DNA of 64,000 nucleotides, from NCBI RefSeq assembly GCF_002201895.1, contig NZ_CP019436.1, positions 1,054,001-1,118,000 on the forward strand, given 5' to 3'. The notes beneath the pieces were generated by a model. The model saw only the letters and a program-made list of their open reading frames with translations. It did not search any database and had not been told where the DNA came from. Positions within the stretch are counted from its first letter, which is position 1. Every line of letters begins with the position of its first letter. The stretch comes from Methanopyrus sp. SNP6 (GTDB lineage Archaea > JAADCQ01 > Methanopyri > Methanopyrales > Methanopyraceae). Made by a program: the position numbers and the translations under genes. Below are positions 1-64,000 of this stretch, piece by piece.

Positions 1-114
1 TACGGACTGGATTTGCGGCTTGATGGTGTACTTACCTGGGTAGGCTTTGGCTTCGGCGCCGCCTACTAGGGCGACGGCCAGCGCCACGGCCAGCGCCAGA
101 AGCACACGTTTCAC
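1..114 (-). CDS. N-terminus of an exported protein (partial)
   Basis: Only the first 38 codons lie in the window; the rest is beyond base 1. A GTG start at 112-114 follows a GGGGGTGA Shine-Dalgarno site at about 122-129. The translation begins MKRVLLALAVALAVALVGG, followed by AEAKAYPGKYT: a short basic n-region, an alanine/leucine/valine-rich hydrophobic core and a small-residue region typical of a signal peptide. The protein is therefore probably secreted or surface-anchored. Nothing can be said about the mature domain. Confidence 0.6.
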   Translation of the reverse strand, partial: MKRVLLALAVALAVALVGGAEAKAYPGKYTIKPQIQSV

Positions 115-184
115 GGCGGTTTCACCCCCGCCACCGGTGTGAACGGGACGTTATATTACCTTTTTGGGAATTTCCGATATAGAC
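115..184. promoter_or_regulatory. Spacer with a weak AT-rich promoter-like stretch
   Basis: The 70 bp between the exported-protein start and the ilvC stop contain the only AT-rich run nearby, around 149-182 (ttatattacc, then tttttggg and gatatag). On the minus strand this gives a TATA-like element roughly 35-45 bp upstream of the GTG at 114, a workable distance for an archaeal promoter. Assignment rests on composition and spacing only. Confidence 0.35.
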
Positions 185-1168
185 TTAGTCCTCAAACCCC
201 ATCATCTTCCTCAATCGCTCACCTACCTTCTCTATTTCGTGGTTCTCTATCTTCTCCCGGAGACGCTTCATGACGATACGACCGGACTCGTTTTCGAGCG
301 TCCACTCGCGGGCGAATTCGCCACTCTGGATTTCCTCCAGCACCTTCCGCATCTCACCCTTGTCGATGATCCGTTTACCTCTGGTGAGCCCGCCGTATTC
401 GGCGGTGTTGGAGACGTTATCGAGCATTCCACTGAGGCCTTTCTCGTAGATCAGGTCGACGATGAGCTTCAGCTCGTGTAACGTCTCGAAGTAGGCGACC
501 TCGGGTTGGTAACCCGCTTCGACCAGGGTCTCGAACGCGTAGAGGATCATGTACAGGACTCCGCCGACGAGATCTACCTGCTCGCCGAAGAGGTCGGTCT
601 CCACCTCCTCCCGGAACGTCGTCTTGATCACGCCGGCGCGGGTGAACCCCATCGCCTTGGCCATTGCGAGGGCTAGGTCCATCGCCTCACCGGTGTAGTC
701 TTGATGTACTGCTACTAGGGCCGGAGTGCCGAACCCCTCGGTGTACAGCTTGCGTACCATATGTCCCGGCCCTTTCGGGGCCACCAGGATAACATCGACG
801 TACTCCGGAGGCTCGATGAGACCGTAGTGGATGTTGTAGGCGTGGCTGAAGCTGAGCACGTTCCCCTTCTCCATGTTGTCATGGATGTGCTCGCGGTAAA
901 CCTGCGGCTGTACCTCATCGGGTATCAGTATGTGAACCACGTCGCCTGCCTCGGCGGCTTCCGAGATCGGTAGCACTTCGAAACCGTCCTTCTTGGCTCG
1001 CTCCCAAGACGGTCCTCCCTCACGTACGCCGATGATAATGTCTATACCGGAGTCTCGGAGGTTCTTCGCTTGGGCCTTACCCTGCGACCCGTATCCGATC
1101 ACAGCAACCGTTTTGTCCTCGAGGGGTTCGAGAGAGGCGTCCTCATCGCCGTAGATCTTGGCCACCAT
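185..1168 (-). CDS. ilvC: Ketol-acid reductoisomerase
   Basis: This enzyme catalyses the second step of valine, leucine and isoleucine synthesis: Mg-dependent isomerisation and NAD(P)H reduction of 2-acetolactate or 2-aceto-2-hydroxybutyrate. The 327-residue length fits the short class I form. The Rossmann motif GYGSQGKAQ lies near residues 25-33. The C-terminal half holds the acidic metal-binding helices (region with DLFGEQ and the later ETLHELKL segment). The start is ATG at 1166-1168, 4 nt after a GGGGG Shine-Dalgarno site. It lies 9 bp downstream of rpl14e on the same strand, so the two are probably cotranscribed, an unusual ribosomal/amino-acid pairing. Family assignment is secure. Confidence 0.97.
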
Positions 1169-1177
1169 ATGGCCCCC

Positions 1178-1462
1178 TCACGATCCACTCACTATGCCTT
1201 CCTTCATGATGTCCAGGAGGCCGGCTTCATCCAGCGCTTCCTTGACCTCCTCGTCGGACGCGCCCCGGTCGATGTCGACTTTCTCTGGTGTCGGTTCCAG
1301 GTGCTTGATGTTACAGCGGCGACGCTTGACACCTGTCACGTCCTTAGGTCCTGTGATAATCACGAAATTCTCATCAACGATGTCCACTACGACGCAGTAC
1401 CTGCCCGCCTCTCTACCCGCAGTTTTCACGCAGATCCTTCCCACCTCGATCGGCGCCGGCAC
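1178..1462 (-). CDS. rpl14e: Ribosomal protein L14e (eL14)
   Basis: An archaeal/eukaryotic-type large-subunit protein of 94 residues. The N-terminus [20 protein letters not shown] followed by a [14 protein letters not shown]-type segment is the KOW/SH3-like barrel typical of L14e. The open frame extends to 1783, but the upstream part has no family similarity. I chose GTG at 1460-1462 because GGGGTGAT lies just upstream and homologues start here. The Shine-Dalgarno site is half of the CCCCGGGG palindrome shared with the divergent gene that begins at 1489. ilvC follows after 9 bp. Confidence 0.88.
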
Positions 1463-1470
1463 GCAGATCA

Positions 1471-1480
1471 CCCCGGGGAG
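1471..1480. promoter_or_regulatory. Shared palindromic Shine-Dalgarno element
   Basis: The sequence CCCCGGGGAG lies between the GTG of rpl14e (1462, minus) and the TTG at 1489 (plus). Read on the minus strand it gives GGGGTGAT ahead of rpl14e; on the plus strand it gives GGGGAG 8 nt before the TTG. One G/C palindrome thus serves as ribosome-binding site for both divergent genes. Similar arrangements occur at 24242-24257, 29511-29528 and 50900-50912. Confidence 0.6.
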
Positions 1481-1488
1481 TTCGTCGA

Positions 1489-2991
1489 TTGGCGACAGTA
1501 GTAATGAAGATGCTGATCGCGGTCGCCTTAATCGCCGGCTTAACAATATTATCCTTGTGCGGATACGAATCGGTCGCAAAAGCTCCCACGTGGAAGGACG
1601 CAGAGCGCGCCTTGTATCACTACGGCTTATGCTTGGTACTGTCAGCGTGTTCGATTCGGCGGGTTCCAGGGTACTCGTCCGTGAACATCCTACTACATGG
1701 GTACTCCGGGACGTCTCCTTCTCCGGTTCCACTTCGGTGGTGGCTCGCATGGCAGACGGCCAAAATAGTAGGCCTCTCCACACTGCTTTCCGGGTTTCCA
1801 GCCCTGGAGGTGTTGAGATGGGTACTCTCCGGCGATCCGAGCCGATGGGTGCTCGCCGCGGCGGTACTGTTCGGGCCTGTTTTTAAGGTCCGAGTGTTCA
1901 TGAGTGTGATGTCTCAATTAGCCGTTACCATACTTGACGTCTCCGAGTATCGAGTCGACAAGAGACTCCTACAGTCCGCCTTGGTTTCTCACGGACTACG
2001 CACTGCCTCGTTGCTCCTCGTATACTTAGTCGTCGTATTGATCACGTACCCCGTTATCTCATTGTGTCTTCTTCCAATGATCATCACACTAGGCTGGATC
2101 GTCTGGTACCTACACAAGATGTCGCGTCTGCCGTGGAAGGATCACACCCAGGTGTGTCGAGTGCTCAAAAACCGTCTCAAGCCCATCTTAGTGAGTTCCC
2201 TACTACTCTGCTCCGTGACCTTCACCTTAGGCCTGACTACGGATCACTTCACTAACGTCAGTATCCGGATCTGGGAGTACGTCTCGGGAGAGCACGTCAG
2301 ACAAGTCCACACTCTCGTACCCGCGGTGCTCTTGGATCAAACCTCGCTACGGCGAATCGCAGAGACACACCGGACGGATACGTCCTTCCTAACCCTGGAC
2401 GCACTGCAGGATAGAGTGATCGTACTCATAGGCGAGGGAGGTGATCAGGCTATCGCTATAGATCCGAGAACCGGCAGATCTTTGGGATCACGGAAGTTAC
2501 CACCTGAACTTCGCGAGTCGAGCGTCGGGGCTCTAACCGAGGACCTGGAGTACGCTTATCCGTATTTCCGGGCTGGATTGCCCGTACTGTACTCCGGTAA
2601 GCTGACGATATCCGGATGGGTCGTCGCCGACGTTTGGATACCGTTCGCCGGCTATACCCTGATGATCCCCGAAATCACGTTAGAGGTTCGGAATAAGAGG
2701 TTCAAACCCACCGAAGCTCCGGCGTTTCCCGGCGTTGATTGGGGCGTCACTTGGTACCCCGCACGTTTGGACGGTCGGATTGTTCCCGTGGTGATCCCCT
2801 CGACGATCTGCTTCACTAGTTCAATCAGAGTGCCCGGAAGCCTCGTAATATCCCTGCATGGGCCTACCGCGGTTCGAGTATGGCTTCACCAGCCCTGTTT
2901 CATCGAGATCGAGCGTGGTCGTGTATACGTATTGAGACCGGAGTACTATCCGGATGGTACCTTGATGAAAGTCGAGAAAATCCGAGTGTAG
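1489..2991 (+). CDS. Polytopic membrane protein with large C-terminal exterior domain
   Basis: I do not recognise a family. The 500-residue product begins with a hydrophobic segment ([19 protein letters not shown]) and has further likely transmembrane helices near residues 85-140 and 175-205 and near residue 240. A long, mostly soluble beta-rich C-terminal half with few charges follows, probably exposed outside the cell. The TTG at 1489 has GGGGAG 8 nt upstream; ATG at 1504 or 1510 are alternatives. It diverges from rpl14e and its end precedes the helicase start by 11 bp, so the two may be cotranscribed. The middle region could carry a transport function, but no signature motif supports that. 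Confidence 0.7.
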
Positions 2992-3002
2992 GGGAAACGA
3001 AC

Positions 3003-5459
3003 GTGATAATCGCAGTGTTCACGGAGTACAAGGGTGGAAAGCTTAGGTTCGTGTTAGCAGAGGGTGATCCGGAGGACGGTGCCGAGATATCGATCGAGGG
3101 TCACCTGGAGCTCTCCGGAAGCGGTGAACCCGTTCGGGGAGTTTTGGAAGGAGAACCAACGCCACCCGCCCGCGTGTTAAACGAGCTACGGAAAGCTGGT
3201 ATGAAAATCGCCCTCCCCGACGTTGCGAAGGTGGCCGATCGAGTTATGGGGGAGAAAACTGAGGTTAGGGAACTCTGTCGGAGATGCCTCGCGTCCGATC
3301 GAGTGACCGTGTTGAGGGACGGGTACCGGTTCGGTGAAGTCGAGGTGTGCGAGCGCTGCGCCCGTGAAATTCTGGAAGAGGAGTTGAGGTTCCGAGTACC
3401 CGGCTTTTCCCAGACTCTCCTCGAAAAGCTCGAGAGATTCTTACATGAGCTCCGTGACATAGATCGTGTCGTGGAGATGGTGGACCCGGCGTTCGATCCC
3501 GCCGAGGAAGAGGATAAGACGCGATGGGAGGTGGTGGAGGCCGAAGACGAGGAGGAACACCGTCTCCCACTGACCGAGCTCGACATCCCGGAGGAGCTGC
3601 GTCGAGTTCTCGAAAGGATTGGGTATCAGGAGCTAACCCCGGTCCAGACGAAATGCGTTGAGCGAGGACTCCTCGAAGGTCAGAATCTGCTGGTAGTCTC
3701 TCCCACGGGTTCCGGTAAGACGCTGGTGGCGGAGCTCGCCGGACTCACCGAAGTCCTCCGAGAAGGTCGTAAGATGGTTTACCTGGTGCCGCTGGTGGCC
3801 CTGGCGAACCAGAAGCACCGGGAATTCACGAAAAAGTACGGACGACCACTAGGGATAGGAGTCAGGCTACAGGTCGGCGCGGCGAGATTGAAGGAGTTTT
3901 CCGGACCCGAACGTGGTCCGTCGCCATCTAACGCCGACATCATAGTCGGCACCTACGAGGGATTCGACTTCCTCCTCCGAACTGGGACCATAGACCCTGA
4001 CGATATCGGCGTCGTAGTCATCGATGAGATACATACGCTGGCCGACGAGAGAGGTCCACGCCTTGACGGTCTCATATGCAGGCTTAAGACACTGACCGAT
4101 GCGCAGTTGTTGGGCCTCTCGGCTACCGTGGGGAACCCAGAAGAACTCGCCGAGTACTTGGATGCTAAACCGATAGTTCACAACCGCCGCCCTGTACCCC
4201 TAGAGTACCACCTCGTGATCAATCAGGATCGTCGACAGAAGTGGGATAGAATCGCCAGACTCATGGAGTCGGAATGGGAGACCGAGTATTCCACGGGGTA
4301 TAGGGGTCAGACTATCGTCTTCACGTATTCGCGCAGAAACACCCATCGATTGGCTGATTTCCTCAGCGAGAGAACGGGACTAGATGTCGCCCCTTATCAC
4401 GCGGGACTTCCCTACGACCGACGCCGCTCCATCGAACGTGCTTTCGAACGCGGTGAACTAGCCGCAGTCGTGACCACGGCAGCCCTTGGGGCCGGCGTGG
4501 ATTTCCCGGCTTCGCAGGTTATCTTTGAGAGCCTGGCTATGGGCATCGAATGGCTCACACCGCGCGAATTCCAGCAGATGGCTGGTCGTGCGGGCCGACC
4601 CGGATACCACGACCGTGGTAAGGTCGTTCTGATGGTCGAGCCGGGTCGCCGTTACCACCGTTCCCAAAGTGAGACCGAGGATAAGGTAGCCTTCACGCTC
4701 CTCGAGTCCGAACCGGAACCCGTAGAAGTCGAGTACGATGACGAGGACGAGAGAGAGCAAGTGCTCGCACACCTCGTCAGCGGAGCGGTGAAGTCTCCGG
4801 GCGAGCTCGAGCGCGTATGTGACGAATCACTGGGCTTCGCTGGGGATCCGATGCTTAGGATGAAAGAGCTTCGGGAGATGGGTTTCGTCGAAGGGTTCGA
4901 GCCTACAAATAAAGGTCGTGTCGCGGCTCGCTACTTCACGGGTCCCAAGACCGTCCACGAGCTGTCCGCCAGGGCGGGCTCGGATCCACTTAGGGCGGTC
5001 GCCTCGGTACGTCCGTTCGAGAGGTTCCAACTGTCACCGTCAGTCAAGCGTGCGGTGGAAAGGGTCACCCGCATGTCAATTCCATCGAGACTGGACGACG
5101 CTCTGAGCGTGATACACTCGGAACGGAAGGAGGTGATCGAAAGGCTTCCGCCGAAGGAGAAGCAGAGGTTGGTCTCGCTGATGAAGGAGTTGGATTGTGG
5201 ATGTAATGCCTTCCCTCACTGCGAGCACGTCAGCCAGCGCGCGTCGGAGCTCGCGCTGAAGGTGCGACTCGAAGGGAAATCCGTGTACGTCATCCCCAGG
5301 GTCCTGGAGGACAGATACGGAATAACGGCGTACCCTACCGACATCGCGGACTGGTTGGAGGAGGTCGTGCGGCTCCTGGAATGTGCCAGTGAGATAGTGG
5401 GAGAGCCGGGGATGGCGGCGGCTGCTGAGGCACTGGCCGATCCGTGGTCAGAACGGTAG
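3003..5459 (+). CDS. Ski2-like superfamily II helicase with Zn-binding N-terminal domain
   Basis: A DEAD/DEAH-type ATP-dependent nucleic-acid helicase of about 818 residues. An N-terminal domain carries two Cys pairs (CRRC near 91, CERC near 116) that probably bind zinc. The helicase core follows: motif I SPTGSGKT near 232, motif II DEIH near 341, motif III LSATVGN near 369, and motif VI QMAGRAGRPG near 525. A C-terminal region contains CGCNAFPHC and resembles archaeal Ski2-type proteins of unknown role in RNA or DNA processing. I chose GTG at 3003 because the upstream extension to 2880 overlaps the preceding gene in another frame. The end overlaps the convergent gene by 12 bp. Confidence 0.88.
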   Translation: MIIAVFTEYKGGKLRFVLAEGDPEDGAEISIEGHLELSGSGEPVRGVLEGEPTPPARVLNELRKAGMKIALPDVAKVADRVMGEKTEVRELCRRCLASDRVTVLRDGYRFGEVEVCERCAREILEEELRFRVPGFSQTLLEKLERFLHELRDIDRVVEMVDPAFDPAEEEDKTRWEVVEAEDEEEHRLPLTELDIPEELRRVLERIGYQELTPVQTKCVERGLLEGQNLLVVSPTGSGKTLVAELAGLTEVLREGRKMVYLVPLVALANQKHREFTKKYGRPLGIGVRLQVGAARLKEFSGPERGPSPSNADIIVGTYEGFDFLLRTGTIDPDDIGVVVIDEIHTLADERGPRLDGLICRLKTLTDAQLLGLSATVGNPEELAEYLDAKPIVHNRRPVPLEYHLVINQDRRQKWDRIARLMESEWETEYSTGYRGQTIVFTYSRRNTHRLADFLSERTGLDVAPYHAGLPYDRRRSIERAFERGELAAVVTTAALGAGVDFPASQVIFESLAMGIEWLTPREFQQMAGRAGRPGYHDRGKVVLMVEPGRRYHRSQSETEDKVAFTLLESEPEPVEVEYDDEDEREQVLAHLVSGAVKSPGELERVCDESLGFAGDPMLRMKELREMGFVEGFEPTNKGRVAARYFTGPKTVHELSARAGSDPLRAVASVRPFERFQLSPSVKRAVERVTRMSIPSRLDDALSVIHSERKEVIERLPPKEKQRLVSLMKELDCGCNAFPHCEHVSQRASELALKVRLEGKSVYVIPRVLEDRYGITAYPTDIADWLEEVVRLLECASEIVGEPGMAAAAEALADPWSER

Positions 5460-6725
5460 CGGTGGTGGTCCGACTCTACCCTGCTGCAGCACATTAAGCG
5501 CCCGCCTCAGTTCTTCCTGTGGCTGTACTGGACTTGGTACGGAGACACCGAGGCTACGAGCCATCAGAGCTAACTTCGACAGCCTTTGAATCAACCTGTT
5601 GAACGAGTTGACTGTATCCATCATCGAGATAATAGTCATCATCGCACCCATCACCCGAACTACAGGTTCATATCGGACAACGATACCATTAATAGTCGAA
5701 ATAATTTCAGACTTTAAGTCCTTTAGAGCTCTCTCTACGCTCTCCTTGGAAAGCCCTAAATCGGTGGCCTTCTCGGCTATAGGTCTCAAGGCGTTTATCG
5801 TACTGTCCACGATAGCTTCCGCGGTTTCCTGAACGAACTTCGTGGGATTCATAACGGCCTTGAGCCCAAGCATGGCGTCATTGATTTTGTTTACGATCTC
5901 TCGTACATCCGATAGAATCCCGAACACGTCCGGAACCATTGGTGTTAACAATGCTTCAACCCATCGCTTTATGCCACTGGACGGGCTGATGCCTAGGTAT
6001 CGAGAGATTGAGTTACAGACGTCTGATAACATCAGGACCACAGGGTTCGTTCTTATCCCGTTGAGGAACGTCGCCACCGCGCTCGCTACTTCGAGCTTCT
6101 CGTCTCGTGGGATTTGTGCACCGTATCCCACGATCTGTATGAACGAGTCGATCAGTGGTACGACGTCATCCGCGTCTACAGGTTCCGACCGCAGCTTAGC
6201 GATAAGCTTGCAGGCCTGCGTCATGTAGTTCTTGAGAGCGTCTGGCGGTACGTTCAAGTTCGCGGCTACAGGTTGCAGCATCGATTGTAACGCGAAATTC
6301 ATACCGACGGTCACTGCGGCGTCGAGGCAAACTCCAGTCCAGTACGTGAACGACGACAACTTCCCGTACGTGGTGTTGAACTCGTACGCCAGATAGTAAC
6401 GTATCGGCGCGTTATAATCCACCGCGGCAGCCAACGCCAGTGCTTCTGCTCCCAGTTGGGTGAGGTCAGCACCCACCTCCTGAGCGCTTGGACTGGGGAT
6501 CATGCAGAGAGTTGCTCCCACCGCGATGTAACCGAGTGCTTTAGGTGCCACTTGATGGAGCAAGGTTCCCGACGCTTGCAGCGTCTGCCCAGGTTGTGTC
6601 ACTCCTTCTTGCGAGGTCCCCGCCGGCTTCGCTACAGCCGTCCCTTCCGTCACCTCCGTCGCCGCTGCGGGGGTCGTGATGAGCGCCGCCAGTACCAACA
6701 ATAGGGAGATTACCGGCTCCCTCAC
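5448..6725 (-). CDS. Exported alpha-helical protein of unknown function
   Basis: Unrecognised. The 425-residue product starts with a clear signal peptide (MREPVISLLLVLAALITTPAAA, cleavage likely after AAA), followed by a Thr/Gly/Gln-rich linker. The rest is almost entirely helical, with several amphipathic or hydrophobic stretches and a proline-rich tail ending PPPLPF. It is likely a secreted or envelope-associated helical bundle. Its GTG start overlaps the stop of the upstream gene as GTGA, indicating translational coupling with the 6722-7063 gene. No domain or catalytic motif is evident. Confidence 0.7.
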   Translation of the reverse strand: MREPVISLLLVLAALITTPAAATEVTEGTAVAKPAGTSQEGVTQPGQTLQASGTLLHQVAPKALGYIAVGATLCMIPSPSAQEVGADLTQLGAEALALAAAVDYNAPIRYYLAYEFNTTYGKLSSFTYWTGVCLDAAVTVGMNFALQSMLQPVAANLNVPPDALKNYMTQACKLIAKLRSEPVDADDVVPLIDSFIQIVGYGAQIPRDEKLEVASAVATFLNGIRTNPVVLMLSDVCNSISRYLGISPSSGIKRWVEALLTPMVPDVFGILSDVREIVNKINDAMLGLKAVMNPTKFVQETAEAIVDSTINALRPIAEKATDLGLSKESVERALKDLKSEIISTINGIVVRYEPVVRVMGAMMTIISMMDTVNSFNRLIQRLSKLALMARSLGVSVPSPVQPQEELRRALNVLQQGRVGPPPLPF

Positions 6726-7063
6726 GACCCCCCACCCTCCCTAAGAATACTTAGTAGTCTACGCATGAAGTCCGCCGCCCGTTCGCCTTCGACCTTAATA
6801 CGTCCCTTCACCCGGGTGTCGAGGACCCTCTTCTCGAACTCCAGCGTGAATCCAGTGTCTTGGAACTCACCCGATGCACTGATCTCGTACCGATCCTTCT
6901 CGTCCCGCACCCTGAAACTATACGAATCACCTTCGAGTTTGGCTTCGGTTTCTAGGTTTCGGATTAAATCCAGAGCTTTCAACACTAGCTCTTCGGTTAC
7001 CTGGAAACCGAGTTCGACCACCTTCTCGGGCGTTAAGTACTTCTTCGCGAGCCTGTCGATCAA
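6722..7063 (-). CDS. Small soluble protein of unknown function, coupled to an exported protein
   Basis: Unrecognised. About 113 residues: an N-terminal helical part (LAKKYLTPEKVVELGFQVTEE), a central beta-rich part with alternating charged residues, and a C-terminal helix ending REGGGS. There is no signal peptide. Two TTG starts are possible, 7072 and 7063; I prefer 7063 because GGGGGT then lies 8 nt upstream, whereas it abuts the 7072 codon. The stop overlaps the next gene as GTGA, so the pair probably functions together. The beta-meander could be a lipid- or partner-binding module, but that is speculation. Confidence 0.65.
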   Translation of the reverse strand: MIDRLAKKYLTPEKVVELGFQVTEELVLKALDLIRNLETEAKLEGDSYSFRVRDEKDRYEISASGEFQDTGFTLEFEKRVLDTRVKGRIKVEGERAADFMRRLLSILREGGGS

Positions 7064-7107
7064 GTGTCGCAACCCCCACGTAACGAAGTCGTCGGTGGTC
7101 GCCGATA

Positions 7108-7974
7108 ATGTCCGACGCCCAATACAGGTTGATCCCAGTTAAAAGCCGTTACTGGAAGGTGGGATCAGGAACCGTCGGGAACGCGTTGGAAGCGTTACGT
7201 GGGATCGAACTTAAGGACGGGGACGTCCTGCTATTGTCGGAGAAGGCTGTGGCCGTCGCCGAGGGTGAGCTCATTGACGAGCGCGGGTACGAACCGGGCG
7301 TACTGGCACGATTCTTGGTAGTACTCTGGATGAGGATATTTTGGGGTAGGATCCTAGGACCCTTGTTAGGCCCTCTCATGGATCCTCCGATGCGTACGGA
7401 AACGATCGAGAACTTGCGTAACTATCCGTTGAAGGACGGATCCCGGCACAAGCAAATGATCCTAGAGGAGTTCGGTCTGCTGCATGCTTTGGAACCTGCG
7501 TCCGAGGCGGGTTGTGATGTCGGGAACGTGCCTGGGTACTACGCGGCCCCGGTCCCCAAGTCCGCGGATCGAGTGGCGAGGGAACTCCGCGAGGAACTCC
7601 GCCGTCGTCGGGACGTCGACGTGTCAGTTGTCGTCGGCGATACGGACAAAACGTATGAAATTCTCGGAATACTGTTCACCACGGTGGCGAGGGCTCATCC
7701 AGACATCGTTGCGGGTACCGGGGTAATCGGTTTTCTAGTGGGTAGGTTACTGGCCAAGACTGTTGGCCCGACCCCCATCGCTATAGCAGGGAATGTTTCG
7801 GTGCGGGAGGCCATCAAGTTACTGGACATGGCCGAAGACGTGCGGACGAAGGGGGCGGGCAGGACGGTCTATGACGCTTTGGAAGAAGTGGGCGATCCCG
7901 AATCGCTGGATGAAGAGTTCCTGAACGGATTCGATCACGTCCCGATAGTGATAGCTCGGCCCATCACCCCGTAA
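7108..7974 (+). CDS. CofE-like (F420-0 gamma-glutamyl ligase family) protein
   Basis: A 288-residue protein resembling the F420-0:gamma-L-glutamyl ligase family (COG1478-like). Supporting features are the N-terminal LKDGDVLLLSEKAVAVAEG segment, a mid-protein GDTDKTYEI stretch where CofE has its SDT motif, and GTGVIG further on. The canonical CofE motif around the GTP-binding site is not fully conserved, and a hydrophobic stretch near 70-95 (FLVVLWMRIFWGRILGPLLG) is unusual. I would not call it authentic cofE. It might add glutamate to another cofactor. It diverges from the 6722-7063 gene and overlaps the end of tbp by 11 bp. Confidence 0.62.
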   Translation: MSDAQYRLIPVKSRYWKVGSGTVGNALEALRGIELKDGDVLLLSEKAVAVAEGELIDERGYEPGVLARFLVVLWMRIFWGRILGPLLGPLMDPPMRTETIENLRNYPLKDGSRHKQMILEEFGLLHALEPASEAGCDVGNVPGYYAAPVPKSADRVARELREELRRRRDVDVSVVVGDTDKTYEILGILFTTVARAHPDIVAGTGVIGFLVGRLLAKTVGPTPIAIAGNVSVREAIKLLDMAEDVRTKGAGRTVYDALEEVGDPESLDEEFLNGFDHVPIVIARPITP

Positions 7975-8560
7975 GTTTCAGCCCGTACTTCTCGATCTTC
8001 TCTGCGATCTTCTTCACGGCCTTCTCAGGTTCCTCTTCGGTCTTAGCCCCCGTACATACGGCCTTACCGGAGTAGAACAGGAGCATCGCCACCGTGGGTT
8101 CCTTCAGTCTCAGCACCAGCCCTGGGAACTGCTCCGGTTCGTACTCTATCCCTTCGACGTCCTCGTCTCCCACCAAGACTTCCGCGATCGTGTCCAGGTC
8201 CAGTGGTACGTGGAAATCGATCGACGCTACTATGTTCTGGATCTCCACTTCGGGTTCTCCGTGGAACTTCACCCCGCACTTCTTCTCCAGGTCTTCCCTA
8301 ACCCTCTCGACGCTTTTGTAAATCTGCTCCCTATTCTTAGCACCAGTGCACACCATTTTCCCGGATCTGAAGATCAATACCACGGTACCGATGTCTTCGA
8401 GCCTGTACACGAGTCCCGGAAACTGTTCCGGTTCGTACTCCCCATGTAATATCACGGAGCACTCGTCCAAGTTCACTTCTCCTTTGAGGTCGACGGATGC
8501 TACGATGTTCTGGATCTCCACTTCTGGCTCTGGTACACCCTCCTCACGCCTTTCCGCCAC
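7964..8560 (-). CDS. tbp: TATA-box-binding protein
   Basis: The archaeal general transcription factor that binds the TATA box and recruits TFB. It has the two imperfect direct repeats of the saddle fold: residues about 11-100 (VEIQNIVASVDL, EYEPEQFPGLVYRL, GKMVCTGAK) and 101-190 (the same signatures repeated). The length of 198 residues is normal. The GTG start at 8558-8560 lies 61 bp inside the end of the upstream AnmK-like gene, so translation is probably coupled. Its partner TFB is encoded at 22459-23382. There is no acidic C-terminal tail. Confidence 0.96.
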   Translation of the reverse strand: MAERREEGVPEPEVEIQNIVASVDLKGEVNLDECSVILHGEYEPEQFPGLVYRLEDIGTVVLIFRSGKMVCTGAKNREQIYKSVERVREDLEKKCGVKFHGEPEVEIQNIVASIDFHVPLDLDTIAEVLVGDEDVEGIEYEPEQFPGLVLRLKEPTVAMLLFYSGKAVCTGAKTEEEPEKAVKKIAEKIEKYGLKLTG

Positions 8561-9513
8561 GTCCGACTCCCCCCCTCACACGGTAATGCCGGAACGGGTT
8601 CTCCCTCCAGGTACCGGAAGCCTAGGAGGCATAAGCCTCGAACTTCCAACTCTTCACCGGCGAAGATCGAGACGTCTCCCTCCCAAAGCTCCGACACCCT
8701 CCGCTTTAAGAGTTCGTTTTTAACACCACCCCCGGAGAGAATCAGCAAGTTCATGCCGTACTGTGCCGCGTTAATGACGATAGTCTCCGCCACGATCTCT
8801 ACCAGGGTACGGAGTACGTCTTCAGCTGGCGCTTCGGTATCTCGAATGTGGCTTCTCAGGACTCGTTCTTGTTCCGGCGGAACTGGGGCTAGGCTACCTC
8901 TCACACGCCCGAAGACGGGTTTCCCGTCGACGTCGACACTTTTCAACTCCCTTCGAAGGTCCTCGTCGACTTTTCCCTCAGCGGCTTTCCTGCCACCTTC
9001 ATCGTATTCCTTCCCTAGTAACTCACGTGCGGCCAAGTCGAGCGGGAACGTGCCGACGCCGACCACGGCTTCCTCGAAGTCGGGCCTTCCGTCCTTGATC
9101 GGAGTCACTACAGCCATTGCTCCTACGTCCACATGTACGCAGTTCGGATACTCCTCCGCGACGCAGTACGGTGCACCTACCGCGTCCCCGTCGGGTGCCC
9201 CCCAGGGGTCCCCGTACACTGCCAGCGTCGGTACACCCGTCTTTTCGTGGATCATGGGTCCGAGGATCAGTCCGAGTTCATCGACGATAGTCCCCACAAC
9301 CACGAGGTCTGGATCAACGCGCTGCACACGCTCGATTACTCTGGGGGCTATCTCCTTCCGCAGTGCACGTCGGCTCTCCTCCAGCGTGAACACGCACGAG
9401 ATCTTGCCGAAAACCCCTTCCTCCCGCGCTACGATCTCCCAATCCCCGTCTTCATTCATAACACAGTAATCTGTCCCAGTATTCCCAAGCTGAATCCCAA
9501 GCACACGCGTCAA
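8500..9513 (-). CDS. AnmK-like ASKHA-fold sugar kinase homologue
   Basis: A 337-residue protein that looks like the anhydro-N-acetylmuramic acid kinase branch of the ASKHA superfamily. It has an N-terminal phosphate-1-like loop (VLGIQLGNTGTDY), DGDAVG, a second phosphate-type loop (HVDVGAMAVV), the GKEYDEGG and AAEGKV segments, and a C-terminal adenosine motif LILSGGGVKN. The start TTG at 9511-9513 has GGGGGG 6 nt upstream; the longer frame to 9621 lacks similarity and overlaps rplV. The C-terminal 20 codons overlap tbp. Substrate is unknown; archaea of this type lack muramic acid, so a different sugar or a cofactor role is likely. Confidence 0.65.
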   Translation of the reverse strand: MTRVLGIQLGNTGTDYCVMNEDGDWEIVAREEGVFGKISCVFTLEESRRALRKEIAPRVIERVQRVDPDLVVVGTIVDELGLILGPMIHEKTGVPTLAVYGDPWGAPDGDAVGAPYCVAEEYPNCVHVDVGAMAVVTPIKDGRPDFEEAVVGVGTFPLDLAARELLGKEYDEGGRKAAEGKVDEDLRRELKSVDVDGKPVFGRVRGSLAPVPPEQERVLRSHIRDTEAPAEDVLRTLVEIVAETIVINAAQYGMNLLILSGGGVKNELLKRRVSELWEGDVSIFAGEELEVRGLCLLGFRYLEGEPVPALPCEGGSRTWRKGVRRVYQSQKWRSRTS

Positions 9514-9543
9514 CGTCGACCCCCCGACCGTCTCCCGATGACG

Positions 9544-9550
9544 ATTTAAG
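9544..9550 (+). promoter_or_regulatory. Candidate TATA box for the ribosomal cluster
   Basis: ATTTAAG lies 48 bp upstream of the rplV ATG in the 84-bp divergent spacer. It is the only AT-rich heptamer there. A transcript starting about 25 bp downstream would carry a short leader containing GGGGGGT 8 nt before ATG. Support is positional only. Confidence 0.35.
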
Positions 9551-9597
9551 AGCACCCGGGCGCCGGCGGTGAATCCGGAAACGGGGGGTACTGGATT

Positions 9598-10077
9598 ATG
9601 CCGAAGACCAAGCACTGGCACTACTCAATCCCACCGGAAGAGCTTGACGATGAACGGACCGCGAAGGCCTTCATACGAGAGCTGAGGATCTCCCCGAAGC
9701 ACGCACGTGAGATATGCCGGGCAATCCGCGGGATGCCCTTAGACAGGGCCAAAGAGTTCCTACGTCGAGTGATCAGGAAGGAGGAAGCTGTACCGTTCAG
9801 GAAACACAAGAAGAAGGTGCCGCACCGTCGGCAGATACGGCCCGGATGGGATGCCGGTCGATTCCCTGAGAAAGCAGCTCGTGAGATCCTACGCGTCCTA
9901 GAGCACGCGGAAGCTAACGCCGAGTACAAGGGGTTAGACACGGACCGCTTGTACATAAAGCACATAGCGGCGCACAAGGGTAGGGTGATCCGAGGTTGGA
10001 TACCGCGCGCCTTCGGTCGCGCGACTCCGTTTAACACTCCGACGACTCACATCGAGGTGATCCTAGAGGAGCGGTGA
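9598..10077 (+). CDS. rplV: Ribosomal protein L22 (uL22)
   Basis: Large-subunit protein lining the exit tunnel. The 159-residue archaeal form begins [14 protein letters not shown], has the core [16 protein letters not shown] helix and the long beta-hairpin region, and ends in [13 protein letters not shown] is preceded by GGGGGGT at 8 nt. It heads the L22-S3-L29-SUI1 cluster, 13 bp before rpsC, in the order conserved in archaeal S10/spc-type operons. Confidence 0.97.
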
Positions 10078-10090
10078 GGGGACAGTATCC

Positions 10091-10774
10091 ATGGTTATGT
10101 ACGGCGAGAACGTGCCCGTGCACAAGAAGTTCGTGCAGTATGGAATGCTTAAGACTGAGCTGGATGAATATCTAGAACAGGAACTAAACCGTGCCGGCTA
10201 CGGTGGGATGAGACTACAGCGCGTACCCAACGCCACTAAGATCATCGCCTACGTCGAGAGACCCGCTATCGCGATCGGTCGCCGTGGTCGCAACATTCGG
10301 CGGGTGGAAGAGGAGGTTCAGGAGAGGTTTCCCCTTTTAGGTCGAGTGTCGATCGAAGTGAAGGAGCTACCGAGTCCGGAGTTGAACCCACGCGTGGTGG
10401 CCAGGCGTCTAGCTTCGGCACTTGAGCGCGGTATCCACTTCCGCCGTGCCGCATACGGTGCGCTACGTCGCATCATGAACGCTGGAGCTAAGGGTGCAAT
10501 GATAATCCTATCCGGTAAGCTCATCGGTGCTCGCGCTAGGACGGAGAAATTCGTGGAGGGAGCCGTGAAGTACTGCGGTGAGCCAGGTGACGAGTACATG
10601 ATCGAAGGTTACGTACAGGCAGTGACTAAGCCAGGTGCCATCGGTGTGACGGTTCGAATCATGCCGCCCGACGTCGAACTGCCGGACGAGCTGGAGATCA
10701 GACCACCGGAGGAGGTCGAGGACGAGCTGAAGGAACTCATCGGCAAGCCAGAGGACGAAGCTGAGGGGGCGTAA
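10091..10774 (+). CDS. rpsC: Ribosomal protein S3 (uS3)
   Basis: Small-subunit protein at the mRNA entry channel. The 227-residue product carries the KH domain with the GRRGRNI loop near residues 58-64, followed by the C-terminal S3 domain (GAKGAMIILSGKLIGARAR). It ends in an acidic tail typical of archaeal versions. The ATG follows a GAGGGGACAG Shine-Dalgarno region. Its stop directly abuts the rpmC start codon (TAA then ATG). Confidence 0.97.
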   Translation: MVMYGENVPVHKKFVQYGMLKTELDEYLEQELNRAGYGGMRLQRVPNATKIIAYVERPAIAIGRRGRNIRRVEEEVQERFPLLGRVSIEVKELPSPELNPRVVARRLASALERGIHFRRAAYGALRRIMNAGAKGAMIILSGKLIGARARTEKFVEGAVKYCGEPGDEYMIEGYVQAVTKPGAIGVTVRIMPPDVELPDELEIRPPEEVEDELKELIGKPEDEAEGA

Positions 10775-11011
10775 ATGTTGGGTAAGTTTAAGCTAAGACC
10801 TGACGAAATCAGGGAAATGACACCCGAGGAGCGACGGGAAAAACTCAAAGAGCTCAAGGCGGAGTTACTTCGGGAGATGACTTCGAAATCGATCTCAGGG
10901 GTTCCGGACAATCCTGGCAGGGTAAAAGAAATAAAGAAGAACATCGCAAGAATACTGACGATAGAGAGGGAAGAAGAGTTGCGCAAGATCCGTGAGGAGG
11001 AAAAGGGTTAG
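10775..11011 (+). CDS. rpmC: Ribosomal protein L29 (uL29)
   Basis: A 78-residue helical-hairpin ribosomal protein near the tunnel exit. Family features are the LRPDEIREMTPEERREKL helix and the C-terminal NPGRVKEIKKNIARILTIE helix. ATG begins one base after the rpsC stop. The end is overlapped by the open frame of the SUI1 gene; I place the SUI1 start 19 bp downstream of this stop. Confidence 0.95.
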   Translation: MLGKFKLRPDEIREMTPEERREKLKELKAELLREMTSKSISGVPDNPGRVKEIKKNIARILTIEREEELRKIREEEKG

Positions 11012-11030
11012 AGGGGAACTCGAAGTAGAG

Positions 11031-11351
11031 ATGCAGGAAGACGACATCTGTCCGGTTTGCGGTCTTCCCAAGGAACTTTGCGTATGTGAGGAAGTCTCCA
11101 AGGAGACAGTTGAGAAGATCAAAATATACGCTGAGCAGGTCCGGCCAGGTAAGGTAGTGACTATCATAGAGGGCTTAGATGGCGCCGGTATCGACTTGCA
11201 AGAACTAGCCAGTAAGCTCAAGCGTGAGTGCGCCTGCGGTGGTACAGCCAAGGAGGGTAAGATAATCCTGCAAGGGGACCATCGTAACAAGGTCCGAGAA
11301 TTCTTGATTAAGAAGGAAGGATTCTCAGAGGATGCCATCGAAGTCACGTGA
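11031..11351 (+). CDS. Translation initiation factor SUI1/aIF1
   Basis: Archaeal homologue of eIF1, which promotes start-codon selection on the small subunit. The 106-residue product has an N-terminal zinc-binding pattern (CPVCGLPKELCVC), the core KVVTIIEGLDGAGIDL, and the basic LKRECACGGTAKEGKI segment. ATG at 11031 gives an N-terminus matching homologues; a GTG at 10992 would add 13 residues and overlap rpmC. The terminal codons overlap the convergent methyltransferase by 8 bp. Confidence 0.93.
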   Translation: MQEDDICPVCGLPKELCVCEEVSKETVEKIKIYAEQVRPGKVVTIIEGLDGAGIDLQELASKLKRECACGGTAKEGKIILQGDHRNKVREFLIKKEGFSEDAIEVT

Positions 11352-12048
11352 TCCCCATCAAAAATGCCCTTCTGCCAGATACCTCTTCTGGGAATGCCAC
11401 TCCTACGTGGACTTGGTACCCGTGTTCTTCCAGGAACTTCCCCCTCATTCTACACACTTCAAGCTGATACTCGACAGGACCCTCCGCTTTCTTGAGTAAC
11501 TTACGGACTCTCTCTATACCCTCATCTACACCGAGTTCCTCCACGATCACGCGAGGGCTGGCCCTACCGTAGCAGCAAGGTACAACGAGCACTAGGTGTG
11601 CGTCCGAGTCCACGGCCAGCTCGAGGAGCCTATCCGTGAGCGTACCGCACAGGTGTAACCCCACGACGACATCGGGGTCGTTCGGAAGACCATGCTTCGC
11701 TGCCTCGTGAAGGTCGTTGACTTCGAATTCCAGGTTGTCAAGTCCCACTGACTCGACGTAGCGCTCAAGCTCCGTCCAAGTCTTGAACTCCTTGATGTCG
11801 AACCCGAGCACGTCACAGGATGGAGAAGAAACCGCGAGTGCCGTCGTCAGTGTCCCGCGGCCGCACCCGCAATCTACTACCGTGTCCCCTGGTCTTAGCC
11901 TCGAGCATAGCAGCGTTAGCATGGCCTCAATTTGCTTCTTCTTCCTCCATGCGTCCCGACCGGACCTCGGAAACGCACATCTCGGTAGATACAAACAGCT
12001 CATGCCGTGGGGGGTTCGATACCTTAACTCCAAGTCCTCTTCCCACAC
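11344..12048 (-). CDS. METTL25-like SAM-dependent methyltransferase
   Basis: A 234-residue protein with a Rossmann methyltransferase core: motif I VVDCGCGRGTL near residues 58-68, an acidic motif II (GFDIKEFK), then VVGLHLCGTLTDRLLELA and VVPCCYG. The HLCG..TD and PCC combination matches methyltransferase-13 / METTL25-type proteins, whose substrates are mostly unknown. GTG at 12046-12048 follows a G-rich run. It sits between SUI1 and the Rpp29 gene, which in many archaea are adjacent, so it interrupts the ribosomal cluster on the opposite strand. A role in rRNA or ribosomal-protein methylation is only suggested by location. Confidence 0.78.
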   Translation of the reverse strand: MWEEDLELRYRTPHGMSCLYLPRCAFPRSGRDAWRKKKQIEAMLTLLCSRLRPGDTVVDCGCGRGTLTTALAVSSPSCDVLGFDIKEFKTWTELERYVESVGLDNLEFEVNDLHEAAKHGLPNDPDVVVGLHLCGTLTDRLLELAVDSDAHLVLVVPCCYGRASPRVIVEELGVDEGIERVRKLLKKAEGPVEYQLEVCRMRGKFLEEHGYQVHVGVAFPEEVSGRRAFLMGIT

Positions 12049-12059
12049 CCCCAGACCCT

Positions 12060-12275
12060 GTGGAATTAGTCGGCAAGAAGTTCAGAGTAGTGAGGGCGAA
12101 CTCCCGGACTTACCTTGGGATATCAGGCCGCGTGGTCGGCTTCACCAAGAACTGTCTGGTCTATGATGACGGTAGCGGTGATCAGAAAATACTCCCTCTT
12201 CGCCACATCGTGTTGGAGGTGGAAGGACTGCGCATGGATGGCCGTGTGTTACTCATGCTTCTTCAAGAGCTTTAA
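12060..12275 (+). CDS. rnp1: Ribonuclease P protein component 1 (Rpp29/Pop4 family)
   Basis: A short 71-residue protein with the Sm-like barrel of archaeal Rpp29: ELVGKKFRVV, YLGISGRVVGFTKNCLV and a C-terminal MDGRVLLM strand. It lacks the usual basic C-terminal helix, so it is at the small end for the family (usually about 90-120 residues). GTG at 12060 is the only sensible start; no Shine-Dalgarno site is seen and only 11 bp separate it from the divergent methyltransferase start, suggesting a leaderless transcript. Its position after SUI1 supports the call. The 3' end overlaps the SPFH pseudogene by 27 bp. Confidence 0.7.
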   Translation: MELVGKKFRVVRANSRTYLGISGRVVGFTKNCLVYDDGSGDQKILPLRHIVLEVEGLRMDGRVLLMLLQEL

Positions 12276-12988
12276 CAGTTCGATCGGTACTGGAATTACT
12301 ATGGTGACGTTCTCTTCCGCCGAGATTTCGGAGAGTGTCTGAAGGGTTCTCAGTAAGCCTGGGTTCACCCCCTAGGACTTCCGATGCCTTCCGTAGATCT
12401 TGTGCGGCCTGTTTCTCCGCTTCCGCTTGGATTATCCTGGCTCGACGATCCCGTTCAGCTTCCGCCTGTCGGGCTATCGCCCGTCTCATCTCCTCGGGTA
12501 ATATCACGTCGCGGATCTCGACACCGGTGACGTAGATTCCCCATCCCTCCGTCTTCTCGTCTACGATCTCCCGAATACGTTCGCTCAGCTCCTCCCGCTT
12601 CGCTAAAAATATCGTCCAAGTCAACTTCGCCGAGCACAGATCTCAGTGTGGTTTGCGCCAAGTTGAACACTGCTTCTCCGTAATCCTCGACGTTCATCAC
12701 GGCGGAGGCAGGATCCACCGCCCGATAATATATGACAGCGTCGACCTTGATCGGTACGTTATCTTTGGTAATAACCTCCTGGGCCGGTATGTTCTGTGTA
12801 ACGACCCGAAGATCGACCTTGATCATCTTGTCGATGAACGGAACGATGAAGTTAAGACCTGGTTCCCTGATCCCGATGTACCGCCTGAGTCGCAGGAGCA
12901 CGCCTCGCTCGTACTGATTCACTATCCGAACCGAAGCCGCCAGCACGAGAAGGGCCAGTACTCCTCCAACCACTATCGATACGATCAA
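12249..12988 (-). pseudogene. SPFH/stomatin-like protein, two homopolymer frameshifts
   Basis: Stomatin/prohibitin homologue in three frames. Frame one (12988 to about 12610) has an N-terminal membrane anchor and the band-7 core (QYERGVLLRLRRY, PAQEVITKDNVPI). Removing one T from the T5 run (minus strand; A5 at 12605-12609) continues as DDILAKREELSERI and the coiled-coil EAERDRRARIIQAEAEKQAA. Removing one G from the G5 run (C5 at 12368-12372) restores LGVNPGLLRTLQTLSEI and ends with a stop at 12249-12251. Both repairs give excellent family sequence of about 246 residues. Either the gene has decayed very recently, or these are sequencing errors or slippage sites. It overlaps the NfeD stop as ATGA. 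Confidence 0.85.
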
Positions 12989-13401
12989 CGCTCCCCGATT
13001 TTCTTCGGCTTAACCACGAGTTTATTACCTTTTACATCCAGTACGACCACTCGCTCCCCCTGCCGTAACTTGGTCTTAGAGACTGCCCTCCATGGTTCTC
13101 CACGTACTTTCACCAATAGTGGGTCCTTTCGGATTACGATGCCTTCATCCCCTTTGAGCTCCCTGACGCTCTTCAGAAGAACGTTGTCGCTTTCTTCCGT
13201 TCGCCTCAGAACCGCCGCCACCTGCATGAGGAGGACGAACACGCCGGGTGGAAGTGCGGCAACCAGATATTCCGTCCCTATCAGGTACGCTCCGACCCAC
13301 GCGCATACTATCCCTACCGTGGTCACTATACCGGTGTTAAGTACGCAATCTAGAACTACCAGCACCACGCCCGAAATGAGGAGACAGAGCTCTTGAGACA
13401 A
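12985..13401 (-). CDS. NfeD-like membrane protein
   Basis: A 138-residue partner of the SPFH protein. Two or three transmembrane helices occupy about residues 5-70 (LCLLISGVVLVVLDCVLN, then GIVTTVGIVCAWVGAYLIG). An OB-fold NfeD C-terminal domain follows (LKGDEGIVIRKDPLLVKVRGEPWRAVS). TTG at 13399-13401 has GGAGGGG 8 nt upstream. Its TGA overlaps the SPFH ATG. The stomatin-NfeD pair is widespread and is thought to act in membrane microdomain organisation. Intactness here argues that the partner is either functional in vivo or only recently lost. Confidence 0.85.
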   Translation of the reverse strand: MSQELCLLISGVVLVVLDCVLNTGIVTTVGIVCAWVGAYLIGTEYLVAALPPGVFVLLMQVAAVLRRTEESDNVLLKSVRELKGDEGIVIRKDPLLVKVRGEPWRAVSKTKLRQGERVVVLDVKGNKLVVKPKKIGER

Positions 13402-13460
13402 GGTGTCTACCCCTCCGGAACTATTCTTCAGATCACGTGATATTCGAGCGGGGGAGCCAC

Positions 13461-14765
13461 GTGGACGTAGTGATCGGCGCGGGACCTGCCGGCCGCACCT
13501 ACGCTATGATCCTCGCCGAAGCTGGGCGCGAAGTGTTGCTGCTTGACAGAAACGGAGAGGAAGGAATCGGTGGTAAATGCCTGAACGAGGCATGTGTCGT
13601 ACTCGGCGCGTTGATCGAAGCCGCTAGACTCGTCGTGTGGGCGAAGCTCGGTATTCCGGGAGTGGAGTTGGACGTCGGGGACACCGACTTCAGGCGTCTA
13701 ACACGGTCCATAAGAAAAGTCGTAGAGACCATACGACAACGGCTGATCAAAGAGACCAAGAGAACCGGTGTTGAGATTCGTCGGGCTGAAGCAGTGAAGG
13801 TGGACGAATCGCTCAACGTCCACACCAAAGACGGTGACGTTCTCGAAGCCGATAGAGTGCTGATAGCCACTGGTTCCCGACCGGCGATTCCCGAAGTAGA
13901 AGGGATGGATTCGGACGCCGTATTCACTTTTCGGGAAATTTTAGAAATGGAAGTGCCCTCAGAGCTCTGCGTAGTCGGTGAAGGTGCGACGGCCCTTGAA
14001 TCCGCCTTCGCTTTCGCTGCTCTCGGGTCCGAAGTAGTTCTGGCGTACAGGTCTAGGATACTACCGAATGCTCCGGAGGAAGTACGTCGAGAGATCCTCA
14101 AGGATCTGGAGCTCGTAGGTGTCAATGCCGTCTGTGCGGGAGAACTTAGGGCGATTCGGGAGACTTCCAGTGGTGTGGAATGTAGGTTTGAGCGCGGAGC
14201 CACCGTGGCGGACGCAGTTCTACTCGCCACCGGCCTCGAACCCAACTCTGATGTTGCTGCCAACTCCGGACTTCCCTTACGGAAGGACGGGTCCGTCGTG
14301 GTGGATGATAGTATGAGAACGTCACGTGATGGGGTCTACGCTGCAGGTGACGTGACAGGGCCTCCATACCTGACTCCCGTTGCTCGGTACGAGGGAACGG
14401 TTGCCGCACTGAACGCGCTGGGCAAGGACGTCCGACGGGAGAATCCTCTAGCTCCTCGTGTGATCAGACTCTTCCGAGACTTCGGCCGACTGGAACTGAG
14501 GGGGATCGACTGGGAAGGCTCGCTCCCTGCACCGGTGGGTGGACCCGCGTTTTGGATGCTTCATCATGGTATCGGTGGTAAGATGGTGTGCAGGAAGCGC
14601 GGAGTTACCACCGAGGCGTTCATTGTAGCACCCAGAATCGCACCGATGCTCCCGTACCCGTGCTGTGTGGAGCCTGACTGGCGGTTGATCGAGGTTCATC
14701 CTACTCCGGATCCTATGATTGGACTGCTCAAGCAGCTGGGGCTCCGTAGGACGCTCGGTGAATGA
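13461..14765 (+). CDS. Dihydrolipoamide dehydrogenase-like flavoprotein disulfide reductase
   Basis: A class I pyridine nucleotide-disulfide oxidoreductase of about 434 residues. The FAD-binding GAGPAG lies at the very N-terminus, the redox pair CLNEAC near residues 39-44, the NAD(P)-binding GEGATALE mid-protein and the second FAD motif YAAGDVTG near 295. The C-terminal dimerisation domain is present but the His-Glu catalytic pair of lipoamide dehydrogenases is not obvious, so the substrate may be another disulfide. GTG at 13461 has GGGGGAG 5 nt upstream; the longer frame from 13437 adds eight residues. It diverges from the NfeD gene with a 59-bp spacer. Confidence 0.85.
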   Translation: MDVVIGAGPAGRTYAMILAEAGREVLLLDRNGEEGIGGKCLNEACVVLGALIEAARLVVWAKLGIPGVELDVGDTDFRRLTRSIRKVVETIRQRLIKETKRTGVEIRRAEAVKVDESLNVHTKDGDVLEADRVLIATGSRPAIPEVEGMDSDAVFTFREILEMEVPSELCVVGEGATALESAFAFAALGSEVVLAYRSRILPNAPEEVRREILKDLELVGVNAVCAGELRAIRETSSGVECRFERGATVADAVLLATGLEPNSDVAANSGLPLRKDGSVVVDDSMRTSRDGVYAAGDVTGPPYLTPVARYEGTVAALNALGKDVRRENPLAPRVIRLFRDFGRLELRGIDWEGSLPAPVGGPAFWMLHHGIGGKMVCRKRGVTTEAFIVAPRIAPMLPYPCCVEPDWRLIEVHPTPDPMIGLLKQLGLRRTLGE

Positions 14766-14766
14766 G

Positions 14767-16773
14767 TCATCTGATCTGCTCTCCGGGCTCCACTTCCCTC
14801 TTACTTTCGTCGATAGTCAACAATGCGGGTTCGTCCCCAACGGCCAGTATCATCGCTTCCGACCGTACGCCAAACATCTCTTTGGGCTGGATGTTAGTTA
14901 GCACGACCACCTTACGTCCGACGAGTTCCTCCGGCTCATACGTAGGGTACAGTCCGGCTACTGCTGTTACGGTACGATCCCCGACATCGATCCGGAGCTT
15001 GATGAGTCGATCAGATCCCTCGATACGTTCCGCTTCTTTGACCTCGCCTACCCGCAGGTCCAATCGATTGAACTCCTCGAGCGATACGTACTCATCGTCC
15101 GGCCCTTCGGACTCTCCTAATTCTTCCGGCAGTAACGCCTTAGCTTTCTGAAGGTCCTCCTCCGTTACCTTCGGGAAGATGGGTTCAGGCTTCGGGATTT
15201 CCCTAGCTTCTACGTCCTTCAAGGCTTCTTCCCAATCGACATCATGTACGGAGTCCTCATAACCGAGGCTTTGCCACATCTTCTCCGCACTATCCGGAAG
15301 GAACGGGGCTAACATTATAGCTAGTGCTTTCACGATCCTAGCGCACCCACGTAGAACCTCGGCACAACGCTCTGGATCTTCGTCCTTAAGTTTCCACGGT
15401 TCATGTTCTTGGAAATATTCGTTCCCAAACTTAGATAGACGTAATACTTCAGTGAGCGCCTCCCTGAATCGGAACTTCTCCAGATGTTTCGTCACGCGCC
15501 GGTGAGTTTCTTTTATCCTGTCGACTATCTCCTGGTCAGTCTCGGCTTCGGGGACGTTCCCGTCTAAGAATCTGTAAATGAACGATAGCGTGCGATACAC
15601 GAAGTTGCCTAAGTTAGCCACTAACTCGTTGTTCACACGGTCTCGGAAGTCTTCCCATGAGAAATCTGCATCCCTAGTGAGAGGGCTTACCACTATGAGG
15701 TAGTATCGTAGTAGATCCGCGGGGAACAACTTAGTGAAGTCTCTAACCCACACTACCCAACCACGACTTGTACTCATCTTCTCTCCTTCTAGGGTCAGAT
15801 ACTCACCAGCTACGATAGTGTATGGAAGAGTCGCTCCGACGCCAATGAGCATGGCTGGCCAGAACAGAGCGTGATGGATTATTATGTCCTTACCGATGAA
15901 GTGAACTATTTTCGTATCTTCACTAAACCAGTAGTCTTTCCAGTTCTGGCCTGTTCTATTACAGTATTGTTTTGTGAACGTTACGTACCCTATAGGGGCA
16001 TCGAACCAAACGTAAAACACCTTATCTTCGTATCTTTCCAGAGGAACGGGTACTCCCCAATCTAGATCACGTACTATATCCCAATCCTTAAGTCCTTCAC
16101 GGACCCATTGGATGGCGTAATTACGTACGTTCTTAGGTAGATTATCATTGGACTTTAACCACTTTTTCAGATCTTCCTCGAACTCACTGAGCTTGAAGAA
16201 TAGGTGCATAGTGCGCCGGACCTCTGGCTTCGATCCACAAATGACACACCTCGGCTCTTTGAGCTGTACGGGCTCCAGGTAGCGACCGCAAGCCTCGCAA
16301 TGGTCGCCTCGGGCACCTTCAGCACCGCAGTAGGGACATACTCCTTCGACGTACCTGTCCGGTAGAGGTCTTTCGCACTCAGGACAGTAGAGCTGTTCGA
16401 CCTCTCTTTCCTCTATGTACCCCTCCTCGTATAATCTCTTGAAAAACCATTGTGTCATATCTACGTGGTCGGGATTGAATTCGCGACAGGTGCATGAGAA
16501 CTCGTCGAAATGAATGTTCAATCGCTCTAGATCCTCTTCGATCATCTCATGATATTTTTCCACGATTTCCTCGGGATCCTTCCCCTCGAGCTCGGCCTGT
16601 AGCGCTATAGGGACTCCGTGATTGTCAGTCCCACCGATGTGTATGGCGTCGACGCCACGCATTTTGAGGAACCTCGTGTACACATCTGCGGGAAGGTACG
16701 TACTCCTAACGTGGCCGATGTGGAGCGGGCCGTTAGTGTACGCCAGGGCCGTAGTTACGAGTACCTTCTCCAT
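14767..16773 (-). CDS. metG: Methionyl-tRNA synthetase
   Basis: Charges tRNA-Met. This 668-residue class I synthetase has HIGH as LHIGH near 17-21, a double zinc knuckle (CPECERPLPDRYVEG, CPYCGAE, CEACG) and KMSKS as EKMSTS near 331. A C-terminal EMAP-like OB-fold tRNA-binding domain (FNRLDLRVGEVKEAERIEG) ends the chain. I start at ATG 16771-16773 with GGGGGT 7 nt upstream; the frame extends 7 codons further. It overlaps nothing essential and starts just inside the convergent-free end of the 16779 gene. Confidence 0.96.
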   Translation of the reverse strand: MEKVLVTTALAYTNGPLHIGHVRSTYLPADVYTRFLKMRGVDAIHIGGTDNHGVPIALQAELEGKDPEEIVEKYHEMIEEDLERLNIHFDEFSCTCREFNPDHVDMTQWFFKRLYEEGYIEEREVEQLYCPECERPLPDRYVEGVCPYCGAEGARGDHCEACGRYLEPVQLKEPRCVICGSKPEVRRTMHLFFKLSEFEEDLKKWLKSNDNLPKNVRNYAIQWVREGLKDWDIVRDLDWGVPVPLERYEDKVFYVWFDAPIGYVTFTKQYCNRTGQNWKDYWFSEDTKIVHFIGKDIIIHHALFWPAMLIGVGATLPYTIVAGEYLTLEGEKMSTSRGWVVWVRDFTKLFPADLLRYYLIVVSPLTRDADFSWEDFRDRVNNELVANLGNFVYRTLSFIYRFLDGNVPEAETDQEIVDRIKETHRRVTKHLEKFRFREALTEVLRLSKFGNEYFQEHEPWKLKDEDPERCAEVLRGCARIVKALAIMLAPFLPDSAEKMWQSLGYEDSVHDVDWEEALKDVEAREIPKPEPIFPKVTEEDLQKAKALLPEELGESEGPDDEYVSLEEFNRLDLRVGEVKEAERIEGSDRLIKLRIDVGDRTVTAVAGLYPTYEPEELVGRKVVVLTNIQPKEMFGVRSEAMILAVGDEPALLTIDESKREVEPGEQIR

Positions 16774-16778
16774 ACTGG

Positions 16779-18146
16779 CTACCCCCAAATGCACCGGGCT
16801 ACGTCCGTGAACGTCACTATCCGAGACACGACCACCCCGTGGCGTCTCAACTGCTTCACCATAGAAGGTACGAGATTCACCTCGCGATCGACCTCGGCTC
16901 CCAGTTCGACCCGGTAGACGCTCCCCATCTTTTTGACGCCGAGGACTCCAACCACACCGCTTGTAGACTTCAGGGATTCGGTTAAGTCGCGTGGGGAACC
17001 GTACAGGACTCGCAGCTCCAAGATGTACCCGCGAATTTTACGGACCTTCGCTTTGGGAACCCGTGGTTTGATGCCACACTTCGTTTTCACACAGGCCGTT
17101 ACGCGGCCGCCGGTGACGCGGATAGAAACCGCTTCCACTCCCGGAATTCGCGACAGTTCGGCGAGTACTTCCGCTGGGTTCCCGTCCGACACGTCGACTC
17201 GATAGTAATCGTGTTTCGATGCCATCCCTAACGTGGAGCGTAGCAGTTCCGCTACTGGGAGATGGGGCACGAGCATGCCGAGTAGGCATAACGATACCGC
17301 CAGTATGCCCCTTCGAGTGATCCTGTCGGTTGTGGATGGGAGCAGAGAGGATAGGAAAACCGTCCAGAGGTACGTCAACGTATGATACGTCGGTAGGTAG
17401 AACAGGACTTGGCGGAACGCGTCCAGACCTCCTAACACCCCGAGCGAGGTTATCGGTGGAGCGACGGTTCTGATCCTCGAAGCTAAGAATATCGACAGAC
17501 CCACGACGGACGGGTTTGCCAACGGTCCGCCGTCCAAGCACCCGAAGCAGAGCAGGAACCCCGCAATCGACAAGATGACGGCTTTTTCGGTCCGGTCGGA
17601 TCGTAAAGGCACTATCCACGCTAGTACTACGTAAGCTATCGCCAGCAAGGCGAATACTGGAAGTGGTACCCACGGTGGTAGCACGGACGACAGGGGTATG
17701 CCGCAGTGGAATTCGATTTTAGGTTCTCCAAATATTGCCGAAATCAGCGTTCCGAGACACGCCTTCACGGCGTGACAGTGGTAAAGGGAGGACGTCTCTG
17801 GGCGCTCCGTTAGCGTGACTATACAGGTGCCTAAGCCCGGGCTGAACCCGGCTTCATACGTCATCAGTATCTGGAGCACCGGAGGCACCGCTAGGATGGC
17901 CACTATCAGCGCGTACGTCACCCAAGTATCGATCTTCGGGAGGGGTATCCGTGAACGGTACGGGAGTACGAGGAAAAGCAGGCCGAGGTGTAGGAGAAAC
18001 ATGACGTCCTTAGCTTCAGTTGACCCTAATATTACTGGGTAGAGCGCATCGTGCACCCTCCATTTGACCTCGGAGTCGGAGATCAGGACTACGGCGGCCA
18101 GTGTCAAACATGCGGCCGATAATAAAATCGGCCCACGGATTCTCAC
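16779..18146 (-). CDS. Polytopic membrane protein with C-terminal duplicated soluble domains
   Basis: Unrecognised family. The first 300 residues hold about eight transmembrane helices with signature pieces GSTEAKDVMFLLHLGLLFL and SLYHCHAVKACLGTL. The remaining 150 residues are soluble and contain two small ferredoxin-like alpha/beta units (RVDVSDGNPAEVLAELSRIPGVEAV, then ELRVLYGSPRDLTESLKSTSG). The locus at 18200-19668 is a paralogue encoded as two separate frames. It ends 5 bp before the metG start and may be cotranscribed with it. Cysteine/histidine residues in the conserved helices could bind a metal or cofactor; function unknown. Confidence 0.72.
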   Translation of the reverse strand: MRIRGPILLSAACLTLAAVVLISDSEVKWRVHDALYPVILGSTEAKDVMFLLHLGLLFLVLPYRSRIPLPKIDTWVTYALIVAILAVPPVLQILMTYEAGFSPGLGTCIVTLTERPETSSLYHCHAVKACLGTLISAIFGEPKIEFHCGIPLSSVLPPWVPLPVFALLAIAYVVLAWIVPLRSDRTEKAVILSIAGFLLCFGCLDGGPLANPSVVGLSIFLASRIRTVAPPITSLGVLGGLDAFRQVLFYLPTYHTLTYLWTVFLSSLLPSTTDRITRRGILAVSLCLLGMLVPHLPVAELLRSTLGMASKHDYYRVDVSDGNPAEVLAELSRIPGVEAVSIRVTGGRVTACVKTKCGIKPRVPKAKVRKIRGYILELRVLYGSPRDLTESLKSTSGVVGVLGVKKMGSVYRVELGAEVDREVNLVPSMVKQLRRHGVVVSRIVTFTDVARCIWG

Positions 18147-18199
18147 CGTTGGTTTGCCCGTTATTCCGTCTTTCCCTACCGCCTATTAACGTTCCCCGG

Positions 18200-18823
18200 T
18201 CATAGAACGTATCCCCACTTTACCGGCGTCACGTTGGCGATCCCCACAGGCTTTAGACCGGCTATCTTCAGTGCGCCAGTAATCGAGTAAGCCACCGGGT
18301 ACTCCTTCTCTAACGAGGCGACTTCGAATACGTACACCGAACCTCGGCGTTCCACTTTGAATACTGCGAGAATCGTCGGAGCACTCGCCACTTTGCGTGC
18401 AGCTACACTCGCCGGGATCTTCGGATCCTCCGTGGCAACTTCAACCACATAAGCGTTCACGGAGTTCAAGAATACTGCCGGTGCTTTTCCGAGACCCTCT
18501 TTCCTTAACGCCTGACTCAGTTCTTGCGTTAAATCGTACTTCGACACCGGAGTGGGCGCCTTCACTATGATATACGCGTCACACGATGAAGGCGCTGTTC
18601 TAACTCCTCCCACCCTGATCACATAAGGACACTTAAGCAGTGCCCGTTTAACCTCCTCGGGCTTCACCGACCCCTTGACGTTTGTAATCGCCACGTGATA
18701 ACACCCGACTCTGGCTCCCTTTGAAGAGATCGACCACTGGTAAGCTATCACTCCCATCAACGCACCGATAGAGGCCGCCGAAATGAGTAGGACGGCTACG
18801 ATTTTAGTCCTCAACACTACCAC
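18200..18823 (-). CDS. C-terminal half of split membrane paralogue
   Basis: About 207 residues: one transmembrane helix (KIVAVLLISAASIGALMGVIA) and a soluble part with repeated alpha/beta units (CYHVAITNVKGSVKPEEVKRAL; AYVVEVATEDPKIPASVAARKV). It corresponds to the C-terminal part of the intact paralogue at 16779-18146. GTG at 18821-18823 has GGAGG 5 nt upstream, so independent translation is possible. It overlaps the upstream frame by 7 bp. Adding a single G to the G4 run at the junction would fuse the two frames into one reading frame like the paralogue. Confidence 0.68.
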   Translation of the reverse strand: MVVLRTKIVAVLLISAASIGALMGVIAYQWSISSKGARVGCYHVAITNVKGSVKPEEVKRALLKCPYVIRVGGVRTAPSSCDAYIIVKAPTPVSKYDLTQELSQALRKEGLGKAPAVFLNSVNAYVVEVATEDPKIPASVAARKVASAPTILAVFKVERRGSVYVFEVASLEKEYPVAYSITGALKIAGLKPVGIANVTPVKWGYVL

Positions 18824-19668
18824 CCCTGCCTCCTTGCGATCGCGGTCATCAGGAAGAGGGCCACCGCCCACACTACGGAGTATGGTGCTAATGGGGATGT
18901 TAGGTACCAAACTACACGAATCGTCGCCTGAAGGAGCATCGGTGTCAGGCCGATGAGGACGGCGATGACCACGTATCGTCGTATGGGAAGCGGTCTTAAC
19001 GTCCACACGATGAGCATTCCTAGTCCGATAACCATCGGTTTACACATGAACCCTCCATCTACTGCTCCGAGCACTACGAGAAATCCTGCCCACGAGAGTA
19101 GTAGCGATTCGACCGCACTCCCGCGCTTGAGGAACACAGCCAATGGTGATAGGATGGCTAAAACCACGTATGATGCGATTACGACGGCGGTGAAGATTGT
19201 GGCGGCCCATGTGGGCATGAACTTAGACAGAACAGACCCATAGTGGTACTTAGTCGGAATCGGACCTATGATGTAGTTCATGATCTTCCCTACACACGCC
19301 TTGAGGGAGTGGGTGTGAACCAGCGAGGAGGTCTCACCGACCGACGATCCTCCGGATACGACGACCAAAGTACCAGCTTTCAGGCCGTACGGGGTGTTGT
19401 ATTGTAGTATCATCTGGGCTAGGTAGGGACTAGTAATGATCAGAAGCGTAATACATAGTATCAGTCTCCTCGAAGCGAGGGTCTCGGTCCATCGACTCGG
19501 CATCGAGGGGAATGACCAAAGCAATAGGCACATCAGCCCGAGATGGGCTAGTAGTATAGCAGGTTTAGCCTCGGTGGATCCCGTTAGAAGTGGGTAGAAG
19601 AACTCCCTAAAGATTCCATCGAGAGGCGTATCGGTCAGAATAAGGGTGGCAGAGATCAAGAGTAACAC
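18817..19668 (-). CDS. N-terminal half of split membrane paralogue
   Basis: A 283-residue polytopic membrane protein with seven or eight hydrophobic helices. It shares GSTEAKPAILLAHLGLMCLLL, the HTHSLKACVGKIMNYIIGP region and a following Lys/His/Gly motif with the protein at 16779-18146, in the same order. Translation stops after AIARRQGW, at the place where the intact paralogue continues with a further helix. Whether this is two cooperating subunits or one frameshifted gene cannot be settled here. The upstream glycosyltransferase-like gene ends 22 bp away on the same strand. Confidence 0.7.
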   Translation of the reverse strand: MLLLISATLILTDTPLDGIFREFFYPLLTGSTEAKPAILLAHLGLMCLLLWSFPSMPSRWTETLASRRLILCITLLIITSPYLAQMILQYNTPYGLKAGTLVVVSGGSSVGETSSLVHTHSLKACVGKIMNYIIGPIPTKYHYGSVLSKFMPTWAATIFTAVVIASYVVLAILSPLAVFLKRGSAVESLLLSWAGFLVVLGAVDGGFMCKPMVIGLGMLIVWTLRPLPIRRYVVIAVLIGLTPMLLQATIRVVWYLTSPLAPYSVVWAVALFLMTAIARRQGW

Positions 19669-19690
19669 GATCGATGCGGCGAAGTAGGGA

Positions 19691-20662
19691 TTACTCGGCT
19701 TTGAAGATCTCTTCGACGATCTCCGCGACGGCGCTTCGCCCCCTTCTTATGAGCCACTCTCCGCGCGGCTTGCTGGCCATTTGGACGGCGTCCTCTGTAC
19801 CGGAGCTTTCGCTTAAGTACATTACCGGTACGCCGGACTCTTCGGCGATCCAGTGACTCAAGTGCGTGGGATGCACTTCCGACACCTTCACGGCCTTCTT
19901 CGCCACCACACAGGCTTCTATCGTGACCCCGAACCCTCCGGTGAACACTACCGTATCGGCTAGCATCATTACTCCGGGTAAATCTACGAATTCCCGAACG
20001 CACTCGAAGCCCTCTGGAGGACTTACCCTGAACGGCACCACCACGGGGTCGTGATCCTCGAGATCGAGGAGCAGTCGTCGAGCTCCTTCCTCCGTGATGT
20101 CGCCACCCAAGCATACCAGTACGCGACCTTCGTATTCTTCCGGTACGGGTCCCGGAATACGACCGGATAGGTGACGATCCGCCAGGTACTGAGCTAACGG
20201 TGCCCCGGAAACCACCTTAGTTTCAACTCCTGCCCGTCGTTCTAGTACTTCCGCCCACCTTTCCGAGAAGGGCACCAGTACGTGTGTCGCCCATCGGACG
20301 GCCTCCACGGGGTTGTACACGTCCATCTCCAAGTGTACTGAAGGGATTCCAAGTATCCGAGACGCTATCAGAGACTTCCTAGCGTCCCCGGTGTTACCGG
20401 ATGAGAGTACCACTGAAGCACGCTCCGACGCCAGAGCCCGTACGGTCCGTATTAAGTCAACGGAGAATCCTATATACCCCAGTAATCCTTGCCTCCTTCG
20501 GGGCTTTCCCAGCCGCTCCGTCTCGATACCTTCCCATTTTAGTACCTCGACACCACGTCCGTGCCCGTAGACTGTTACTTCCCACCCTTCCTCTAGGAGT
20601 CGCTCCCACACCGGGAGGAGGTTCTTGGCCGGAGACGGTTCTACGAGGCTGAAAACTTTCAT
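19691..20662 (-). CDS. GT-B-type glycosyltransferase-like (DUF354/MurG-like) protein
   Basis: About 323 residues with the two Rossmann-like halves of GT-B enzymes. The N-terminus MKVFSLVEPSPAKNLLPVW is followed by GHGRGVEVLKWEG, a mid-domain VLVCLGGDITEEG and the C-terminal donor-site-like FTGGFGVTIEACV region. It resembles UDP-sugar-using DUF354/MurG-like proteins. ATG at 20660-20662 has GGGTGA 4 nt upstream; the longer frame to 20710 overlaps hisB. hisB ends 4 bp upstream, so they form one transcription unit, perhaps by chance rather than function. The donor and acceptor are unknown; cell-wall or lipid glycosylation is plausible. Confidence 0.62.
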   Translation of the reverse strand: MKVFSLVEPSPAKNLLPVWERLLEEGWEVTVYGHGRGVEVLKWEGIETERLGKPRRRQGLLGYIGFSVDLIRTVRALASERASVVLSSGNTGDARKSLIASRILGIPSVHLEMDVYNPVEAVRWATHVLVPFSERWAEVLERRAGVETKVVSGAPLAQYLADRHLSGRIPGPVPEEYEGRVLVCLGGDITEEGARRLLLDLEDHDPVVVPFRVSPPEGFECVREFVDLPGVMMLADTVVFTGGFGVTIEACVVAKKAVKVSEVHPTHLSHWIAEESGVPVMYLSESSGTEDAVQMASKPRGEWLIRRGRSAVAEIVEEIFKAE

Positions 20663-20666
20663 CCGC

Positions 20667-21263
20667 TCACCCGCGTCGGAGTGTTCCTTTAGTTGATGGC
20701 ACCCCGTCATCGACTACTTCCTTCGCTGCGCCGAGCGCGCGGCCTACAGCCTTAAACATGGCTTCGATGGCGTGATGGTCGTTGTCCCACCACCGCACCG
20801 CCACGTGCATGGTTACACCGGCGTGATCGCAGAAGCTCTTCCAGAAGTGTGAGACGTTCTCCGTGGACAATGGGGGACAACCGATTTTATCGCGTCGAGG
20901 TTGATACCCCCTTAGGACGAAGTAGGGCCTCCCGGAGATATCTACGGCACATTCCACCAGCGCTTCATCCATGGGCACCAGCGCCCATGCGATTCGTCGG
21001 ATACCCTCGCGATCTCCGAGTGCTTTGTTCAAAGCTTTACCCAAACATATACCGACGTCCTCGACGGTATGATGATCGTCGACCTCTAGGTCGCCTCGAG
21101 CTTTAATCTCAACATCTATGCGTCCGTGAAAGGCGAACTGGTGCAGGAGGTGGTCGAAAAACGGAAGACCGGTGTCGACCTTGGCGTGACCGGATCCGTC
21201 TAAGTTCACGCTCACCTCAACTTCCGTTTCCTTCGTCGTACGCTTGACATCCGCCGTCCGCAC
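20667..21263 (-). CDS. hisB: Imidazoleglycerol-phosphate dehydratase
   Basis: Sixth step of histidine synthesis: imidazole glycerol phosphate to imidazole acetol phosphate. The 198-residue protein shows the duplicated fold and manganese-binding motifs DHHTVED and DNDHHAIEA, plus FFDHLLHQF and PMDEALVECAVDISGRP. GTG at 21261-21263 has GGGGTG 6 nt upstream; the longer frame to 21368 is not part of the family. Only the dehydratase domain is present, as usual for archaea. Confidence 0.96.
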   Translation of the reverse strand: MRTADVKRTTKETEVEVSVNLDGSGHAKVDTGLPFFDHLLHQFAFHGRIDVEIKARGDLEVDDHHTVEDVGICLGKALNKALGDREGIRRIAWALVPMDEALVECAVDISGRPYFVLRGYQPRRDKIGCPPLSTENVSHFWKSFCDHAGVTMHVAVRWWDNDHHAIEAMFKAVGRALGAAKEVVDDGVPSTKGTLRRG

Positions 21264-21298
21264 CGAGTCCACCCCATTGCAAACGTCGGTCGACGGCA

Positions 21299-21307
21299 GT
21301 AAATAAC
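21299..21307. promoter_or_regulatory. Candidate shared TATA element for divergent hisB and OB-fold genes
   Basis: GTAAATAAC is the sole AT-rich element in the 73-bp divergent spacer. It lies about 36 bp from the hisB GTG and about 30 bp from the ATG at 21337. Because TAAATAA/TTATTTA is AT-rich on both strands, it could seat TBP in either orientation. Inference from position only. Confidence 0.4.
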
Positions 21308-21336
21308 GCGAGTGTACGGCTCGATTTAGGGTCCTC

Positions 21337-21681
21337 ATGGAGAAGACGATCTCCATAGTCTGCATCACCCTAGGTGCCGTGCTACTTTGGATGTCTTCCG
21401 GTACTTCTCATCAGGTGATCGGGGCTAGAGAGTTGCAGTCGACAGATGACGGAACATTAGTAAGGATCAAAGGCGAGGTGATGCAGGTGAAGGCAGTGAG
21501 CGGCGGCGCGGAAGTTGTCATTCTAGACGCGGGGGACGGGACGGTGACTGTGTTCCTCAGTAGGGAGGCCGCAAGTACTTTGGCCCCGAGCCCCGGAGAA
21601 TCGCTGGAAGTGGTAGGAAGAGTGGAAGAATATCGAGGGCGGAAGGAAGTCCGTGTGGATTCGTCAGTACGTGCTCGGTAA
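21337..21681 (+). CDS. Membrane-anchored OB-fold protein
   Basis: 114 residues. An N-terminal hydrophobic segment (TISIVCITLGAVLLWMSSG) is a signal anchor, followed by an OB-fold of the tRNA/nucleic-acid-binding type: GTLVRIKGEVMQVKAV, DAGDGTVTVFLS, LEVVGRVEEYRGRKEVRV. The soluble domain is probably outside the cell. ATG at 21337 is 30 bp from a TATA-like element. The last 29 bp overlap the next gene in another frame. Extracytoplasmic OB-folds often bind sugars, metals or DNA; which applies here is not visible. Confidence 0.72.
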   Translation: MEKTISIVCITLGAVLLWMSSGTSHQVIGARELQSTDDGTLVRIKGEVMQVKAVSGGAEVVILDAGDGTVTVFLSREAASTLAPSPGESLEVVGRVEEYRGRKEVRVDSSVRAR

Positions 21682-22468
21682 GGCTCTCATCGTCGTGATC
21701 ATCGCGACGCTGACGGTTCCGTATTTCGTGTTCTATGGTAAGCCGCGCGGTCCCGGGTACCCTACGGAGCTGTACGGGTATCGGATCGTACTGAAAGATC
21801 CGGCGCTCGCGGTGGTGGACGTGGAACCCAGACGGACCCTGCTGTTCAGGCACACGCTTACGGTGTCCGATGAGGGTTGGTCCGTGTATCCTGTTCTCGA
21901 TATACCTCCACTGATACTCGTGCGCGCGGAGCGCATGGATGCCCTCGAAACGGTTAAGAGGAACCTGTGGGCGGTTGTACTGCAGGAGGGAGCTGGACGT
22001 GTGTTCATGCCCGACGAGTTCGTTGAGGGTGGTGTTCCGGGACTCATCACAGGCATAGCCGGCCAGGCTTGGGCCTGGAAACATCTGAAATGGGCCAGAG
22101 AGTTCGGAGTTATTCACGGGCTACGTCGGTACGCTAAGGAGGTAGGACCCGAGCGCGTTTCTACCGCTATCTTAAAAGAGTATAGGAAGGCACCGTGGCG
22201 GGCGGTCCTAGATTTCTGTTACATGATGAAGAACAGCGAAGTAGGGAGATTCCTACGCTCACGTGGGCTTTCCTTCAGGGATTTCCTCACCAGTAAAGAT
22301 CCGAAACTAGTGGCGGAAGTCCTAGTCGTGTTGGACCTGGGGAGGCTTGACAAGCGAGTAGTTAAGGAAAGAATACGGTACGTGTTGGATGCAAGGGCTT
22401 ACCCCATCCCTAAGCTGGAAGAAAAGATCATGGATAAGGCGGCGCATGAGCTGCTACATCATGGATGA
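21653..22468 (+). CDS. Single-pass membrane protein of unknown function
   Basis: Unrecognised, 271 residues. An N-terminal transmembrane segment (GKALIVVIIATLTVPYFVFY) is followed by a short beta region and a long helical domain (VKRNLWAVVLQEGAGRVF; AWAWKHLKWAREFGVIHGLRRYA). The GTG start lies 29 bp inside the preceding OB-fold gene, so the two are likely translationally coupled and may form one envelope complex. The end overlaps the tfb stop by 10 bp, convergent. Confidence 0.68.
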   Translation: MWIRQYVLGKALIVVIIATLTVPYFVFYGKPRGPGYPTELYGYRIVLKDPALAVVDVEPRRTLLFRHTLTVSDEGWSVYPVLDIPPLILVRAERMDALETVKRNLWAVVLQEGAGRVFMPDEFVEGGVPGLITGIAGQAWAWKHLKWAREFGVIHGLRRYAKEVGPERVSTAILKEYRKAPWRAVLDFCYMMKNSEVGRFLRSRGLSFRDFLTSKDPKLVAEVLVVLDLGRLDKRVVKERIRYVLDARAYPIPKLEEKIMDKAAHELLHHG

Positions 22469-23382
22469 AGCTCGATCCCGAGGGCTTCACAGATCTCCTT
22501 GTATCGGTTTCGGATAGTAACTTCAGTAACTCGAGCAACCTCCGCGATCTCCTTCTGAGTACGTCTCTCTCCCTCAAGAATAGACGCTATGTATAGTGCA
22601 GCCGCGGCTACACCAGCCGGTCCCTTACCCACGGTGATGCCTTTCTCTTTGGCCTTCTCGATAATCTCTTGAGCCTTAGCCTGGACGTTCTCGGAGACCC
22701 CTAACTTTGAGGCGAACCTGGGCAGGTGATCGGAGGGTTCAGCCGGCTTCTGCTTCAGGTTCAGCCGACGTTGCAGTACTCGATAAGCCCGGAGTACCTC
22801 GTTTTCATCCGAGACTCCAAGCGCCTCCGCGATCTCGCGGGCAGTCCGGGGCACGCGAGCTTCTTTGCACGCGGCGAACACCGCAGCTCCCAAAACGCTC
22901 TCTATGCCGCGGCCACGCACGATCCCTTCTTTGTACGCCTTCCTGTATATCGAGGCGGCGAGTTCCCTGACCGACTCGGGTAGCTGGAGCTTGGACGCGA
23001 GATTCTCCAGCTCCAGAAACGCCTGGAAAAAGTTCCTTTCCCTACTTCCAGATACTTTGATACGTGCATCCCAGGTACGGATGCGCCGCATCCGGGGGTT
23101 CTTTTTCCCACCGGAATCGCGCAACTCCCGGTCTATAATCGTGGATATTCCCTTATCCGGTAACCTCAGCTTAACGGGCTCTCCAGTTCGAGACCTCCGT
23201 TGCCTCTGGTCCTGGTTAAAATGCCGCCACTCAGGGCCGGGATCTATCACCGGATCTTCAGTGACCAGTCCGCAGTCCGCGCAGACGTACTCACCCCGCT
23301 CTTCATCGAAAACAATTTCTGCGGAACCACACACCGGACACTCTTCCGTGAGCTTCCCGGGATTCTTTCCAGAAGCAGCCAT
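22459..23382 (-). CDS. tfb: Transcription initiation factor IIB (TFB)
   Basis: Recruited by TBP and contacts BRE DNA and RNA polymerase. The 307-residue protein has an N-terminal zinc ribbon (CPVCGSAEIVFDEERGEYVC, C..C), the B-reader/linker (EWRHFNQDQRQRRSRTG) and two cyclin repeats at about 110-200 and 205-300, the second with a helix-turn-helix (KEIAEVARVTEVTIRNRYKE). It is 15 bp downstream of gar1 on the same strand, a common archaeal neighbour pair. Confidence 0.97.
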   Translation of the reverse strand: MAASGKNPGKLTEECPVCGSAEIVFDEERGEYVCADCGLVTEDPVIDPGPEWRHFNQDQRQRRSRTGEPVKLRLPDKGISTIIDRELRDSGGKKNPRMRRIRTWDARIKVSGSRERNFFQAFLELENLASKLQLPESVRELAASIYRKAYKEGIVRGRGIESVLGAAVFAACKEARVPRTAREIAEALGVSDENEVLRAYRVLQRRLNLKQKPAEPSDHLPRFASKLGVSENVQAKAQEIIEKAKEKGITVGKGPAGVAAAALYIASILEGERRTQKEIAEVARVTEVTIRNRYKEICEALGIELHP

Positions 23383-23397
23383 TCTCGATACACCCCA

Positions 23398-23679
23398 TCA
23401 TCTGCGGCGGCGGGGTCGACCCCGCCGCCTACGGGGAGGCCTCCGCCGCCGTTTAGGTGGTATGAAAAGCTCCTTCCCGACGAACCTCTCGAGGTGGTGT
23501 CGAGACTTATCTCGGACGGCCACGTAGGGCTTATCCGCAGGTCCAAAAACGTCTACAATAACACCTACGCGCTCACGACGGCGAGTTACAACGGGTGCCC
23601 CTAAAGGCGGTACGTGATCGGCCCTCGCGATGAGATTTCCCCTGGGCGTAACGTGGAGGGCGCGCCCCAGCCTGCGCAT
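23398..23679 (-). CDS. gar1: H/ACA RNP protein Gar1
   Basis: A 93-residue RNA-guided pseudouridylation component. It has the Gar1 beta-barrel (RALHVTPRGNLIARADHVPPLGAPVV, GVIVDVFGPADKPYVAV) and a strongly basic Arg-Pro tail (RRRRPPRRRRGRPRRRR). ATG at 23677-23679 has GGAGGTG 6 nt upstream. It is followed closely by tfb. The basic tail is longer and more repetitive than in many archaea and probably contacts RNA. Confidence 0.92.
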   Translation of the reverse strand: MRRLGRALHVTPRGNLIARADHVPPLGAPVVTRRRERVGVIVDVFGPADKPYVAVRDKSRHHLERFVGKELFIPPKRRRRPPRRRRGRPRRRR

Positions 23680-23714
23680 GACGACACCTCCTACACGTTA
23701 CTGCTTAACTCGAA

Positions 23715-23729
23715 GTTTTTATCGTTTTT
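23715..23729 (-). promoter_or_regulatory. Promoter for gar1-tfb
   Basis: On the minus strand this reads as A-rich aaaaacgataaaaac, 36-50 bp upstream of the gar1 ATG and the only AT-rich block in the 80-bp spacer. A start about 25 bp downstream gives a short leader that still contains GGAGGTG. Good position and composition; no experimental support. Confidence 0.5.
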
Positions 23730-23759
23730 GGCACTCTAGAACCCACGACCCAGACTTCA

Positions 23760-24236
23760 TTATCTGTTGGCACATTCCGAGCACACATCGAGTTTCTTGT
23801 TGCCCTTGAACTTCTTCCCACACACCTTACACGTACACTCGTACAGCTTTGCTCGCTTACCTTCGAGCTCGGCTTCCCTCTTGATCCGGCATGTCCTCTC
23901 TAGCTCTCGACGGAGGTAGAACCAGGTATCGCCGAACACGTCCCTACCACGCATTACCACTCTCCTGGCGACCTCGAGTCCATTGTCGTCACTATTATTC
24001 ATAGCACGTACCATTGCACTCAAGAACTGACGCTCTCGATACCTGTAAAGGTCTATAGCGTCGTTGGGGCAGACACGCACGCACTTATCGCAAGCGTCAC
24101 ATGCCTCCAGGTCTGCGATGACCACCTCTTCATCCTTGATTTTCAACACTCCTCTCTCACAAACCTCAACGCAGAGCGCGCAGGAGGCTCCATCACATCT
24201 GGTCCGGTCGATCTCGATACGACGGACTACCTGCAC
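23760..24236 (-). CDS. 2[4Fe-4S] ferredoxin with C-terminal zinc ribbon
   Basis: A 158-residue protein. Residues 1-60 form a bacterial-type ferredoxin domain: the first cluster motif is CDGASCALCVEVC (an extra two residues in the first spacing) and the second is CDACDKCVRVCP. A helical linker follows (REFL.. RQFLSAMVRAMNNSDDN), then a four-cysteine ribbon CTCKVCGKKFKGNKKLDVCSEC, more like a DNA/RNA- or protein-binding Zn finger than a third cluster. GTG at 24234-24236 has GGGGGGGAG 5 nt upstream. The combination suggests an electron carrier docking to a specific partner or a redox-sensing regulator. Confidence 0.78.
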   Translation of the reverse strand: MQVVRRIEIDRTRCDGASCALCVEVCERGVLKIKDEEVVIADLEACDACDKCVRVCPNDAIDLYRYRERQFLSAMVRAMNNSDDNGLEVARRVVMRGRDVFGDTWFYLRRELERTCRIKREAELEGKRAKLYECTCKVCGKKFKGNKKLDVCSECANR

Positions 24237-24241
24237 CTATG

Positions 24242-24257
24242 CTCCCCCCCGGGGAGG
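24242..24257. promoter_or_regulatory. Shared inverted-repeat Shine-Dalgarno element
   Basis: CTCCCCCCCGGGGAGG lies between the ferredoxin GTG (24236, minus) and the TTG at 24265 (plus). Minus-strand reading gives GGGGGGGAG 5 nt before GTG; plus-strand reading gives GGGGAGG 7 nt before TTG. The whole divergent spacer is 28 bp, so each gene's core promoter must lie inside its neighbour's coding sequence or transcripts are near leaderless. Confidence 0.6.
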
Positions 24258-24264
24258 ATCGGAG

Positions 24265-24657
24265 TTGGACATAAGGGTTCGAGAAGATGACGGCGACGTG
24301 ATCTTAGAGTTCTATGCGGAGGACGGCAAGTCGGTCGAAGTTTCAACGCGTGCGTTTTACACGGTAATATACCTGAACCGCCAGGATCCTATCGAGAAGA
24401 CGAAGGAGTTGTTCATTAAGGTCTCGAAGATCCTCGGCGAGGAACAACCCGAGATCTCGGTGCGGCGAGAGGAGTACCCTTCGGGTCACATCCTGAATCC
24501 GTGGGTAGCCAACTCGGAGGGTGCTGACGACGTATGGCCGCTGGTCTTCGAGGTGAAATCGAAGGGTGGAGTAGCGTGGGAGTTCACGTTACTTGTTCCC
24601 GTAAGGTTGGAGGGCCGGCGACTCAGGGAGATACTTTTAAAAGTTTTCAGATCTTGA
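24265..24657 (+). CDS. Small acidic protein of unknown function
   Basis: Unrecognised, 130 residues, alpha/beta with charged strands (DIRVREDDGDVILEFYAEDG; VWPLVFEVKSKGGVAWEFTLLV) and a C-terminal helix. TTG at 24265 has GGGGAGG 7 nt upstream. The frame extends to 24064, but that part overlaps the ferredoxin gene. It diverges from the ferredoxin gene through a shared Shine-Dalgarno palindrome and precedes the HTH-PhoU gene by 31 bp, with a TATA-like block at its own 3' end. Confidence 0.68.
   Translation: MDIRVREDDGDVILEFYAEDGKSVEVSTRAFYTVIYLNRQDPIEKTKELFIKVSKILGEEQPEISVRREEYPSGHILNPWVANSEGADDVWPLVFEVKSKGGVAWEFTLLVPVRLEGRRLREILLKVFRS
24635..24642 (+). promoter_or_regulatory. TATA-like element before the HTH-PhoU operon
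   Basis: TTTTAAAA lies 47-54 bp upstream of the TTG at 24689, inside the last codons of the preceding gene. A start site around 24665 would give a leader carrying the strong GGAGGTGAT ribosome-binding site (24675-24683). This is the best candidate promoter for the three-gene unit 24689-26601. Confidence 0.5.
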
Positions 24658-24688
24658 TCGCCCGATCTCCCGCGGAGGTGATATCATC

Positions 24689-25624
24689 TTGTACCCGAGA
24701 GGGAGGAAAGCTACCCTCGCGGCCATCTTGCATACCATACTGCGGGACCGTCCCTCGACGCAGAAAGAGATCGCAGAGAAGGTTGGTGTCTCCCGGCGAT
24801 ATGTTACGGAACTCCTAAGACCGCTCATCGAAGAGGGCGCTGTTCGAAGGACGTACACAGTCGACATGTCGAAGCTCAGACGCCATTTCCCCAAATTATT
24901 CGAGGAGCTCGGAAACTTCCTGTACGAAGATGTAGAGATGCACTTAGAGGGCGTCCGACCCTACTTCAAACGCATGACTGACCTGACCCTCGAGCAAATC
25001 GAGACGGCTCTCATCGCGGTCGAGGAGAACCCAGAACAGGCTCCTAAGGTTATCGAGATGGACGAGGAAGTGAACCGATTGGACGAAGAAATACGTCTCT
25101 ACGTCCGGACGCTTCCAGTTCTCCATCCTTGTGAGGAAGCTGGCAAGGTGGCGACCCTACTGCTGGAGATCTCGCACTGTATCGAGCGGATAGGGGACTA
25201 CGCGTGCAACATCGCGGAGGTGGCTGAAACACTCGGGACACTGTCCGACCTGCAGTGCTGGAGGGACGTGCGCGAGGCCGCCCTGGAAGCTCGTAGAATG
25301 GTGGAAACCGCGTACAGCGTTTTCCTCGGTCGGGTGAAGAAGGAGGACCTGCGCGATGAAGCTGAAAAGGTATACTGCGCCGAAGATCGTGTCCACAAAA
25401 ACATAATCAAGGCGTGTGAGAAGGCCGTTGAGGAAACGAAAGAGTTTCCTAAAAAGGCCGACCGGCTGTTCGGTCTTTCCCGGATCACGAAGGACATCGA
25501 GCGCATCGCGGATAAGGCCGTAGACGTTGTAGATTTCACGCGCGAGCTCGTGGAGGGTAGGCCTAGGGATCTCACACCTGAGCAAGAGATGAGGAGCACC
25601 CTACCCGCTGACGGCACTTATTAG
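24689..25624 (+). CDS. HTH-PhoU fusion protein
   Basis: A 311-residue protein. Residues 1-60 form a winged-helix DNA-binding domain (LRDRPSTQKEIAEKVGVSRRYVTELL). Two PhoU-type three-helix bundles follow, with the acidic metal-binding motifs EISHCIERIGDYACNIAE and LSRITKDIERIADKAVDVVD. Canonical PhoU represses phosphate uptake; the fusion to an HTH suggests a direct transcriptional regulator responding to phosphate or metal. TTG at 24689 has a near-perfect GGAGGTGAT site 6 nt upstream. No pst transporter is nearby; instead an FtsZ-like gene and a ribbon-helix-helix gene follow within 15 bp each. Confidence 0.85.
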   Translation: MYPRGRKATLAAILHTILRDRPSTQKEIAEKVGVSRRYVTELLRPLIEEGAVRRTYTVDMSKLRRHFPKLFEELGNFLYEDVEMHLEGVRPYFKRMTDLTLEQIETALIAVEENPEQAPKVIEMDEEVNRLDEEIRLYVRTLPVLHPCEEAGKVATLLLEISHCIERIGDYACNIAEVAETLGTLSDLQCWRDVREAALEARRMVETAYSVFLGRVKKEDLRDEAEKVYCAEDRVHKNIIKACEKAVEETKEFPKKADRLFGLSRITKDIERIADKAVDVVDFTRELVEGRPRDLTPEQEMRSTLPADGTY

Positions 25625-25635
25625 GGGGGTGCCGG

Positions 25636-26352
25636 TTGTATTACATCGGGCTCGGCGGATTCGGCTGCCGGTTCTCCACTCACGCCTCAAACGCAGGTCT
25701 TGAGGTGATCCTCTGCGCGGGATCTAGAGGAGACCTACTGCGTGTATCGGAAGGCGAGAAAATCGAGGTGGCCAGCGGTATCGGGTTCAGTCGGGACTGG
25801 TGTAAGGCTTCCGAGGAGCTGCAAGAGCAAGCGGAGACTATCCGCGAAACGCTGGAAAGGGTGGGTGCTGAGGAACCCACGGTTCTAGCTTTCGGTCTCG
25901 GTGGAGCCGTCGGATACGCTTTAGCGCAGCAGATCCTGAAGGAGCCTCCGGTACCCTTCATCGTACTGACCACGGTTCCGGGAGAATCGGAGGACCCTCA
26001 GGTGCGTCGCAACGCCGCCGAGCAGGTGAAGAGCGTCCTGGGAGTGTCTATCAAGCTTCCCGTCCTCTGGGTGGACAACGCGTTAGGTGGGTATGAAAGG
26101 GTTAACAGGGTACTCGAGAGAACACTCCTCGACCTCCGAGACTTCCTGGGCGTGCCCGTGGAGGAGCTCCCGAACTTGGCCGGTAACTACGCGTTGTCAC
26201 CTTCGATCTCCGGAGAGAGGGTGACCGGGGACGTCGTCAAGACATCGGCGGATGAGGTCAGGAAGCTGGTGGAGAGTAGAGAGCCAGAGGAACATGTGGT
26301 TCGACGCGAGCGCCGTGGGCCCGATCCGGAGTCGCTGAGAGAATTGTTCTAA
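25636..26352 (+). CDS. Divergent tubulin/FtsZ-fold GTPase-like protein
   Basis: A 238-residue protein whose N-terminus IGLGGFGCRF matches the first FtsZ nucleotide loop and whose FGLGGAVGYALAQQI occupies the place of the tubulin signature GGGTGTG, altered here. Further FtsZ-like pieces are PFIVLTTVPGESEDPQVRRNAAEQ and PVLWVDNALGGYERVNRVL. The C-terminal GTPase-activating domain is missing or very short, ending in a charged tail. TTG at 25636 has GGGGGGTG 5 nt upstream. It lies between an HTH-PhoU gene and a ribbon-helix-helix gene. Division FtsZ is longer (about 370 residues), so this is a separate, probably non-division member. Confidence 0.68.
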   Translation: MYYIGLGGFGCRFSTHASNAGLEVILCAGSRGDLLRVSEGEKIEVASGIGFSRDWCKASEELQEQAETIRETLERVGAEEPTVLAFGLGGAVGYALAQQILKEPPVPFIVLTTVPGESEDPQVRRNAAEQVKSVLGVSIKLPVLWVDNALGGYERVNRVLERTLLDLRDFLGVPVEELPNLAGNYALSPSISGERVTGDVVKTSADEVRKLVESREPEEHVVRRERRGPDPESLRELF

Positions 26353-26364
26353 GGGTGAACCGAT

Positions 26365-26601
26365 ATGTCGAGGAAAGCCAGAGTGACGCTCACACTCTCC
26401 GAGGATGCCTTGGCCCGGGTCCTAGCGACTAAAGACGCCCTCGAAGGAGACAGCATTTCGGCCACCGTCGGCAAGTTGGTGAAGTTCGGATTCGCGTACC
26501 TCAGGGAGAAGTTCCCTGAACTGTTCGAGGGTATAAACCTTGAGGAATACCGTGAGAAGGCGCGTGAGCGCTGGTTCGATTCCGGATCCTCTCGGTCATA
26601 G
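26365..26601 (+). CDS. Ribbon-helix-helix-like small protein
   Basis: 78 residues. The opening KARVTLTLSEDALARVLATKDA, then SISATVGKLVKFGFAYL, fits a ribbon-helix-helix DNA-binding fold: a short beta strand and two helices. A charged helical tail follows. ATG at 26365 has GGGTGA 6 nt upstream and lies 12 bp after the FtsZ-like gene. The pairing of a DNA-binding dimer with a tubulin-fold protein recalls TubR-TubZ partition modules in plan, although TubR has a winged helix. Fold assignment is moderate. Confidence 0.65.
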   Translation: MSRKARVTLTLSEDALARVLATKDALEGDSISATVGKLVKFGFAYLREKFPELFEGINLEEYREKARERWFDSGSSRS

Positions 26602-26610
26602 TTTTTAAAC
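26601..26610 (+). promoter_or_regulatory. argJ promoter (TATA-like)
   Basis: GTTTTTAAAC lies 33 bp upstream of the argJ TTG, directly after the ribbon-helix-helix gene stop. Predicted initiation about 25 bp downstream leaves a leader of under 12 nt. A G/C inverted repeat (ggggtccc/gggaacc region, 26620-26638) sits between TATA and start and could affect initiation. Confidence 0.5.
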
Positions 26611-26642
26611 TCGGGTCAGAGGGGTCCCTCCAGGGAACCGCG

Positions 26643-27806
26643 TTGCGTGCACCTGAAGGCTTCCTTCTTGGTGGTATCAAACGCGAAGGTATAGGAGTTG
26701 GGTTAATCTTCTCGGAGCGTCGATGTGCCGTAGCGGGCACCTTCACTGAGAACACCCTCCGCGCCGCTCCGGTGGAGTACTCCGAGGAGGTGTGCGAGCG
26801 AGGTGTCGCCCGCGGAGTGATAGTGAACAGTGGTCACGCCAACGCGATGACGGGTGAGGATGGATATCAAGACGTACTGCGCACTGCGGAAGCGATCGCC
26901 GAGCTAACGGGGGCTCCGGAGGACGAAATAGTGGTGTGTTCTACTGGCGTGATCGGTGAGCGACCCCCTGTCGATAAGATTGTGGAGTACGCGCGCGAAG
27001 TTTGGGAGGATATGGGATCCACTGAACGGCACGTTCTGGAGTTTAGTCGGGCCATCTTGACCACAGATACTGAGGAGAAAATAACTTTGTACGAGGGCGA
27101 TGGTTGGTCACTCCTCGGAATCGCGAAGGGTGCTGGTATGATACATCCGAACATGTCCACTATGCTCGCATTTTTGCTCACCGATGTGGGAGTGAAACCA
27201 AAAGAGCTTCAGATGTGGCTTCGTGAGGTCGTGAACGACACATTCAACATGATAACGGTAGATGGAGATGAGAGCACTAATGATTCCGTAGTGCTGCTAG
27301 CGAACGACAGCTCGAACCTCAAAGTCGGCAGAGATGTCACTATCACGGAGTTCCAACGCGCCCTGGAAGAGGTCTGTACGGAGCTCGCTGAGAAGATTGT
27401 ACGAGACGGTGAAGGGGCGACGAAGCTAATGATAGTACGCGTACACGGTGCGAGTAATGAAGCAGAGGCTCGGCGTGCGGCCCGCGCGATAGCATCCTCA
27501 AACCTGGTGAAGGCGGCGCTGTTCGGCGAGGATCCGAACTGGGGACGGATCGGAGCCGCCATCGGGGCCGCACGCGTCGACGTCGATCCTGACGAGTTAC
27601 AGATAGCTTTCCGCAGCTCAGAGGGCGAGATAGTGGCCTACGAAGGAGGTCCTGTGGATTTTGACGAAAAGAAGGCTAAGCGCGTTCTCTCCGCGAGCGA
27701 AGTTGAGATTGTGGTGGACTTAGGAGTAGGTGACGCGTCCGCCCGCGCGTGGGGGTGTGACCTAACGTACGAGTACGTGCGGATCAACGCGGAGTACAGG
27801 ACCTGA
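26643..27806 (+). CDS. argJ: Bifunctional ornithine acetyltransferase / N-acetylglutamate synthase
   Basis: Transfers the acetyl group from N-acetylornithine to glutamate in arginine synthesis. The 387-residue precursor self-cleaves before the nucleophilic Thr in the motif KGAGMIHPNMSTML near residues 159-172; here Ser replaces the usual Ala before Thr. Other signatures are SGHANAMTG, STGVIG and EDPNWGRIGAAIG. TTG at 26643 is the only good start. Whether it is monofunctional or bifunctional cannot be read from sequence alone. The downstream gene is an ornithine cyclodeaminase-type enzyme, so the two act on the same metabolite. Confidence 0.95.
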   Translation: MRAPEGFLLGGIKREGIGVGLIFSERRCAVAGTFTENTLRAAPVEYSEEVCERGVARGVIVNSGHANAMTGEDGYQDVLRTAEAIAELTGAPEDEIVVCSTGVIGERPPVDKIVEYAREVWEDMGSTERHVLEFSRAILTTDTEEKITLYEGDGWSLLGIAKGAGMIHPNMSTMLAFLLTDVGVKPKELQMWLREVVNDTFNMITVDGDESTNDSVVLLANDSSNLKVGRDVTITEFQRALEEVCTELAEKIVRDGEGATKLMIVRVHGASNEAEARRAARAIASSNLVKAALFGEDPNWGRIGAAIGAARVDVDPDELQIAFRSSEGEIVAYEGGPVDFDEKKAKRVLSASEVEIVVDLGVGDASARAWGCDLTYEYVRINAEYRT

Positions 27807-28038
27807 CCACCTCCCGTCTTGAGGGATGAAATTTTTCGGGGGCGGTTCATAGTCTCTCTGTTCGGGATCACGCCTCTCACTGTGCAGTCAGTCGAGCCGA
27901 ATGCATGGGCAAATAACAGGTAGGTTCGTGGCGATTCCGGATCACCGATCAATTCGTGGTCGCTCGGAACCCGAGAATGAGAACCCTCTTCCCTTTCAAC
28001 CCAAGAGGAGGATCGCTAAGGGCGTGAGGGGGCCTCAC
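27807..28038. other. 232-bp leader/spacer between argJ and the cyclodeaminase gene
   Basis: No gene is supported. The open frame continues upstream to 27901 but that part lacks family similarity. An AT-rich patch (aaattttt at about 27830) could be a promoter. The 3' end holds the hairpin GTGAGG-GGG-CCTCAC at 28024-28038, which contains the likely Shine-Dalgarno GAGGGGG for the TTG at 28039. No tRNA or C/D box pattern was found. Confidence 0.4.
28024..28038 (+). promoter_or_regulatory. Hairpin covering the ribosome-binding site
   Basis: GTGAGG GGG CCTCAC is a perfect 6-bp stem with a GGG loop directly before the TTG start at 28039. The stem includes the GAGGGGG that best matches a Shine-Dalgarno site. 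Folding would hide the site, so translation may be controlled by unfolding, temperature or a bound factor. Confidence 0.45.
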
Positions 28039-29277
28039 TTGACCGACAGGGAGGAGGTGGTAGAACTCCGAGGTCACATCATCGACTCACTCATTTTCTC
28101 ACGGGTACTGGACACTATCATGGAGATGGGTGGAGATTTCGAAATATTGGAGTTCAAGGTTGGGAAGCGCAAAACGGACCCCAGTTTCGCGAAGATTCTC
28201 GTCAAGGGGAAGGATCCTGAGCATCTTAGGGAGATAATCTCCGAACTGCGTAAGTATGGGGCGATTCCAGTTCATACGCAGGAAGTCCGACTGGAACCGG
28301 CTCCGGCGGACGGTGTCTGTCCCAGGGGCTTTTACACGACTACGAACCACCGAACGTTCGTATTTTTTGACGGCGAGTGGATCGAGGTCGAGGATATAGA
28401 GATGGACTGTGCGATCGTGATTTACCCGGAGGAACGCAGGGCAGTGGCTAAACCTATCCGGGAGGTTCGCGAGGGAGAGTTGGTGGTGGTAGGAGATAGA
28501 GGAGTGCGCGTGAAGCCCCCCGAGAGACCTCGAGGTAGGACTGGAATCTTCGGCTTCATGGAGAGCGAAGTCTCACCTGAGAAGCCCACACTAACGCTAA
28601 TCCGAAGGATAGCTGAAGAACTAGAATGGCACAGAAAGAACGGGAAAGTCGTGGTAGTCGTTGGCCCTGCTGTAATTCACGCTGGAGCCCGTGATGACTT
28701 AGCGTGGATGATCAAAGAAGGGTACGTGGACGTACTCTTCGCTGGTAATGCTGTGGCTACGCACGACGTCGAAGCTAGTTTATTCGGGACATCACTCGGC
28801 GTGGATTTGGAGACGGGCGAGCCAGTAAAGGGTGGACATAGTCACCACCTTTACGCCATCAACGAGATCCGACGAGTGGGTGGATTACGCGAAGCCGTTG
28901 AGAAAGGAATCCTAAAAGATGGGATAATGTACGAGTGCATCGTCAACGATGTTCCGTACGTGCTGGCAGGCTCGATACGTGATGATGGTCCTATCCCGGA
29001 CGTAATTACCGACGTCATGGAAGCTCAAGCGGAGATGCGACGTCACCTTAAGGGGGCCACCCTAGTGCTGATGATGGCGACGATGCTTCACTCGATCGCT
29101 ACCGGCAACCTCTTGCCTTCCTGGGTCAAAACTATCTGCGTAGATATCAACCCCGCGGTAGTTACGAAGTTGATGGATCGAGGAACCGCCCAGGCTCTGG
29201 GAATAGTGTCCGACGTCGGAGTGTTCCTACCGGAGCTCGTGAAGGAGCTCAAGAGGATCCGCGACGACGAGGCTTAG
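28039..29277 (+). CDS. Archaeal ornithine cyclodeaminase-type (LOR/SDH family) protein
   Basis: A 412-residue member of the TIGR00300-like LOR/SDH family, related to enzymes that convert ornithine to proline with NAD. The N-terminal domain begins [19 protein letters not shown] and has [18 protein letters not shown]; the mid part has [11 protein letters not shown]; the C-terminal Rossmann-like part has [21 protein letters not shown] and [17 protein letters not shown] at 28039 gives an N-terminus typical of homologues. Position after argJ fits an ornithine-to-proline route. It overlaps the convergent 29249 gene by 29 bp. Substrate is inferred from family literature, not tested here. Confidence 0.82.
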
Positions 29278-29503
29278 TCCACTCTTTTATCCTGCGTTCG
29301 GTAAGTTCTTCCATCACCTTTTTAGCCTCTTCCAGCGCATCCTTCGTCCCCCTGAAAGCTAGGACTGTTGTCTTAGTTCCTCCACGTTCAATCTCCCGTT
29401 GCACGACTTTCACGTCGCACCTTCGCTCCACCTCAGCGATCACATCTGCCGGGACGCCTAATGGTATTATCATATCATACTTCTTAGTGTCTCGTTCGGA
29501 CAC
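29249..29503 (-). CDS. Small alpha/beta protein of unknown function
   Basis: 84 residues, one alpha/beta unit ([58 protein letters not shown]) resembling a KH-like or ACT-like half domain with a basic tail. GTG at 29501-29503 is preceded by a run of nine G at 8 nt. It overlaps the cyclodeaminase gene by 29 bp at its 3' end and diverges from the 2PGK gene through a C9-AAA-G5 inverted repeat. No function assigned. Confidence 0.68.
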
Positions 29504-29510
29504 CTTCGAC

Positions 29511-29528
29511 GCCCCCCCCCAAAGGGGG
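29511..29528. promoter_or_regulatory. Shared inverted-repeat Shine-Dalgarno element
   Basis: G, nine C, AAA, five G: on the minus strand the C-run becomes the Shine-Dalgarno of the GTG at 29503, 8 nt away; on the plus strand GGGGG lies 7 nt before the TTG at 29536. The divergent start codons are only 32 bp apart. Confidence 0.6.
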
Positions 29529-29535
29529 ATAGTCG

Positions 29536-30519
29536 TTGTCGGAAAAAAGTAGCCGGAAGGAGCGAAATGAGAAGACGAAAAGAGAGACCACTAGACAGGG
29601 AAAGCATCGCCGCATTAGGGTCAAGTCTAGGCACTACGAAATGCCGTTTTCTCGAGGTGTTCTCGCCAGGTCCCTAACAGCGATCGGCGTCGAGCCTCAC
29701 AAAGCGTACGAGATAGCACTCAAGATCAAGGAAGAGTTGCAAGAGGAAGGCATAGATAAAATTAGTACTGATGAATTAGCCGATATAATTCGGACTAAAC
29801 TTGAAGAAATCGATGAGACGTTGGCGGAACGCTATGAGCTATGGAGGAGGATTAAAAAGCGTGAGGAACCGATAATAGTCTTAATTGGAGGAGCTTCTGG
29901 TGTCGGTACATCTACGATAGCTTCTGAGGTAGGACACAGGCTCGGTATTACGAACGTTATCGGCACTGACGCTATTAGAGAAGTAATGCGTAGAGTTTTA
30001 GCAGAGGAGTTGTATCCGACTCTCTATGAGTCTTCGTACACAGCTTGGAAGCGATTGCGCTATGAACCCGCCGAAGATCCTGTGATTACTGGGTTTCTTG
30101 ACCACTCCGAACCAGTGGTGGTTGGTATTGAAGGGGTTGTGAATCGATCGATCAATGAAGGTATCCATGTGATTGTAGAGGGCGTTCATATCGTTCCGCG
30201 ATTGATTAAGAGGGAGATTCTCAACTACCCAAACGTGTTCGTGTTCATGCTCTCCGTAGAGGATGAAGAGGCGCATAAGTGGCGCTTCTACGCCAGGTCT
30301 AGGGATACAAAACTCTCACGGCCCGCTGAGCGGTACTTGAAGTACTTCGAGGAGATCCGTAGAATTCACGACTTCCTCGTGGAGGACGCCGAAGAGCACG
30401 ATATCCCAGTGATCAACAACGAGCATATCGATGAAACGGTGGACCAGATCGTGAGCTACATATCCTCTAAACTCTTGAAGGGTGAAAGAGAGCTATCCAA
30501 GAGCGTCTCCTGGTGGTGA
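29536..30519 (+). CDS. pgk2: 2-phosphoglycerate kinase
   Basis: Makes 2,3-diphosphoglycerate from 2-phosphoglycerate and ATP, the first step to cyclic 2,3-diphosphoglycerate, a thermoprotectant of some hyperthermophilic methanogens. The 327-residue protein has a basic N-terminus, an ATP-cone-like domain (FSRGVLARSLTAIGVEPHKA) and a P-loop GGASGVGTSTIA near 118-129, then GTDAIREVMR and VEGVHIVPRL. TTG at 29536 has GGGGG 7 nt upstream. A CBS-domain gene follows after 6 bp and could sense nucleotides for the pathway. Base composition in 29750-30200 is slightly more AT-rich than neighbours. Confidence 0.9.
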   Translation: MSEKSSRKERNEKTKRETTRQGKHRRIRVKSRHYEMPFSRGVLARSLTAIGVEPHKAYEIALKIKEELQEEGIDKISTDELADIIRTKLEEIDETLAERYELWRRIKKREEPIIVLIGGASGVGTSTIASEVGHRLGITNVIGTDAIREVMRRVLAEELYPTLYESSYTAWKRLRYEPAEDPVITGFLDHSEPVVVGIEGVVNRSINEGIHVIVEGVHIVPRLIKREILNYPNVFVFMLSVEDEEAHKWRFYARSRDTKLSRPAERYLKYFEEIRRIHDFLVEDAEEHDIPVINNEHIDETVDQIVSYISSKLLKGERELSKSVSWW

Positions 30520-30525
30520 TGTACT

Positions 30526-30942
30526 GTGACGTTCCGCGAGGAGTTACTCGGTTGCAAGGTCGAGGAACTGATGACCAAAGACCCCATCACCGCGTCTCCT
30601 CAAGTTGGAGTGATAGAAGCGTTCGAGATCATGCTAAAGCATGATATTGGAGCACTGCCAGTAGTGGACGATGAGGGTAGGCTTATAGGACTCGTAACCC
30701 GGACTGATCTCGGGCGCGCCCTCCTGGAAGACGAGTACGAGCCCGGAACCACCATCGAGGAGGTGATGGAAAGGGACGTGATAGTAGTTCACCCGGATGA
30801 TACTCTACTCGATGCCCTGAAACGCATGACGTCCACCCCCGAGGGCATATATAATCAGCTCCCCGTAGTCGACGATGAAGAGAAGCTTGTGGGAATACTG
30901 ACGGATGGGGATATCCTCAGGTGGATAGCGAAAGAACTGTGA
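30526..30942 (+). CDS. CBS-domain pair protein
   Basis: 138 residues made of two CBS motifs: about 11-65 (VEELMTKDPITASPQ, GALPVVDDEGRLIGLVTRTDL) and 76-135 (IEEVMERDVIVVHPDD, QLPVVDDEEKLVGILTDGDIL). Such pairs bind adenine nucleotides or S-adenosyl compounds and regulate partners. GTG at 30526 has GGTGAT 6-7 nt upstream. It is 6 bp after the 2PGK gene, so a role in controlling that enzyme is possible. Its stop overlaps the next start as GTGA. Confidence 0.88.
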   Translation: MTFREELLGCKVEELMTKDPITASPQVGVIEAFEIMLKHDIGALPVVDDEGRLIGLVTRTDLGRALLEDEYEPGTTIEEVMERDVIVVHPDDTLLDALKRMTSTPEGIYNQLPVVDDEEKLVGILTDGDILRWIAKEL

Positions 30943-31169
30943 AGGTCAGAGTGCGGAAGGCGCCGGAGGAATTACTTTCGCTGTTACGCAAGTTAGGGCT
31001 CTCAATCGCCCGGACCGAGAACGGTTACGAGATTAGTGGTCCTAAATCTCGGCTTCTGGTGGCCCTTCAACATATACCGCCCAAAATGGCTATCCTGGCC
31101 CGTGAGACCGTCGAAGAGTTAAGACAGGTGGTTGGGGTGGAAAAGCCCAGATTATCTCACCGCCGTTAG
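30939..31169 (+). CDS. Small protein coupled to the CBS gene
   Basis: Unrecognised, about 76 residues, predicted alpha/beta (KVRVRKAPEELLSLLRKLGLSIARTENGYEISG, with a helical C-terminus). The GTG at 30939 overlaps the CBS stop as GTGA; a GTG at 30921 would add six residues. It may be a regulatory partner of the CBS protein. Its end overlaps the convergent 31166 gene by 4 bp. Confidence 0.6.
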   Translation: MKVRVRKAPEELLSLLRKLGLSIARTENGYEISGPKSRLLVALQHIPPKMAILARETVEELRQVVGVEKPRLSHRR

Positions 31170-32050
31170 AACACTATGTACTTACCACGTAATATATCCC
31201 GGTCTACCACGTATATGCGCTGCTTAACGCCTGAATTCGATATCCATAGTGCTAAGGTTAAATGCTTAGATTTTGCATGTTCTGGCAATACCATCACCAT
31301 GGCCATTCTATCTCCGAAGTTTATGGTTCGATCGCCAACTTTCTCCTTTCCTGGCCCTAGAAGGGTTAGTTTTGCGGTCCCTAATCGTGCGATCAGCTGC
31401 TCGATTACGAGGCAACCTCTGGCACCCGTGGAGTGTAGGGCACGCTCGATACGTTCTTCTATGAGCGTGTGTTTGCCGTCACTTACGTTGCACAGTACCT
31501 CTCCGACCACTGCGTTGTAACGTACTTTCAGCTTCGGCCCATCCATCAACCGATTACCAAGCTCACGACGTATCGCCCGCTTGATGGCGTTAACGTCGGG
31601 CTTTCCGTCGTACGATGCCTGGAACACGAACTTGGACCCTTTAATCACGGTGCCCCTGGCGTCCAGTACCTTGTCTTTCAACCGCTTCTCGATTCGCTTT
31701 TTCACATCTTCCGGATCCGCAGTCAACGGGACTAGAGCGTCCACGACGAAGACCGTGTACCCCTTGATCTTAACTTTCCTGACGTCTACGTTCTCCACAC
31801 CACCCGCACAGCTTACGGCGCTCTTCACGTCGGATGTCTTGACACCGGGCTTAGGTACGGCTAGGTATCGGACGACCGACACTTGGTAATCCTTCACTAT
31901 GCTCGCATCGACCGTTCCCTCGGCCGCAGCTACGGCACTCTGTCCTCCCATCATGAAGGAGGGGATCGCGGATAGCACCATCATGGCCGCGAGGAATATT
32001 ATTCCAGCGGTGACGATGGACCTCCTGTGCCTTCGAATCCAGCCGAACAA
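31166..32050 (-). CDS. Membrane-anchored protein with repeated alpha/beta units
   Basis: Unrecognised, 294 residues. A cytoplasmic basic start (FGWIRRHRRS) and one transmembrane segment (IVTAGIIFLAAMMVLSAIPSFMMGG) are followed by an exported domain with two similar units: VPKPGVKTSDVKSAVSCAGGVENVDVRKV and QASYDGKPDVNAIKRAIRREL. These units resemble in style the C-terminal domains of the membrane proteins at 16779-18146 and 18200-18823. TTG at 32048-32050 has GGGGGAGTG upstream. Likely an envelope protein specific to this lineage. Confidence 0.68.
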   Translation of the reverse strand: MFGWIRRHRRSIVTAGIIFLAAMMVLSAIPSFMMGGQSAVAAAEGTVDASIVKDYQVSVVRYLAVPKPGVKTSDVKSAVSCAGGVENVDVRKVKIKGYTVFVVDALVPLTADPEDVKKRIEKRLKDKVLDARGTVIKGSKFVFQASYDGKPDVNAIKRAIRRELGNRLMDGPKLKVRYNAVVGEVLCNVSDGKHTLIEERIERALHSTGARGCLVIEQLIARLGTAKLTLLGPGKEKVGDRTINFGDRMAMVMVLPEHAKSKHLTLALWISNSGVKQRIYVVDRDILRGKYIVF

Positions 32051-32053
32051 CGA

Positions 32054-32599
32054 TCACTCCCCCTGGTCGAGCAGCATCTCCAAGTACGAGTGACGTACTC
32101 GCTTGCCCTCGACTTTCAGCTCCTCCAAGATACTTACCAAAAGCTCCTCTTTTTCCTCGACCTCTGACTCGTCGTCCGCCTCACACTCCAGCTCGAGAAA
32201 CGTGCCGAGACCTTTCACATCATCCAGCGCCGCTACAACTTTTTCTCCGTTCACTTCGAGCGTGTAGACCGTCCTAAGCTTCTTTACTTCCGCGTGCTCT
32301 AGCGGCTCGAACCCTAGATGACGAAGGATGGCGTCGGCGGTCTCGAAATCGTCGACTACCACTTCTAACTCCACCCGTGACTTCTCACGCCCTACCTTCG
32401 GTCCCTTGTAAGTTAGTGCGACTTTATCGTCGGAGCGGCGCAGTCGAAGTGCTTCATCCGTCTCTGCGAAGTCACGGCAAGGATGCTGGTAATACAGGTC
32501 CCGCTGCCGGACGGTTCTTACTTTCTCTCCGAGCTCTTCCAGGCGCTTCCGCACGTCCTCGGGGTTCTTCAGTTTAACCTTAACCTCTACCTCGTACAC
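32054..32599 (-). CDS. CYTH-domain protein (class IV adenylate cyclase / triphosphatase family)
   Basis: 181 residues with the hallmark N-terminal EVEVK (ExExK) motif, RLRRSDDKVALTYKGP, the paired acidic ELEVVVDDFE strand and LGTFLELECEADDE. The fold is a triphosphate tunnel; activity may be thiamine-triphosphate or inorganic triphosphate hydrolysis or, less likely, cyclic AMP synthesis. GTG at 32597-32599 has GGAGGTGAT 5 nt upstream. It is 6 bp after the ClC gene on the same strand. The charged residues lining the tunnel are intact as far as I can see. Confidence 0.88.
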   Translation of the reverse strand: MYEVEVKVKLKNPEDVRKRLEELGEKVRTVRQRDLYYQHPCRDFAETDEALRLRRSDDKVALTYKGPKVGREKSRVELEVVVDDFETADAILRHLGFEPLEHAEVKKLRTVYTLEVNGEKVVAALDDVKGLGTFLELECEADDESEVEEKEELLVSILEELKVEGKRVRHSYLEMLLDQGE

Positions 32600-32605
32600 A
32601 CCGGA

Positions 32606-33784
32606 TCACCTCCTCTTCATCCCGATAACAACTTCGGGTTTCAAGAGCTGATACCCCAGGATCGCTCCCAAAGCGGCCGGGACGGCGCAGTCGATGCCGA
32701 ACAGCTCGATGACCAACACAGCGGACGAGATCGGAGCGTTGAACGTCGCAGCCAAGAACGTAGCGATGGCCGTCGCGGCCCCGGCTGGAGCGGACGGACC
32801 CAGCGTTTGACCTAGAAAGGAGCCCAAAAACGCGCCCACGCACACTGTCGGTGAAACCAATCCCGCGGGTGTTTCACTACCGACTGTTAGCGCGGTGGTC
32901 ACCATTTTACCCAGGAACGATAGTAGCGCTTCTTCGGCTCCGATACGGCCTAAGGCGGCCTTCGAGGCGTAGTCCAATCCCAACCCTACGGCCGTAGGAA
33001 TAGCGATTCCCACTGACGCTACCCCTAGTCCTGCCAGGAGAGAACGCACGGGTTGACTAGGTACGGATTCGACGAACAGTCGACGGGCTTCCTTGATGCA
33101 CCGGCTGTACACGTAAGCGAGTAACGTCGCCACTACAGAGATCACCAAGAGTTCCGGCAGGTGATGTGGGCTGTAATGATAAGGGGCGTTCCTCACGAGC
33201 AAGTAGCGCTTTCCTAAGGTCGAAACGTACACGGAGTACCCGGCAAGACTGGCTATCGTGCTGGGAAAAAGTACGACGTAGCGGGACCTTACGCGAATGA
33301 CTTCGATGGCGAACAGGGCCGCCGCCAGCGGTGCGCACAGGACCCCAGCCACGCCTCCAGAAATTGTCCCCAGCACGACACATTTTCTCTCCATCTCCGA
33401 CATTCTTAGCTTCGAAGCCACGTAGCATCCTACGGATACGCACGCTTGGGCACAAGGCCCTACTTGACCGCCACTACCTCCCCCGCCGATGACGAGACCC
33501 GCAAGTACCAATTTAGCTATTCCTCTGATGGGATTCGCGGGCTCGTTCGGGAATCCCCGGACGACTATCTCCATTCCGGTCCCTCTGAGCTCGGGATGTA
33601 GTGCTGCTAGGGTGCCGGCCAACAGCATGAACGCCGGGATGACTAACATCTCGCTCCCGACGACCTTCTCCACCGTGCTTATAATTGAAGAGATGGCGAC
33701 GGCACACGCTCCGCCGATAACACCCAAAGCCGCGGCCAAAACCGTCCACCGGGCGACGTAAATCAACGCCTCCGTCGACAGCAA
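32606..33784 (-). CDS. ClC-family chloride channel/transporter
   Basis: A 392-residue polytopic membrane protein. Family features are the GSGGQVGPCAQ helix (place of the canonical GREGP), the glycine-rich ISGGVAGVLCAPLAAALFAIEV segment and the second anion loop GSETPAGLVSPTVCVGAFLG. The gating glutamate of GREGP is replaced by Val, and the first GSGIP loop reads GTGMEI; a channel-like or altered selectivity is expected. It is shorter than bacterial ClC and lacks CBS domains. TTG at 33782-33784 has GGAGGTGA 4 nt upstream. CYTH gene follows. Confidence 0.85.
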   Translation of the reverse strand: MLSTEALIYVARWTVLAAALGVIGGACAVAISSIISTVEKVVGSEMLVIPAFMLLAGTLAALHPELRGTGMEIVVRGFPNEPANPIRGIAKLVLAGLVIGGGGSGGQVGPCAQACVSVGCYVASKLRMSEMERKCVVLGTISGGVAGVLCAPLAAALFAIEVIRVRSRYVVLFPSTIASLAGYSVYVSTLGKRYLLVRNAPYHYSPHHLPELLVISVVATLLAYVYSRCIKEARRLFVESVPSQPVRSLLAGLGVASVGIAIPTAVGLGLDYASKAALGRIGAEEALLSFLGKMVTTALTVGSETPAGLVSPTVCVGAFLGSFLGQTLGPSAPAGAATAIATFLAATFNAPISSAVLVIELFGIDCAVPAALGAILGYQLLKPEVVIGMKRR

Positions 33785-33825
33785 CTCTTCACCTCCGTAG
33801 CCTCCGCGTTGGGGGGTTCTCGTCG

Positions 33826-34146
33826 GTGTGGACCCTGACGGTAAGTGCTGAGAGGGAACACGGACCGTGCGGACGCGTGCGAGAGTTGTACTCGAACGAC
33901 AAGGTCTCCGTGGCAGAAGTGAGCGTTCAGGGTGAAGGGGAAGAGCATTACCACCGACGCACGTTCGAGGTGTACTATGTGATCGATGGTCGTGGGAAAG
34001 TGGTACTGAACGGTCGTCCCGTCGACGTGGGACCGGGGGACGTCGTCGCCATCGAACCGGGGATAAGGCATAAGGTGGTCGGCAACCTGAAGATGTTGGT
34101 GGTGTGCACCCCCCCGTTCGACCCGGAGGATGTGTACCTGGTATGA
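33826..34146 (+). CDS. Small cupin-domain protein
   Basis: 106 residues forming one cupin barrel: motif 1 as EEHYHRRTFEVYYVIDGRG and motif 2 as PGDVVAIEPGIRHKVVG, with His residues able to bind a metal. GTG at 33826 has GGGGGG 8-9 nt upstream. It diverges from the ClC gene by 41 bp. The natural ligand is unknown; small cupins often act as isomerases or sensors. Its stop overlaps an imperfect C-box-like ATGATGA. Confidence 0.82.
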   Translation: MWTLTVSAEREHGPCGRVRELYSNDKVSVAEVSVQGEGEEHYHRRTFEVYYVIDGRGKVVLNGRPVDVGPGDVVAIEPGIRHKVVGNLKMLVVCTPPFDPEDVYLV

Positions 34147-34169
34147 TGAGCTAAGCCTACGCCGACCTA

Positions 34170-34490
34170 GTGGGGAGTGAGGATACGGGTGAGCTGCCTG
34201 ACCCATCTCTCGTGTTTATCGAACTTAGGTTAAGGGTTCCCGAGGAGGTACTATCGTCCCTGGATCCGGATTCCGATGAGTACTGCGACAGAAGTGAGGA
34301 TGTCGTCGAAATTCTCGCCGAGGGGTTTGGAGCGGCGAAATGCGCCGTCGAGGACGTTCTGCGATGCGTAAAAGCTGGTACCGATACGCTCGAAATCGTC
34401 AGGGGGAGCGAGAGTGCAACCACTGACGAGGAGGAACAAGAACGAGCATCCCGCGGTTCTCGACCCGGATCGCACGATTGTCTTAGGTGA
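34170..34490 (+). CDS. Small protein, possibly Pcc1-like
   Basis: 106 residues in this frame. The segment VFIELRLRVPEEVLSSLDPDSDE followed by AAKCAVEDVLRCVKAGTDTLEIV has the strand-helix plan of the KEOPS subunit Pcc1, whose conserved helix precedes a similar C-terminal strand. The match is weak. GTG at 34170 lacks a good Shine-Dalgarno site. The last 25 codons overlap the next gene and look unstructured (Glu/Arg/Ser rich), so the true gene may be shorter in function. Confidence 0.5.
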   Translation: MGSEDTGELPDPSLVFIELRLRVPEEVLSSLDPDSDEYCDRSEDVVEILAEGFGAAKCAVEDVLRCVKAGTDTLEIVRGSESATTDEEEQERASRGSRPGSHDCLR

Positions 34491-35130
34491 CGTGACAGTG
34501 TCCCGAGAAGCGGTGATAGGACCGGAGGTTAGACTGGGACCGGACGCCGTCGTACGAGGTGCTGTGATATCTGGACGTTGTGTCATCTACAATTGTGAGC
34601 TCGGACGTTGCGCCGTAGGTCCCAGGACCACGGTTACGGGCGATGTTGGGGATGGAGTCACAATTCACTCGGGCACGATTCTAGGGCAGCTCCGTGTGAG
34701 CGGGGAGATCGAGCCACCCGAAGTGGGTGAGGGAGCCTTCCTGGGGCCCGGGGTTTCCGTTCTTCCGGGGACGGTCATAGGTCCAGAGTCCATCGTGATG
34801 CCCGACAGTGTGGTGACCGAGCGTGTGCCGCGTCGCGGGGTCGTCAGCGGAAATCCGGCGATGCCCACGGGAATGGTCGTCGACGCGGAGACGTTGATTC
34901 TGGAGTTCGATGGAAAGCGGCTGTTACTTGAGGGAAAACGGGGAACCGCCTTTGACGTCAAGTTGAGCGACGGCGAACTCAAAATCACCGAAGGGAGCCC
35001 CGATAACTTCGGAGCCGTGCTTGAGAAGGACGTGGTGAAGGTGGTCCGCATGGGGCACGTGATACCCTTACCCGCTAGTCGACCTTTTTCCATCCCGTTG
35101 CACGTACTGGAGGTACGAACGAAGGGGTAA
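34414..35130 (+). CDS. Left-handed beta-helix (hexapeptide) protein
   Basis: 238 residues. Residues about 20-150 contain hexapeptide repeats (VIGPEVRLGPDAVVRGAVI, GAFLGPGVSVLPGTVIGPESIV) as in acyl- and acetyltransferases or gamma carbonic anhydrase-like proteins. The C-terminal 70 residues form a beta domain. No catalytic His triad is evident. GTG at 34414 has GGGGGAG 5 nt upstream, which supports this start inside the preceding gene. It belongs to the same-strand run 33826-38583. Confidence 0.75.
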   Translation: MQPLTRRNKNEHPAVLDPDRTIVLGDVTVSREAVIGPEVRLGPDAVVRGAVISGRCVIYNCELGRCAVGPRTTVTGDVGDGVTIHSGTILGQLRVSGEIEPPEVGEGAFLGPGVSVLPGTVIGPESIVMPDSVVTERVPRRGVVSGNPAMPTGMVVDAETLILEFDGKRLLLEGKRGTAFDVKLSDGELKITEGSPDNFGAVLEKDVVKVVRMGHVIPLPASRPFSIPLHVLEVRTKG

Positions 35131-35137
35131 GCGGACG

Positions 35138-35740
35138 GTGCCGGTCCGCGAGTCACTGCTAATAGATACCGATGTGCGCCGCTCGCTAGTTCTCGGGTCC
35201 GTGTTGGAGAAGTGCGAGGTGGAAAGAGCAGCCGTGCTGGGTACTGTCGCCCGGGATAAGCGGTTCGAACACGGTGTTTTCGTGGCCGGGAAGCGGGTGC
35301 CAGGCGAGGTAATCACAGTAGAGGTGGAAGTTTCAAGGGAAATCGTACGCTCGGGATCTGTGGAAGTCGACCTCGATCCCACGGACCAGGATCTGGTGGC
35401 GGTGGTTGCGGACGTAGGAGCAACCGGGCTCATCTCGGATCTCACCGGATTACAACCTGAGCGCCGTGGGTTCCACGCCCTGTTCGCTTTCTCGGGTGAG
35501 TTACCAGCCCGAGTACGGAAGAGAGTGGTAATCAACCTGGACGTGTTCAGAGAATGTTGTCCGTGTGCCCTATTGGAGATCGGTGACGTGAAGCTGAGGT
35601 TTTTGGGAGGTCGACAGGTGTTCGATGAAAGGTCCAGACTGTCGTATACGGACGTCCTTGCCGTCAGGGACGGTAAGCCGATAGCATCTGCATGGAAGTC
35701 GGCGTCCAGAAGCGTCATCTCCAAGCTGGGGACCAGGTGA
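35138..35740 (+). CDS. Protein of unknown function
   Basis: Unrecognised, 200 residues, alternating strands with a cysteine cluster FRECCPCALLEIGD near residues 140-150 that might bind metal or FeS. GTG at 35138 has GGGG upstream. It lies 7 bp after the beta-helix gene and 6 bp before the CitG-like gene; such spacing suggests one transcription unit and perhaps one pathway. Confidence 0.68.
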   Translation: MPVRESLLIDTDVRRSLVLGSVLEKCEVERAAVLGTVARDKRFEHGVFVAGKRVPGEVITVEVEVSREIVRSGSVEVDLDPTDQDLVAVVADVGATGLISDLTGLQPERRGFHALFAFSGELPARVRKRVVINLDVFRECCPCALLEIGDVKLRFLGGRQVFDERSRLSYTDVLAVRDGKPIASAWKSASRSVISKLGTR

Positions 35741-35746
35741 GGGACC

Positions 35747-36604
35747 GTGGTGAGGACAGTCAGAGAGCTTCCGATGCTGTTTTGCGAGTCGGTCGCACTG
35801 GAGGTACTCTCCGGGCCGAAACCGGGATTAGTGGACCCCGTCTCTCCTAGCTCCCACGAGGATATGGGGCCCCGTGAGTTCCTCGCGTGCCTTCCTGAGC
35901 TTCGGAGGTGTCTAGAGGAGGCTCTAAAGCTGGGGATAGATGGTGAACCAGTAGACGAGTTAATCCGGTCCCTTCCCGCGTGGAACGTGGACGTGATAAC
36001 AGCTTCTGGCGGACCCAACTCCGTGCGCGGGATAGTGTTCTTAGGGTCGGTGTACTGCTACTCGGCTGGGTTCGAAAACGACCCGTTCCCGTTCGGTCGC
36101 ATCCGCGTCGTCGGAAGGAGGTGCACGGAGGCTCTCTGGAACCGGTCGGAAACCAAGTGCGGCCGAATCCGGATCAAGGAACGGTTGGCCGGTATCTTCG
36201 GCGAGGTATCTTCCGGAATGGCTACGGCTCGAGGGGTATCCTTACCGGTCCTACGGGCCACGCTGCGGGCGGGAAGGCCCCTAGAAGAAGCCGTAATACA
36301 CTCGGTGTTGGCCTGCATGTCAACGTTAGAAGACGCCGGGATTCCCCGGAAACTGCGCGACTGGGTGAAACAAAGGGCCTCGGAAGTTCTACGCGCCGGA
36401 GGTCCGTCCACCGAACGGGGTCGTGCGGAGCTGCACAAATTCGTGTACGAGTGCGCTGAACGTGGGGTGAGTCCCGGTGCCTCGGCCGACGTTACGGTCG
36501 TCGGGCTCGTCCTTCTATTCGCGAGGTGGGGTAGGGACATCGTATCCCCGTATCGTGATCCTTCACGGAGGTGGAGTGGCGGAGCTGTTGGACGGGACTC
36601 TTAG
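35747..36604 (+). CDS. CitG/MdcB-like triphosphoribosyl-dephospho-CoA synthase homologue
   Basis: 285 residues resembling enzymes that join ATP and dephospho-CoA to make the citrate lyase prosthetic group precursor: SGPKPGLVDPVSPSSHEDM near the start, SPGASADVTVVGL near the end, helical throughout. The canonical DTN..RGG region is weak. No citrate or malonate lyase genes are near, so the product may be another nucleotide-CoA or phosphoribosyl compound used in methanogens. Tandem GTG codons at 35747 and 35750 precede VRELPM. The end is overlapped by the next gene. Confidence 0.72.
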   Translation: MVRTVRELPMLFCESVALEVLSGPKPGLVDPVSPSSHEDMGPREFLACLPELRRCLEEALKLGIDGEPVDELIRSLPAWNVDVITASGGPNSVRGIVFLGSVYCYSAGFENDPFPFGRIRVVGRRCTEALWNRSETKCGRIRIKERLAGIFGEVSSGMATARGVSLPVLRATLRAGRPLEEAVIHSVLACMSTLEDAGIPRKLRDWVKQRASEVLRAGGPSTERGRAELHKFVYECAERGVSPGASADVTVVGLVLLFARWGRDIVSPYRDPSRRWSGGAVGRDS

Positions 36605-37112
36605 GCTTCTAATACGGTCGGATGGAACCCGGGCGGTCGCGTCCGAGGGAGACGAGAAGTTCTTAAAGACTGACGAAGCCGAGGTCAGCAGGGAGTTAAC
36701 ACCCTTCGAAGCTTACCGGGAGATATGCAAGAAACTGGACGCGTCCGTTGTCGAGCTACCCGAAGACGTAGGACATCCTGTCGACCCTGAGGTGGGATAT
36801 CGGGTCCTGGAACTTCTGGAGAGCCTGTGGGACTCGGGGTTCAGGCGCTTGGGTGTTTTGGGAACCGTCGGGTGCGGTGCGCCCCTCCACGATATCGAGG
36901 TCGGGAACCCGGTTGGGTGGACCAGCGTTCGGGTTTCGAACCCAGGTTCAGATCTCGACCTTGTGGTCCCCCACCGAGATTACTTACTAGAGATGTCATC
37001 GTCTGGTTTCGAAACTGTAAAGCGTTTCTCCGACCGAGTGATAATGTCTCCCGTGGCGTTCACCGGGTTCACAACTCCCAGAGTCGAAGTCCGGTTACCC
37101 AGGGGGTGTTAA
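36576..37112 (+). CDS. Protein of unknown function
   Basis: Unrecognised, about 178 residues, alpha/beta with the pieces [22 protein letters not shown] and [25 protein letters not shown] and a closing [16 protein letters not shown] strand. The frame opens at 36477; I place the start at GTG 36576 with GGAGGT just upstream, alternatives being GTG 36555 and TTG 36588. It overlaps the CitG-like gene by 29 bp and abuts the PAN gene, so all may be cotranscribed. Confidence 0.6.
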
Positions 37113-37113
37113 C

Positions 37114-38583
37114 TTGACGGAAAAACTTGACAGCATGTTGCCCAAAACCGCACAAGGTTCGAACTTGAGCGATCTGAAGAACCTCCGCGATGCGTTGGAT
37201 AAGTTTTCCGAGATCGAGCCGGATCTGGACGTCGAGTCACTGAAAGCTACGCTGGACGATCTGATTACGCTCATGGAAGAAACAGGCGTGAAAGACGTTA
37301 GGGATCTCTGCGAAAAGTTTCTGGACTTCAAGCGCGAAAAGGAGCGGCTAGAAGAGCTCCTGAAGGAGTACTTCAAGCGATTGGAGGAGTTAGAGCGGAA
37401 GCTGCGAGCTCACGAGGAGAAGCTCCGCATCGAAGCCCGTCGTCGTAAGACCCTGGAGAAGGAGTTGGAGATGGAACGTGATGAAAAGGCCGAGCTGCGT
37501 GAGGAGCTACGGCGTAAAGAGGTTATGATCGAAAAGCTCCGTAGTGACCTGCAGCGAATGAAGAAGCCACCGCTCATCGTGGGTACCGTCGAAGAGATCC
37601 TCGACGACGGTCGCGTGATAGTGAAGAGTTCCACGGGTCCGAAGTTCGTCTCGAACGTGAGCCCTACCGTGGACAGAAACGAGCTCGAACCTGGTGCAAA
37701 CGTGGCCCTCAACCAGCAGAGCATGGCTGTGGTGGATGTGCTACCGTCGGAGAAGGACTCACGTGTACTGGCGATGGAGGTGGACGAGTCACCCGACGTG
37801 TCGTACGACGATATCGGTGGTCTGGACGAGCAGATCCGCGAAATCCGGGAGGTCGTGGAGAAGCCGCTCAAGGAGCCCGAATTGTTCGAGAAGGTCGGTG
37901 TCGAACCTCCGAAGGGAGTCTTATTGTACGGTCCACCGGGCACCGGTAAGACTCTGCTTGCCAAAGCCGTAGCGAACCACGCCGATGCCACCTTCATCCG
38001 GCTCGCCGCACCGGAACTGGTCCAAAAATTCATCGGCGAAGGTGCTAGGCTGGTGCGGGAGCTGTTCGAACTCGCACGCGAGAAGGCCCCGAGTATTATC
38101 TTCATCGACGAGATCGACGCGATCGGTGCCAGGCGAATGCGGGACGCGACGAGCGGAGACCGCGAGGTCCAGCGCACGCTCACCCAGCTGCTCGCGGAAA
38201 TGGACGGCTTCGACCCGCTCGACGACATCAAGGTCATCGCAGCTACGAACCGGAAGGACATCCTAGACCCAGCCCTGCTGCGACCGGGTCGGTTCGACAG
38301 ACACATCAAGATCTCACTACCAGACGAGGAGGGTCGGTATGAGATCTTCAAGATCCACACGCGCGACATGAACTTGGCCGAGGATGTCGACCTCCAGAAG
38401 CTGGCGAAGATCACCGAGGGTGCCTCAGGTGCGGACATCAAGGCCATATGTACTGAGGCAGGTATGATGGCTATACGCGAGGACCGTGACGTTGTCACCA
38501 TGGATGACTTCCTGAAGGCTGTGGACAGGGTCATGGGTAAGAAGGAAGAAGAGAGCGGAGAGTTCAAGCGCGCGTACCACTGA
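37114..38583 (+). CDS. pan: Proteasome-activating nucleotidase (PAN)
   Basis: AAA+ unfoldase ring that feeds the 20S proteasome. Layout: coiled-coil arm (about 60-155), OB ring (155-215), AAA+ with Walker A GPPGTGKT near 272-279, Walker B IIFIDEID near 327, SRH and arginine-finger region [11 protein letters not shown]. The C-terminus KRAYH ends in a hydrophobic-Tyr-X (HbYX) gate-opening tail. TTG at 37114 has a strong GGGGGTG 6 nt upstream and gives 489 residues; ATG at 37273 would give 436, nearer to usual length. Both are possible. Confidence 0.93.
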
Positions 38584-38670
38584 TGCGGAAGCTCCTCGAT
38601 TCTCCGATAACAATCCCTCTTCCTAGGATGACGAGGCGGTTGCTGGCGGATCAGACAGGGATGATGAATA

Positions 38671-39381
38671 GTGGGCGAGCGGACTGTCGCGTGCTACGGA
38701 CCTTACGTCGTTAAGGAGATCAGAACGAACCAGGATAACCTAGACGCGATCCGTTCGTTACTGAAGTCCGCTGAGCGCCGTGGTCCTGGAAACGTTGGAG
38801 AAGTGGTTCCTCTCGACGTCTTCGACACGGATCGTGGACTAGCCTCCGATCGCACCAGGCTGCTGGTGGCTTTTCGGGAGGAGGAGATCGTCGCTTGTGT
38901 CGCCGCAGATCCTCGGGAACACATAGGTTCCGGTCCCAACCCCCACAATGTCTTCGGCCTCGTAGTGTCTCCTGAGGTACGTACTAGGTACCAGTTGGGA
39001 CACGTCATGCTGGCCGCCGCCCTGAAAACGCTCCGGGAAGAGGGTCTGAAGGTTGCACGAACAACTCCAACAAGACGCGCCTTACCGTTCTTCACAGGTA
39101 TCCGTGCCGATCCCACTCATGTGTACCGGGAACTCGAGGTGAGGCTTAGGTGGTACCGTAAGACCGGGAGCGAGGAATACTTAGAGCTGACTAGGGTACC
39201 GAGGGAGGTCCGTGAAGAGCTGGAGCTACTTCGAATTCGTACGGTGAACGTGCGGAGGGATCCCACACCGTTTCACCGGTTGGATCCGGAAAAACCCGTG
39301 CACGTTTTCAGGTCGGGTGTCCGTTCGTTCACCCTCATAGTATCGCTGGGGGAACGGAATTCATGGTCGACATCAGCGTGA
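38671..39381 (+). CDS. GNAT-like acyltransferase-fold protein
   Basis: 236 residues. The central part VFGLVVSPEVRTRYQLGHVMLAAALKTLREEGLKVARTT resembles the acetyl-CoA-binding helix and loop of GNAT proteins, and an N-terminal EIRTNQDNLDAIRSLL helix is consistent. The C-terminal third is not GNAT-like. GTG at 38671 has GGGATGAT upstream. An 87-bp gap separates it from PAN. The last 19 bp overlap the glycosyltransferase gene. Substrate unknown. Confidence 0.6.
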   Translation: MGERTVACYGPYVVKEIRTNQDNLDAIRSLLKSAERRGPGNVGEVVPLDVFDTDRGLASDRTRLLVAFREEEIVACVAADPREHIGSGPNPHNVFGLVVSPEVRTRYQLGHVMLAAALKTLREEGLKVARTTPTRRALPFFTGIRADPTHVYRELEVRLRWYRKTGSEEYLELTRVPREVREELELLRIRTVNVRRDPTPFHRLDPEKPVHVFRSGVRSFTLIVSLGERNSWSTSA

Positions 39382-40085
39382 TATTGCCCACGTACAACGA
39401 GCGCGAGAATCTTCCAAAGGTGATTCTCAAGATCGAAGAGGTAGTGGAGAAAGAAGGCTGGACCGCTGAGATTCTGGTAGTTGACGACAACTCACCCGAC
39501 GGAACGGCGGAAGTGGCCCGAGAACTATCCAGACAGTACGGCAACATTAAGGTGATCGTGCGCGAGGAGAAGCCTGGATTAGGTCTAGCGTACAGGAGAG
39601 GGTTCCGCGAGGCCAGGGGCGATGTGATAGTATGTATGGACGCCGACGGTCAACATCCACCCGAGTGTCTTCCTAACATCGTGAATCCGGTACTAGATGG
39701 GGAGTGCGACTTCGGATTAGGGTCCAGGTACGTTGAAGGATCCGTCGTTGAGAACTTTCCGTGGTACCGTAAGTTGAATTCTTGGGGTGCACGCATTGTT
39801 GCACGCTTGCTCCTCAAACTTCCATACCGCGATCCGACGAGTGGGTTCCGTGCTATTTCCCGGAAGATATTGACCGAGAGCCGACCGTTCGTGTCCGAAG
39901 GTTTCGAGATACAGGTCGAAACGCTCGCTAAGGCCCATCACATGGGCTACACCGTGCAAGAGTACCCGTTCTTGTTCCGACCCCGAGAGCGGGGTTCCTC
40001 TAACGTAAATGTCCGTCAGATACTGAGGTATCTCAACGGAGTGTGGAGGATCAGGAAGGACTTGAAGCAGCGTGGGCTCCTGTAA
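39363..40085 (+). CDS. GT2-family glycosyltransferase (dolichyl-phosphate mannose synthase-like)
   Basis: 240 residues. Motifs: ISVILPTYNERENLP at the N-terminus, VVDDNSPDGTAEVA, the DxD-type metal site CMDADGQHPPE, and PYRDPTSGFRAISRK and the C-terminal RERGSSNVN. No transmembrane C-terminus, so it is the soluble single-domain form that makes polyprenyl-phosphate-linked mannose or glucose for glycolipids and glycoproteins. ATG at 39363 has GGGGAACGGAA upstream and lies within the previous gene's end. Confidence 0.88.
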   Translation: MVDISVILPTYNERENLPKVILKIEEVVEKEGWTAEILVVDDNSPDGTAEVARELSRQYGNIKVIVREEKPGLGLAYRRGFREARGDVIVCMDADGQHPPECLPNIVNPVLDGECDFGLGSRYVEGSVVENFPWYRKLNSWGARIVARLLLKLPYRDPTSGFRAISRKILTESRPFVSEGFEIQVETLAKAHHMGYTVQEYPFLFRPRERGSSNVNVRQILRYLNGVWRIRKDLKQRGLL

Positions 40086-40127
40086 ACGTTTTCACATACC
40101 TGCTCCGGATGGCCCAAGGGCAGTGGA

Positions 40128-41468
40128 TTGCGCGTTGTGGTGGTAGGAGGAGGAGCCGCCGGCGTCGTAGCCGCTCGGACTGCTAGGGAACACGGCGCCG
40201 ACGTGGTTCTAATCTCGGCGGATGAGCATATCGCGTACTCCCCTTGCGCCATCCCATTCGTAGTCTCTGGGGAGATAGAACGGCCGGAAGATATCCTGAT
40301 GCGCGATCCTGCTCACTACGAGCGCCTCGGGATCGACGTCAGGCTGGACGTGAGGGTTGAGGAAGTCGATCCCGAAGAGAAGGTCGTGACTACCGAGGAC
40401 GGTGACACCGTCGAATACGACTCGCTGGTTCTAGCTACCGGTGGAGAGCCTCTAGTTCCCCCGATTAAGGGTTCCGACCTGGGTGGTGTCTTCACCGTCA
40501 GGCGGTTTTCGGATATCGAACCCCTACTCCGAGCCGTTCGGGAATCGGAGCGAGCTGTGATAGTGGGAGCAGGACCCATCGGTGTAGAAATGGCGTACGC
40601 ACTTCACGAACGCGGGTTAGAGGTTACGCTGGTTGAAATGCTTGATAGAGTTCTCCCACAGTTCCTCGACGATGATATCGCTGCGATACTGCAAGAGCGG
40701 ATGGAAAAGGAAGGCATCAGAGTACTTCTCGGCTCGCCTGTGGAGGCTATCGAAGGCGATGATAGAGTAGAGGCCGTAGTGGTGAACAGTGAAGAAATAG
40801 AGACCGACCTCGTCGTGATGGCGGCTGGAGTGAGACCGGCAACTGACCTCTTTGAAGGCATAGGGGCCTCAGTCCTACCCTTCGGAGTTGAAGTTGACCC
40901 AGCCCTTCGAGTCAAGCGCGAGGACGGTGGTGTCTTCGACGATATATACGCGGCCGGGGATTGTGTGGCCGATTGGTGTCCCATCACGGGTGAGCGAGTT
41001 CCGAGCCAGCTTGGTACGGTCGCCGTTCGGCAGGGCAAGATCGCCGGGAGAAACGCCGCTGGAGGTCCCAGAGCGACTTGGATGGGCACCCTCAACACCA
41101 CGGTGATACGTGCGTTCGATTTAGAGGCAGCGGGTGCGGGGTTGACACAGACCCGAGCCGAAGAGTTAGGACTGGAAGTAGTTTCGGCTACCGTCGAGAC
41201 GACCACCAGGGCCAGGTACTATCCGGGTGGCGAGCCTATTGCGGTCAAGTTAATAGCTGACGCGGACACGCACCGTGTCGTCGGAGTCCAATCCGTCGGA
41301 GGGGAACGTGTGAGAGAACGCGTCGACGGTGTCGCTTTGGCAATCCGTCTGGCGGCTAAAGTGGAGGACCTCCTGAGCTGGGATTACTCCTACTCGCCTC
41401 CGGTTGCTCGGGTTATAGAACCCATATACGAGGCCGCCGAGCTCCTTAGGGAGGAGCTTCACTCATGA
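40128..41468 (+). CDS. NADH oxidase / CoA-disulfide reductase-like flavoprotein
   Basis: 446 residues of the single-cysteine FAD/NAD disulfide reductase group. FAD loop VVVGGGAAGVVAA at the N-terminus, redox-active Cys in AYSPCAIPFVVSG near 43, NAD loop VIVGAGPIGVEMA near 145, second FAD motif YAAGDCVADW near 270, and a C-terminal dimerisation domain. It might reduce oxygen to peroxide or water, CoA disulfide, or polysulfide. TTG at 40128 is supported by length. The stop overlaps the next start as ATGA. Confidence 0.88.
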   Translation: MRVVVVGGGAAGVVAARTAREHGADVVLISADEHIAYSPCAIPFVVSGEIERPEDILMRDPAHYERLGIDVRLDVRVEEVDPEEKVVTTEDGDTVEYDSLVLATGGEPLVPPIKGSDLGGVFTVRRFSDIEPLLRAVRESERAVIVGAGPIGVEMAYALHERGLEVTLVEMLDRVLPQFLDDDIAAILQERMEKEGIRVLLGSPVEAIEGDDRVEAVVVNSEEIETDLVVMAAGVRPATDLFEGIGASVLPFGVEVDPALRVKREDGGVFDDIYAAGDCVADWCPITGERVPSQLGTVAVRQGKIAGRNAAGGPRATWMGTLNTTVIRAFDLEAAGAGLTQTRAEELGLEVVSATVETTTRARYYPGGEPIAVKLIADADTHRVVGVQSVGGERVRERVDGVALAIRLAAKVEDLLSWDYSYSPPVARVIEPIYEAAELLREELHS

Positions 41469-41980
41469 AGCGCTTCCTCAGAGACCTTTCCGCCGCCACA
41501 GCATCACTGACGGTCTTGGTCCTCATGGAATCGTTCACGGGGATTACACTCGAATCCCTGAAGCATCGGTGGATGCATCATCCTGAATTCTTGGCGATGC
41601 TTCCGGCTCTCATGGACTTTCGGGGTAACGTGGCTCTTGCTCACTCCGCCCGTACCGCTACGGCAACCCACCTGGGTGACGAGGAGAAGGCACTGCAGAG
41701 CTCACTGGCGGTTCTTCTAGTCGGTCTCATGGTGCCTCCGGTCATCGGCTTGGTCGTCTACTACGCCTACGGAGGTGATTTGAGTACCCTCGTAGGGGCC
41801 GCGTTCCTTACCGTACTGTCGGTTACCGCAGTCGTAACGCCAGTAACAGTCGGTATCGTTCGCGTGGCGGCGATGTTGGGTTTCGATCCGGATCATGTCG
41901 CTCCGCCACTGACAACGGCTCTCTCGGACGTACTGACTGTGGTCCTCCTGTTCACGATTGCGGAGGTGATGGTCGGTTGA
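41465..41980 (+). CDS. MgtE/SLC41-type membrane half-transporter A
   Basis: 171 residues with five hydrophobic helices. The pieces ALMDFRGNVALAHSARTATATHLG and a later PPLTTALSDVLTVVLLF match the MgtE magnesium-channel membrane domain (first half of the repeat: GN and TAL..D motifs). It lacks the N-terminal CBS regulatory part. ATGA overlap with the upstream flavoprotein and TTGA overlap with the second half gene show tight coupling. The pair likely assembles into one divalent-cation channel. Confidence 0.82.
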   Translation: MKRFLRDLSAATASLTVLVLMESFTGITLESLKHRWMHHPEFLAMLPALMDFRGNVALAHSARTATATHLGDEEKALQSSLAVLLVGLMVPPVIGLVVYYAYGGDLSTLVGAAFLTVLSVTAVVTPVTVGIVRVAAMLGFDPDHVAPPLTTALSDVLTVVLLFTIAEVMVG

Positions 41981-42498
41981 GCGGTGTATGGGGAGGAGTT
42001 CTCAGGATCCTCCGATCGATGTTGATGATTTCCATAATTCTCGCCGTCTGGAGCTCTTTCACGGGCTCGCTGCTGGCTAAATGGGAAGCCAAGCTCGAGC
42101 ATAACCCCGGTCTAGCCGCGCTCCTTCCGGTCCTAATGGCGGCTGCCGGTGCCGCAGCTGCGTCGTTCGGTAGCCGCCTTTCCACCCATTTGCACTTAGG
42201 AACATTTACGGTATGGGCGGTATTGAGAGACGCATTGGTACAAGGTTCGGCCTTGATGTTGGTAATCGCGGGCTACGCCGGTCTCGTGACCGTCGCGTTC
42301 TCCGGTCGACCGTCTCTGATCCTGTTGGCCGTTGAGTCGACGGGGTTAACGTTCTTGACCTCTACCCTCGTGGCTCTCGGCTCGGCGTTCACGAGCGTAA
42401 GACTAGGGATGGATCCCGACGACGTCGTTGGTCCTATCGTAACGACGGCCGCGGATTCCGTCGGAATTATACTCGCCCTAACCCTGGCTCCGGGGTAA
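41977..42498 (+). CDS. MgtE/SLC41-type membrane half-transporter B
   Basis: 173 residues, the second half related to the first: FGSRLSTHLHLGTF and DPDDVVGPIVTTAADSVGIILALTLA. Conserved Asp residues in the last helix region (TTAADS) are the likely ion-binding ones. TTG at 41977 overlaps the preceding stop. It ends as TAATG with the PhoU-TrkA_C gene. Together these form an operon known in other archaea for cation transport with a RCK-type regulator. Confidence 0.82.
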   Translation: MSGVWGGVLRILRSMLMISIILAVWSSFTGSLLAKWEAKLEHNPGLAALLPVLMAAAGAAAASFGSRLSTHLHLGTFTVWAVLRDALVQGSALMLVIAGYAGLVTVAFSGRPSLILLAVESTGLTFLTSTLVALGSAFTSVRLGMDPDDVVGPIVTTAADSVGIILALTLAPG

Positions 42499-43100
42499 TG
42501 ACGTTGGAAATGGAGAAAATCGAAAAAGAGATTAAGAGGCGGACGGTCGTGGAACTCCTCACGGAAATGAAGAATCTCGCGCAGCTATCAGTTGACCTGG
42601 CCTACTCGGTTTTACTGTTCGGAAGCCGCGAGCTGGCCGAGGAGGTGCGACGTATCGAGAGACGTGTGGATGAGTTGTCTATCGTACTGAAGGCGAAGCT
42701 CGCTCTGGCTATTCGAGATCTTGAGGACGTTCGCCATTTACTGCCCATAATGGAGTTGACGCAATCGATGGAGGTTATCACCGACGCCGCGGACGACGTC
42801 GCCGAAACCGTGGCCATGGGTGCGGAACCTCACCCTATCGTTCAGAGGGCCATTGCCGAGTCCGAAGAAAAGATACGGCTTGTTCGGGTGGAGGAGGGGT
42901 CAGAATTAGACGGCAAAACGCTGGGAGAACTTAGGTTGGCCAGTGAAACTGGGATGCATGTAATCGCGATAAGGCGGGGATCGACTTGGATAATAGGACC
43001 GGATAAAGACGCCAAGATACTGGGAGGGGACGTCTTGATAGTCCGTGGTCGGGACGAGGGATACAAGAAACTAAAGAAGATAGCCAGTGGGCGAAGATGA
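42498..43100 (+). CDS. PhoU-like / TrkA_C regulatory protein
   Basis: 200 residues. Residues 1-115 form a PhoU-like helical bundle (ELTQSMEVITDAADDVAETVAMG). Residues 120-198 form a TrkA_C/RCK_C domain (IRLVRVEEGSELDGKTLGEL, then GDVLIVRGRDEGYKKLKKIA) that may bind a ligand such as a nucleotide. It follows the two MgtE halves with a one-base overlap (TAATG), strongly suggesting it gates or controls them. This is the second PhoU-type protein in the window (see 24689). Confidence 0.88.
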   Translation: MTLEMEKIEKEIKRRTVVELLTEMKNLAQLSVDLAYSVLLFGSRELAEEVRRIERRVDELSIVLKAKLALAIRDLEDVRHLLPIMELTQSMEVITDAADDVAETVAMGAEPHPIVQRAIAESEEKIRLVRVEEGSELDGKTLGELRLASETGMHVIAIRRGSTWIIGPDKDAKILGGDVLIVRGRDEGYKKLKKIASGRR

Positions 43101-43101
43101 C

Positions 43102-43398
43102 ATGCGTTGGAAGACTAGGCGCGAAAAGATAGTGTCACTACTCACGGAAAGCCGTGAGCCCCTGACCATTGACGAAATAGCTTATATGGTCAGAGAGGGT
43201 GATAAGTCGAAGATTATTGAGGATTTGGAACATATAGCTAAAACGCTACGTCGTGAGGGTAAGACGCTGCTCATGGAGCCGGCTAGGTGTAACAAGTGCG
43301 GATACGTGTTCAAGAGCCTCAGGATTAAGCCACCGTCCAGGTGCCCAAAATGCAAATCCGAGTGGATCCAATCGCCGAGATTCACTATCAGGGAATGA
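43102..43398 (+). CDS. HTH and zinc-ribbon transcriptional regulator
   Basis: 98 residues: an N-terminal winged helix (TRREKIVSLLTESREPLTIDEIAYMV) and a C-terminal zinc ribbon (CNKCGYVFKSL, CPKCKSEW). This COG3357-type protein often accompanies the MgtE-half/PhoU operon in archaea and may regulate it in response to metal. The frame allows GTG at 43087; ATG at 43102 gives the usual N-terminus. Its end overlaps the convergent 43388 gene by 11 bp. Confidence 0.85.
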   Translation: MRWKTRREKIVSLLTESREPLTIDEIAYMVREGDKSKIIEDLEHIAKTLRREGKTLLMEPARCNKCGYVFKSLRIKPPSRCPKCKSEWIQSPRFTIRE

Positions 43399-44044
43399 CT
43401 CTCCGCGGGACGTCCAAGGACAGATCGTTTAACGTTATCCTCAGAAACTCACCCACCGCCACGACGTCCCCCAGATACCGTTGACCGTTTTCACGTATCT
43501 CGACTACTTCAAGTCTCTCGGTAACCCCAACTATCGCGTCCGGTCTATGGAAGCCCAACGGACGACACCTTACACCTTCCACCTTTAAGAAGCCCGAGGA
43601 GAGGTCTATCGACACATCACCCGCGGAGAGTTCACTCCCGCGACGCTGCGTCACGATGGTGAGACTCTCGTAGGTCCTGACGTGTAGGTTCTTGCCATAC
43701 AGCGTCACTACGTAGTCTTTGCCCACTTTACGGACGTCTACGAAGAGTTCCCCGAGGCGACGGTACGGGATGATCGGTGGGACAACGACACCTTCTCCGA
43801 TCTTTCGGATCCGGAGCGGCTCGGTAATAACGCGCTCTTCTGTGACCCGGTATGGGACTACATAGTAAGACCCTGAATCCGCACGCACCGACACCAGGCA
43901 CAAGGATAGGAACTTCTCAAGTCCTGCTACTTGACCGAGTCGCACGTACCCGTCGTGAGATCGGCGCATCACCCTAACTTCCTCGCCTATGTCGAACTCC
44001 TCACAAACTACCGGAGGCTCCGGAACGTTCTTCGGGAGTTTCAT
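43388..44044 (-). CDS. Beta-rich protein of unknown function
   Basis: Unrecognised, 218 residues, nearly all beta strands with turns (EEVRVMRRSHDGYVRLGQVAGLEKF; DYVVTLYGKNLHVRTYESLTIV). It is the last gene of the five-gene minus operon 43388-47637 and its ATG overlaps the preceding stop as ATGA. It may be an RNA- or envelope-binding barrel; nothing more can be said. Confidence 0.68.
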   Translation of the reverse strand: MKLPKNVPEPPVVCEEFDIGEEVRVMRRSHDGYVRLGQVAGLEKFLSLCLVSVRADSGSYYVVPYRVTEERVITEPLRIRKIGEGVVVPPIIPYRRLGELFVDVRKVGKDYVVTLYGKNLHVRTYESLTIVTQRRGSELSAGDVSIDLSSGFLKVEGVRCRPLGFHRPDAIVGVTERLEVVEIRENGQRYLGDVVAVGEFLRITLNDLSLDVPRRVIP

Positions 44045-44805
44045 CTGAACACTGACCCCTCCATTTCGAGTGCCGCGTTGAGTACGCCATCCACCAGCTC
44101 TGATCGTCTACCCAAAACCGCGGCAGGACTCCAGCTGAACATCCTGTAGCCGACGTTCCTGGACGTCAGGACACCCGCGGCTTCCAATGCGTCCAATATC
44201 TTAGTCCCGAGTTTGAATTCACGGAAATTACTACAAATCCTGCCCAGTATCTCCGTGGCGGATAAGTACCTCGTGCGGACTGTTCGCACATCCCTTCGGG
44301 CGATTTCTCTTAGGATCGTCGACCCTGTCTCCTCGACGAGCTCGCTCACGTGCTCTTCCATCTCCTCGAGAGTACCACCACGTTTCAACGCTTCCGGGCA
44401 CGGCCCGTACGGCGGCCATGTAAAAACGTCCTCCGCGGAACCTTCCACCTTGATCAGCTCAACCGACACTTCACGCACGATGCTGTCTGGTACGAAGTCC
44501 AGGAACACTTGTGAATAGACCACGATGTGAACTTCTTTGAACCTGTTGAGCAGCGCCGATAGGACGTTGTACACTTTGGATCTGATACTCCTGAGTGCGT
44601 AACGGTCACGGCGCTCCAACCACTCGAGTACCGTCGGTGCGTCCATATGGGCTATTACCACACGGTCAGTTCCATTTTCACACAGTGGGGTGATGTTGGA
44701 TAGCCTTCGGGCGTCCGATACATCTACGACTTCGCCGTCATGCGCCAACTTACAGCATACCTCTCTAAACCCATAGCACGGCGGGCAGACGGTGACTTTC
44801 AGCAA
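44041..44805 (-). CDS. Protein of unknown function in the truA operon
   Basis: Unrecognised, 254 residues. Alpha/beta with a cysteine-rich N-terminus (VTVCPPCYGFREVCCKLAHDG) and a DISARR-like acidic region; the latter half is helical and resembles a small DNA/RNA-binding wing (TEILGRICSNFREFKLGTKILDAL). TTG at 44803-44805 overlaps the end of truA by 7 bp, and its stop overlaps the next start as ATGA. The cysteine cluster may coordinate zinc or an FeS centre. Confidence 0.66.
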   Translation of the reverse strand: MLKVTVCPPCYGFREVCCKLAHDGEVVDVSDARRLSNITPLCENGTDRVVIAHMDAPTVLEWLERRDRYALRSIRSKVYNVLSALLNRFKEVHIVVYSQVFLDFVPDSIVREVSVELIKVEGSAEDVFTWPPYGPCPEALKRGGTLEEMEEHVSELVEETGSTILREIARRDVRTVRTRYLSATEILGRICSNFREFKLGTKILDALEAAGVLTSRNVGYRMFSWSPAAVLGRRSELVDGVLNAALEMEGSVFR

Positions 44806-45569
44806 TTTTCTGCCCCCTCTGGTAGGCGTAGTAGCAACCTCCCCCCCAACTGTATTACTTTATGATCTTCAAACCAGGCTTCAGTACGCTCAAAATGTAC
44901 CTTATCGTACTCAATGTACCACAAGATCAGCCCCTCTGCCGGGAGGCATCTGGGTTTCTCCGACGGCTTGAACTCACCAGAAAGTAGCGCTTCGGCGTCC
45001 TCCTCCTCCCTGAGCCCGTGGCCCACCTCCCACACGAACCCTGCTATCCTGCGGACCATCTCCCATAGGAATCGCGGTGCCACGACCCGTAACACGTACG
45101 CGTTAGGGATTATTTCTAAGAGTTCACACCTCTCGATGGTTACTATTGGATTCCGGCCATCCTCCCTTCGGAATGCAGAAAAATCGTGTTTTCCTTCGAG
45201 CTTACGGGCAGCCCGTTCCGCAGCTTCGGGATCGTTCAACGGTCCCAAGAAGTACCGATACTCCTTTCGCAGTGCATCGCGCCGTGGATCAAACTCGTCA
45301 TTGACTTCCGTTTTAGCTATCACTCGGATGTCCTTGGGTAACCTCGCGTTGATGGGGTCCGGTTGAGCTAGCTCCGGGTCGCCTTCCACCACTACTACCT
45401 GGTAGCGTGCATGGGCCCCCGCGTCGGTCCTGGATGCGTACCCCACCAGTTCCAATCTCAGCTCCGAGAGAGCCTTTCGTAGCGCTCCTTCGATCGTTGG
45501 GACGTCGGGCTGATATTGGAAACCGTGGTATCGCGAACCGTCATAGGCGACCTGGAGGGCTACCCTCAT
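44799..45569 (-). CDS. truA: tRNA pseudouridine synthase A
   Basis: Makes pseudouridines 38-40 in the tRNA anticodon stem-loop. The 256-residue archaeal form has the catalytic Asp in SRTDAGAHA near residues 46-54, FDPRRDALRKEYRYFL and the C-terminal RFLWEMVRRIAGFVWEVG helix. ATG at 45567-45569 overlaps the upstream stop as ATGA. Its C-terminus overlaps the next frame by 7 bp. Confidence 0.95.
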   Translation of the reverse strand: MRVALQVAYDGSRYHGFQYQPDVPTIEGALRKALSELRLELVGYASRTDAGAHARYQVVVVEGDPELAQPDPINARLPKDIRVIAKTEVNDEFDPRRDALRKEYRYFLGPLNDPEAAERAARKLEGKHDFSAFRREDGRNPIVTIERCELLEIIPNAYVLRVVAPRFLWEMVRRIAGFVWEVGHGLREEEDAEALLSGEFKPSEKPRCLPAEGLILWYIEYDKVHFERTEAWFEDHKVIQLGGRLLLRLPEGAENC

Positions 45570-46471
45570 CGTCCTGCCCCAGGGGGCTTGTAAGGAAGCC
45601 TCCGGTAGACTTCTATCATTTCCTCTTCGGAAACTAGTTCCCGGTTTCCGAAACGGATCACCGGCTCATCCACAACCTCTCCTGCGACCGTGAACGGACA
45701 TCCCTCTTCGAACGCTATCTCGGCAGCACGTCCGACGTCGTTCGGGTCCATACATACCATGAAGATCCCCAAGTACCCTGTCCACGTGGGATACGGCATT
45801 GATCGGAGCTTGACACCTTTCTTGGCTTTACCCATCATCTCCAGTAGGTTCCCGAGTACTCCACCGCGACTGGCGTCCTTGGCGGTACTCACGTCGATAC
45901 CTTCCCGTAGGAACCTAAGGAACGCGTTGAATTTCACCTTGGCCTTGTAAACACGGTCACCAACATCCCCACGCACAGGCTCGCCCAAGAACACCAGCGT
46001 ATCGCCTTCTCTGGCCGTACCATCCGGGATCGGTTCGTCGGCTATTAATCGACCGATTACGGCCACGGAGACACAGGGCACTAGATCGGGATGGGATTGT
46101 GTGTTACCGCCGAGGATCTTGATTCCCAATCCTTCCGCCTGTTTCCTCAAATCCTCGAGGATTTCCTTCGCCTGCTCCTCGCTTTCGGCTTGTACGGCGT
46201 CGAACGCCACTATCGGTTCACCGCCGGTGACCACGACGTCGGCCGCAGAGTGTATGATCGCAGTCTTTCTACCGATCTTGGCCGGATAGGGACCTTCCAT
46301 GTTGATCACTAACCGCTCACCGTTTACCTCGATCACTGTGGCGTCGTCGCCCTGTAGTGGGCCTATGATCGTCTTCCACTCCTCCGGGACTTCCCTGAGC
46401 AACCTGCGGCAGAAGTTGGTCTCTTCTATATGCTTGAGGAGACGCTCCATATCGACTTTTTCCAAGCTCAC
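45566..46471 (-). CDS. AIR-synthase/selenophosphate-synthetase-related protein
   Basis: About 301 residues of the PurM/SelD/HypE fold (COG2144-like): a dimer domain with PLQGDDATVIEVNGERLV and IHSAADVVVTGGEPIVAFDAVQAES, and a C-terminal ATP domain with GDTLVFLGEP and ASRGGVLGNLLEMMG. It lacks the SelD catalytic Cys/Sec motif. It may phosphorylate an acyl or thio group in cofactor biosynthesis. GTG at 46469-46471 overlaps the TctA-like stop as GTGA; the frame reaches 46714 but that part overlaps the upstream gene. Neighbour truA hints at tRNA thiolation or selenation, only by location. Confidence 0.76.
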   Translation of the reverse strand: MSLEKVDMERLLKHIEETNFCRRLLREVPEEWKTIIGPLQGDDATVIEVNGERLVINMEGPYPAKIGRKTAIIHSAADVVVTGGEPIVAFDAVQAESEEQAKEILEDLRKQAEGLGIKILGGNTQSHPDLVPCVSVAVIGRLIADEPIPDGTAREGDTLVFLGEPVRGDVGDRVYKAKVKFNAFLRFLREGIDVSTAKDASRGGVLGNLLEMMGKAKKGVKLRSMPYPTWTGYLGIFMVCMDPNDVGRAAEIAFEEGCPFTVAGEVVDEPVIRFGNRELVSEEEMIEVYRRLPYKPPGAGR

Positions 46472-47637
46472 CCGACCCCCAGCAACTTCAGAACCGTCGG
46501 CAAGGCCAGCGCTGACGTGCAGAGCGATGGATCGACACCGGAGCGGAGCGCGTAAATCCCTATTCCCGCACATACGATCGCCGTACCGAGCGAGCCCAAC
46601 CCATGAGATGTCATCAACGCGAGCAGTCCGATTACTACGGTACCGGTCAGTACCCGCGCCCGTGCCCCGGAGAGCATCTCTCCCAACACCCTGGTCGAAA
46701 AGATGAGCAGCCATACTCCCAACACCGACACGAGTAGGTACACACCCACCGACGCCAACACTTCTGGGTACGTGATGTCTCCAACGGACCGCTGGATGAA
46801 CACCGAGGCCCCACTTCTAGGGTTTCCAAGCGCGTGCAGAGCCACGATCGAGGACACCGCGTCGGCGGCGTCGATACCGGAGGTTACCAGTAGGTACCGC
46901 TCGGTCGTATCGACACCCAACCTCGTCAGGACGGAAACCACGTTGGCAGGACCCAATCCCGGCAGGAAACCGAGAGTACAACCCGCGAATGCCGCCAAGA
47001 TTCCGCACTTCGGGAGCTCCTTCCCAAGTATTGCAGGCTTTCCGGGCCGCTGCTTCGGGATCGAAGTACGGTTTATCAAACAGGAAATTCCTGGACCGAT
47101 CGCGTAGAATCCGGAGAACATAGCTTCCAGTGGGGAAGCTACGTCGAGCGGTCCTGAAAGAACCACGTAGCCTAACACGGAGCTCGCCGAGAAGATCGCC
47201 AACCCGCGGAGTCCGTTATCGTACGTTTGAAGGACCAGGATCGCCAGTACCAGCCACGGTATTATCGGCTTGGAGATGACGTACATGGGCCCTACGATCT
47301 TCACGATGCACGGGAGCGTGACCGCAGCGAAAAAGCCCGTGGATAACGTCCCCAAGGCGACGAGGCGAGCGGCTTCTTCCGCCCTTCCCTCAATTGTATA
47401 GCGCTGCAACGGAATCAACACGGCGACCGACGTTTGATCATCGGGTACTCCCAAGAACATGCTTTCAACCTTGGATAACGGGACGTTGACGGCTGAGCAT
47501 GCTGAAGCGAACGTCAGCACGTCTTCACGGTCGAGGTACGTGGGATTAAACTCCGAAAAAAATGTATTCGGATGGAGTCCGGGGATGTACCCCGATAGCA
47601 TCCCGGAAAAGATTCCGAGAAACACTCCACCGAGCAA
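46468..47637 (-). CDS. TctA-like (COG1784-type) membrane transporter
   Basis: 389 residues with ten or more transmembrane helices in two repeats. Repeat motifs are GYIPGLHPNTFFSEF near the start and LGFLPGLGPANVVSVL mid-protein, the duplicated TctA/DUF112 signature. No TctB/TctC partners are near. The substrate (a carboxylate or lipid) is unknown. TTG at 47635-47637 has GGTGGG 6 nt upstream; the longer frame to 47736 lacks family sequence. First gene of the overlapping minus operon. Confidence 0.82.
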   Translation of the reverse strand: MLGGVFLGIFSGMLSGYIPGLHPNTFFSEFNPTYLDREDVLTFASACSAVNVPLSKVESMFLGVPDDQTSVAVLIPLQRYTIEGRAEEAARLVALGTLSTGFFAAVTLPCIVKIVGPMYVISKPIIPWLVLAILVLQTYDNGLRGLAIFSASSVLGYVVLSGPLDVASPLEAMFSGFYAIGPGISCLINRTSIPKQRPGKPAILGKELPKCGILAAFAGCTLGFLPGLGPANVVSVLTRLGVDTTERYLLVTSGIDAADAVSSIVALHALGNPRSGASVFIQRSVGDITYPEVLASVGVYLLVSVLGVWLLIFSTRVLGEMLSGARARVLTGTVVIGLLALMTSHGLGSLGTAIVCAGIGIYALRSGVDPSLCTSALALPTVLKLLGVG

Positions 47638-47666
47638 GTCCGACCCACCGGACCGGGGACCTCGAG

Positions 47667-48215
47667 ATGCTAAAGGAGCTATGGCGATCGTTTGTGATGG
47701 CGCTAGGAGCCGCATGGGCACTCGGACTCCTAGCACTTACGGTTCACATCTTGGGGCTCGCTTGGACCATAATCCTCTTCTTAGGGATCATGGTCTTGTT
47801 GGGAATTGGTGCTTCGGGGAGAGTCTCACCTTTCATTGCAGTAGCGAGAGGTTTAGGGTTGCTGTCGCTTTTGATTGTAAACGCGGCCAGACTGGAGTAC
47901 CTGGCGCCATGGCTCGCCATACCTGTACTCGGAGCACTTTACGTTCTCGACAGGCCCGCCTTTTACTTGGTGATAGCAGCGGCGGGAGCTATCCTACTGC
48001 TTCGAGCGATAATAGAAATCCATAAAACCGCCGTCGGGGTGGACTTCAGGTACAGGTCGAAGGTTCAGGAGATGGCGTTAGCAATTCGTGAGATCTCGTC
48101 GGGAATCATGGAAGCCCTAGAGAGACTCTCCATGATCTCTGCGGAGAAGAAAGAGGAGCTGAGTGGAACGTTCACCGTTGCTGGAAAGAAGTTGTTGAGG
48201 TGGATGCTCAGCTGA
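47667..48215 (+). CDS. Integral membrane protein of unknown function
   Basis: 182 residues: four or five hydrophobic helices (ALGAAWALGLLALTVHILGL, TIILFLGIMVLLGIGASG, FYLVIAAAGAILLLRAII), then a soluble helical tail (AIREISSGIMEALERLSMISAEKKEEL). ATG at 47667 is chosen; the frame opens at 47562. It diverges from the TctA-like gene by 29 bp. Its stop is 51 bp from the convergent GlmU-like stop; that spacer holds a candidate C/D box sRNA on the minus strand. Confidence 0.7.
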   Translation: MLKELWRSFVMALGAAWALGLLALTVHILGLAWTIILFLGIMVLLGIGASGRVSPFIAVARGLGLLSLLIVNAARLEYLAPWLAIPVLGALYVLDRPAFYLVIAAAGAILLLRAIIEIHKTAVGVDFRYRSKVQEMALAIREISSGIMEALERLSMISAEKKEELSGTFTVAGKKLLRWMLS

Positions 48216-48272
48216 GGACGCGTCTGCGGTTCAATCGTCATCATTCTTCAGTAGCGCGGGACGTCGTCATCC
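48208..48272 (-). ncRNA. Candidate C/D box sRNA (imperfect) between convergent stops
   Basis: Minus-strand pattern: C-like ATGACGA (48264-48270, one mismatch), 12-nt guide CGTCCCGCGCTA (48252-48263), D' CTGA (48248-48251), 3-nt spacer, perfect C' ATGATGA (48238-48244), then 11 nt CGATTGAACCG and a degenerate CAGA (48223-48226), or a CTGA farther away at 48208-48211. The C box overlaps the GlmU-like stop codon, the same layout as the clear sRNA at 51713. The missing close D box keeps confidence low. Confidence 0.4.
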
Positions 48273-49544
48273 GCGCCCCTTCCAATCGACTAGGATCTGG
48301 TCACCTTGAACTAACATCTTGCCCTCTGGGACGTTTTTACGAACGATGGTGGAAGGCGCGGTGGCCGAGTACGGGCCTAATTTCCGTCCCGGCAGTATAG
48401 AGGTGTTGATTCCTGTTTTGACTCCGTCCCCCAGTACGGCTCCGAACTTCCTCCTACCTGTATCCTCGAGCTCGCCTTTGACTATCACCTTCACGCTGCG
48501 CCCGTCGTGTCTGAGGTTGGCGATGATGGTACCGGCTCCCAGGTTGCACTTGGCCCCGATAACGCTGTCCCCCACGTAGGAGAGGTGGCTGACGTTCGTT
48601 CCCTCCATGATTATGGAGTTTTTGATTTCGACGGCTTGACCGATGCGAACGTCCCGGACCAGCGTCGTCGCCGGTCGGAGGTAGCAGTTAGGTCCGATCT
48701 CGCACCCCGGGCCTATGTATGCTGGCCCTTCGACTACGACTCCCGACCTGAGGATCGCGCCTTCGGCTACCCACACTGGCCCTCTCAGCTCCACGTTCTC
48801 CTCGATGATCCCTTCGACCTCGGGACGCCACATCGCGTTCCGAAGTGCCCAAGCGTTGGCATCGAGTAGGTCCCACGGTCGACCCACGTCGGACCAGAAT
48901 CCGTCGTACGAAACCCCTCGAACACCTTCTTCGGTGGCGGCATCGAGCAGCGCATCGGTGATTTCGAACTCGCCCCGTGGTGAGGGCGTGACCCGCTCCA
49001 AGAACCTCTCGAACTCCGGTTCCGCCACGTACACTCCCGCGTTCGCCAGGTTGGAAGGGGCCTCTTCGGGCTTTGGCTTTTCCACGAGCTCCACCACGTA
49101 ACCGTCTTGCAGTCTCGCAACCCCGAACTCCGACGGGTCCTCGACCTCCACCAGCACCATCGAGGCGACGCCTTCGTGCTCGCGTACGGCGCGCTCGAGC
49201 AACTCCGGATCGAACACCAAGTCTCCGTTCGTGATCACCACGGTCTCGTCGGGTTCAATCTCCCGCCACGCGACGTACACAGCGTGGGCTGTTCCCATTG
49301 GCTTACCCTGACGGACGAACTCCAGATCGAAGGAATCTCCCCAACGATTCTTGACGTATCGTTTCACCTTATCGGCCAGGTATTCCACGACTACTACTAG
49401 ATGCTCCACTCCGATGCGCTCCATGGCTTCGATGGAGAAGTCGATAAGACGGCGATCGGCCACCGGCAGGAGGACCTTCGGCCGTGTCTTCGTCAGCGGT
49501 CGCATCCGAGTACCTTCACCTGCCGCGAGTACGATGCCGATCAT
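48267..49544 (-). CDS. glmU: GlmU-like bifunctional sugar-1-phosphate nucleotidylyltransferase/acetyltransferase
   Basis: 425 residues. The N-terminal nucleotidyltransferase domain has the signature IVLAAGEGTRMRPLTKTRPK and TNGDLVFD; the C-terminal part is a left-handed beta-helix with hexapeptides (GPAYIGPGCEIGPNCYL; IIMEGTNVSHLSYVGDSVIGAKCNLGAGTI), matching archaeal UDP-GlcNAc-forming enzymes. The Sep-type substrate may be glucosamine-1-phosphate. ATG at 49542-49544 overlaps the GlmM-like stop as ATGA and has GGAGGTGA 4 nt upstream. It makes UDP-GlcNAc for pseudomurein, glycans and others. Confidence 0.88.
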   Translation of the reverse strand: MIGIVLAAGEGTRMRPLTKTRPKVLLPVADRRLIDFSIEAMERIGVEHLVVVVEYLADKVKRYVKNRWGDSFDLEFVRQGKPMGTAHAVYVAWREIEPDETVVITNGDLVFDPELLERAVREHEGVASMVLVEVEDPSEFGVARLQDGYVVELVEKPKPEEAPSNLANAGVYVAEPEFERFLERVTPSPRGEFEITDALLDAATEEGVRGVSYDGFWSDVGRPWDLLDANAWALRNAMWRPEVEGIIEENVELRGPVWVAEGAILRSGVVVEGPAYIGPGCEIGPNCYLRPATTLVRDVRIGQAVEIKNSIIMEGTNVSHLSYVGDSVIGAKCNLGAGTIIANLRHDGRSVKVIVKGELEDTGRRKFGAVLGDGVKTGINTSILPGRKLGPYSATAPSTIVRKNVPEGKMLVQGDQILVDWKGRG

Positions 49545-50899
49545 TCCCTCACCTCCTCGACACACCTGCGGACGAGATCGACGAACTCATCCCCGAGCTC
49601 TCGGGCGCGCTCTTTGGACTCCGCCTCCACCGTTATCCGTACGAGCGGTTCGGTGCCGGATGGTCTAATGAGCACCCAACCATCGTCCAGTTCGACCCGA
49701 ACACCGTCTACGGTGTCGATGTCGTCGTAAGCCTCCCGGAGGCGCGTCTCCACAAGCCTCATCACTTTGGGCTTGAGCTCGTCTGGACATTCGACGGTTT
49801 CGCGCACGACCGGGTAGCTCGGGATCTCGGCCAACAGTTCCGAGAGAGGTCGCTCCTCCTCGATCAGCAGACTCACCATCCACGCCGCGGAGAGCGGACC
49901 GTCGGGACACATGTGTACGTTAGGGTGTATCCAAGTCCCGTTCGGTTCCCCTCCGAAGATACATCCTTCCTCCCGTATCGCGGCGGCTACGTGAACGTCT
50001 CCTACCTTGGTTCTCACCACCTCACCGCCCATCTCTCGGACTACCTCGTCGATGACCATCGAAGCATCGACGTTCACCGCGACCTTTCCTGGACCCTTCT
50101 CCTCGAGGATTCGCCGGCACGCCAACGCCAGCACTTCGTCGTACCCGGCGAACTTACCTTTCTCGGTAACGAAAACCACACGGTCGGCATCCCCATCGTG
50201 GGCGATCCCCAGATCAGCATCTGTCGCTCGCACGGTTCGCATGAGGTCCTTCAGGTTCTCGGGCTTCGGCTCCGGTTCCCGGCCCGGGAAGTGTCCATCA
50301 GGATGCGCGTTTAGGGAGATAACCTCACACCCCATCTCACGGAGTACCACTGGAGTGACGAACGCGGAGGGACCGTTGGCACAGTCTACCACGATGCGCA
50401 ACCCGTCTCCGTCGACGGAGACCTCATCCAGTATCCTCTCCACGTGTACGTTCAACGCCGTCTCGTCGTCGACCACCTCACCGTACTCGTCCCAATTCGG
50501 GTATTCTAAATCGCCGTCCATGATCTGCTCTATTTCACGCTCTTGTTCGGGCGAGAATGCCATTCCGTCGGAGTTCCAGAACTTTATTCCGTTGTACTCG
50601 GGAGGATTGTGGGAAGCTGTGATCATCACACCAGCGTCGAGACCTTCAGTCGCAACGTAACAGCCCAGAGTCGGCGTGCACACTAACCCGATGTCCACAA
50701 CATTGCATCCTTGGGCGGTCAGTCCTGAGATCACGGCTGCACGAAGTGTATCGCAGTGCACTCGGGTGTCACGACCTACGGCGACAGTGCCGTCACCCAA
50801 GTACTCGCCGAGAGCGCGCCCAGCTCGAAGTGCGAGCTCCGGAGTTAGGAATTCTCCTATTCTACTTCGGATGCCGGACGTACCGAAGTACTTACCCAC
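49541..50899 (-). CDS. glmM: Phosphoglucosamine mutase-type phosphohexomutase
   Basis: 452 residues of the alpha-D-phosphohexomutase superfamily: KYFGTSGIRS at the N-terminus, catalytic phosphoserine in VMITASHNPPEYNG near residue 93, metal loop HDGDADRV, sugar-binding GGEPNGTW and phosphate-binding RPSGTEPLVRI. Coupling to the GlmU-like gene favours glucosamine 6-phosphate to 1-phosphate conversion, although phosphomannomutase activity is also possible. GTG at 50897-50899 has GGGGGG 6-7 nt upstream, part of the 13-bp divergent palindrome. Confidence 0.9.
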   Translation of the reverse strand: MGKYFGTSGIRSRIGEFLTPELALRAGRALGEYLGDGTVAVGRDTRVHCDTLRAAVISGLTAQGCNVVDIGLVCTPTLGCYVATEGLDAGVMITASHNPPEYNGIKFWNSDGMAFSPEQEREIEQIMDGDLEYPNWDEYGEVVDDETALNVHVERILDEVSVDGDGLRIVVDCANGPSAFVTPVVLREMGCEVISLNAHPDGHFPGREPEPKPENLKDLMRTVRATDADLGIAHDGDADRVVFVTEKGKFAGYDEVLALACRRILEEKGPGKVAVNVDASMVIDEVVREMGGEVVRTKVGDVHVAAAIREEGCIFGGEPNGTWIHPNVHMCPDGPLSAAWMVSLLIEEERPLSELLAEIPSYPVVRETVECPDELKPKVMRLVETRLREAYDDIDTVDGVRVELDDGWVLIRPSGTEPLVRITVEAESKERARELGDEFVDLVRRCVEEVRE

Positions 50900-50912
50900 G
50901 GGGGGACCCCCC
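50900..50912. promoter_or_regulatory. 13-bp divergent spacer: palindromic bidirectional Shine-Dalgarno
   Basis: GGGGGGACCCCCC is the entire distance between the glmM GTG (minus) and the methyltransferase TTG (plus). Each strand offers six G at 6-7 nt before its start codon. There is no room for a promoter, so each gene's TATA/BRE must lie in its neighbour's coding region and the two transcripts overlap at their 5' ends; this could yield antisense pairing of the two leaders. Confidence 0.7.
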
Positions 50913-51716
50913 TTGTTCGCGTTCCTACTCGCCGGGGATAACGTCGATTTAGCGCTATCGGAACTGAAAGGGGCGCTCAATGCGGAAGTTGGATCCTACA
51001 GGATCGAACGTGAGGGTAGAGTGGCTCTAGTTGAGGGAATTTCGAGGAGAGATGCCGAGCGCGTGGTACGTCGTCTCGCCAGAACCCACGCGGTTTACGA
51101 AATTGGCCACGGCCCTTCGAAACTGAAGATAGGGGGAGAGGAAGTCCCTGCCGATATGATAGCACGTCGTGAGAAGCTTTCCCACCGTAAGCCACATAAA
51201 AGGCCTGAATTTATGCCCGACTCTACCGAACCGTTCTTAGCCCGTACCTTGGTGAACTTGGCTGAAGGACGCCGTGGTGAGCGCTTTTTGGACCCCATGT
51301 GCAATGTAGGAGGGATCCTAATAGAAGCTGGACTTATCGGGTGCATACCGGTGGGTGTGGATGTCAGAGTTGACCTGGTGGAGAGAGCGGAACGGAACTT
51401 GGAGCATTATGGCATCACCGAGTATGAGCTCCACGTTGGACGGGCCGAAAACGTAGACGATATCCTCAATGAGGGTGTGCAGGCGGCTGCCGTAGATCCT
51501 CCCTACGGTCGGGGATCGTACGTAGAAGGTGGGCCTGTAGACAGGTTAGTACTTGAGACGCTGGAGGCGCTCTTCGAGGTCGTGGAAGGTAAGGTGGCTT
51601 TATCAGTTCCGAAAGAGGTTTGGAGAGAAATTTCCGGAAGCCTTCACGTCGAGACGGTAGTCAAAGATCGGGTCCATCGTAGCTTGACTCGAGTAATCGC
51701 CGCAGTTACCGGATGA
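50913..51716 (+). CDS. tRNA (guanine-N2) methyltransferase, Trm11/TrmG10-type
   Basis: 267 residues. An N-terminal compact THUMP-like part (FLLAGDNVDLALSELKGAL) is followed by a Rossmann methyltransferase: FLDPMCNVGGILIEAGLIG (motif I) and the catalytic VDPPYGRGSYVEGG (D-P-P-Y motif of N2-guanine methyltransferases). It probably forms m2G or m2,2G at position 10. TTG at 50913 is chosen by the Shine-Dalgarno palindrome; the upstream frame to 50676 is antisense to glmM. The stop codon lies inside the C box of the sRNA that follows. Confidence 0.84.
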   Translation: MFAFLLAGDNVDLALSELKGALNAEVGSYRIEREGRVALVEGISRRDAERVVRRLARTHAVYEIGHGPSKLKIGGEEVPADMIARREKLSHRKPHKRPEFMPDSTEPFLARTLVNLAEGRRGERFLDPMCNVGGILIEAGLIGCIPVGVDVRVDLVERAERNLEHYGITEYELHVGRAENVDDILNEGVQAAAVDPPYGRGSYVEGGPVDRLVLETLEALFEVVEGKVALSVPKEVWREISGSLHVETVVKDRVHRSLTRVIAAVTG

Positions 51717-51766
51717 TGACCGCGGACCGTTCTGAGTAAATGATGAGTTTTCGGGGAGCTGAATGT
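51709..51766 (+). ncRNA. C/D box guide sRNA (dual guide)
   Basis: Textbook arrangement: C ATGATGA (51713-51719), 12-nt guide CCGCGGACCGTT (51720-51731), D' CTGA (51732-51735), 4-nt spacer GTAA, C' ATGATGA (51740-51746), 12-nt guide GTTTTCGGGGAG (51747-51758), D CTGA (51759-51762). Both C boxes are perfect. The first guide complements AACGGUCC, recalled as conserved 23S rRNA sequence (AACGGUCCUAAGG); the second complements CUCCCCGAAA, recalled from 23S domain II. The predicted 2'-O-methylation is at the fifth base pair from each D box. The C box overlaps the stop codon of the methyltransferase gene, so the RNA may be cut from its mRNA. Confidence 0.9.
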
Positions 51767-51996
51767 GGTAGTTCGGCGATCGGTTCGATTCTAACACGTC
51801 AGTGTGCACCGTCGGTTTAGTTTCTAGGATACGCCTAAACTCGTCGTGCAGCTTTCCTCGATCAAACCTATCGATCACGCGATAATGAAGGTGCCTCGAC
51901 ACAACACTGGACTATTTTTAACTCAAGCTCGCACGCCCGAATTCGGTCTAATATCGCGAATTCATTATAGTAAACGGCTGGTAAGCGGTACATGTC
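51767..51996. other. 230-bp AT-richer spacer with inverted repeats
   Basis: Between the sRNA and the radical SAM stop no further gene is supported. Two small inverted repeats occur: GTTTAG...CTAAAC (51808-51837) and TATCG...CGATA (51867-51885 region), and two AT-rich patches (ctatttttaac near 51911; cattatagta near 51963). These could be terminators for the minus or plus transcripts. An antisense frame here has no coding character. Confidence 0.4.
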
Positions 51997-53394
51997 TCAG
52001 CTTCGCCTCTGGGCGAGTTGGCATCCGGGATCCGAGTCATTTACGCTACCCTCGTACGCGTAGACTCTGGCCCTACATCCCCCGCAGACGTACCGGTACT
52101 CACATTCCCCACAAGGACCGTGGAGATCGTCGCGGTTTCGACATTTCCACAATATGTCGTCATTCCAGAGTTCTTCCCTGTCATCCCTTAGTATGTTGCC
52201 GATTTTGACGGGTAAGAACACACACGGTTGGACGTCTCCATTCGGTCGAATAGCTAATAGACATCGGCCCGCTCCGCATCCACCCAAGAACTCCACCAGG
52301 GAGGAGAATCCACCACTCCCGCCGTAAAAATGCGTTCCGTACACAACCTCGGATGTACCTTCCTCGGACATTTGCAGACTGACCCGGGCCATCTGAGGTG
52401 CTGTGGAGTAAATCATGATGTCCCTCTCCGTGGCCTCTTGGATTAGGGTCTTGAGGACACGTTCCCTGTCCTCCGGGCTGAGATCAAGATCCGGGCGGAA
52501 TCTACCATGGCCTGTGGGGATGAAGTTGAACACCGCGACACCGTCGGCACCCAACTCTTCGGCTAGGTCCAGCATTTCAGGCAGCTCGTCCACGTTGTTG
52601 CGATGCACTGTGAACGCTATGACTGTGATTACGTCGGTTTCAGCGCAATTTTTGACACCTTCCAGGGCCCTTTCCCATGCTCCTTTGACACCACGGAAAC
52701 GGTCATGTGTACCCGGATTGGCGCCGTCGACGCTGATTTCTACGTACTCAACACCTGCAGCCTCCAGCCGCTCCGCTACCTCTCGATCGATGAGCGTCCC
52801 GTTCGTGGCCAGCGCGGTGAACATCCCCTCGTCAGCCGAGGCTTCGGCGAGCTCGAAGAAGTCGCCACGCATCAGCGGTTCTCCACCGGAGAAAGCCAAT
52901 GCTGGAACATTCCACTCAGAGAGCCTCTCTATGACCTCCAGCGCGCGTTCGGTGTCGAGTTCTCCTGGTGCCGGTTCGCCAGCGCTCGAGTAGCAGTGTT
53001 TACACTTGAGGTTACATAGTCCAGTTACATCCCACACTACTAGGTATGGGGCGGCTGGAACGAACGGCTTTCGAACGCCGTATTCGTGAATTCCAAGCAG
53101 AGTAACGGCGATACCTCGCCGGTACGGATCCTGCGCGAGACACTCGCGTAACGTCTCCCGATTCACGCCTAAGGCTTTAGCACATCCTTCGACCGCTGTT
53201 TTCACCAATTTGGCTAGCATACGGCACTTTCGGCAAGCGTCCTCGCGTCCTCCGTAGGCGACATCCAGCGCTACCTTGACACGTAAGTTCTCGCACGAGT
53301 CACACCACTTGGTACCAAGTTTCAGTAGTTTCTTCCCTGGTGCGGTCTTTAGGAACCCGTTCAAGAACTCGACGAACGCCTCGATTCGCGCCAT
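51997..53394 (-). CDS. Radical SAM / SPASM-domain protein
   Basis: 465 residues. A cysteine-bearing N-terminal helical part (CDSCENL, CRKCRML) precedes the radical SAM core with CNLKCKHCY near residues 127-135, GGEPLMRGD and SVDGANPGTHDRFRG. The C-terminal SPASM-like region has CGAGRC, PCVFLP, and CGECEYRYVCGGCRARVY for auxiliary clusters. Such enzymes mature peptides or modify tetrapyrroles; the target is unknown. No peptide precursor gene is evident beside it. ATG at 53392-53394. cofH lies 58 bp upstream on the same strand. Confidence 0.88.
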   Translation of the reverse strand: MARIEAFVEFLNGFLKTAPGKKLLKLGTKWCDSCENLRVKVALDVAYGGREDACRKCRMLAKLVKTAVEGCAKALGVNRETLRECLAQDPYRRGIAVTLLGIHEYGVRKPFVPAAPYLVVWDVTGLCNLKCKHCYSSAGEPAPGELDTERALEVIERLSEWNVPALAFSGGEPLMRGDFFELAEASADEGMFTALATNGTLIDREVAERLEAAGVEYVEISVDGANPGTHDRFRGVKGAWERALEGVKNCAETDVITVIAFTVHRNNVDELPEMLDLAEELGADGVAVFNFIPTGHGRFRPDLDLSPEDRERVLKTLIQEATERDIMIYSTAPQMARVSLQMSEEGTSEVVYGTHFYGGSGGFSSLVEFLGGCGAGRCLLAIRPNGDVQPCVFLPVKIGNILRDDREELWNDDILWKCRNRDDLHGPCGECEYRYVCGGCRARVYAYEGSVNDSDPGCQLAQRRS

Positions 53395-53452
53395 TGTCCG
53401 TGACCCACCGTTTGTGACAGTGAGAGTGAGATGTGGAGAGGGAAGCGATACT

Positions 53453-54565
53453 TCAATACACCTTCACGGGCTCGTAAAGGGTTGTGCGCTGTACTGGAGT
53501 GAAGCCGGCCTCCCGAATTATTTCCACGATCTCCTCTGGCTCTAAGCTCTCCGTTTCCTTAGCCCCCGCCTCACGGGAGATGTTCTCTTCCATGAGAGTA
53601 CCACCTAGATCGTTCGCCCCGGCGTGTAGCGTCATCTGAGCCAACTTTACCCCGAGCTTTACCCAAGAAGCCTGTATGTTCGGGATCAACGGTCCGAAGT
53701 ACAATCGGGCCACTGCGTGCACGAGTACGTCCGTCATGCCAGATACTCCGGGTCGCGCCCCTCCCCGTCGGTAAATCGGTGCGTTCGAATGTACGAAAGA
53801 GAGCGGCACGAACTCCGTGAAACCCCCAGTGTCCTCTTGGATTCTTCGGAGCCGCTTCATGTGGTCGATCCAGTCCCTAGGTGAATCGATGTGACCGTAC
53901 ATCATGGTACAGGTAGTGGGAATACCAAGCTCGTGTGCGGTCCTGATGATGTGTTCCCACTCGTCGGCTTCCAACTTATCAGGACATAGCCGCTTCCTTA
54001 CCTCCGAAGAGAATATCTCCGCGGCCGTTCCGGGCATCGAATCGAGACCGGCTCGCTTAAGCTCCCGCAGTACGTCTTCGATGTCCTCTCCAGCCAGCTT
54101 GGCGCAGTACTTCACTTCCATCGGTGAGTAACCGTGCACGTGGATATCCTGGGCTTGCGATTTGATCTCGTCCAACATTTCCAAATAGTACTCAAACGTC
54201 GCCTCGGGATGCAGCCCGCCCTGAAGACACACTTCCGTAGCTCCAGCGTCACGGGCTTCCGCTGCCCGCTCACCCACCTCTTCCGGAGTCATACGGTAAG
54301 CATCTGGGTCGTCCGGATCCCTCCGGAACGCACAGAATCGGCACCTGTTAATGCATACGTTGGTGAAGTTGATGTTCCTGTTCACCACGAACGTGACATG
54401 CTCACCGGCGATCTTAAGTCGGGCCTCGTGTGCAGCCCGCATCACCTTGTATGAGTCCAGCTTGCCCTGCAAGATGTCCAACGCAGTTCCCTCGTCGATG
54501 CCACCGGCTACGGCAGTGTTCACTAGCTCGTCGACGCTGACTTCATCGGGCGAACCCCTCATCAT
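53453..54565 (-). CDS. cofH: FO synthase subunit 2
   Basis: Radical SAM subunit that, with CofG, builds the deazaflavin FO of coenzyme F420 from tyrosine and a pyrimidine. Cluster motif CINRCRFCAF near 70, then EVCLQGGLHPEATFEYY, HVHGYSPMEV and MYGHIDSPRDW. About 370 residues. Tandem ATG codons at 54565 and 54562; the start overlaps the cofG end by 23 bp. The frame extends to 54601 without family sequence. Confidence 0.95.
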   Translation of the reverse strand: MMRGSPDEVSVDELVNTAVAGGIDEGTALDILQGKLDSYKVMRAAHEARLKIAGEHVTFVVNRNINFTNVCINRCRFCAFRRDPDDPDAYRMTPEEVGERAAEARDAGATEVCLQGGLHPEATFEYYLEMLDEIKSQAQDIHVHGYSPMEVKYCAKLAGEDIEDVLRELKRAGLDSMPGTAAEIFSSEVRKRLCPDKLEADEWEHIIRTAHELGIPTTCTMMYGHIDSPRDWIDHMKRLRRIQEDTGGFTEFVPLSFVHSNAPIYRRGGARPGVSGMTDVLVHAVARLYFGPLIPNIQASWVKLGVKLAQMTLHAGANDLGGTLMEENISREAGAKETESLEPEEIVEIIREAGFTPVQRTTLYEPVKVY

Positions 54566-55643
54566 CCGAGAGACGCTCGATGACTTCTGAGATGTTGGCA
54601 TGGTACCAGCCCCGACGAACGTACTCCGGGTATATCGGGAGCCGCTCCCTTAACCTGAGATCGACACCTTCAGTCAGTCTTTTCAGCTCCTCGATCTCGG
54701 GCCATGGGGCTTCAGGGTTCACGTAATCCTTTGTCACTGGGGAAACTCCTCCCCAGTCGTTCGCGCCCGCCAACAGCGCGAGCTGACCAGTCTCAGGGTT
54801 CAGATTCGGGGGTACCTGGACCGGGACGTCTGGCAGCGTCAGTCGCGCCGTTGCGACAGTCCGTAGTAAGTCAGCGGGTGTAGGTTCTGGGTGATCCTCC
54901 ATCTGGATTCCAGGTTTCGTCCTGAAGTTCTGAACTATTACCTCCTGAACGTGACCGTACCGCTTGTGCATCTTCTGGATCTCCTCCAAAGTCTTCACGC
55001 GTTCCTCCCACGTCTCGCCGATGCCGATCAGTATCCCGGTGGTGAAAGGTACTTTCAACTCTCCGGCGTATTTAAGCACCTTCAGACGCTCCTCGGGGTG
55101 CTTTCCGGGGGAGTGCTCGTGAGGACCGCCTTCTTCACACAACCGGTCCGATAGTATCTCCATCATGAGGCCCATACTAGCGTTCCAACGACGCAGCTTC
55201 CGCATCTCCCTCTTCGTGATCACGCCGGGATTGCTGTGCGGCAGCATATTGTACTCCTCTACGCATCTACGGCAGAGATCGACGAGGTACTCGACTGTGC
55301 TTGAATACCCGTGCTCCTCCAACCATTCTAGGGCCTCGTCGTACCTCTCTTCAGGGCGCTCTCCGAAGGTGAAAAGCACCTCCTTACAACCGGCTTCCTT
55401 ACCCTTCTCCACGATTTCGAAGACCTCTTTCGGGGATAGATACGGCGATTTCACGTCCTCCGGTTCCCGACGGAAGGTGCAGTAAGAGCACCGATTCCGA
55501 CATAACCGGGTGAGCGGCACGAACACGTTCTTCGAGTAGGAGACCACCGTGCCGAACCTCTCCCTGGTCAACCGGTTCGCCCGGTCCATGAGCTTGAGGA
55601 GATCGTAGCCCTTCAAACGTCCGCCCCGGTCGGTCCTGGTCAC
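54543..55643 (-). CDS. cofG: FO synthase subunit 1
   Basis: 366 residues; forms the deazaflavin ring with CofH. Cluster motif CRNRCSYCTF near residues 48-57, VLFTFGERPEERY, PHSNPGVITKREM and TTGILIGIGETWEER. GTG at 55641-55643 precedes TRTDRGG. The gene pair is separate here, as in methanogens, rather than fused. It diverges from ileS by an 88-bp spacer with a TTTAAT patch near 55654. Confidence 0.95.
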   Translation of the reverse strand: MTRTDRGGRLKGYDLLKLMDRANRLTRERFGTVVSYSKNVFVPLTRLCRNRCSYCTFRREPEDVKSPYLSPKEVFEIVEKGKEAGCKEVLFTFGERPEERYDEALEWLEEHGYSSTVEYLVDLCRRCVEEYNMLPHSNPGVITKREMRKLRRWNASMGLMMEILSDRLCEEGGPHEHSPGKHPEERLKVLKYAGELKVPFTTGILIGIGETWEERVKTLEEIQKMHKRYGHVQEVIVQNFRTKPGIQMEDHPEPTPADLLRTVATARLTLPDVPVQVPPNLNPETGQLALLAGANDWGGVSPVTKDYVNPEAPWPEIEELKRLTEGVDLRLRERLPIYPEYVRRGWYHANISEVIERLSDDEGFAR

Positions 55644-55731
55644 CCCGCGGAGTTTAATCCTGAGCGCATCGGGACAGACGTAATCAAGGGGTACGCGGCG
55701 GGATCCTCGGAGGTCGCGGGGGCTGAGGGAG

Positions 55732-58700
55732 ATGGTCGAAGCTCTCAGTGAGGAACTGGAGCGCGAAATTCAGCGGAGATGGGAAGAGATGGACCTACTC
55801 TCGAAGGTCATGGAGAAGAACCGCGACGGACCTCTCTTTTACTTCCTAGACGGTCCACCTTACGCTAGCGGCTCGATCCACCTCGGTACAGCTTGGAACA
55901 AGATCATCAAGGATGCCGTGAACAGGTATAAGCTGATGTGCGGATACCGGGTCCGACTGCAGCCCGGTTGGGATTGTCACGGTCTCCCGATCGAGGTGAA
56001 GGTCGAGCAGGAAGTCCTTTCGGACGAAGTCGAGTGCAAGAAAGACATCGAGGAGAAAGTCGGTGTCGACAAGTTTGTGGAAAAGTGCAAGGAATTCGCC
56101 CTGAAGCACGTTGAGATCATGACGGAACAGTTCAAGCGTCTGGGAGTCCTGATGGACTGGGACAACCCATACATGACCCTGGACAACGAGTACATCGAAG
56201 GTGCATGGTACACGCTCAAGCGCGCCCACGAGCGCGGTCTCCTCACCCGGGACGTGAGGATCGTCAACTGGTGCCCGCGGTGTGAGACCGCCCTGGCGGA
56301 TCACGAGGTAGAGTACAAAGAGGTCGAAGATACTTCAATCTTCGTGATCTTCCCAATCGAGGACGACTCCGACGCCGAGGTCGACCTACCCGAGAAAGCC
56401 GCCCTACTGATCTGGACGACGACTCCGTGGACTTTACCTGCGAACCTAGCCGTCGCCGTACATCCGCAGGAAGAGTACGTCCTCGCGCGCGCCGAGGTGG
56501 ACGGCGAGGAGTGGCACCTGATCGTCGCTGACAAGCTCAAGGTCGTGCTGTCCGTCGTGACGGACTCGTACGAGATCGTGGACTCGTTCCCGGGAGAGGC
56601 GCTTGAGGGTCTCCGGTACCGCCCGCCGCTGTGGGAGGAGGTACCCAAGCTGCGAGAGCTGCACGAGGAGGACGACCGTGTCCACCGCGTGTACACAGCC
56701 GAGTGGGTCACGATGGATGAGGGTACGGGATGTGTCCACGTAGCGCCCGGTCACGGTGAGGAGGACTTCGAGCTTGGCCGCGAGGTCGGCTTGTCTCCGC
56801 ACTGTCCGGTTGCCGAGGACGGGACGTTCACTGAGGACGGCGGTGAGTACGAGGGACTCTACGTGCGCGACGCCAACGAGAAGATCGTCGAGAATCTACG
56901 TGAGAAGGGGCTCCTCGCGCATGAGGACACCGTAGAACATCGATACGGTCACTGTTGGCGGTGTAAGACTCCAATCATCTACCGAGCCACCGAGCAGTGG
57001 TTCCTCAAAGTCACTGAGGTGAAGGACGAGATGCTTGAGTGGATAGATCAGGTGGAATGGATCCCGGAGTGGGCTGGTCAATCTAGGTTTAAGAGATGGG
57101 TCGAGAACGCCCGGGACTGGTGTATCTCACGTCAGCGGTACTGGGGTATCCCGCTTCCGGTCTGGGAGTGCGGAGAGTGTGGTCATCTTGAAGTGATCGG
57201 CTCGCTGAGCGAGCTCGAGGCGAAGGCAGTCACTCTCCCACCCGGTGAACCTGACCTGCACAGACCCTGGGTCGACGAGGTGGTCCTGAAGTGTCCGGAG
57301 TGCGGCTCCTACATGAGGCGCGTGCCGGACGTGCTCGACGTTTGGGTGGACTCGGGAGTCGCCGCGTGGGCCTCGCTCGGGTACCCACGTCGCGAGGACG
57401 AGTTCGAGAGGTGGTTCCTCAAGGAGGGACGCTGTGACCCCGACGACCCGGAGGCGAGCGCGGACTTCATCACCGAAGGTCACGACCAGACCCGCGGGTG
57501 GTTCTACTCGCAGCTCGGTTGTGGCATCATCACTTTCGATACGTGTCCGTACAGGACCGTGCTCATGCACGGATTCACACTCGACGAGGAGGGGCGGAAG
57601 ATGAGTAAGTCCCTAGGTAACGTCGTCGACCCGATGGATATCGTCGAGAAGTACTGCGCCGATACCCTACGCTGGTATGTCTTGCGCTCCAACGCACCCT
57701 GGCGGGATATGCACTTCAGCTGGCAGGACGTGCGTGACACCCACCGGGCGCTCAACGTCTTGTGGAACGCGTACCGGTTCGCGAAGATGTACTCGGAACT
57801 GGACGAATTCGACCCCGAGGAGCACCCACTGGAGGGTATGGAGGAACACCTCAAGCCCGAGGATCGGTGGCTGCTCTCCCGGATCAACTCGCTGGTGGAG
57901 GAAGTCACCGACGCGTTCGAGCGGTACCACGTCCACGAGGCGGCCCGTGCGCTGTACCGCTTCGTCACGGAAGACCTCAGCAGGTGGTACATCCGGCTGG
58001 TCAGGGAGCGCGTGTGGCTAGAGGGCGATGATCCCGAGAAACTCTCGGTCTACGCGGTGCTTCACTACACGTTCGATCGGTTGGTTAGGCTGCTGGCGCC
58101 TATCGTGCCACACGTCGCCGAGCAGATATATTTGGACTACGTCCGTACGGACGACGATCCCGAGAGCGTTCACCTCACGGACTGGCCCGGAGTAGATGAC
58201 CGATGGGTCGATGAGAAGCTGGAAAAGGCCATGGAGCTCGTCCGGAGGGCTGCGGAGGCAGCCCTTTCGGTCCGGCAGCGTGCTGGGGTCAAGACGCGCT
58301 GGCCACTACGTCGCCTGTTTGTAGAAGTCGAGGACCCGAAGCGGCTAGAGGATCTCAAGGACGTGCTAGCTCGCGTAGCGAACGTCAAGGAGATCGAACT
58401 CGTGGAGGAGTTCCCGGAGAAGGTACCCGTGGCCGAGCCGAAGCCCGATAAGATCGGTCCCGAGTTCAGATCGCTGGCGGGCAGCGTGATCAAGCACGTT
58501 AAGGACCGTGCGGTGGAGGTAGCACAGTCGATCCTGAAAGAGGGAGAGTACAGGGTGGAACTAGACGGTGAAGAGGTCGTCCTGACGGAAGAGCACGTTA
58601 AGGTGACCGAGGACCTGCCCGAGGGCTGGGAGGCCGAGGAGTTCGAGGGCGGCCGGGTGTACGTCTTCGTCGAACTAGATGAGGAGTTGAAGTCCGAGGC

Positions 58701-58959
58701 CTGGGCCAGAGAGGTCGTTCGTCGCATCCAGGAGATGAGGAAGGAGTTGGACTTAGACCTGGAGGAGAGGATCAAGATATGGATAGAAACGGACGAGGAG
58801 ATCGCAGAGGCCGTGGAAGAGCACTCGGAGTACGTGCGCGGTGAGACGCGAGCGGACAAGCTCCACGTGAACGAGGACTGGCCCGAAGAAGTCGATCTGG
58901 AGCGCGAGTGGGAAGTAGAGGGCAGGACGATCCGCATCGCCGTGGTCGTTTCGGGGTGA
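55732..58959 (+). CDS. ileS: Isoleucyl-tRNA synthetase
   Basis: 1075-residue class I synthetase. HIGH appears as SIHLGT near 49-54, the CP1 editing domain has the WTTTPWTLPAN motif, a zinc-binding segment (CECGHLE...CPECGSYM) interrupts the core, and KMSKS as GRKMSKSLGN near 622. A long helical anticodon domain and C-terminal extension follow. ATG at 55732 is preceded by GAGGGAG. alaS follows 5 bp later, so both probably share a transcript. Confidence 0.97.
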   Translation: MVEALSEELEREIQRRWEEMDLLSKVMEKNRDGPLFYFLDGPPYASGSIHLGTAWNKIIKDAVNRYKLMCGYRVRLQPGWDCHGLPIEVKVEQEVLSDEVECKKDIEEKVGVDKFVEKCKEFALKHVEIMTEQFKRLGVLMDWDNPYMTLDNEYIEGAWYTLKRAHERGLLTRDVRIVNWCPRCETALADHEVEYKEVEDTSIFVIFPIEDDSDAEVDLPEKAALLIWTTTPWTLPANLAVAVHPQEEYVLARAEVDGEEWHLIVADKLKVVLSVVTDSYEIVDSFPGEALEGLRYRPPLWEEVPKLRELHEEDDRVHRVYTAEWVTMDEGTGCVHVAPGHGEEDFELGREVGLSPHCPVAEDGTFTEDGGEYEGLYVRDANEKIVENLREKGLLAHEDTVEHRYGHCWRCKTPIIYRATEQWFLKVTEVKDEMLEWIDQVEWIPEWAGQSRFKRWVENARDWCISRQRYWGIPLPVWECGECGHLEVIGSLSELEAKAVTLPPGEPDLHRPWVDEVVLKCPECGSYMRRVPDVLDVWVDSGVAAWASLGYPRREDEFERWFLKEGRCDPDDPEASADFITEGHDQTRGWFYSQLGCGIITFDTCPYRTVLMHGFTLDEEGRKMSKSLGNVVDPMDIVEKYCADTLRWYVLRSNAPWRDMHFSWQDVRDTHRALNVLWNAYRFAKMYSELDEFDPEEHPLEGMEEHLKPEDRWLLSRINSLVEEVTDAFERYHVHEAARALYRFVTEDLSRWYIRLVRERVWLEGDDPEKLSVYAVLHYTFDRLVRLLAPIVPHVAEQIYLDYVRTDDDPESVHLTDWPGVDDRWVDEKLEKAMELVRRAAEAALSVRQRAGVKTRWPLRRLFVEVEDPKRLEDLKDVLARVANVKEIELVEEFPEKVPVAEPKPDKIGPEFRSLAGSVIKHVKDRAVEVAQSILKEGEYRVELDGEEVVLTEEHVKVTEDLPEGWEAEEFEGGRVYVFVELDEELKSEAWAREVVRRIQEMRKELDLDLEERIKIWIETDEEIAEAVEEHSEYVRGETRADKLHVNEDWPEEVDLEREWEVEGRTIRIAVVVSG

Positions 58960-58964
58960 AGAGG

Positions 58965-61712
58965 ATGAAGGTTGATCCCTCGGAGTTCGAGCTGGAGTTC
59001 TTCGAGGAGATCGGGTTCGAGCGCAAGCGTTGTCCCGAGTGCGGCGAGTACTTCTGGGGACCGCCGGAGGCCGAGGTGTGTAACGAGACTCCGTGCGTCG
59101 AGTATTCATTCATCGGTGACCCACCGGCGTCCGTGAAACTGGACGTGTGGGAAGCCGGAGAGGAGTTCCTCCGGTTTTTCGAACGGCACGACCACGAAGT
59201 CCTCGACCGCTACCCCGTCGCCGCCAGATGGCGGGATGACATCCACCTTACGATCGCCTCGATAGCCTGCTTCCAACCCTGGGTGACCTCGGGGGAAGTC
59301 CCTCCGCCCGCCAACCCCCTAGTGATCAACCAGCCCTGTATCCGGCTCAATGACATCGACAACGTGGGCAGGACTGGGCGGCACTTCACGCTCTTCCACA
59401 TGGGAGGACATCACGCCTTCAACAACCACCCTCACGACCGGAAGGACGTCTACTGGAAGGAGGAAACCGTGCGCCTGTGCTACGAGTTTACCGTGGAGAA
59501 GCTCGGAATCCCAGATGAGAAGATCGCGTTCAAGGAGTCGTGGTGGGAGGGCGGCGGTAACGCGGGCCCGTGCTTCGAGGTGGTAGTCGACGGACTCGAA
59601 CTCGCGACGCTTGTGTTCATGCAGTACGAACAGGTGGGAGGGAAGTACAGGGAACTACCTCAGAAGATTGTCGACACCGGGTACGGTATCGAGCGGTACG
59701 CGTGGATAACTACCGGAGAACCAACGGCGTACGACGCTGTCTTCGGAGACCTCGTGAACGCCACTGCTCACGACCTCGGTGTGGAGATCGACGGGGAGGC
59801 CCGTGAGATCCTCGGTGAGCTGGCCAGGGTCGCGGGTCTGATGGACGTCGAGACTGAGTCCGACCTGCGGGTCTTGCGGGAGCGCGTGGCACGGAGACTG
59901 GACCTGGACGTAAACGAGTTGGTACGGGTCGCCGAGCCGGTCGAGTTCTTGTACGGGATCCTGGACCACGCCAGATGTCTCACGTTCATGCTAGGTGACG
60001 GTGTCGTCCCGTCCAACGCCGGCGAGGGCTATCTGGCTCGGCTCGTGATCCGTAGGGTACTTCGCCTGCTGGACGGTCTGAACGCCGAGCGTGAGTACTT
60101 GCTGGAGGTCGTCGAGAGGGTCCTCGAGGACCTACGCGGTACGTACCCGGAGCTCGCGGAACGTGAGGAATACATCAGAGATGCCTTGGAATGTGAGATC
60201 GACCGCTACATCCGGGCGTTAAAACGCGGGAGGAGGGAGGTCAGGAAGCGCCTTGAGGAGAAGGGCAAACTGTCCTTCGAAGACTTAGTCGAGCTTTACG
60301 ACTCCCACGGTATCCCACCTGAAGTGGCGCGCGAGATAGCCGAGGACGAGGGCGTCGAGATCGAAGTGCCGGACGACTTCTACTCACGTATAGCCGAGCG
60401 ACACGAAGGTCCCGAAGAAGTCGAGGAAGGCCTCGAAGAGCTGGAGAGGATCGCAGTGGAGGAGGAACTACCGGAGACGGAGCTCGCCTTCTACGACGAC
60501 GAGAAGCGATTCGAGTTCAAGGCAGAGGTGATCGGCACCTTCGAAGTGAACGGCGACACTTGGGTCGTCTTGGACCGCACGTACTTCTATCCGGAGGGAG
60601 GTGGTCAGGAGACAGACTTCGGTATGATGCGCTGGAAGGATGGAGAAGCCGAAGTTAGGGAGGTCCAGAAGGTACGTGGAGTGGTCTTCCACCGTATCGA
60701 CGGGGACGTACCGCCCGAAGGTGCCGAAGTCGAGTGCGAGGTGGATAGCGAGCGCAGGATGCGCCTAACCAGGAACCACACGGCGACCCACGTGATCCTC
60801 GAGGCCGCCCGACGCGTCCTCGGCGACCACGTCTGGCAAGCCGGTGCCCACAAATCCACTGACGAGGCACGTCTCGACATAACCCACCACAGGCGGATTT
60901 CCGACGAGGAGCTTCGGGAGATCGAGCGTCTCGCCAACGAGATCGTGATGAAGAACCTACCCGTCAACAAGCGGTTCATGGACCGGAACGAGGCGGAGCG
61001 GCGGTACGGGTTCGAGCTGTACCAGGGTGGTGTGGTTCCGGGACGCGAGATCCGGGTTGTGGAAATCGAAGGCTGGAACGTACAGGCATGTGCGGGTACG
61101 CACTGCGACAACACCGGTGAGATCGGTCCGATAAAGATCGTGGGTCGAGAACGTATCCAAGACGGCGTGGAGAGGATCAAGTTCGCCGCCGGCGAGGCGG
61201 CCCTGGAACGCACTTGGGAGACCGAAGACCTGTTGCGCGAGACGTGCGAGGTACTCCGGGTGAATCCGGAGAACCTTCCCAAGACCGTGAAGAGGTTTTT
61301 CGAGGAGTGGAAGGAGCAGAGGAAGCGGATTGGGCGCTTGGAGAGGGAGTTGGTGGAAGCGAAATTACGTGCAGCGCCGGCGGAGGGTCGTCGTGTCGGC
61401 GATCTTAAGGTCACTCTCGTGAAGCTGGAGGGCGTTGAGGTCGGTTCCGTGGCCGGTACAGTCGAAGATCTCGTCGAGGAGCATGAGGATCTGGTCTTGG
61501 TGGCTAAAATAGTATCCAACGGATCCTGTCAGGTCGTCGTGGGTTCGGGCGAATCAGCGCCGCCGGCTGGTGAGATAATCCGTGAAATAGGGAAATTAGT
61601 CGAAGGCGGCGGCGGTGGGGACGAGCGACTGGCTCAGGGCGGTGGGCGGAACCCCGACGGGTTAACCGAAGATCGGCTGGTGGAGATCGTTGAAGATCTC
61701 GCCGGGGGATGA
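58965..61712 (+). CDS. alaS: Alanyl-tRNA synthetase
   Basis: 915-residue class II synthetase of the archaeal type: N-terminal CPECGEYFWGPPEAEVC zinc-like patch, class II core (HMGGHHAFNNHP, NAGPCFEVVVDG), editing domain with HTATH near 605 and CAGTHC near 709, and a C-terminal Ala-RNA dimerisation region ending GGGGDERLAQGGG. ATG at 58965 has GGGGTGA 5 nt upstream; the frame begins at 58908. A short CG-rich hairpin follows the stop. Confidence 0.96.
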   Translation: MKVDPSEFELEFFEEIGFERKRCPECGEYFWGPPEAEVCNETPCVEYSFIGDPPASVKLDVWEAGEEFLRFFERHDHEVLDRYPVAARWRDDIHLTIASIACFQPWVTSGEVPPPANPLVINQPCIRLNDIDNVGRTGRHFTLFHMGGHHAFNNHPHDRKDVYWKEETVRLCYEFTVEKLGIPDEKIAFKESWWEGGGNAGPCFEVVVDGLELATLVFMQYEQVGGKYRELPQKIVDTGYGIERYAWITTGEPTAYDAVFGDLVNATAHDLGVEIDGEAREILGELARVAGLMDVETESDLRVLRERVARRLDLDVNELVRVAEPVEFLYGILDHARCLTFMLGDGVVPSNAGEGYLARLVIRRVLRLLDGLNAEREYLLEVVERVLEDLRGTYPELAEREEYIRDALECEIDRYIRALKRGRREVRKRLEEKGKLSFEDLVELYDSHGIPPEVAREIAEDEGVEIEVPDDFYSRIAERHEGPEEVEEGLEELERIAVEEELPETELAFYDDEKRFEFKAEVIGTFEVNGDTWVVLDRTYFYPEGGGQETDFGMMRWKDGEAEVREVQKVRGVVFHRIDGDVPPEGAEVECEVDSERRMRLTRNHTATHVILEAARRVLGDHVWQAGAHKSTDEARLDITHHRRISDEELREIERLANEIVMKNLPVNKRFMDRNEAERRYGFELYQGGVVPGREIRVVEIEGWNVQACAGTHCDNTGEIGPIKIVGRERIQDGVERIKFAAGEAALERTWETEDLLRETCEVLRVNPENLPKTVKRFFEEWKEQRKRIGRLERELVEAKLRAAPAEGRRVGDLKVTLVKLEGVEVGSVAGTVEDLVEEHEDLVLVAKIVSNGSCQVVVGSGESAPPAGEIIREIGKLVEGGGGGDERLAQGGGRNPDGLTEDRLVEIVEDLAGG

Positions 61713-62031
61713 AGAACACCCCCGGCACCGAGGACGGCCGGTGAGGAGGGTGGTCCTTACGCCCTGACCCCCCACCGTTCCGCTCTCGGTCTGCTCCTCG
61801 CCCCGCTCCCTATTTATGCGAGTTGGTTCGACCGGCGGCCGGCGCGGAGACTGTATAGGACGACTATTTACTATCTCTTAAATTGCGGCCCTCGCTCACA
61901 TGCGGCTTCCGGGTGGGAAGCGTTTCTTCCCAATATAGATAGTACGAGATTCGCCGGGTCCGATCCTCTGGAAGGCTTCAAGAGCTACGAAATTTTCAGT
62001 CGCACAAATGTCGGTGTGAGAGGGAGGCCAG
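61713..62031. other. 319-bp convergent spacer with strong secondary structure
   Basis: No coding frame is convincing. After alaS comes CACCG...CGGTG (61729-61746) and a GGTGG/CCACC plus GAGGAG/CTCCTC nested repeat (about 61744-61805), suggesting an alaS terminator or an RNA. An AT-rich block (ctatttactatctcttaaat, 61863-61882) looks promoter-like. About 25 bp downstream are two mutually exclusive hairpins: GCTTCC-GGGTG-GGAAGC (61905-61921) and GGGAA-gcgtttc-TTCCC (61915-61931). This could be a small RNA gene or attenuator. No match to SRP RNA, RNase P RNA or tRNA features was recognised. Confidence 0.4.
61729..61746 (+). terminator. Possible structured end of the ileS-alaS transcript
   Basis: CACCG aggacggc CGGTG forms a G/C stem 17 nt after the alaS stop. 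Archaeal termination usually needs T-runs, and none follows, so this may be a 3'-end stabilising hairpin rather than a true terminator. Confidence 0.3.
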
Positions 62032-63807
62032 TCAGAGCTCGTGACGCAGGCGCTCCTTATGCTCCTGCTTTTTGCCGTCCACGAACGAGTCTACTGGCGC
62101 CAGGTATCCGGTAACCCTTGACCATATCGTGCACTTACGGCCGCACTCTGGACACTGTTCGACCACTCCCTCGTAGGTACGCTGGCACCGGTCGCACACG
62201 CTGTAATCCCTGGTGATCGCGAGGAATCCTATCGTGTTCCGACGGAGCACGCGCACGGTCAGCTTCATGAGGCTCTTCGGGTCCGTCCGCTCCCCGAGCC
62301 AGAAGTGGGTGATGTGGCCTCCTAAGGTCATGGGATGGAACCTCGCCTCGATCTCGGCCCGCTCGACGACGTTTACATCCTCGTCGTACGGCACATGACA
62401 CGAATTCGTGAGGTAGGGACGGCGCTCTGTACCACGTACCCTCGCGTCCGGGTACTTCTCCAGATACTTCCTGGCAAGGCGTTCGGCGGCCGATTCGGCA
62501 GGTGACTGTACGACAGACCACCTGCGTCCATCCCGCTCGTGAAACTCCTCTCGCACGTCGTTCAGCTCCTCCAGCACCCGCTCGGCCAGACGCATCGCAG
62601 AGTGATCTTCCCAGAAGCCGTACCCCGTGAGGACCTCGATCGCTTCGGCCAGCCCGACGAACCCGAGGCTCCACGTCGTGTGCTCGTACCGGAAGTAGTA
62701 CTCCCCATCCGGCTTCCAACGCTGGCATCCGTCGTACAGTCCTGCCTCCAGGCACTTCTTGACGCATCTCCACCGCGCCAGGAGGGCCTCTCTAGCTATC
62801 TCGCAGTAGTCGCTGATTTTCTCCAGGAACTCGTCCTCATCGCGTGATTCATGGGCTAAGAGTGGTAAGTTCAGAGTGATGTACTCGAAGTTACCGGTGC
62901 GGATGGTGTCGATCTTCCAGTCTCCGGTCCAGTTGGTGGCGAGACACGTCCTGCATCCCATGTAGTTCACGTTCTCACCCACGAGCTTTCGCCAGTCCCT
63001 ATTGAGCATGTTGGCGAAGTACACGGCCCCATTCTCGGCCGCGACCTCGAAGGCGAGCTCTAGTGTCTCCCTATCATAGCCTGGTCGGACCTTCACGATT
63101 ATCTGCGGGAACTTAAGCGGAGCTCCCGCAGCGTCGCCCTCCAGCTGCACGTCCAGGAGGGCTCTAGCGAACATAATGGCTTCTTCCTCGAAATCGCCGT
63201 AAGTACCCACGATCTTCCCACCAGGACCGACGGCGGGCTCGTCCTCTAAGAAGTCCGGACACGAGAGTTCCAGGTTCACGTTCGTGAAGGCGGGTTGTCC
63301 TCCTCGGGCCACTAAGTCCTGGGTGGCTTCGAACATCATGATCTGGGCGAGTTGTCGTACTTCTTCGTAGGATAGTCCCTCTTCAGCGATGTAAGGGGCT
63401 ACTAGGAAGTTAACGAAATCCTGTCCCTGACCGCCTGCAAAGAAGTTCTGAGAAGTCATCAGCCATTTCAGGATGTGGAGCACTGCAACCTCCGAGTGCT
63501 TAGCGGGCTTACTCACGCAAGTCAGCCTGCCGATCGGGTTCTGGGCGTATAAACCGTACTTCAATACCCATCGGCAGTCGTGCTGACAGCAGTTCGATCT
63601 GGTTAGCGCGTAGTCAAGGTCGTGGATGTGGATGTACCCTTCCAAGTGCGCCTGAGCCGTCTTACTATCAAGTACGTGCTTAAGGAAGTGGCGTTTTTGC
63701 CACTTATCCTGGAAGATCTTCGAGACGACTTCCGGAGTCGGTAGTATGTTGGCGTTACGAGTGACTCTGAGTGGTTCCTCAAGGACTTCCTCTGGAATCC
63801 CAGTCAA
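62032..63807 (-). CDS. nrdD: Anaerobic ribonucleoside-triphosphate reductase
   Basis: Class III ribonucleotide reductase, making dNTPs with a glycyl radical. The core has EGYIHIHDLDYALTRSNCCQHD, the FFAGGQGQDFVNF loop and TNVNLELS, CRTCLATNW, SLGFVGLAEAIEVLTG, a C-terminal zinc site CDRCQRTYEG, CPECGRKC and the glycyl-radical motif SRVTGYLAPVDSF near residue 564. I start at TTG 63805-63807 with GGGGGG 5 nt upstream, giving 591 residues. The frame extends to 63945. No ATP-cone is visible in either version, so allosteric activity control would be absent or on another polypeptide. Confidence 0.92.
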   Translation of the reverse strand: MTGIPEEVLEEPLRVTRNANILPTPEVVSKIFQDKWQKRHFLKHVLDSKTAQAHLEGYIHIHDLDYALTRSNCCQHDCRWVLKYGLYAQNPIGRLTCVSKPAKHSEVAVLHILKWLMTSQNFFAGGQGQDFVNFLVAPYIAEEGLSYEEVRQLAQIMMFEATQDLVARGGQPAFTNVNLELSCPDFLEDEPAVGPGGKIVGTYGDFEEEAIMFARALLDVQLEGDAAGAPLKFPQIIVKVRPGYDRETLELAFEVAAENGAVYFANMLNRDWRKLVGENVNYMGCRTCLATNWTGDWKIDTIRTGNFEYITLNLPLLAHESRDEDEFLEKISDYCEIAREALLARWRCVKKCLEAGLYDGCQRWKPDGEYYFRYEHTTWSLGFVGLAEAIEVLTGYGFWEDHSAMRLAERVLEELNDVREEFHERDGRRWSVVQSPAESAAERLARKYLEKYPDARVRGTERRPYLTNSCHVPYDEDVNVVERAEIEARFHPMTLGGHITHFWLGERTDPKSLMKLTVRVLRRNTIGFLAITRDYSVCDRCQRTYEGVVEQCPECGRKCTIWSRVTGYLAPVDSFVDGKKQEHKERLRHEL

Positions 63808-63945
63808 CCCCTCCCCCCGTAACGGCCTTGGGAACCTCCTGTAAGCCCCCTTCGCCCACGACCGGACGTAGGCGCGACGTAGATAGGTGGTGTTGAACGT
63901 ACGGGCGGATTGAACTTCACAAGCTTTTCCGTTAAGAAAAAACAC
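63808..63945 (-). promoter_or_regulatory. nrdD upstream region with TATA-like block
   Basis: On the minus strand gtgttttttcttaac (63931-63945) is AT-rich and could be a promoter; a start near 63905 would give a leader of about 100 nt before TTG 63807. Alternatively this stretch encodes an N-terminal extension with basic residues (TTYLRRAYVRSWAKGAYRRF). The two readings cannot be separated here. Confidence 0.35.
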
Positions 63946-63954
63946 GGGTCATGG

Positions 63955-64000
63955 TTACGGTCCTCCCAAGACGTGCCGGAACCAATCCAATACCTCGAAA
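63955..64000 (-). CDS. Possible 3' end of an upstream gene (partial)
   Basis: The minus strand at the window edge reads FEVLDWFRHVLGGP and then TAA at 63955-63957. This looks like the helical C-terminus of a gene whose body lies beyond base 64000. Only 14 codons are visible, so support is weak. Confidence 0.3.
   Translation of the reverse strand, partial: FEVLDWFRHVLGGP

Follow-up and report, generated by a model that had tools for sequence, protein, structure and literature searches.

A short tubulin-fold protein and its possible small partner, encoded between an HTH-PhoU gene and argJ in Methanopyri

In a 64,000-nucleotide stretch of the chromosome of the thermophilic, methanogenic archaeon Methanopyrus sp. 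SNP6 (here called the window), we examined a gene whose predicted product has a tubulin/FtsZ fold and is without a recognisable T7 loop or a full C-terminal domain. This gene (gene 2; positions 25636..26352, + strand; 238 aa) is followed by a gene for a small protein (gene 3) and preceded by a regulator gene (gene 1). Its sequence is best explained by descent from an archaeal FtsZ/CetZ-type protein that was reduced to one domain, the GTPase domain being kept through helix H7. Our best explanation of the whole, which we hold as possible rather than probable and whose mechanism we infer, is that gene 2 encodes a non-hydrolysing, FtsZ/CetZ-derived modulator of division with gene 3 as its small partner.

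Fold and missing parts of the gene 2 product

The initial annotation had described gene 2 as a truncated, divergent FtsZ/tubulin homologue with an altered GGGTGTG loop, and had proposed structure prediction of 25636-26352 as a check. Against the Pfam Tubulin profile gene 2 scored 12.8 bits, under the cut-off of 33, and its single-sequence matches to archaeal FtsZ-type genes had E-values from 2.7e-5 to 8.8e-4. Profile-profile comparison (hhalign) of the gene 2 family with archaeal FtsZ gave an E-value of 3.9e-7 (prob 92.8). A structure model, built from the short-family sequences alone with no FtsZ rows, reached a pTM of 0.66; its ten-residue blocks up to residue 160 had pLDDT values of 56-86, and past residue 172 the values were mostly below 50. 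The top PDB matches listed for this model all belonged to the tubulin superfamily (TubZ, PhuZ, CetZ, FtsZ and tubulin), with VIA-align Z-scores of about 17-18 at the top and Foldseek E-values down to 2.3e-6, and no non-tubulin fold was found among the top matches listed. A PDB profile search with the family, whose six sequences limit its sensitivity, returned no FtsZ match. By the model and the profile comparison, then, gene 2 has the tubulin/FtsZ superfamily fold, and the description as a truncated homologue is borne out.

Gene 2 shares the GTPase-domain fold of archaeal FtsZ and CetZ, and an alignment with FtsZ shows which parts have been kept. The T1 landmark, the T5 P/E, the T6 VDN and the H7 ERVN are all present in gene 2. 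FtsZ and CetZ are about 400 aa long and carry GGGTGTG in the T4 loop, whereas gene 2 has GLGGAVGYA there and departs from the GGGTG[ST]G signature of FtsZ, CetZ and TubZ (the pattern in its family is GL[GL]GA[VTI]GxA). At the T3 position the family has an invariant G..RD, of which the R-D is absent from the FtsZ rows of the alignment. At the T7 position gene 2 reads PNLAGNY, where FtsZ has NLDFADV, and about 65 residues follow H7 and end in a conserved tail; neither a recognisable catalytic T7 loop nor a full C-terminal activation domain was found. Identity to FtsZ is about 25%, and the comparison favored neither FtsZ nor CetZ as the origin. Since the GTPase domain is kept through H7, the product probably binds nucleotide. 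Tubulin-superfamily proteins usually have two domains, and catalysis and filament contact need both; gene 2 has neither a recognisable T7 loop nor a full C-terminal domain, which makes GTP hydrolysis in trans and normal head-to-tail filaments unlikely. Divergent FtsZ homologues without the usual C-terminal domain have been described before as the FtsZl1 family (Makarova and Koonin 2010, PMC2875224). Gene 2 resembles them in its divergence and in the missing domain, but FtsZl1 proteins are long, retain GGGTG[ST]G and possess a coiled coil as well as an additional C-terminal domain, whereas gene 2 is short, is without these features and has a recognisable T6-H7 region.

Organization and variation of the locus

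Gene 1 (24689..25624, + strand; 311 aa) starts with TTG at 24689 behind a perfect Shine-Dalgarno sequence, GGAGGTGAT (24674..24682, + strand), and a TATA-like promoter element, CTTTTAAAAG (24634..24643, + strand), lies within the 3′ end of the upstream ORF; both elements were read from the sequence. The TATA-like element is identical in G001 and is not kept in G002 or G003, and GGAGGTGA at the Shine-Dalgarno site is invariant in all five Methanopyri genomes (G000, that of the window, to G004). An 11-bp gap separates gene 1 from gene 2 and a 12-bp gap gene 2 from gene 3, and the two downstream genes have weaker Shine-Dalgarno sites (GGGGGTG at 25625-25631 for gene 2, GGGTGA at 26353-26358 for gene 3), so that the earlier picture of three closely spaced genes behind one strong ribosome-binding site holds. 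Directly 3′ of gene 3, argJ (26643) has its own TATA-like element, TTTTTAAA, and the transcription unit therefore plausibly stops after gene 3.

Pfam domains in gene 1 (PhoU, E 3.9e-26; winged HTH, HTH_24, E 1.1e-7) confirm the proposed DNA-binding PhoU fusion: an N-terminal winged HTH is joined to PhoU repeat(s), and PhoU structures were matched in the PDB. The gene is present in all five Methanopyri and has homologues in other archaea at 33-36% identity with the same domain order. In three of these other genomes pstS/pstC-like genes lie within a few kb, and in two another ABC transporter adjoins (the transporter names were read from the sequences, not from a profile search). Unlike at the gene 1 locus, no tubulin-like partner was found beside the HTH-PhoU genes of the other archaea examined. 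The HTH-PhoU gene is a separate, old gene distinct from genes 2 and 3, and belongs to the conserved chromosomal backbone and not to the cassette described below. In one other genome (G025), a 135-aa protein (L042:10075-10482) is encoded 28 bp downstream of the HTH-PhoU gene; its N-terminus is of the RHH_1 type, its C-terminal part is longer, and by eye it looks NikR-like.

The flanks of the locus are syntenic in the five genomes. The order gene 1, gene 2, gene 3, argJ is found in G000, G001 and G002; in G003 and G004 genes 2 and 3 are missing and argJ comes directly after gene 1, at distances of about 50 and 2 bp. We consider the best explanation to be that genes 2 and 3 form a Methanopyri-specific accessory cassette, present in three of the five genomes and either acquired or lost together at the site between the HTH-PhoU gene and argJ. 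A tree of FtsZ and PhoU groups G003 with G002, and the simplest account is therefore that G003 lost the cassette. Between G000 and G001, dN and dS are 0.006 and 0.20 for gene 2 and 0.006 and 0.28 for gene 3. Purifying selection acts on genes 1, 2 and 3, strongly so on gene 2, which marks them as genuine genes.

Divergent relatives, about 30% identical where they match, occur at other loci: G001 has one (L029), and G004 has two (L027 and L028). The L029 copy adjoins a transporter gene; the same transporter is present in G000, where the copy is absent. A small HEPN-like ORF (L029:7391-7744; Pfam HEPN E 0.009, under the cut-off) lies just downstream of the L029 copy. The L028 copy is separated from a Hel308-type helicase gene by an 88-aa ORF (L028:7217-7483), which is RHH-like by eye, found no support in searches and has no convincing relative in the four other Methanopyri genomes. 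The L027 copy (L027:1640-2586) lies 117 bp from an opposite-strand tRNA-Val gene and is convergent with a histone-deacetylase-type gene. Among 84,980 GTDB species, a search that may leave out records very near the genome of the window, the family was found at two loci only, both in MAGs corresponding to G002 and G004. When the family profile was run against 100 relative genomes, members of the short family appeared in Methanopyri only, other matches falling in longer FtsZ/CetZ-type frames. No member was found in viral contigs, and gene 2 was found in no phage or plasmid. As far as these searches reach (GTDB species, 100 relatives and viral contigs), the short tubulin-like family was not found outside Methanopyri.

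Gene 3 (26365..26601, + strand; 78 aa) had been described as ribbon-helix-helix-like. By eye it does show a strand-helix-helix pattern, with RVTLTLS followed by two helices and a GDSIS turn, but profile searches of Pfam, NCBIfam, PHROG and the PDB gave no ribbon-helix-helix support, and comparison with an archaeal RHH_1 profile (13 rows, two of which look like misread frames) was negative. In a low-confidence model (pLDDT 55, pTM 0.33), which matched no fold, an extended stretch at the N-terminus is followed by helices at residues 13-25 and 31-49. Across the searches of the locus, weak matches to BldD and 2ewt were judged spurious. In G002 gene 3 is 88% identical, above gene 1 (72%) and gene 2 (66%). 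We call gene 3 a possible ribbon-helix-helix protein.

The initial annotation knew of no described system with this trio, which is too strong for the pair of genes 2 and 3. In archaea an RHH regulator, cdrS, is co-transcribed with the tubulin homologue ftsZ2 (Darnell 2020, PMC7439475; Liao 2021, PMC8406309), and ftsZ2 often adjoins parD (Pende 2021, PMC8178401). As in genes 2 and 3, these units combine a small putative DNA-binding protein with a tubulin homologue; they differ in that the cdrS-ftsZ2 order is the reverse, that gene 2 is truncated and is not a full-length FtsZ2, and that RHH_1 similarity was not detected in gene 3.

The C-terminal tail and the possible roles of the pair

The C-terminal tail of gene 2 (ERRGPDPESLRELF; 26308..26349, + strand) has an LxxPhiPhi-COOH end, as in Methanopyrus FtsZ (LEKIL/LERIL). 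The FtsZ tails of all five Methanopyri genomes end in L-E-[KR]-I-L; those of gene 2 end in ESLRELF or DSLRELF, and that of the L028 copy in FSRFL. Among 173 length-filtered ORFs of these loci, six have an end of this type (hydrophobic-x-x-hydrophobic-hydrophobic), and four of the six belong to the gene 2 family. The rate is rough, since the set was drawn mechanically (ORFs of 100 aa or more, the longest kept where ORFs overlap) and includes orthologues; the pattern was picked after the sequences had been seen. Two of the four lineages of the family (L027 and L029) are without the exact form. Archaeal FtsZ tails bind SepF (PMC8178401), and each of the five genomes has a SepF gene and FtsA-like genes, so that a candidate anchor for the gene 2 tail exists. 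The resemblance of the tails suggests that gene 2 and FtsZ may share a docking partner.

The modulator reading starts from what is well supported for gene 2 (its fold, the missing T7 loop, its conservation, the cassette behavior, the distribution and the similarity of the tails) and adds nucleotide binding, docking, capping and regulation as steps that we infer. We speculate that the product would modulate the ordinary FtsZ ring: its FtsZ-like tail would dock on the own partner of FtsZ (SepF or the FtsA-like protein), its nucleotide face would cap the FtsZ protofilament, or both. Gene 3 may act as a small regulator of the pair, like CdrS for ftsZ2 in haloarchaea, and co-transcription behind the HTH-PhoU gene could tie the level of gene 2 to phosphate or oxyanion status. 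The fold model, the FtsZ profile match, purifying selection, the tail and the presence of SepF and FtsA-like genes are consistent with such a role, which also has a precedent in the co-transcription of an RHH regulator with a tubulin homologue (PMC7439475, PMC8406309). Weighing on the other side are the post hoc choice of the tail motif and its inexact form in L027 and L029, a divergence from FtsZ that may have removed the filament interface, and the putative status and reversed order of gene 3 relative to cdrS-ftsZ2; presence of the pair in three of five genomes speaks against an essential role in division. That divergence, with the altered T3 and T4 loops and the invariant T3 R-D, also fits a decayed tubulin-superfamily paralogue that serves as a soluble nucleotide-binding sensor or scaffold in another Methanopyrus-specific pathway and has no contact with FtsZ. 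The accessory distribution points the same way, and so does the variety of genes next to the divergent copies (a HEPN-like ORF, a Hel308-type helicase gene and a histone-deacetylase-type gene), whereas the FtsZ-like tail in the gene 2 orthologues and in L028 argues against it; this too we regard as a possibility short of likely.

Other readings concern the locus as a unit. A single apparent promoter, very short gaps and an order kept in three genomes while gene 2 diverged to 66% identity would suit one functional unit in which HTH-PhoU phosphate signalling directly controls the tubulin-like protein. The trio does recur in G001 and G002, but it is not a conserved three-part module: the HTH-PhoU gene occupies the same site without the pair in the G003 and G004 genomes, and in other archaea it lies near phosphate or other ABC transporter genes, and we think direct control unlikely. 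The clean presence or absence of a two-gene cassette at one site, its patchy distribution and the small ORFs after the L028 and L029 copies recall a toxin-antitoxin-like pair, mobile or addictive, in which gene 2 would be a division inhibitor mimicking FtsZ and gene 3 an antitoxin-type repressor. The order here would be toxin first, which is the less usual order in such pairs; gene 3 is only a putative RHH protein, PADLOC matched neither of the two genes, no mobility gene was seen at the locus and the divergence between genomes looks vertical, all of which makes this reading quite improbable.

A tubulin fold beside possible DNA-binding proteins had also been likened to a partition or filament-based positioning module, and a search for repeated operator sites near 24660 or elsewhere had been proposed. 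In such a system, like TubZRC or ParMRC, gene 2 filaments would move DNA bound by gene 3 or the HTH-PhoU protein at a centromere. A search of four gaps (24580-24720, 25600-25660, 26330-26400 and 26590-26660) turned up no direct repeats; the one inverted pair, at 24676-24689, is a 9-nt palindrome that overlaps itself and spans the Shine-Dalgarno sequence and start codon of gene 1. A tandem-repeat search of 22000-29500, with the minimum score lowered to 30, found three two-copy matches with scores of 30-39 (23266-23280, 7-bp unit; 26783-26806, 13-bp period, in argJ; 27549-27571, 12-bp unit, in argJ); being short, two-copy and outside genes 1-3, none is read as a partition centromere. Thus neither iterated centromere repeats nor a T7-type filament-forming tubulin was found, the locus is chromosomal, and the HTH-PhoU gene occurs without gene 2 in two genomes. 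We consider partition highly improbable. A 12-bp palindrome at the TATA box, ACTTTTAAAAGT, is common to G000 and G001 and absent from G002, and was therefore not taken as an operator.

A bolder reading, which we rate as rather doubtful, is that gene 2 stands for a new family within the tubulin superfamily whose members are naturally single-domain and non-hydrolysing, cap FtsZ or compete with FtsZ for its anchor, and are regulated by a dedicated small partner, in effect a natural archaeal FtsZ decoy. A conserved family consisting of the nucleotide half only would show that this domain can be put to new use with no polymerisation, and would give a natural means to study FtsZ ring anchoring and capping in an archaeon with SepF and an FtsA-like protein.

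A GID motif is nearly invariant in archaeal FtsZ tails (PMC8178401); the Methanopyrus FtsZ proteins (L047, L044, L046, L045 and L072) have LEDLEKIL-type tails without it, though SepF is present. The combination of SepF with an FtsA-like protein is unusual for an archaeon (PMC8178401). Each of the five genomes has two separate above-cut-off matches to the FtsA family (PF14450), in G000 at C1:470853-471326 and 688992-689360, the second of which falls within a reading frame that extends to about 550 aa.
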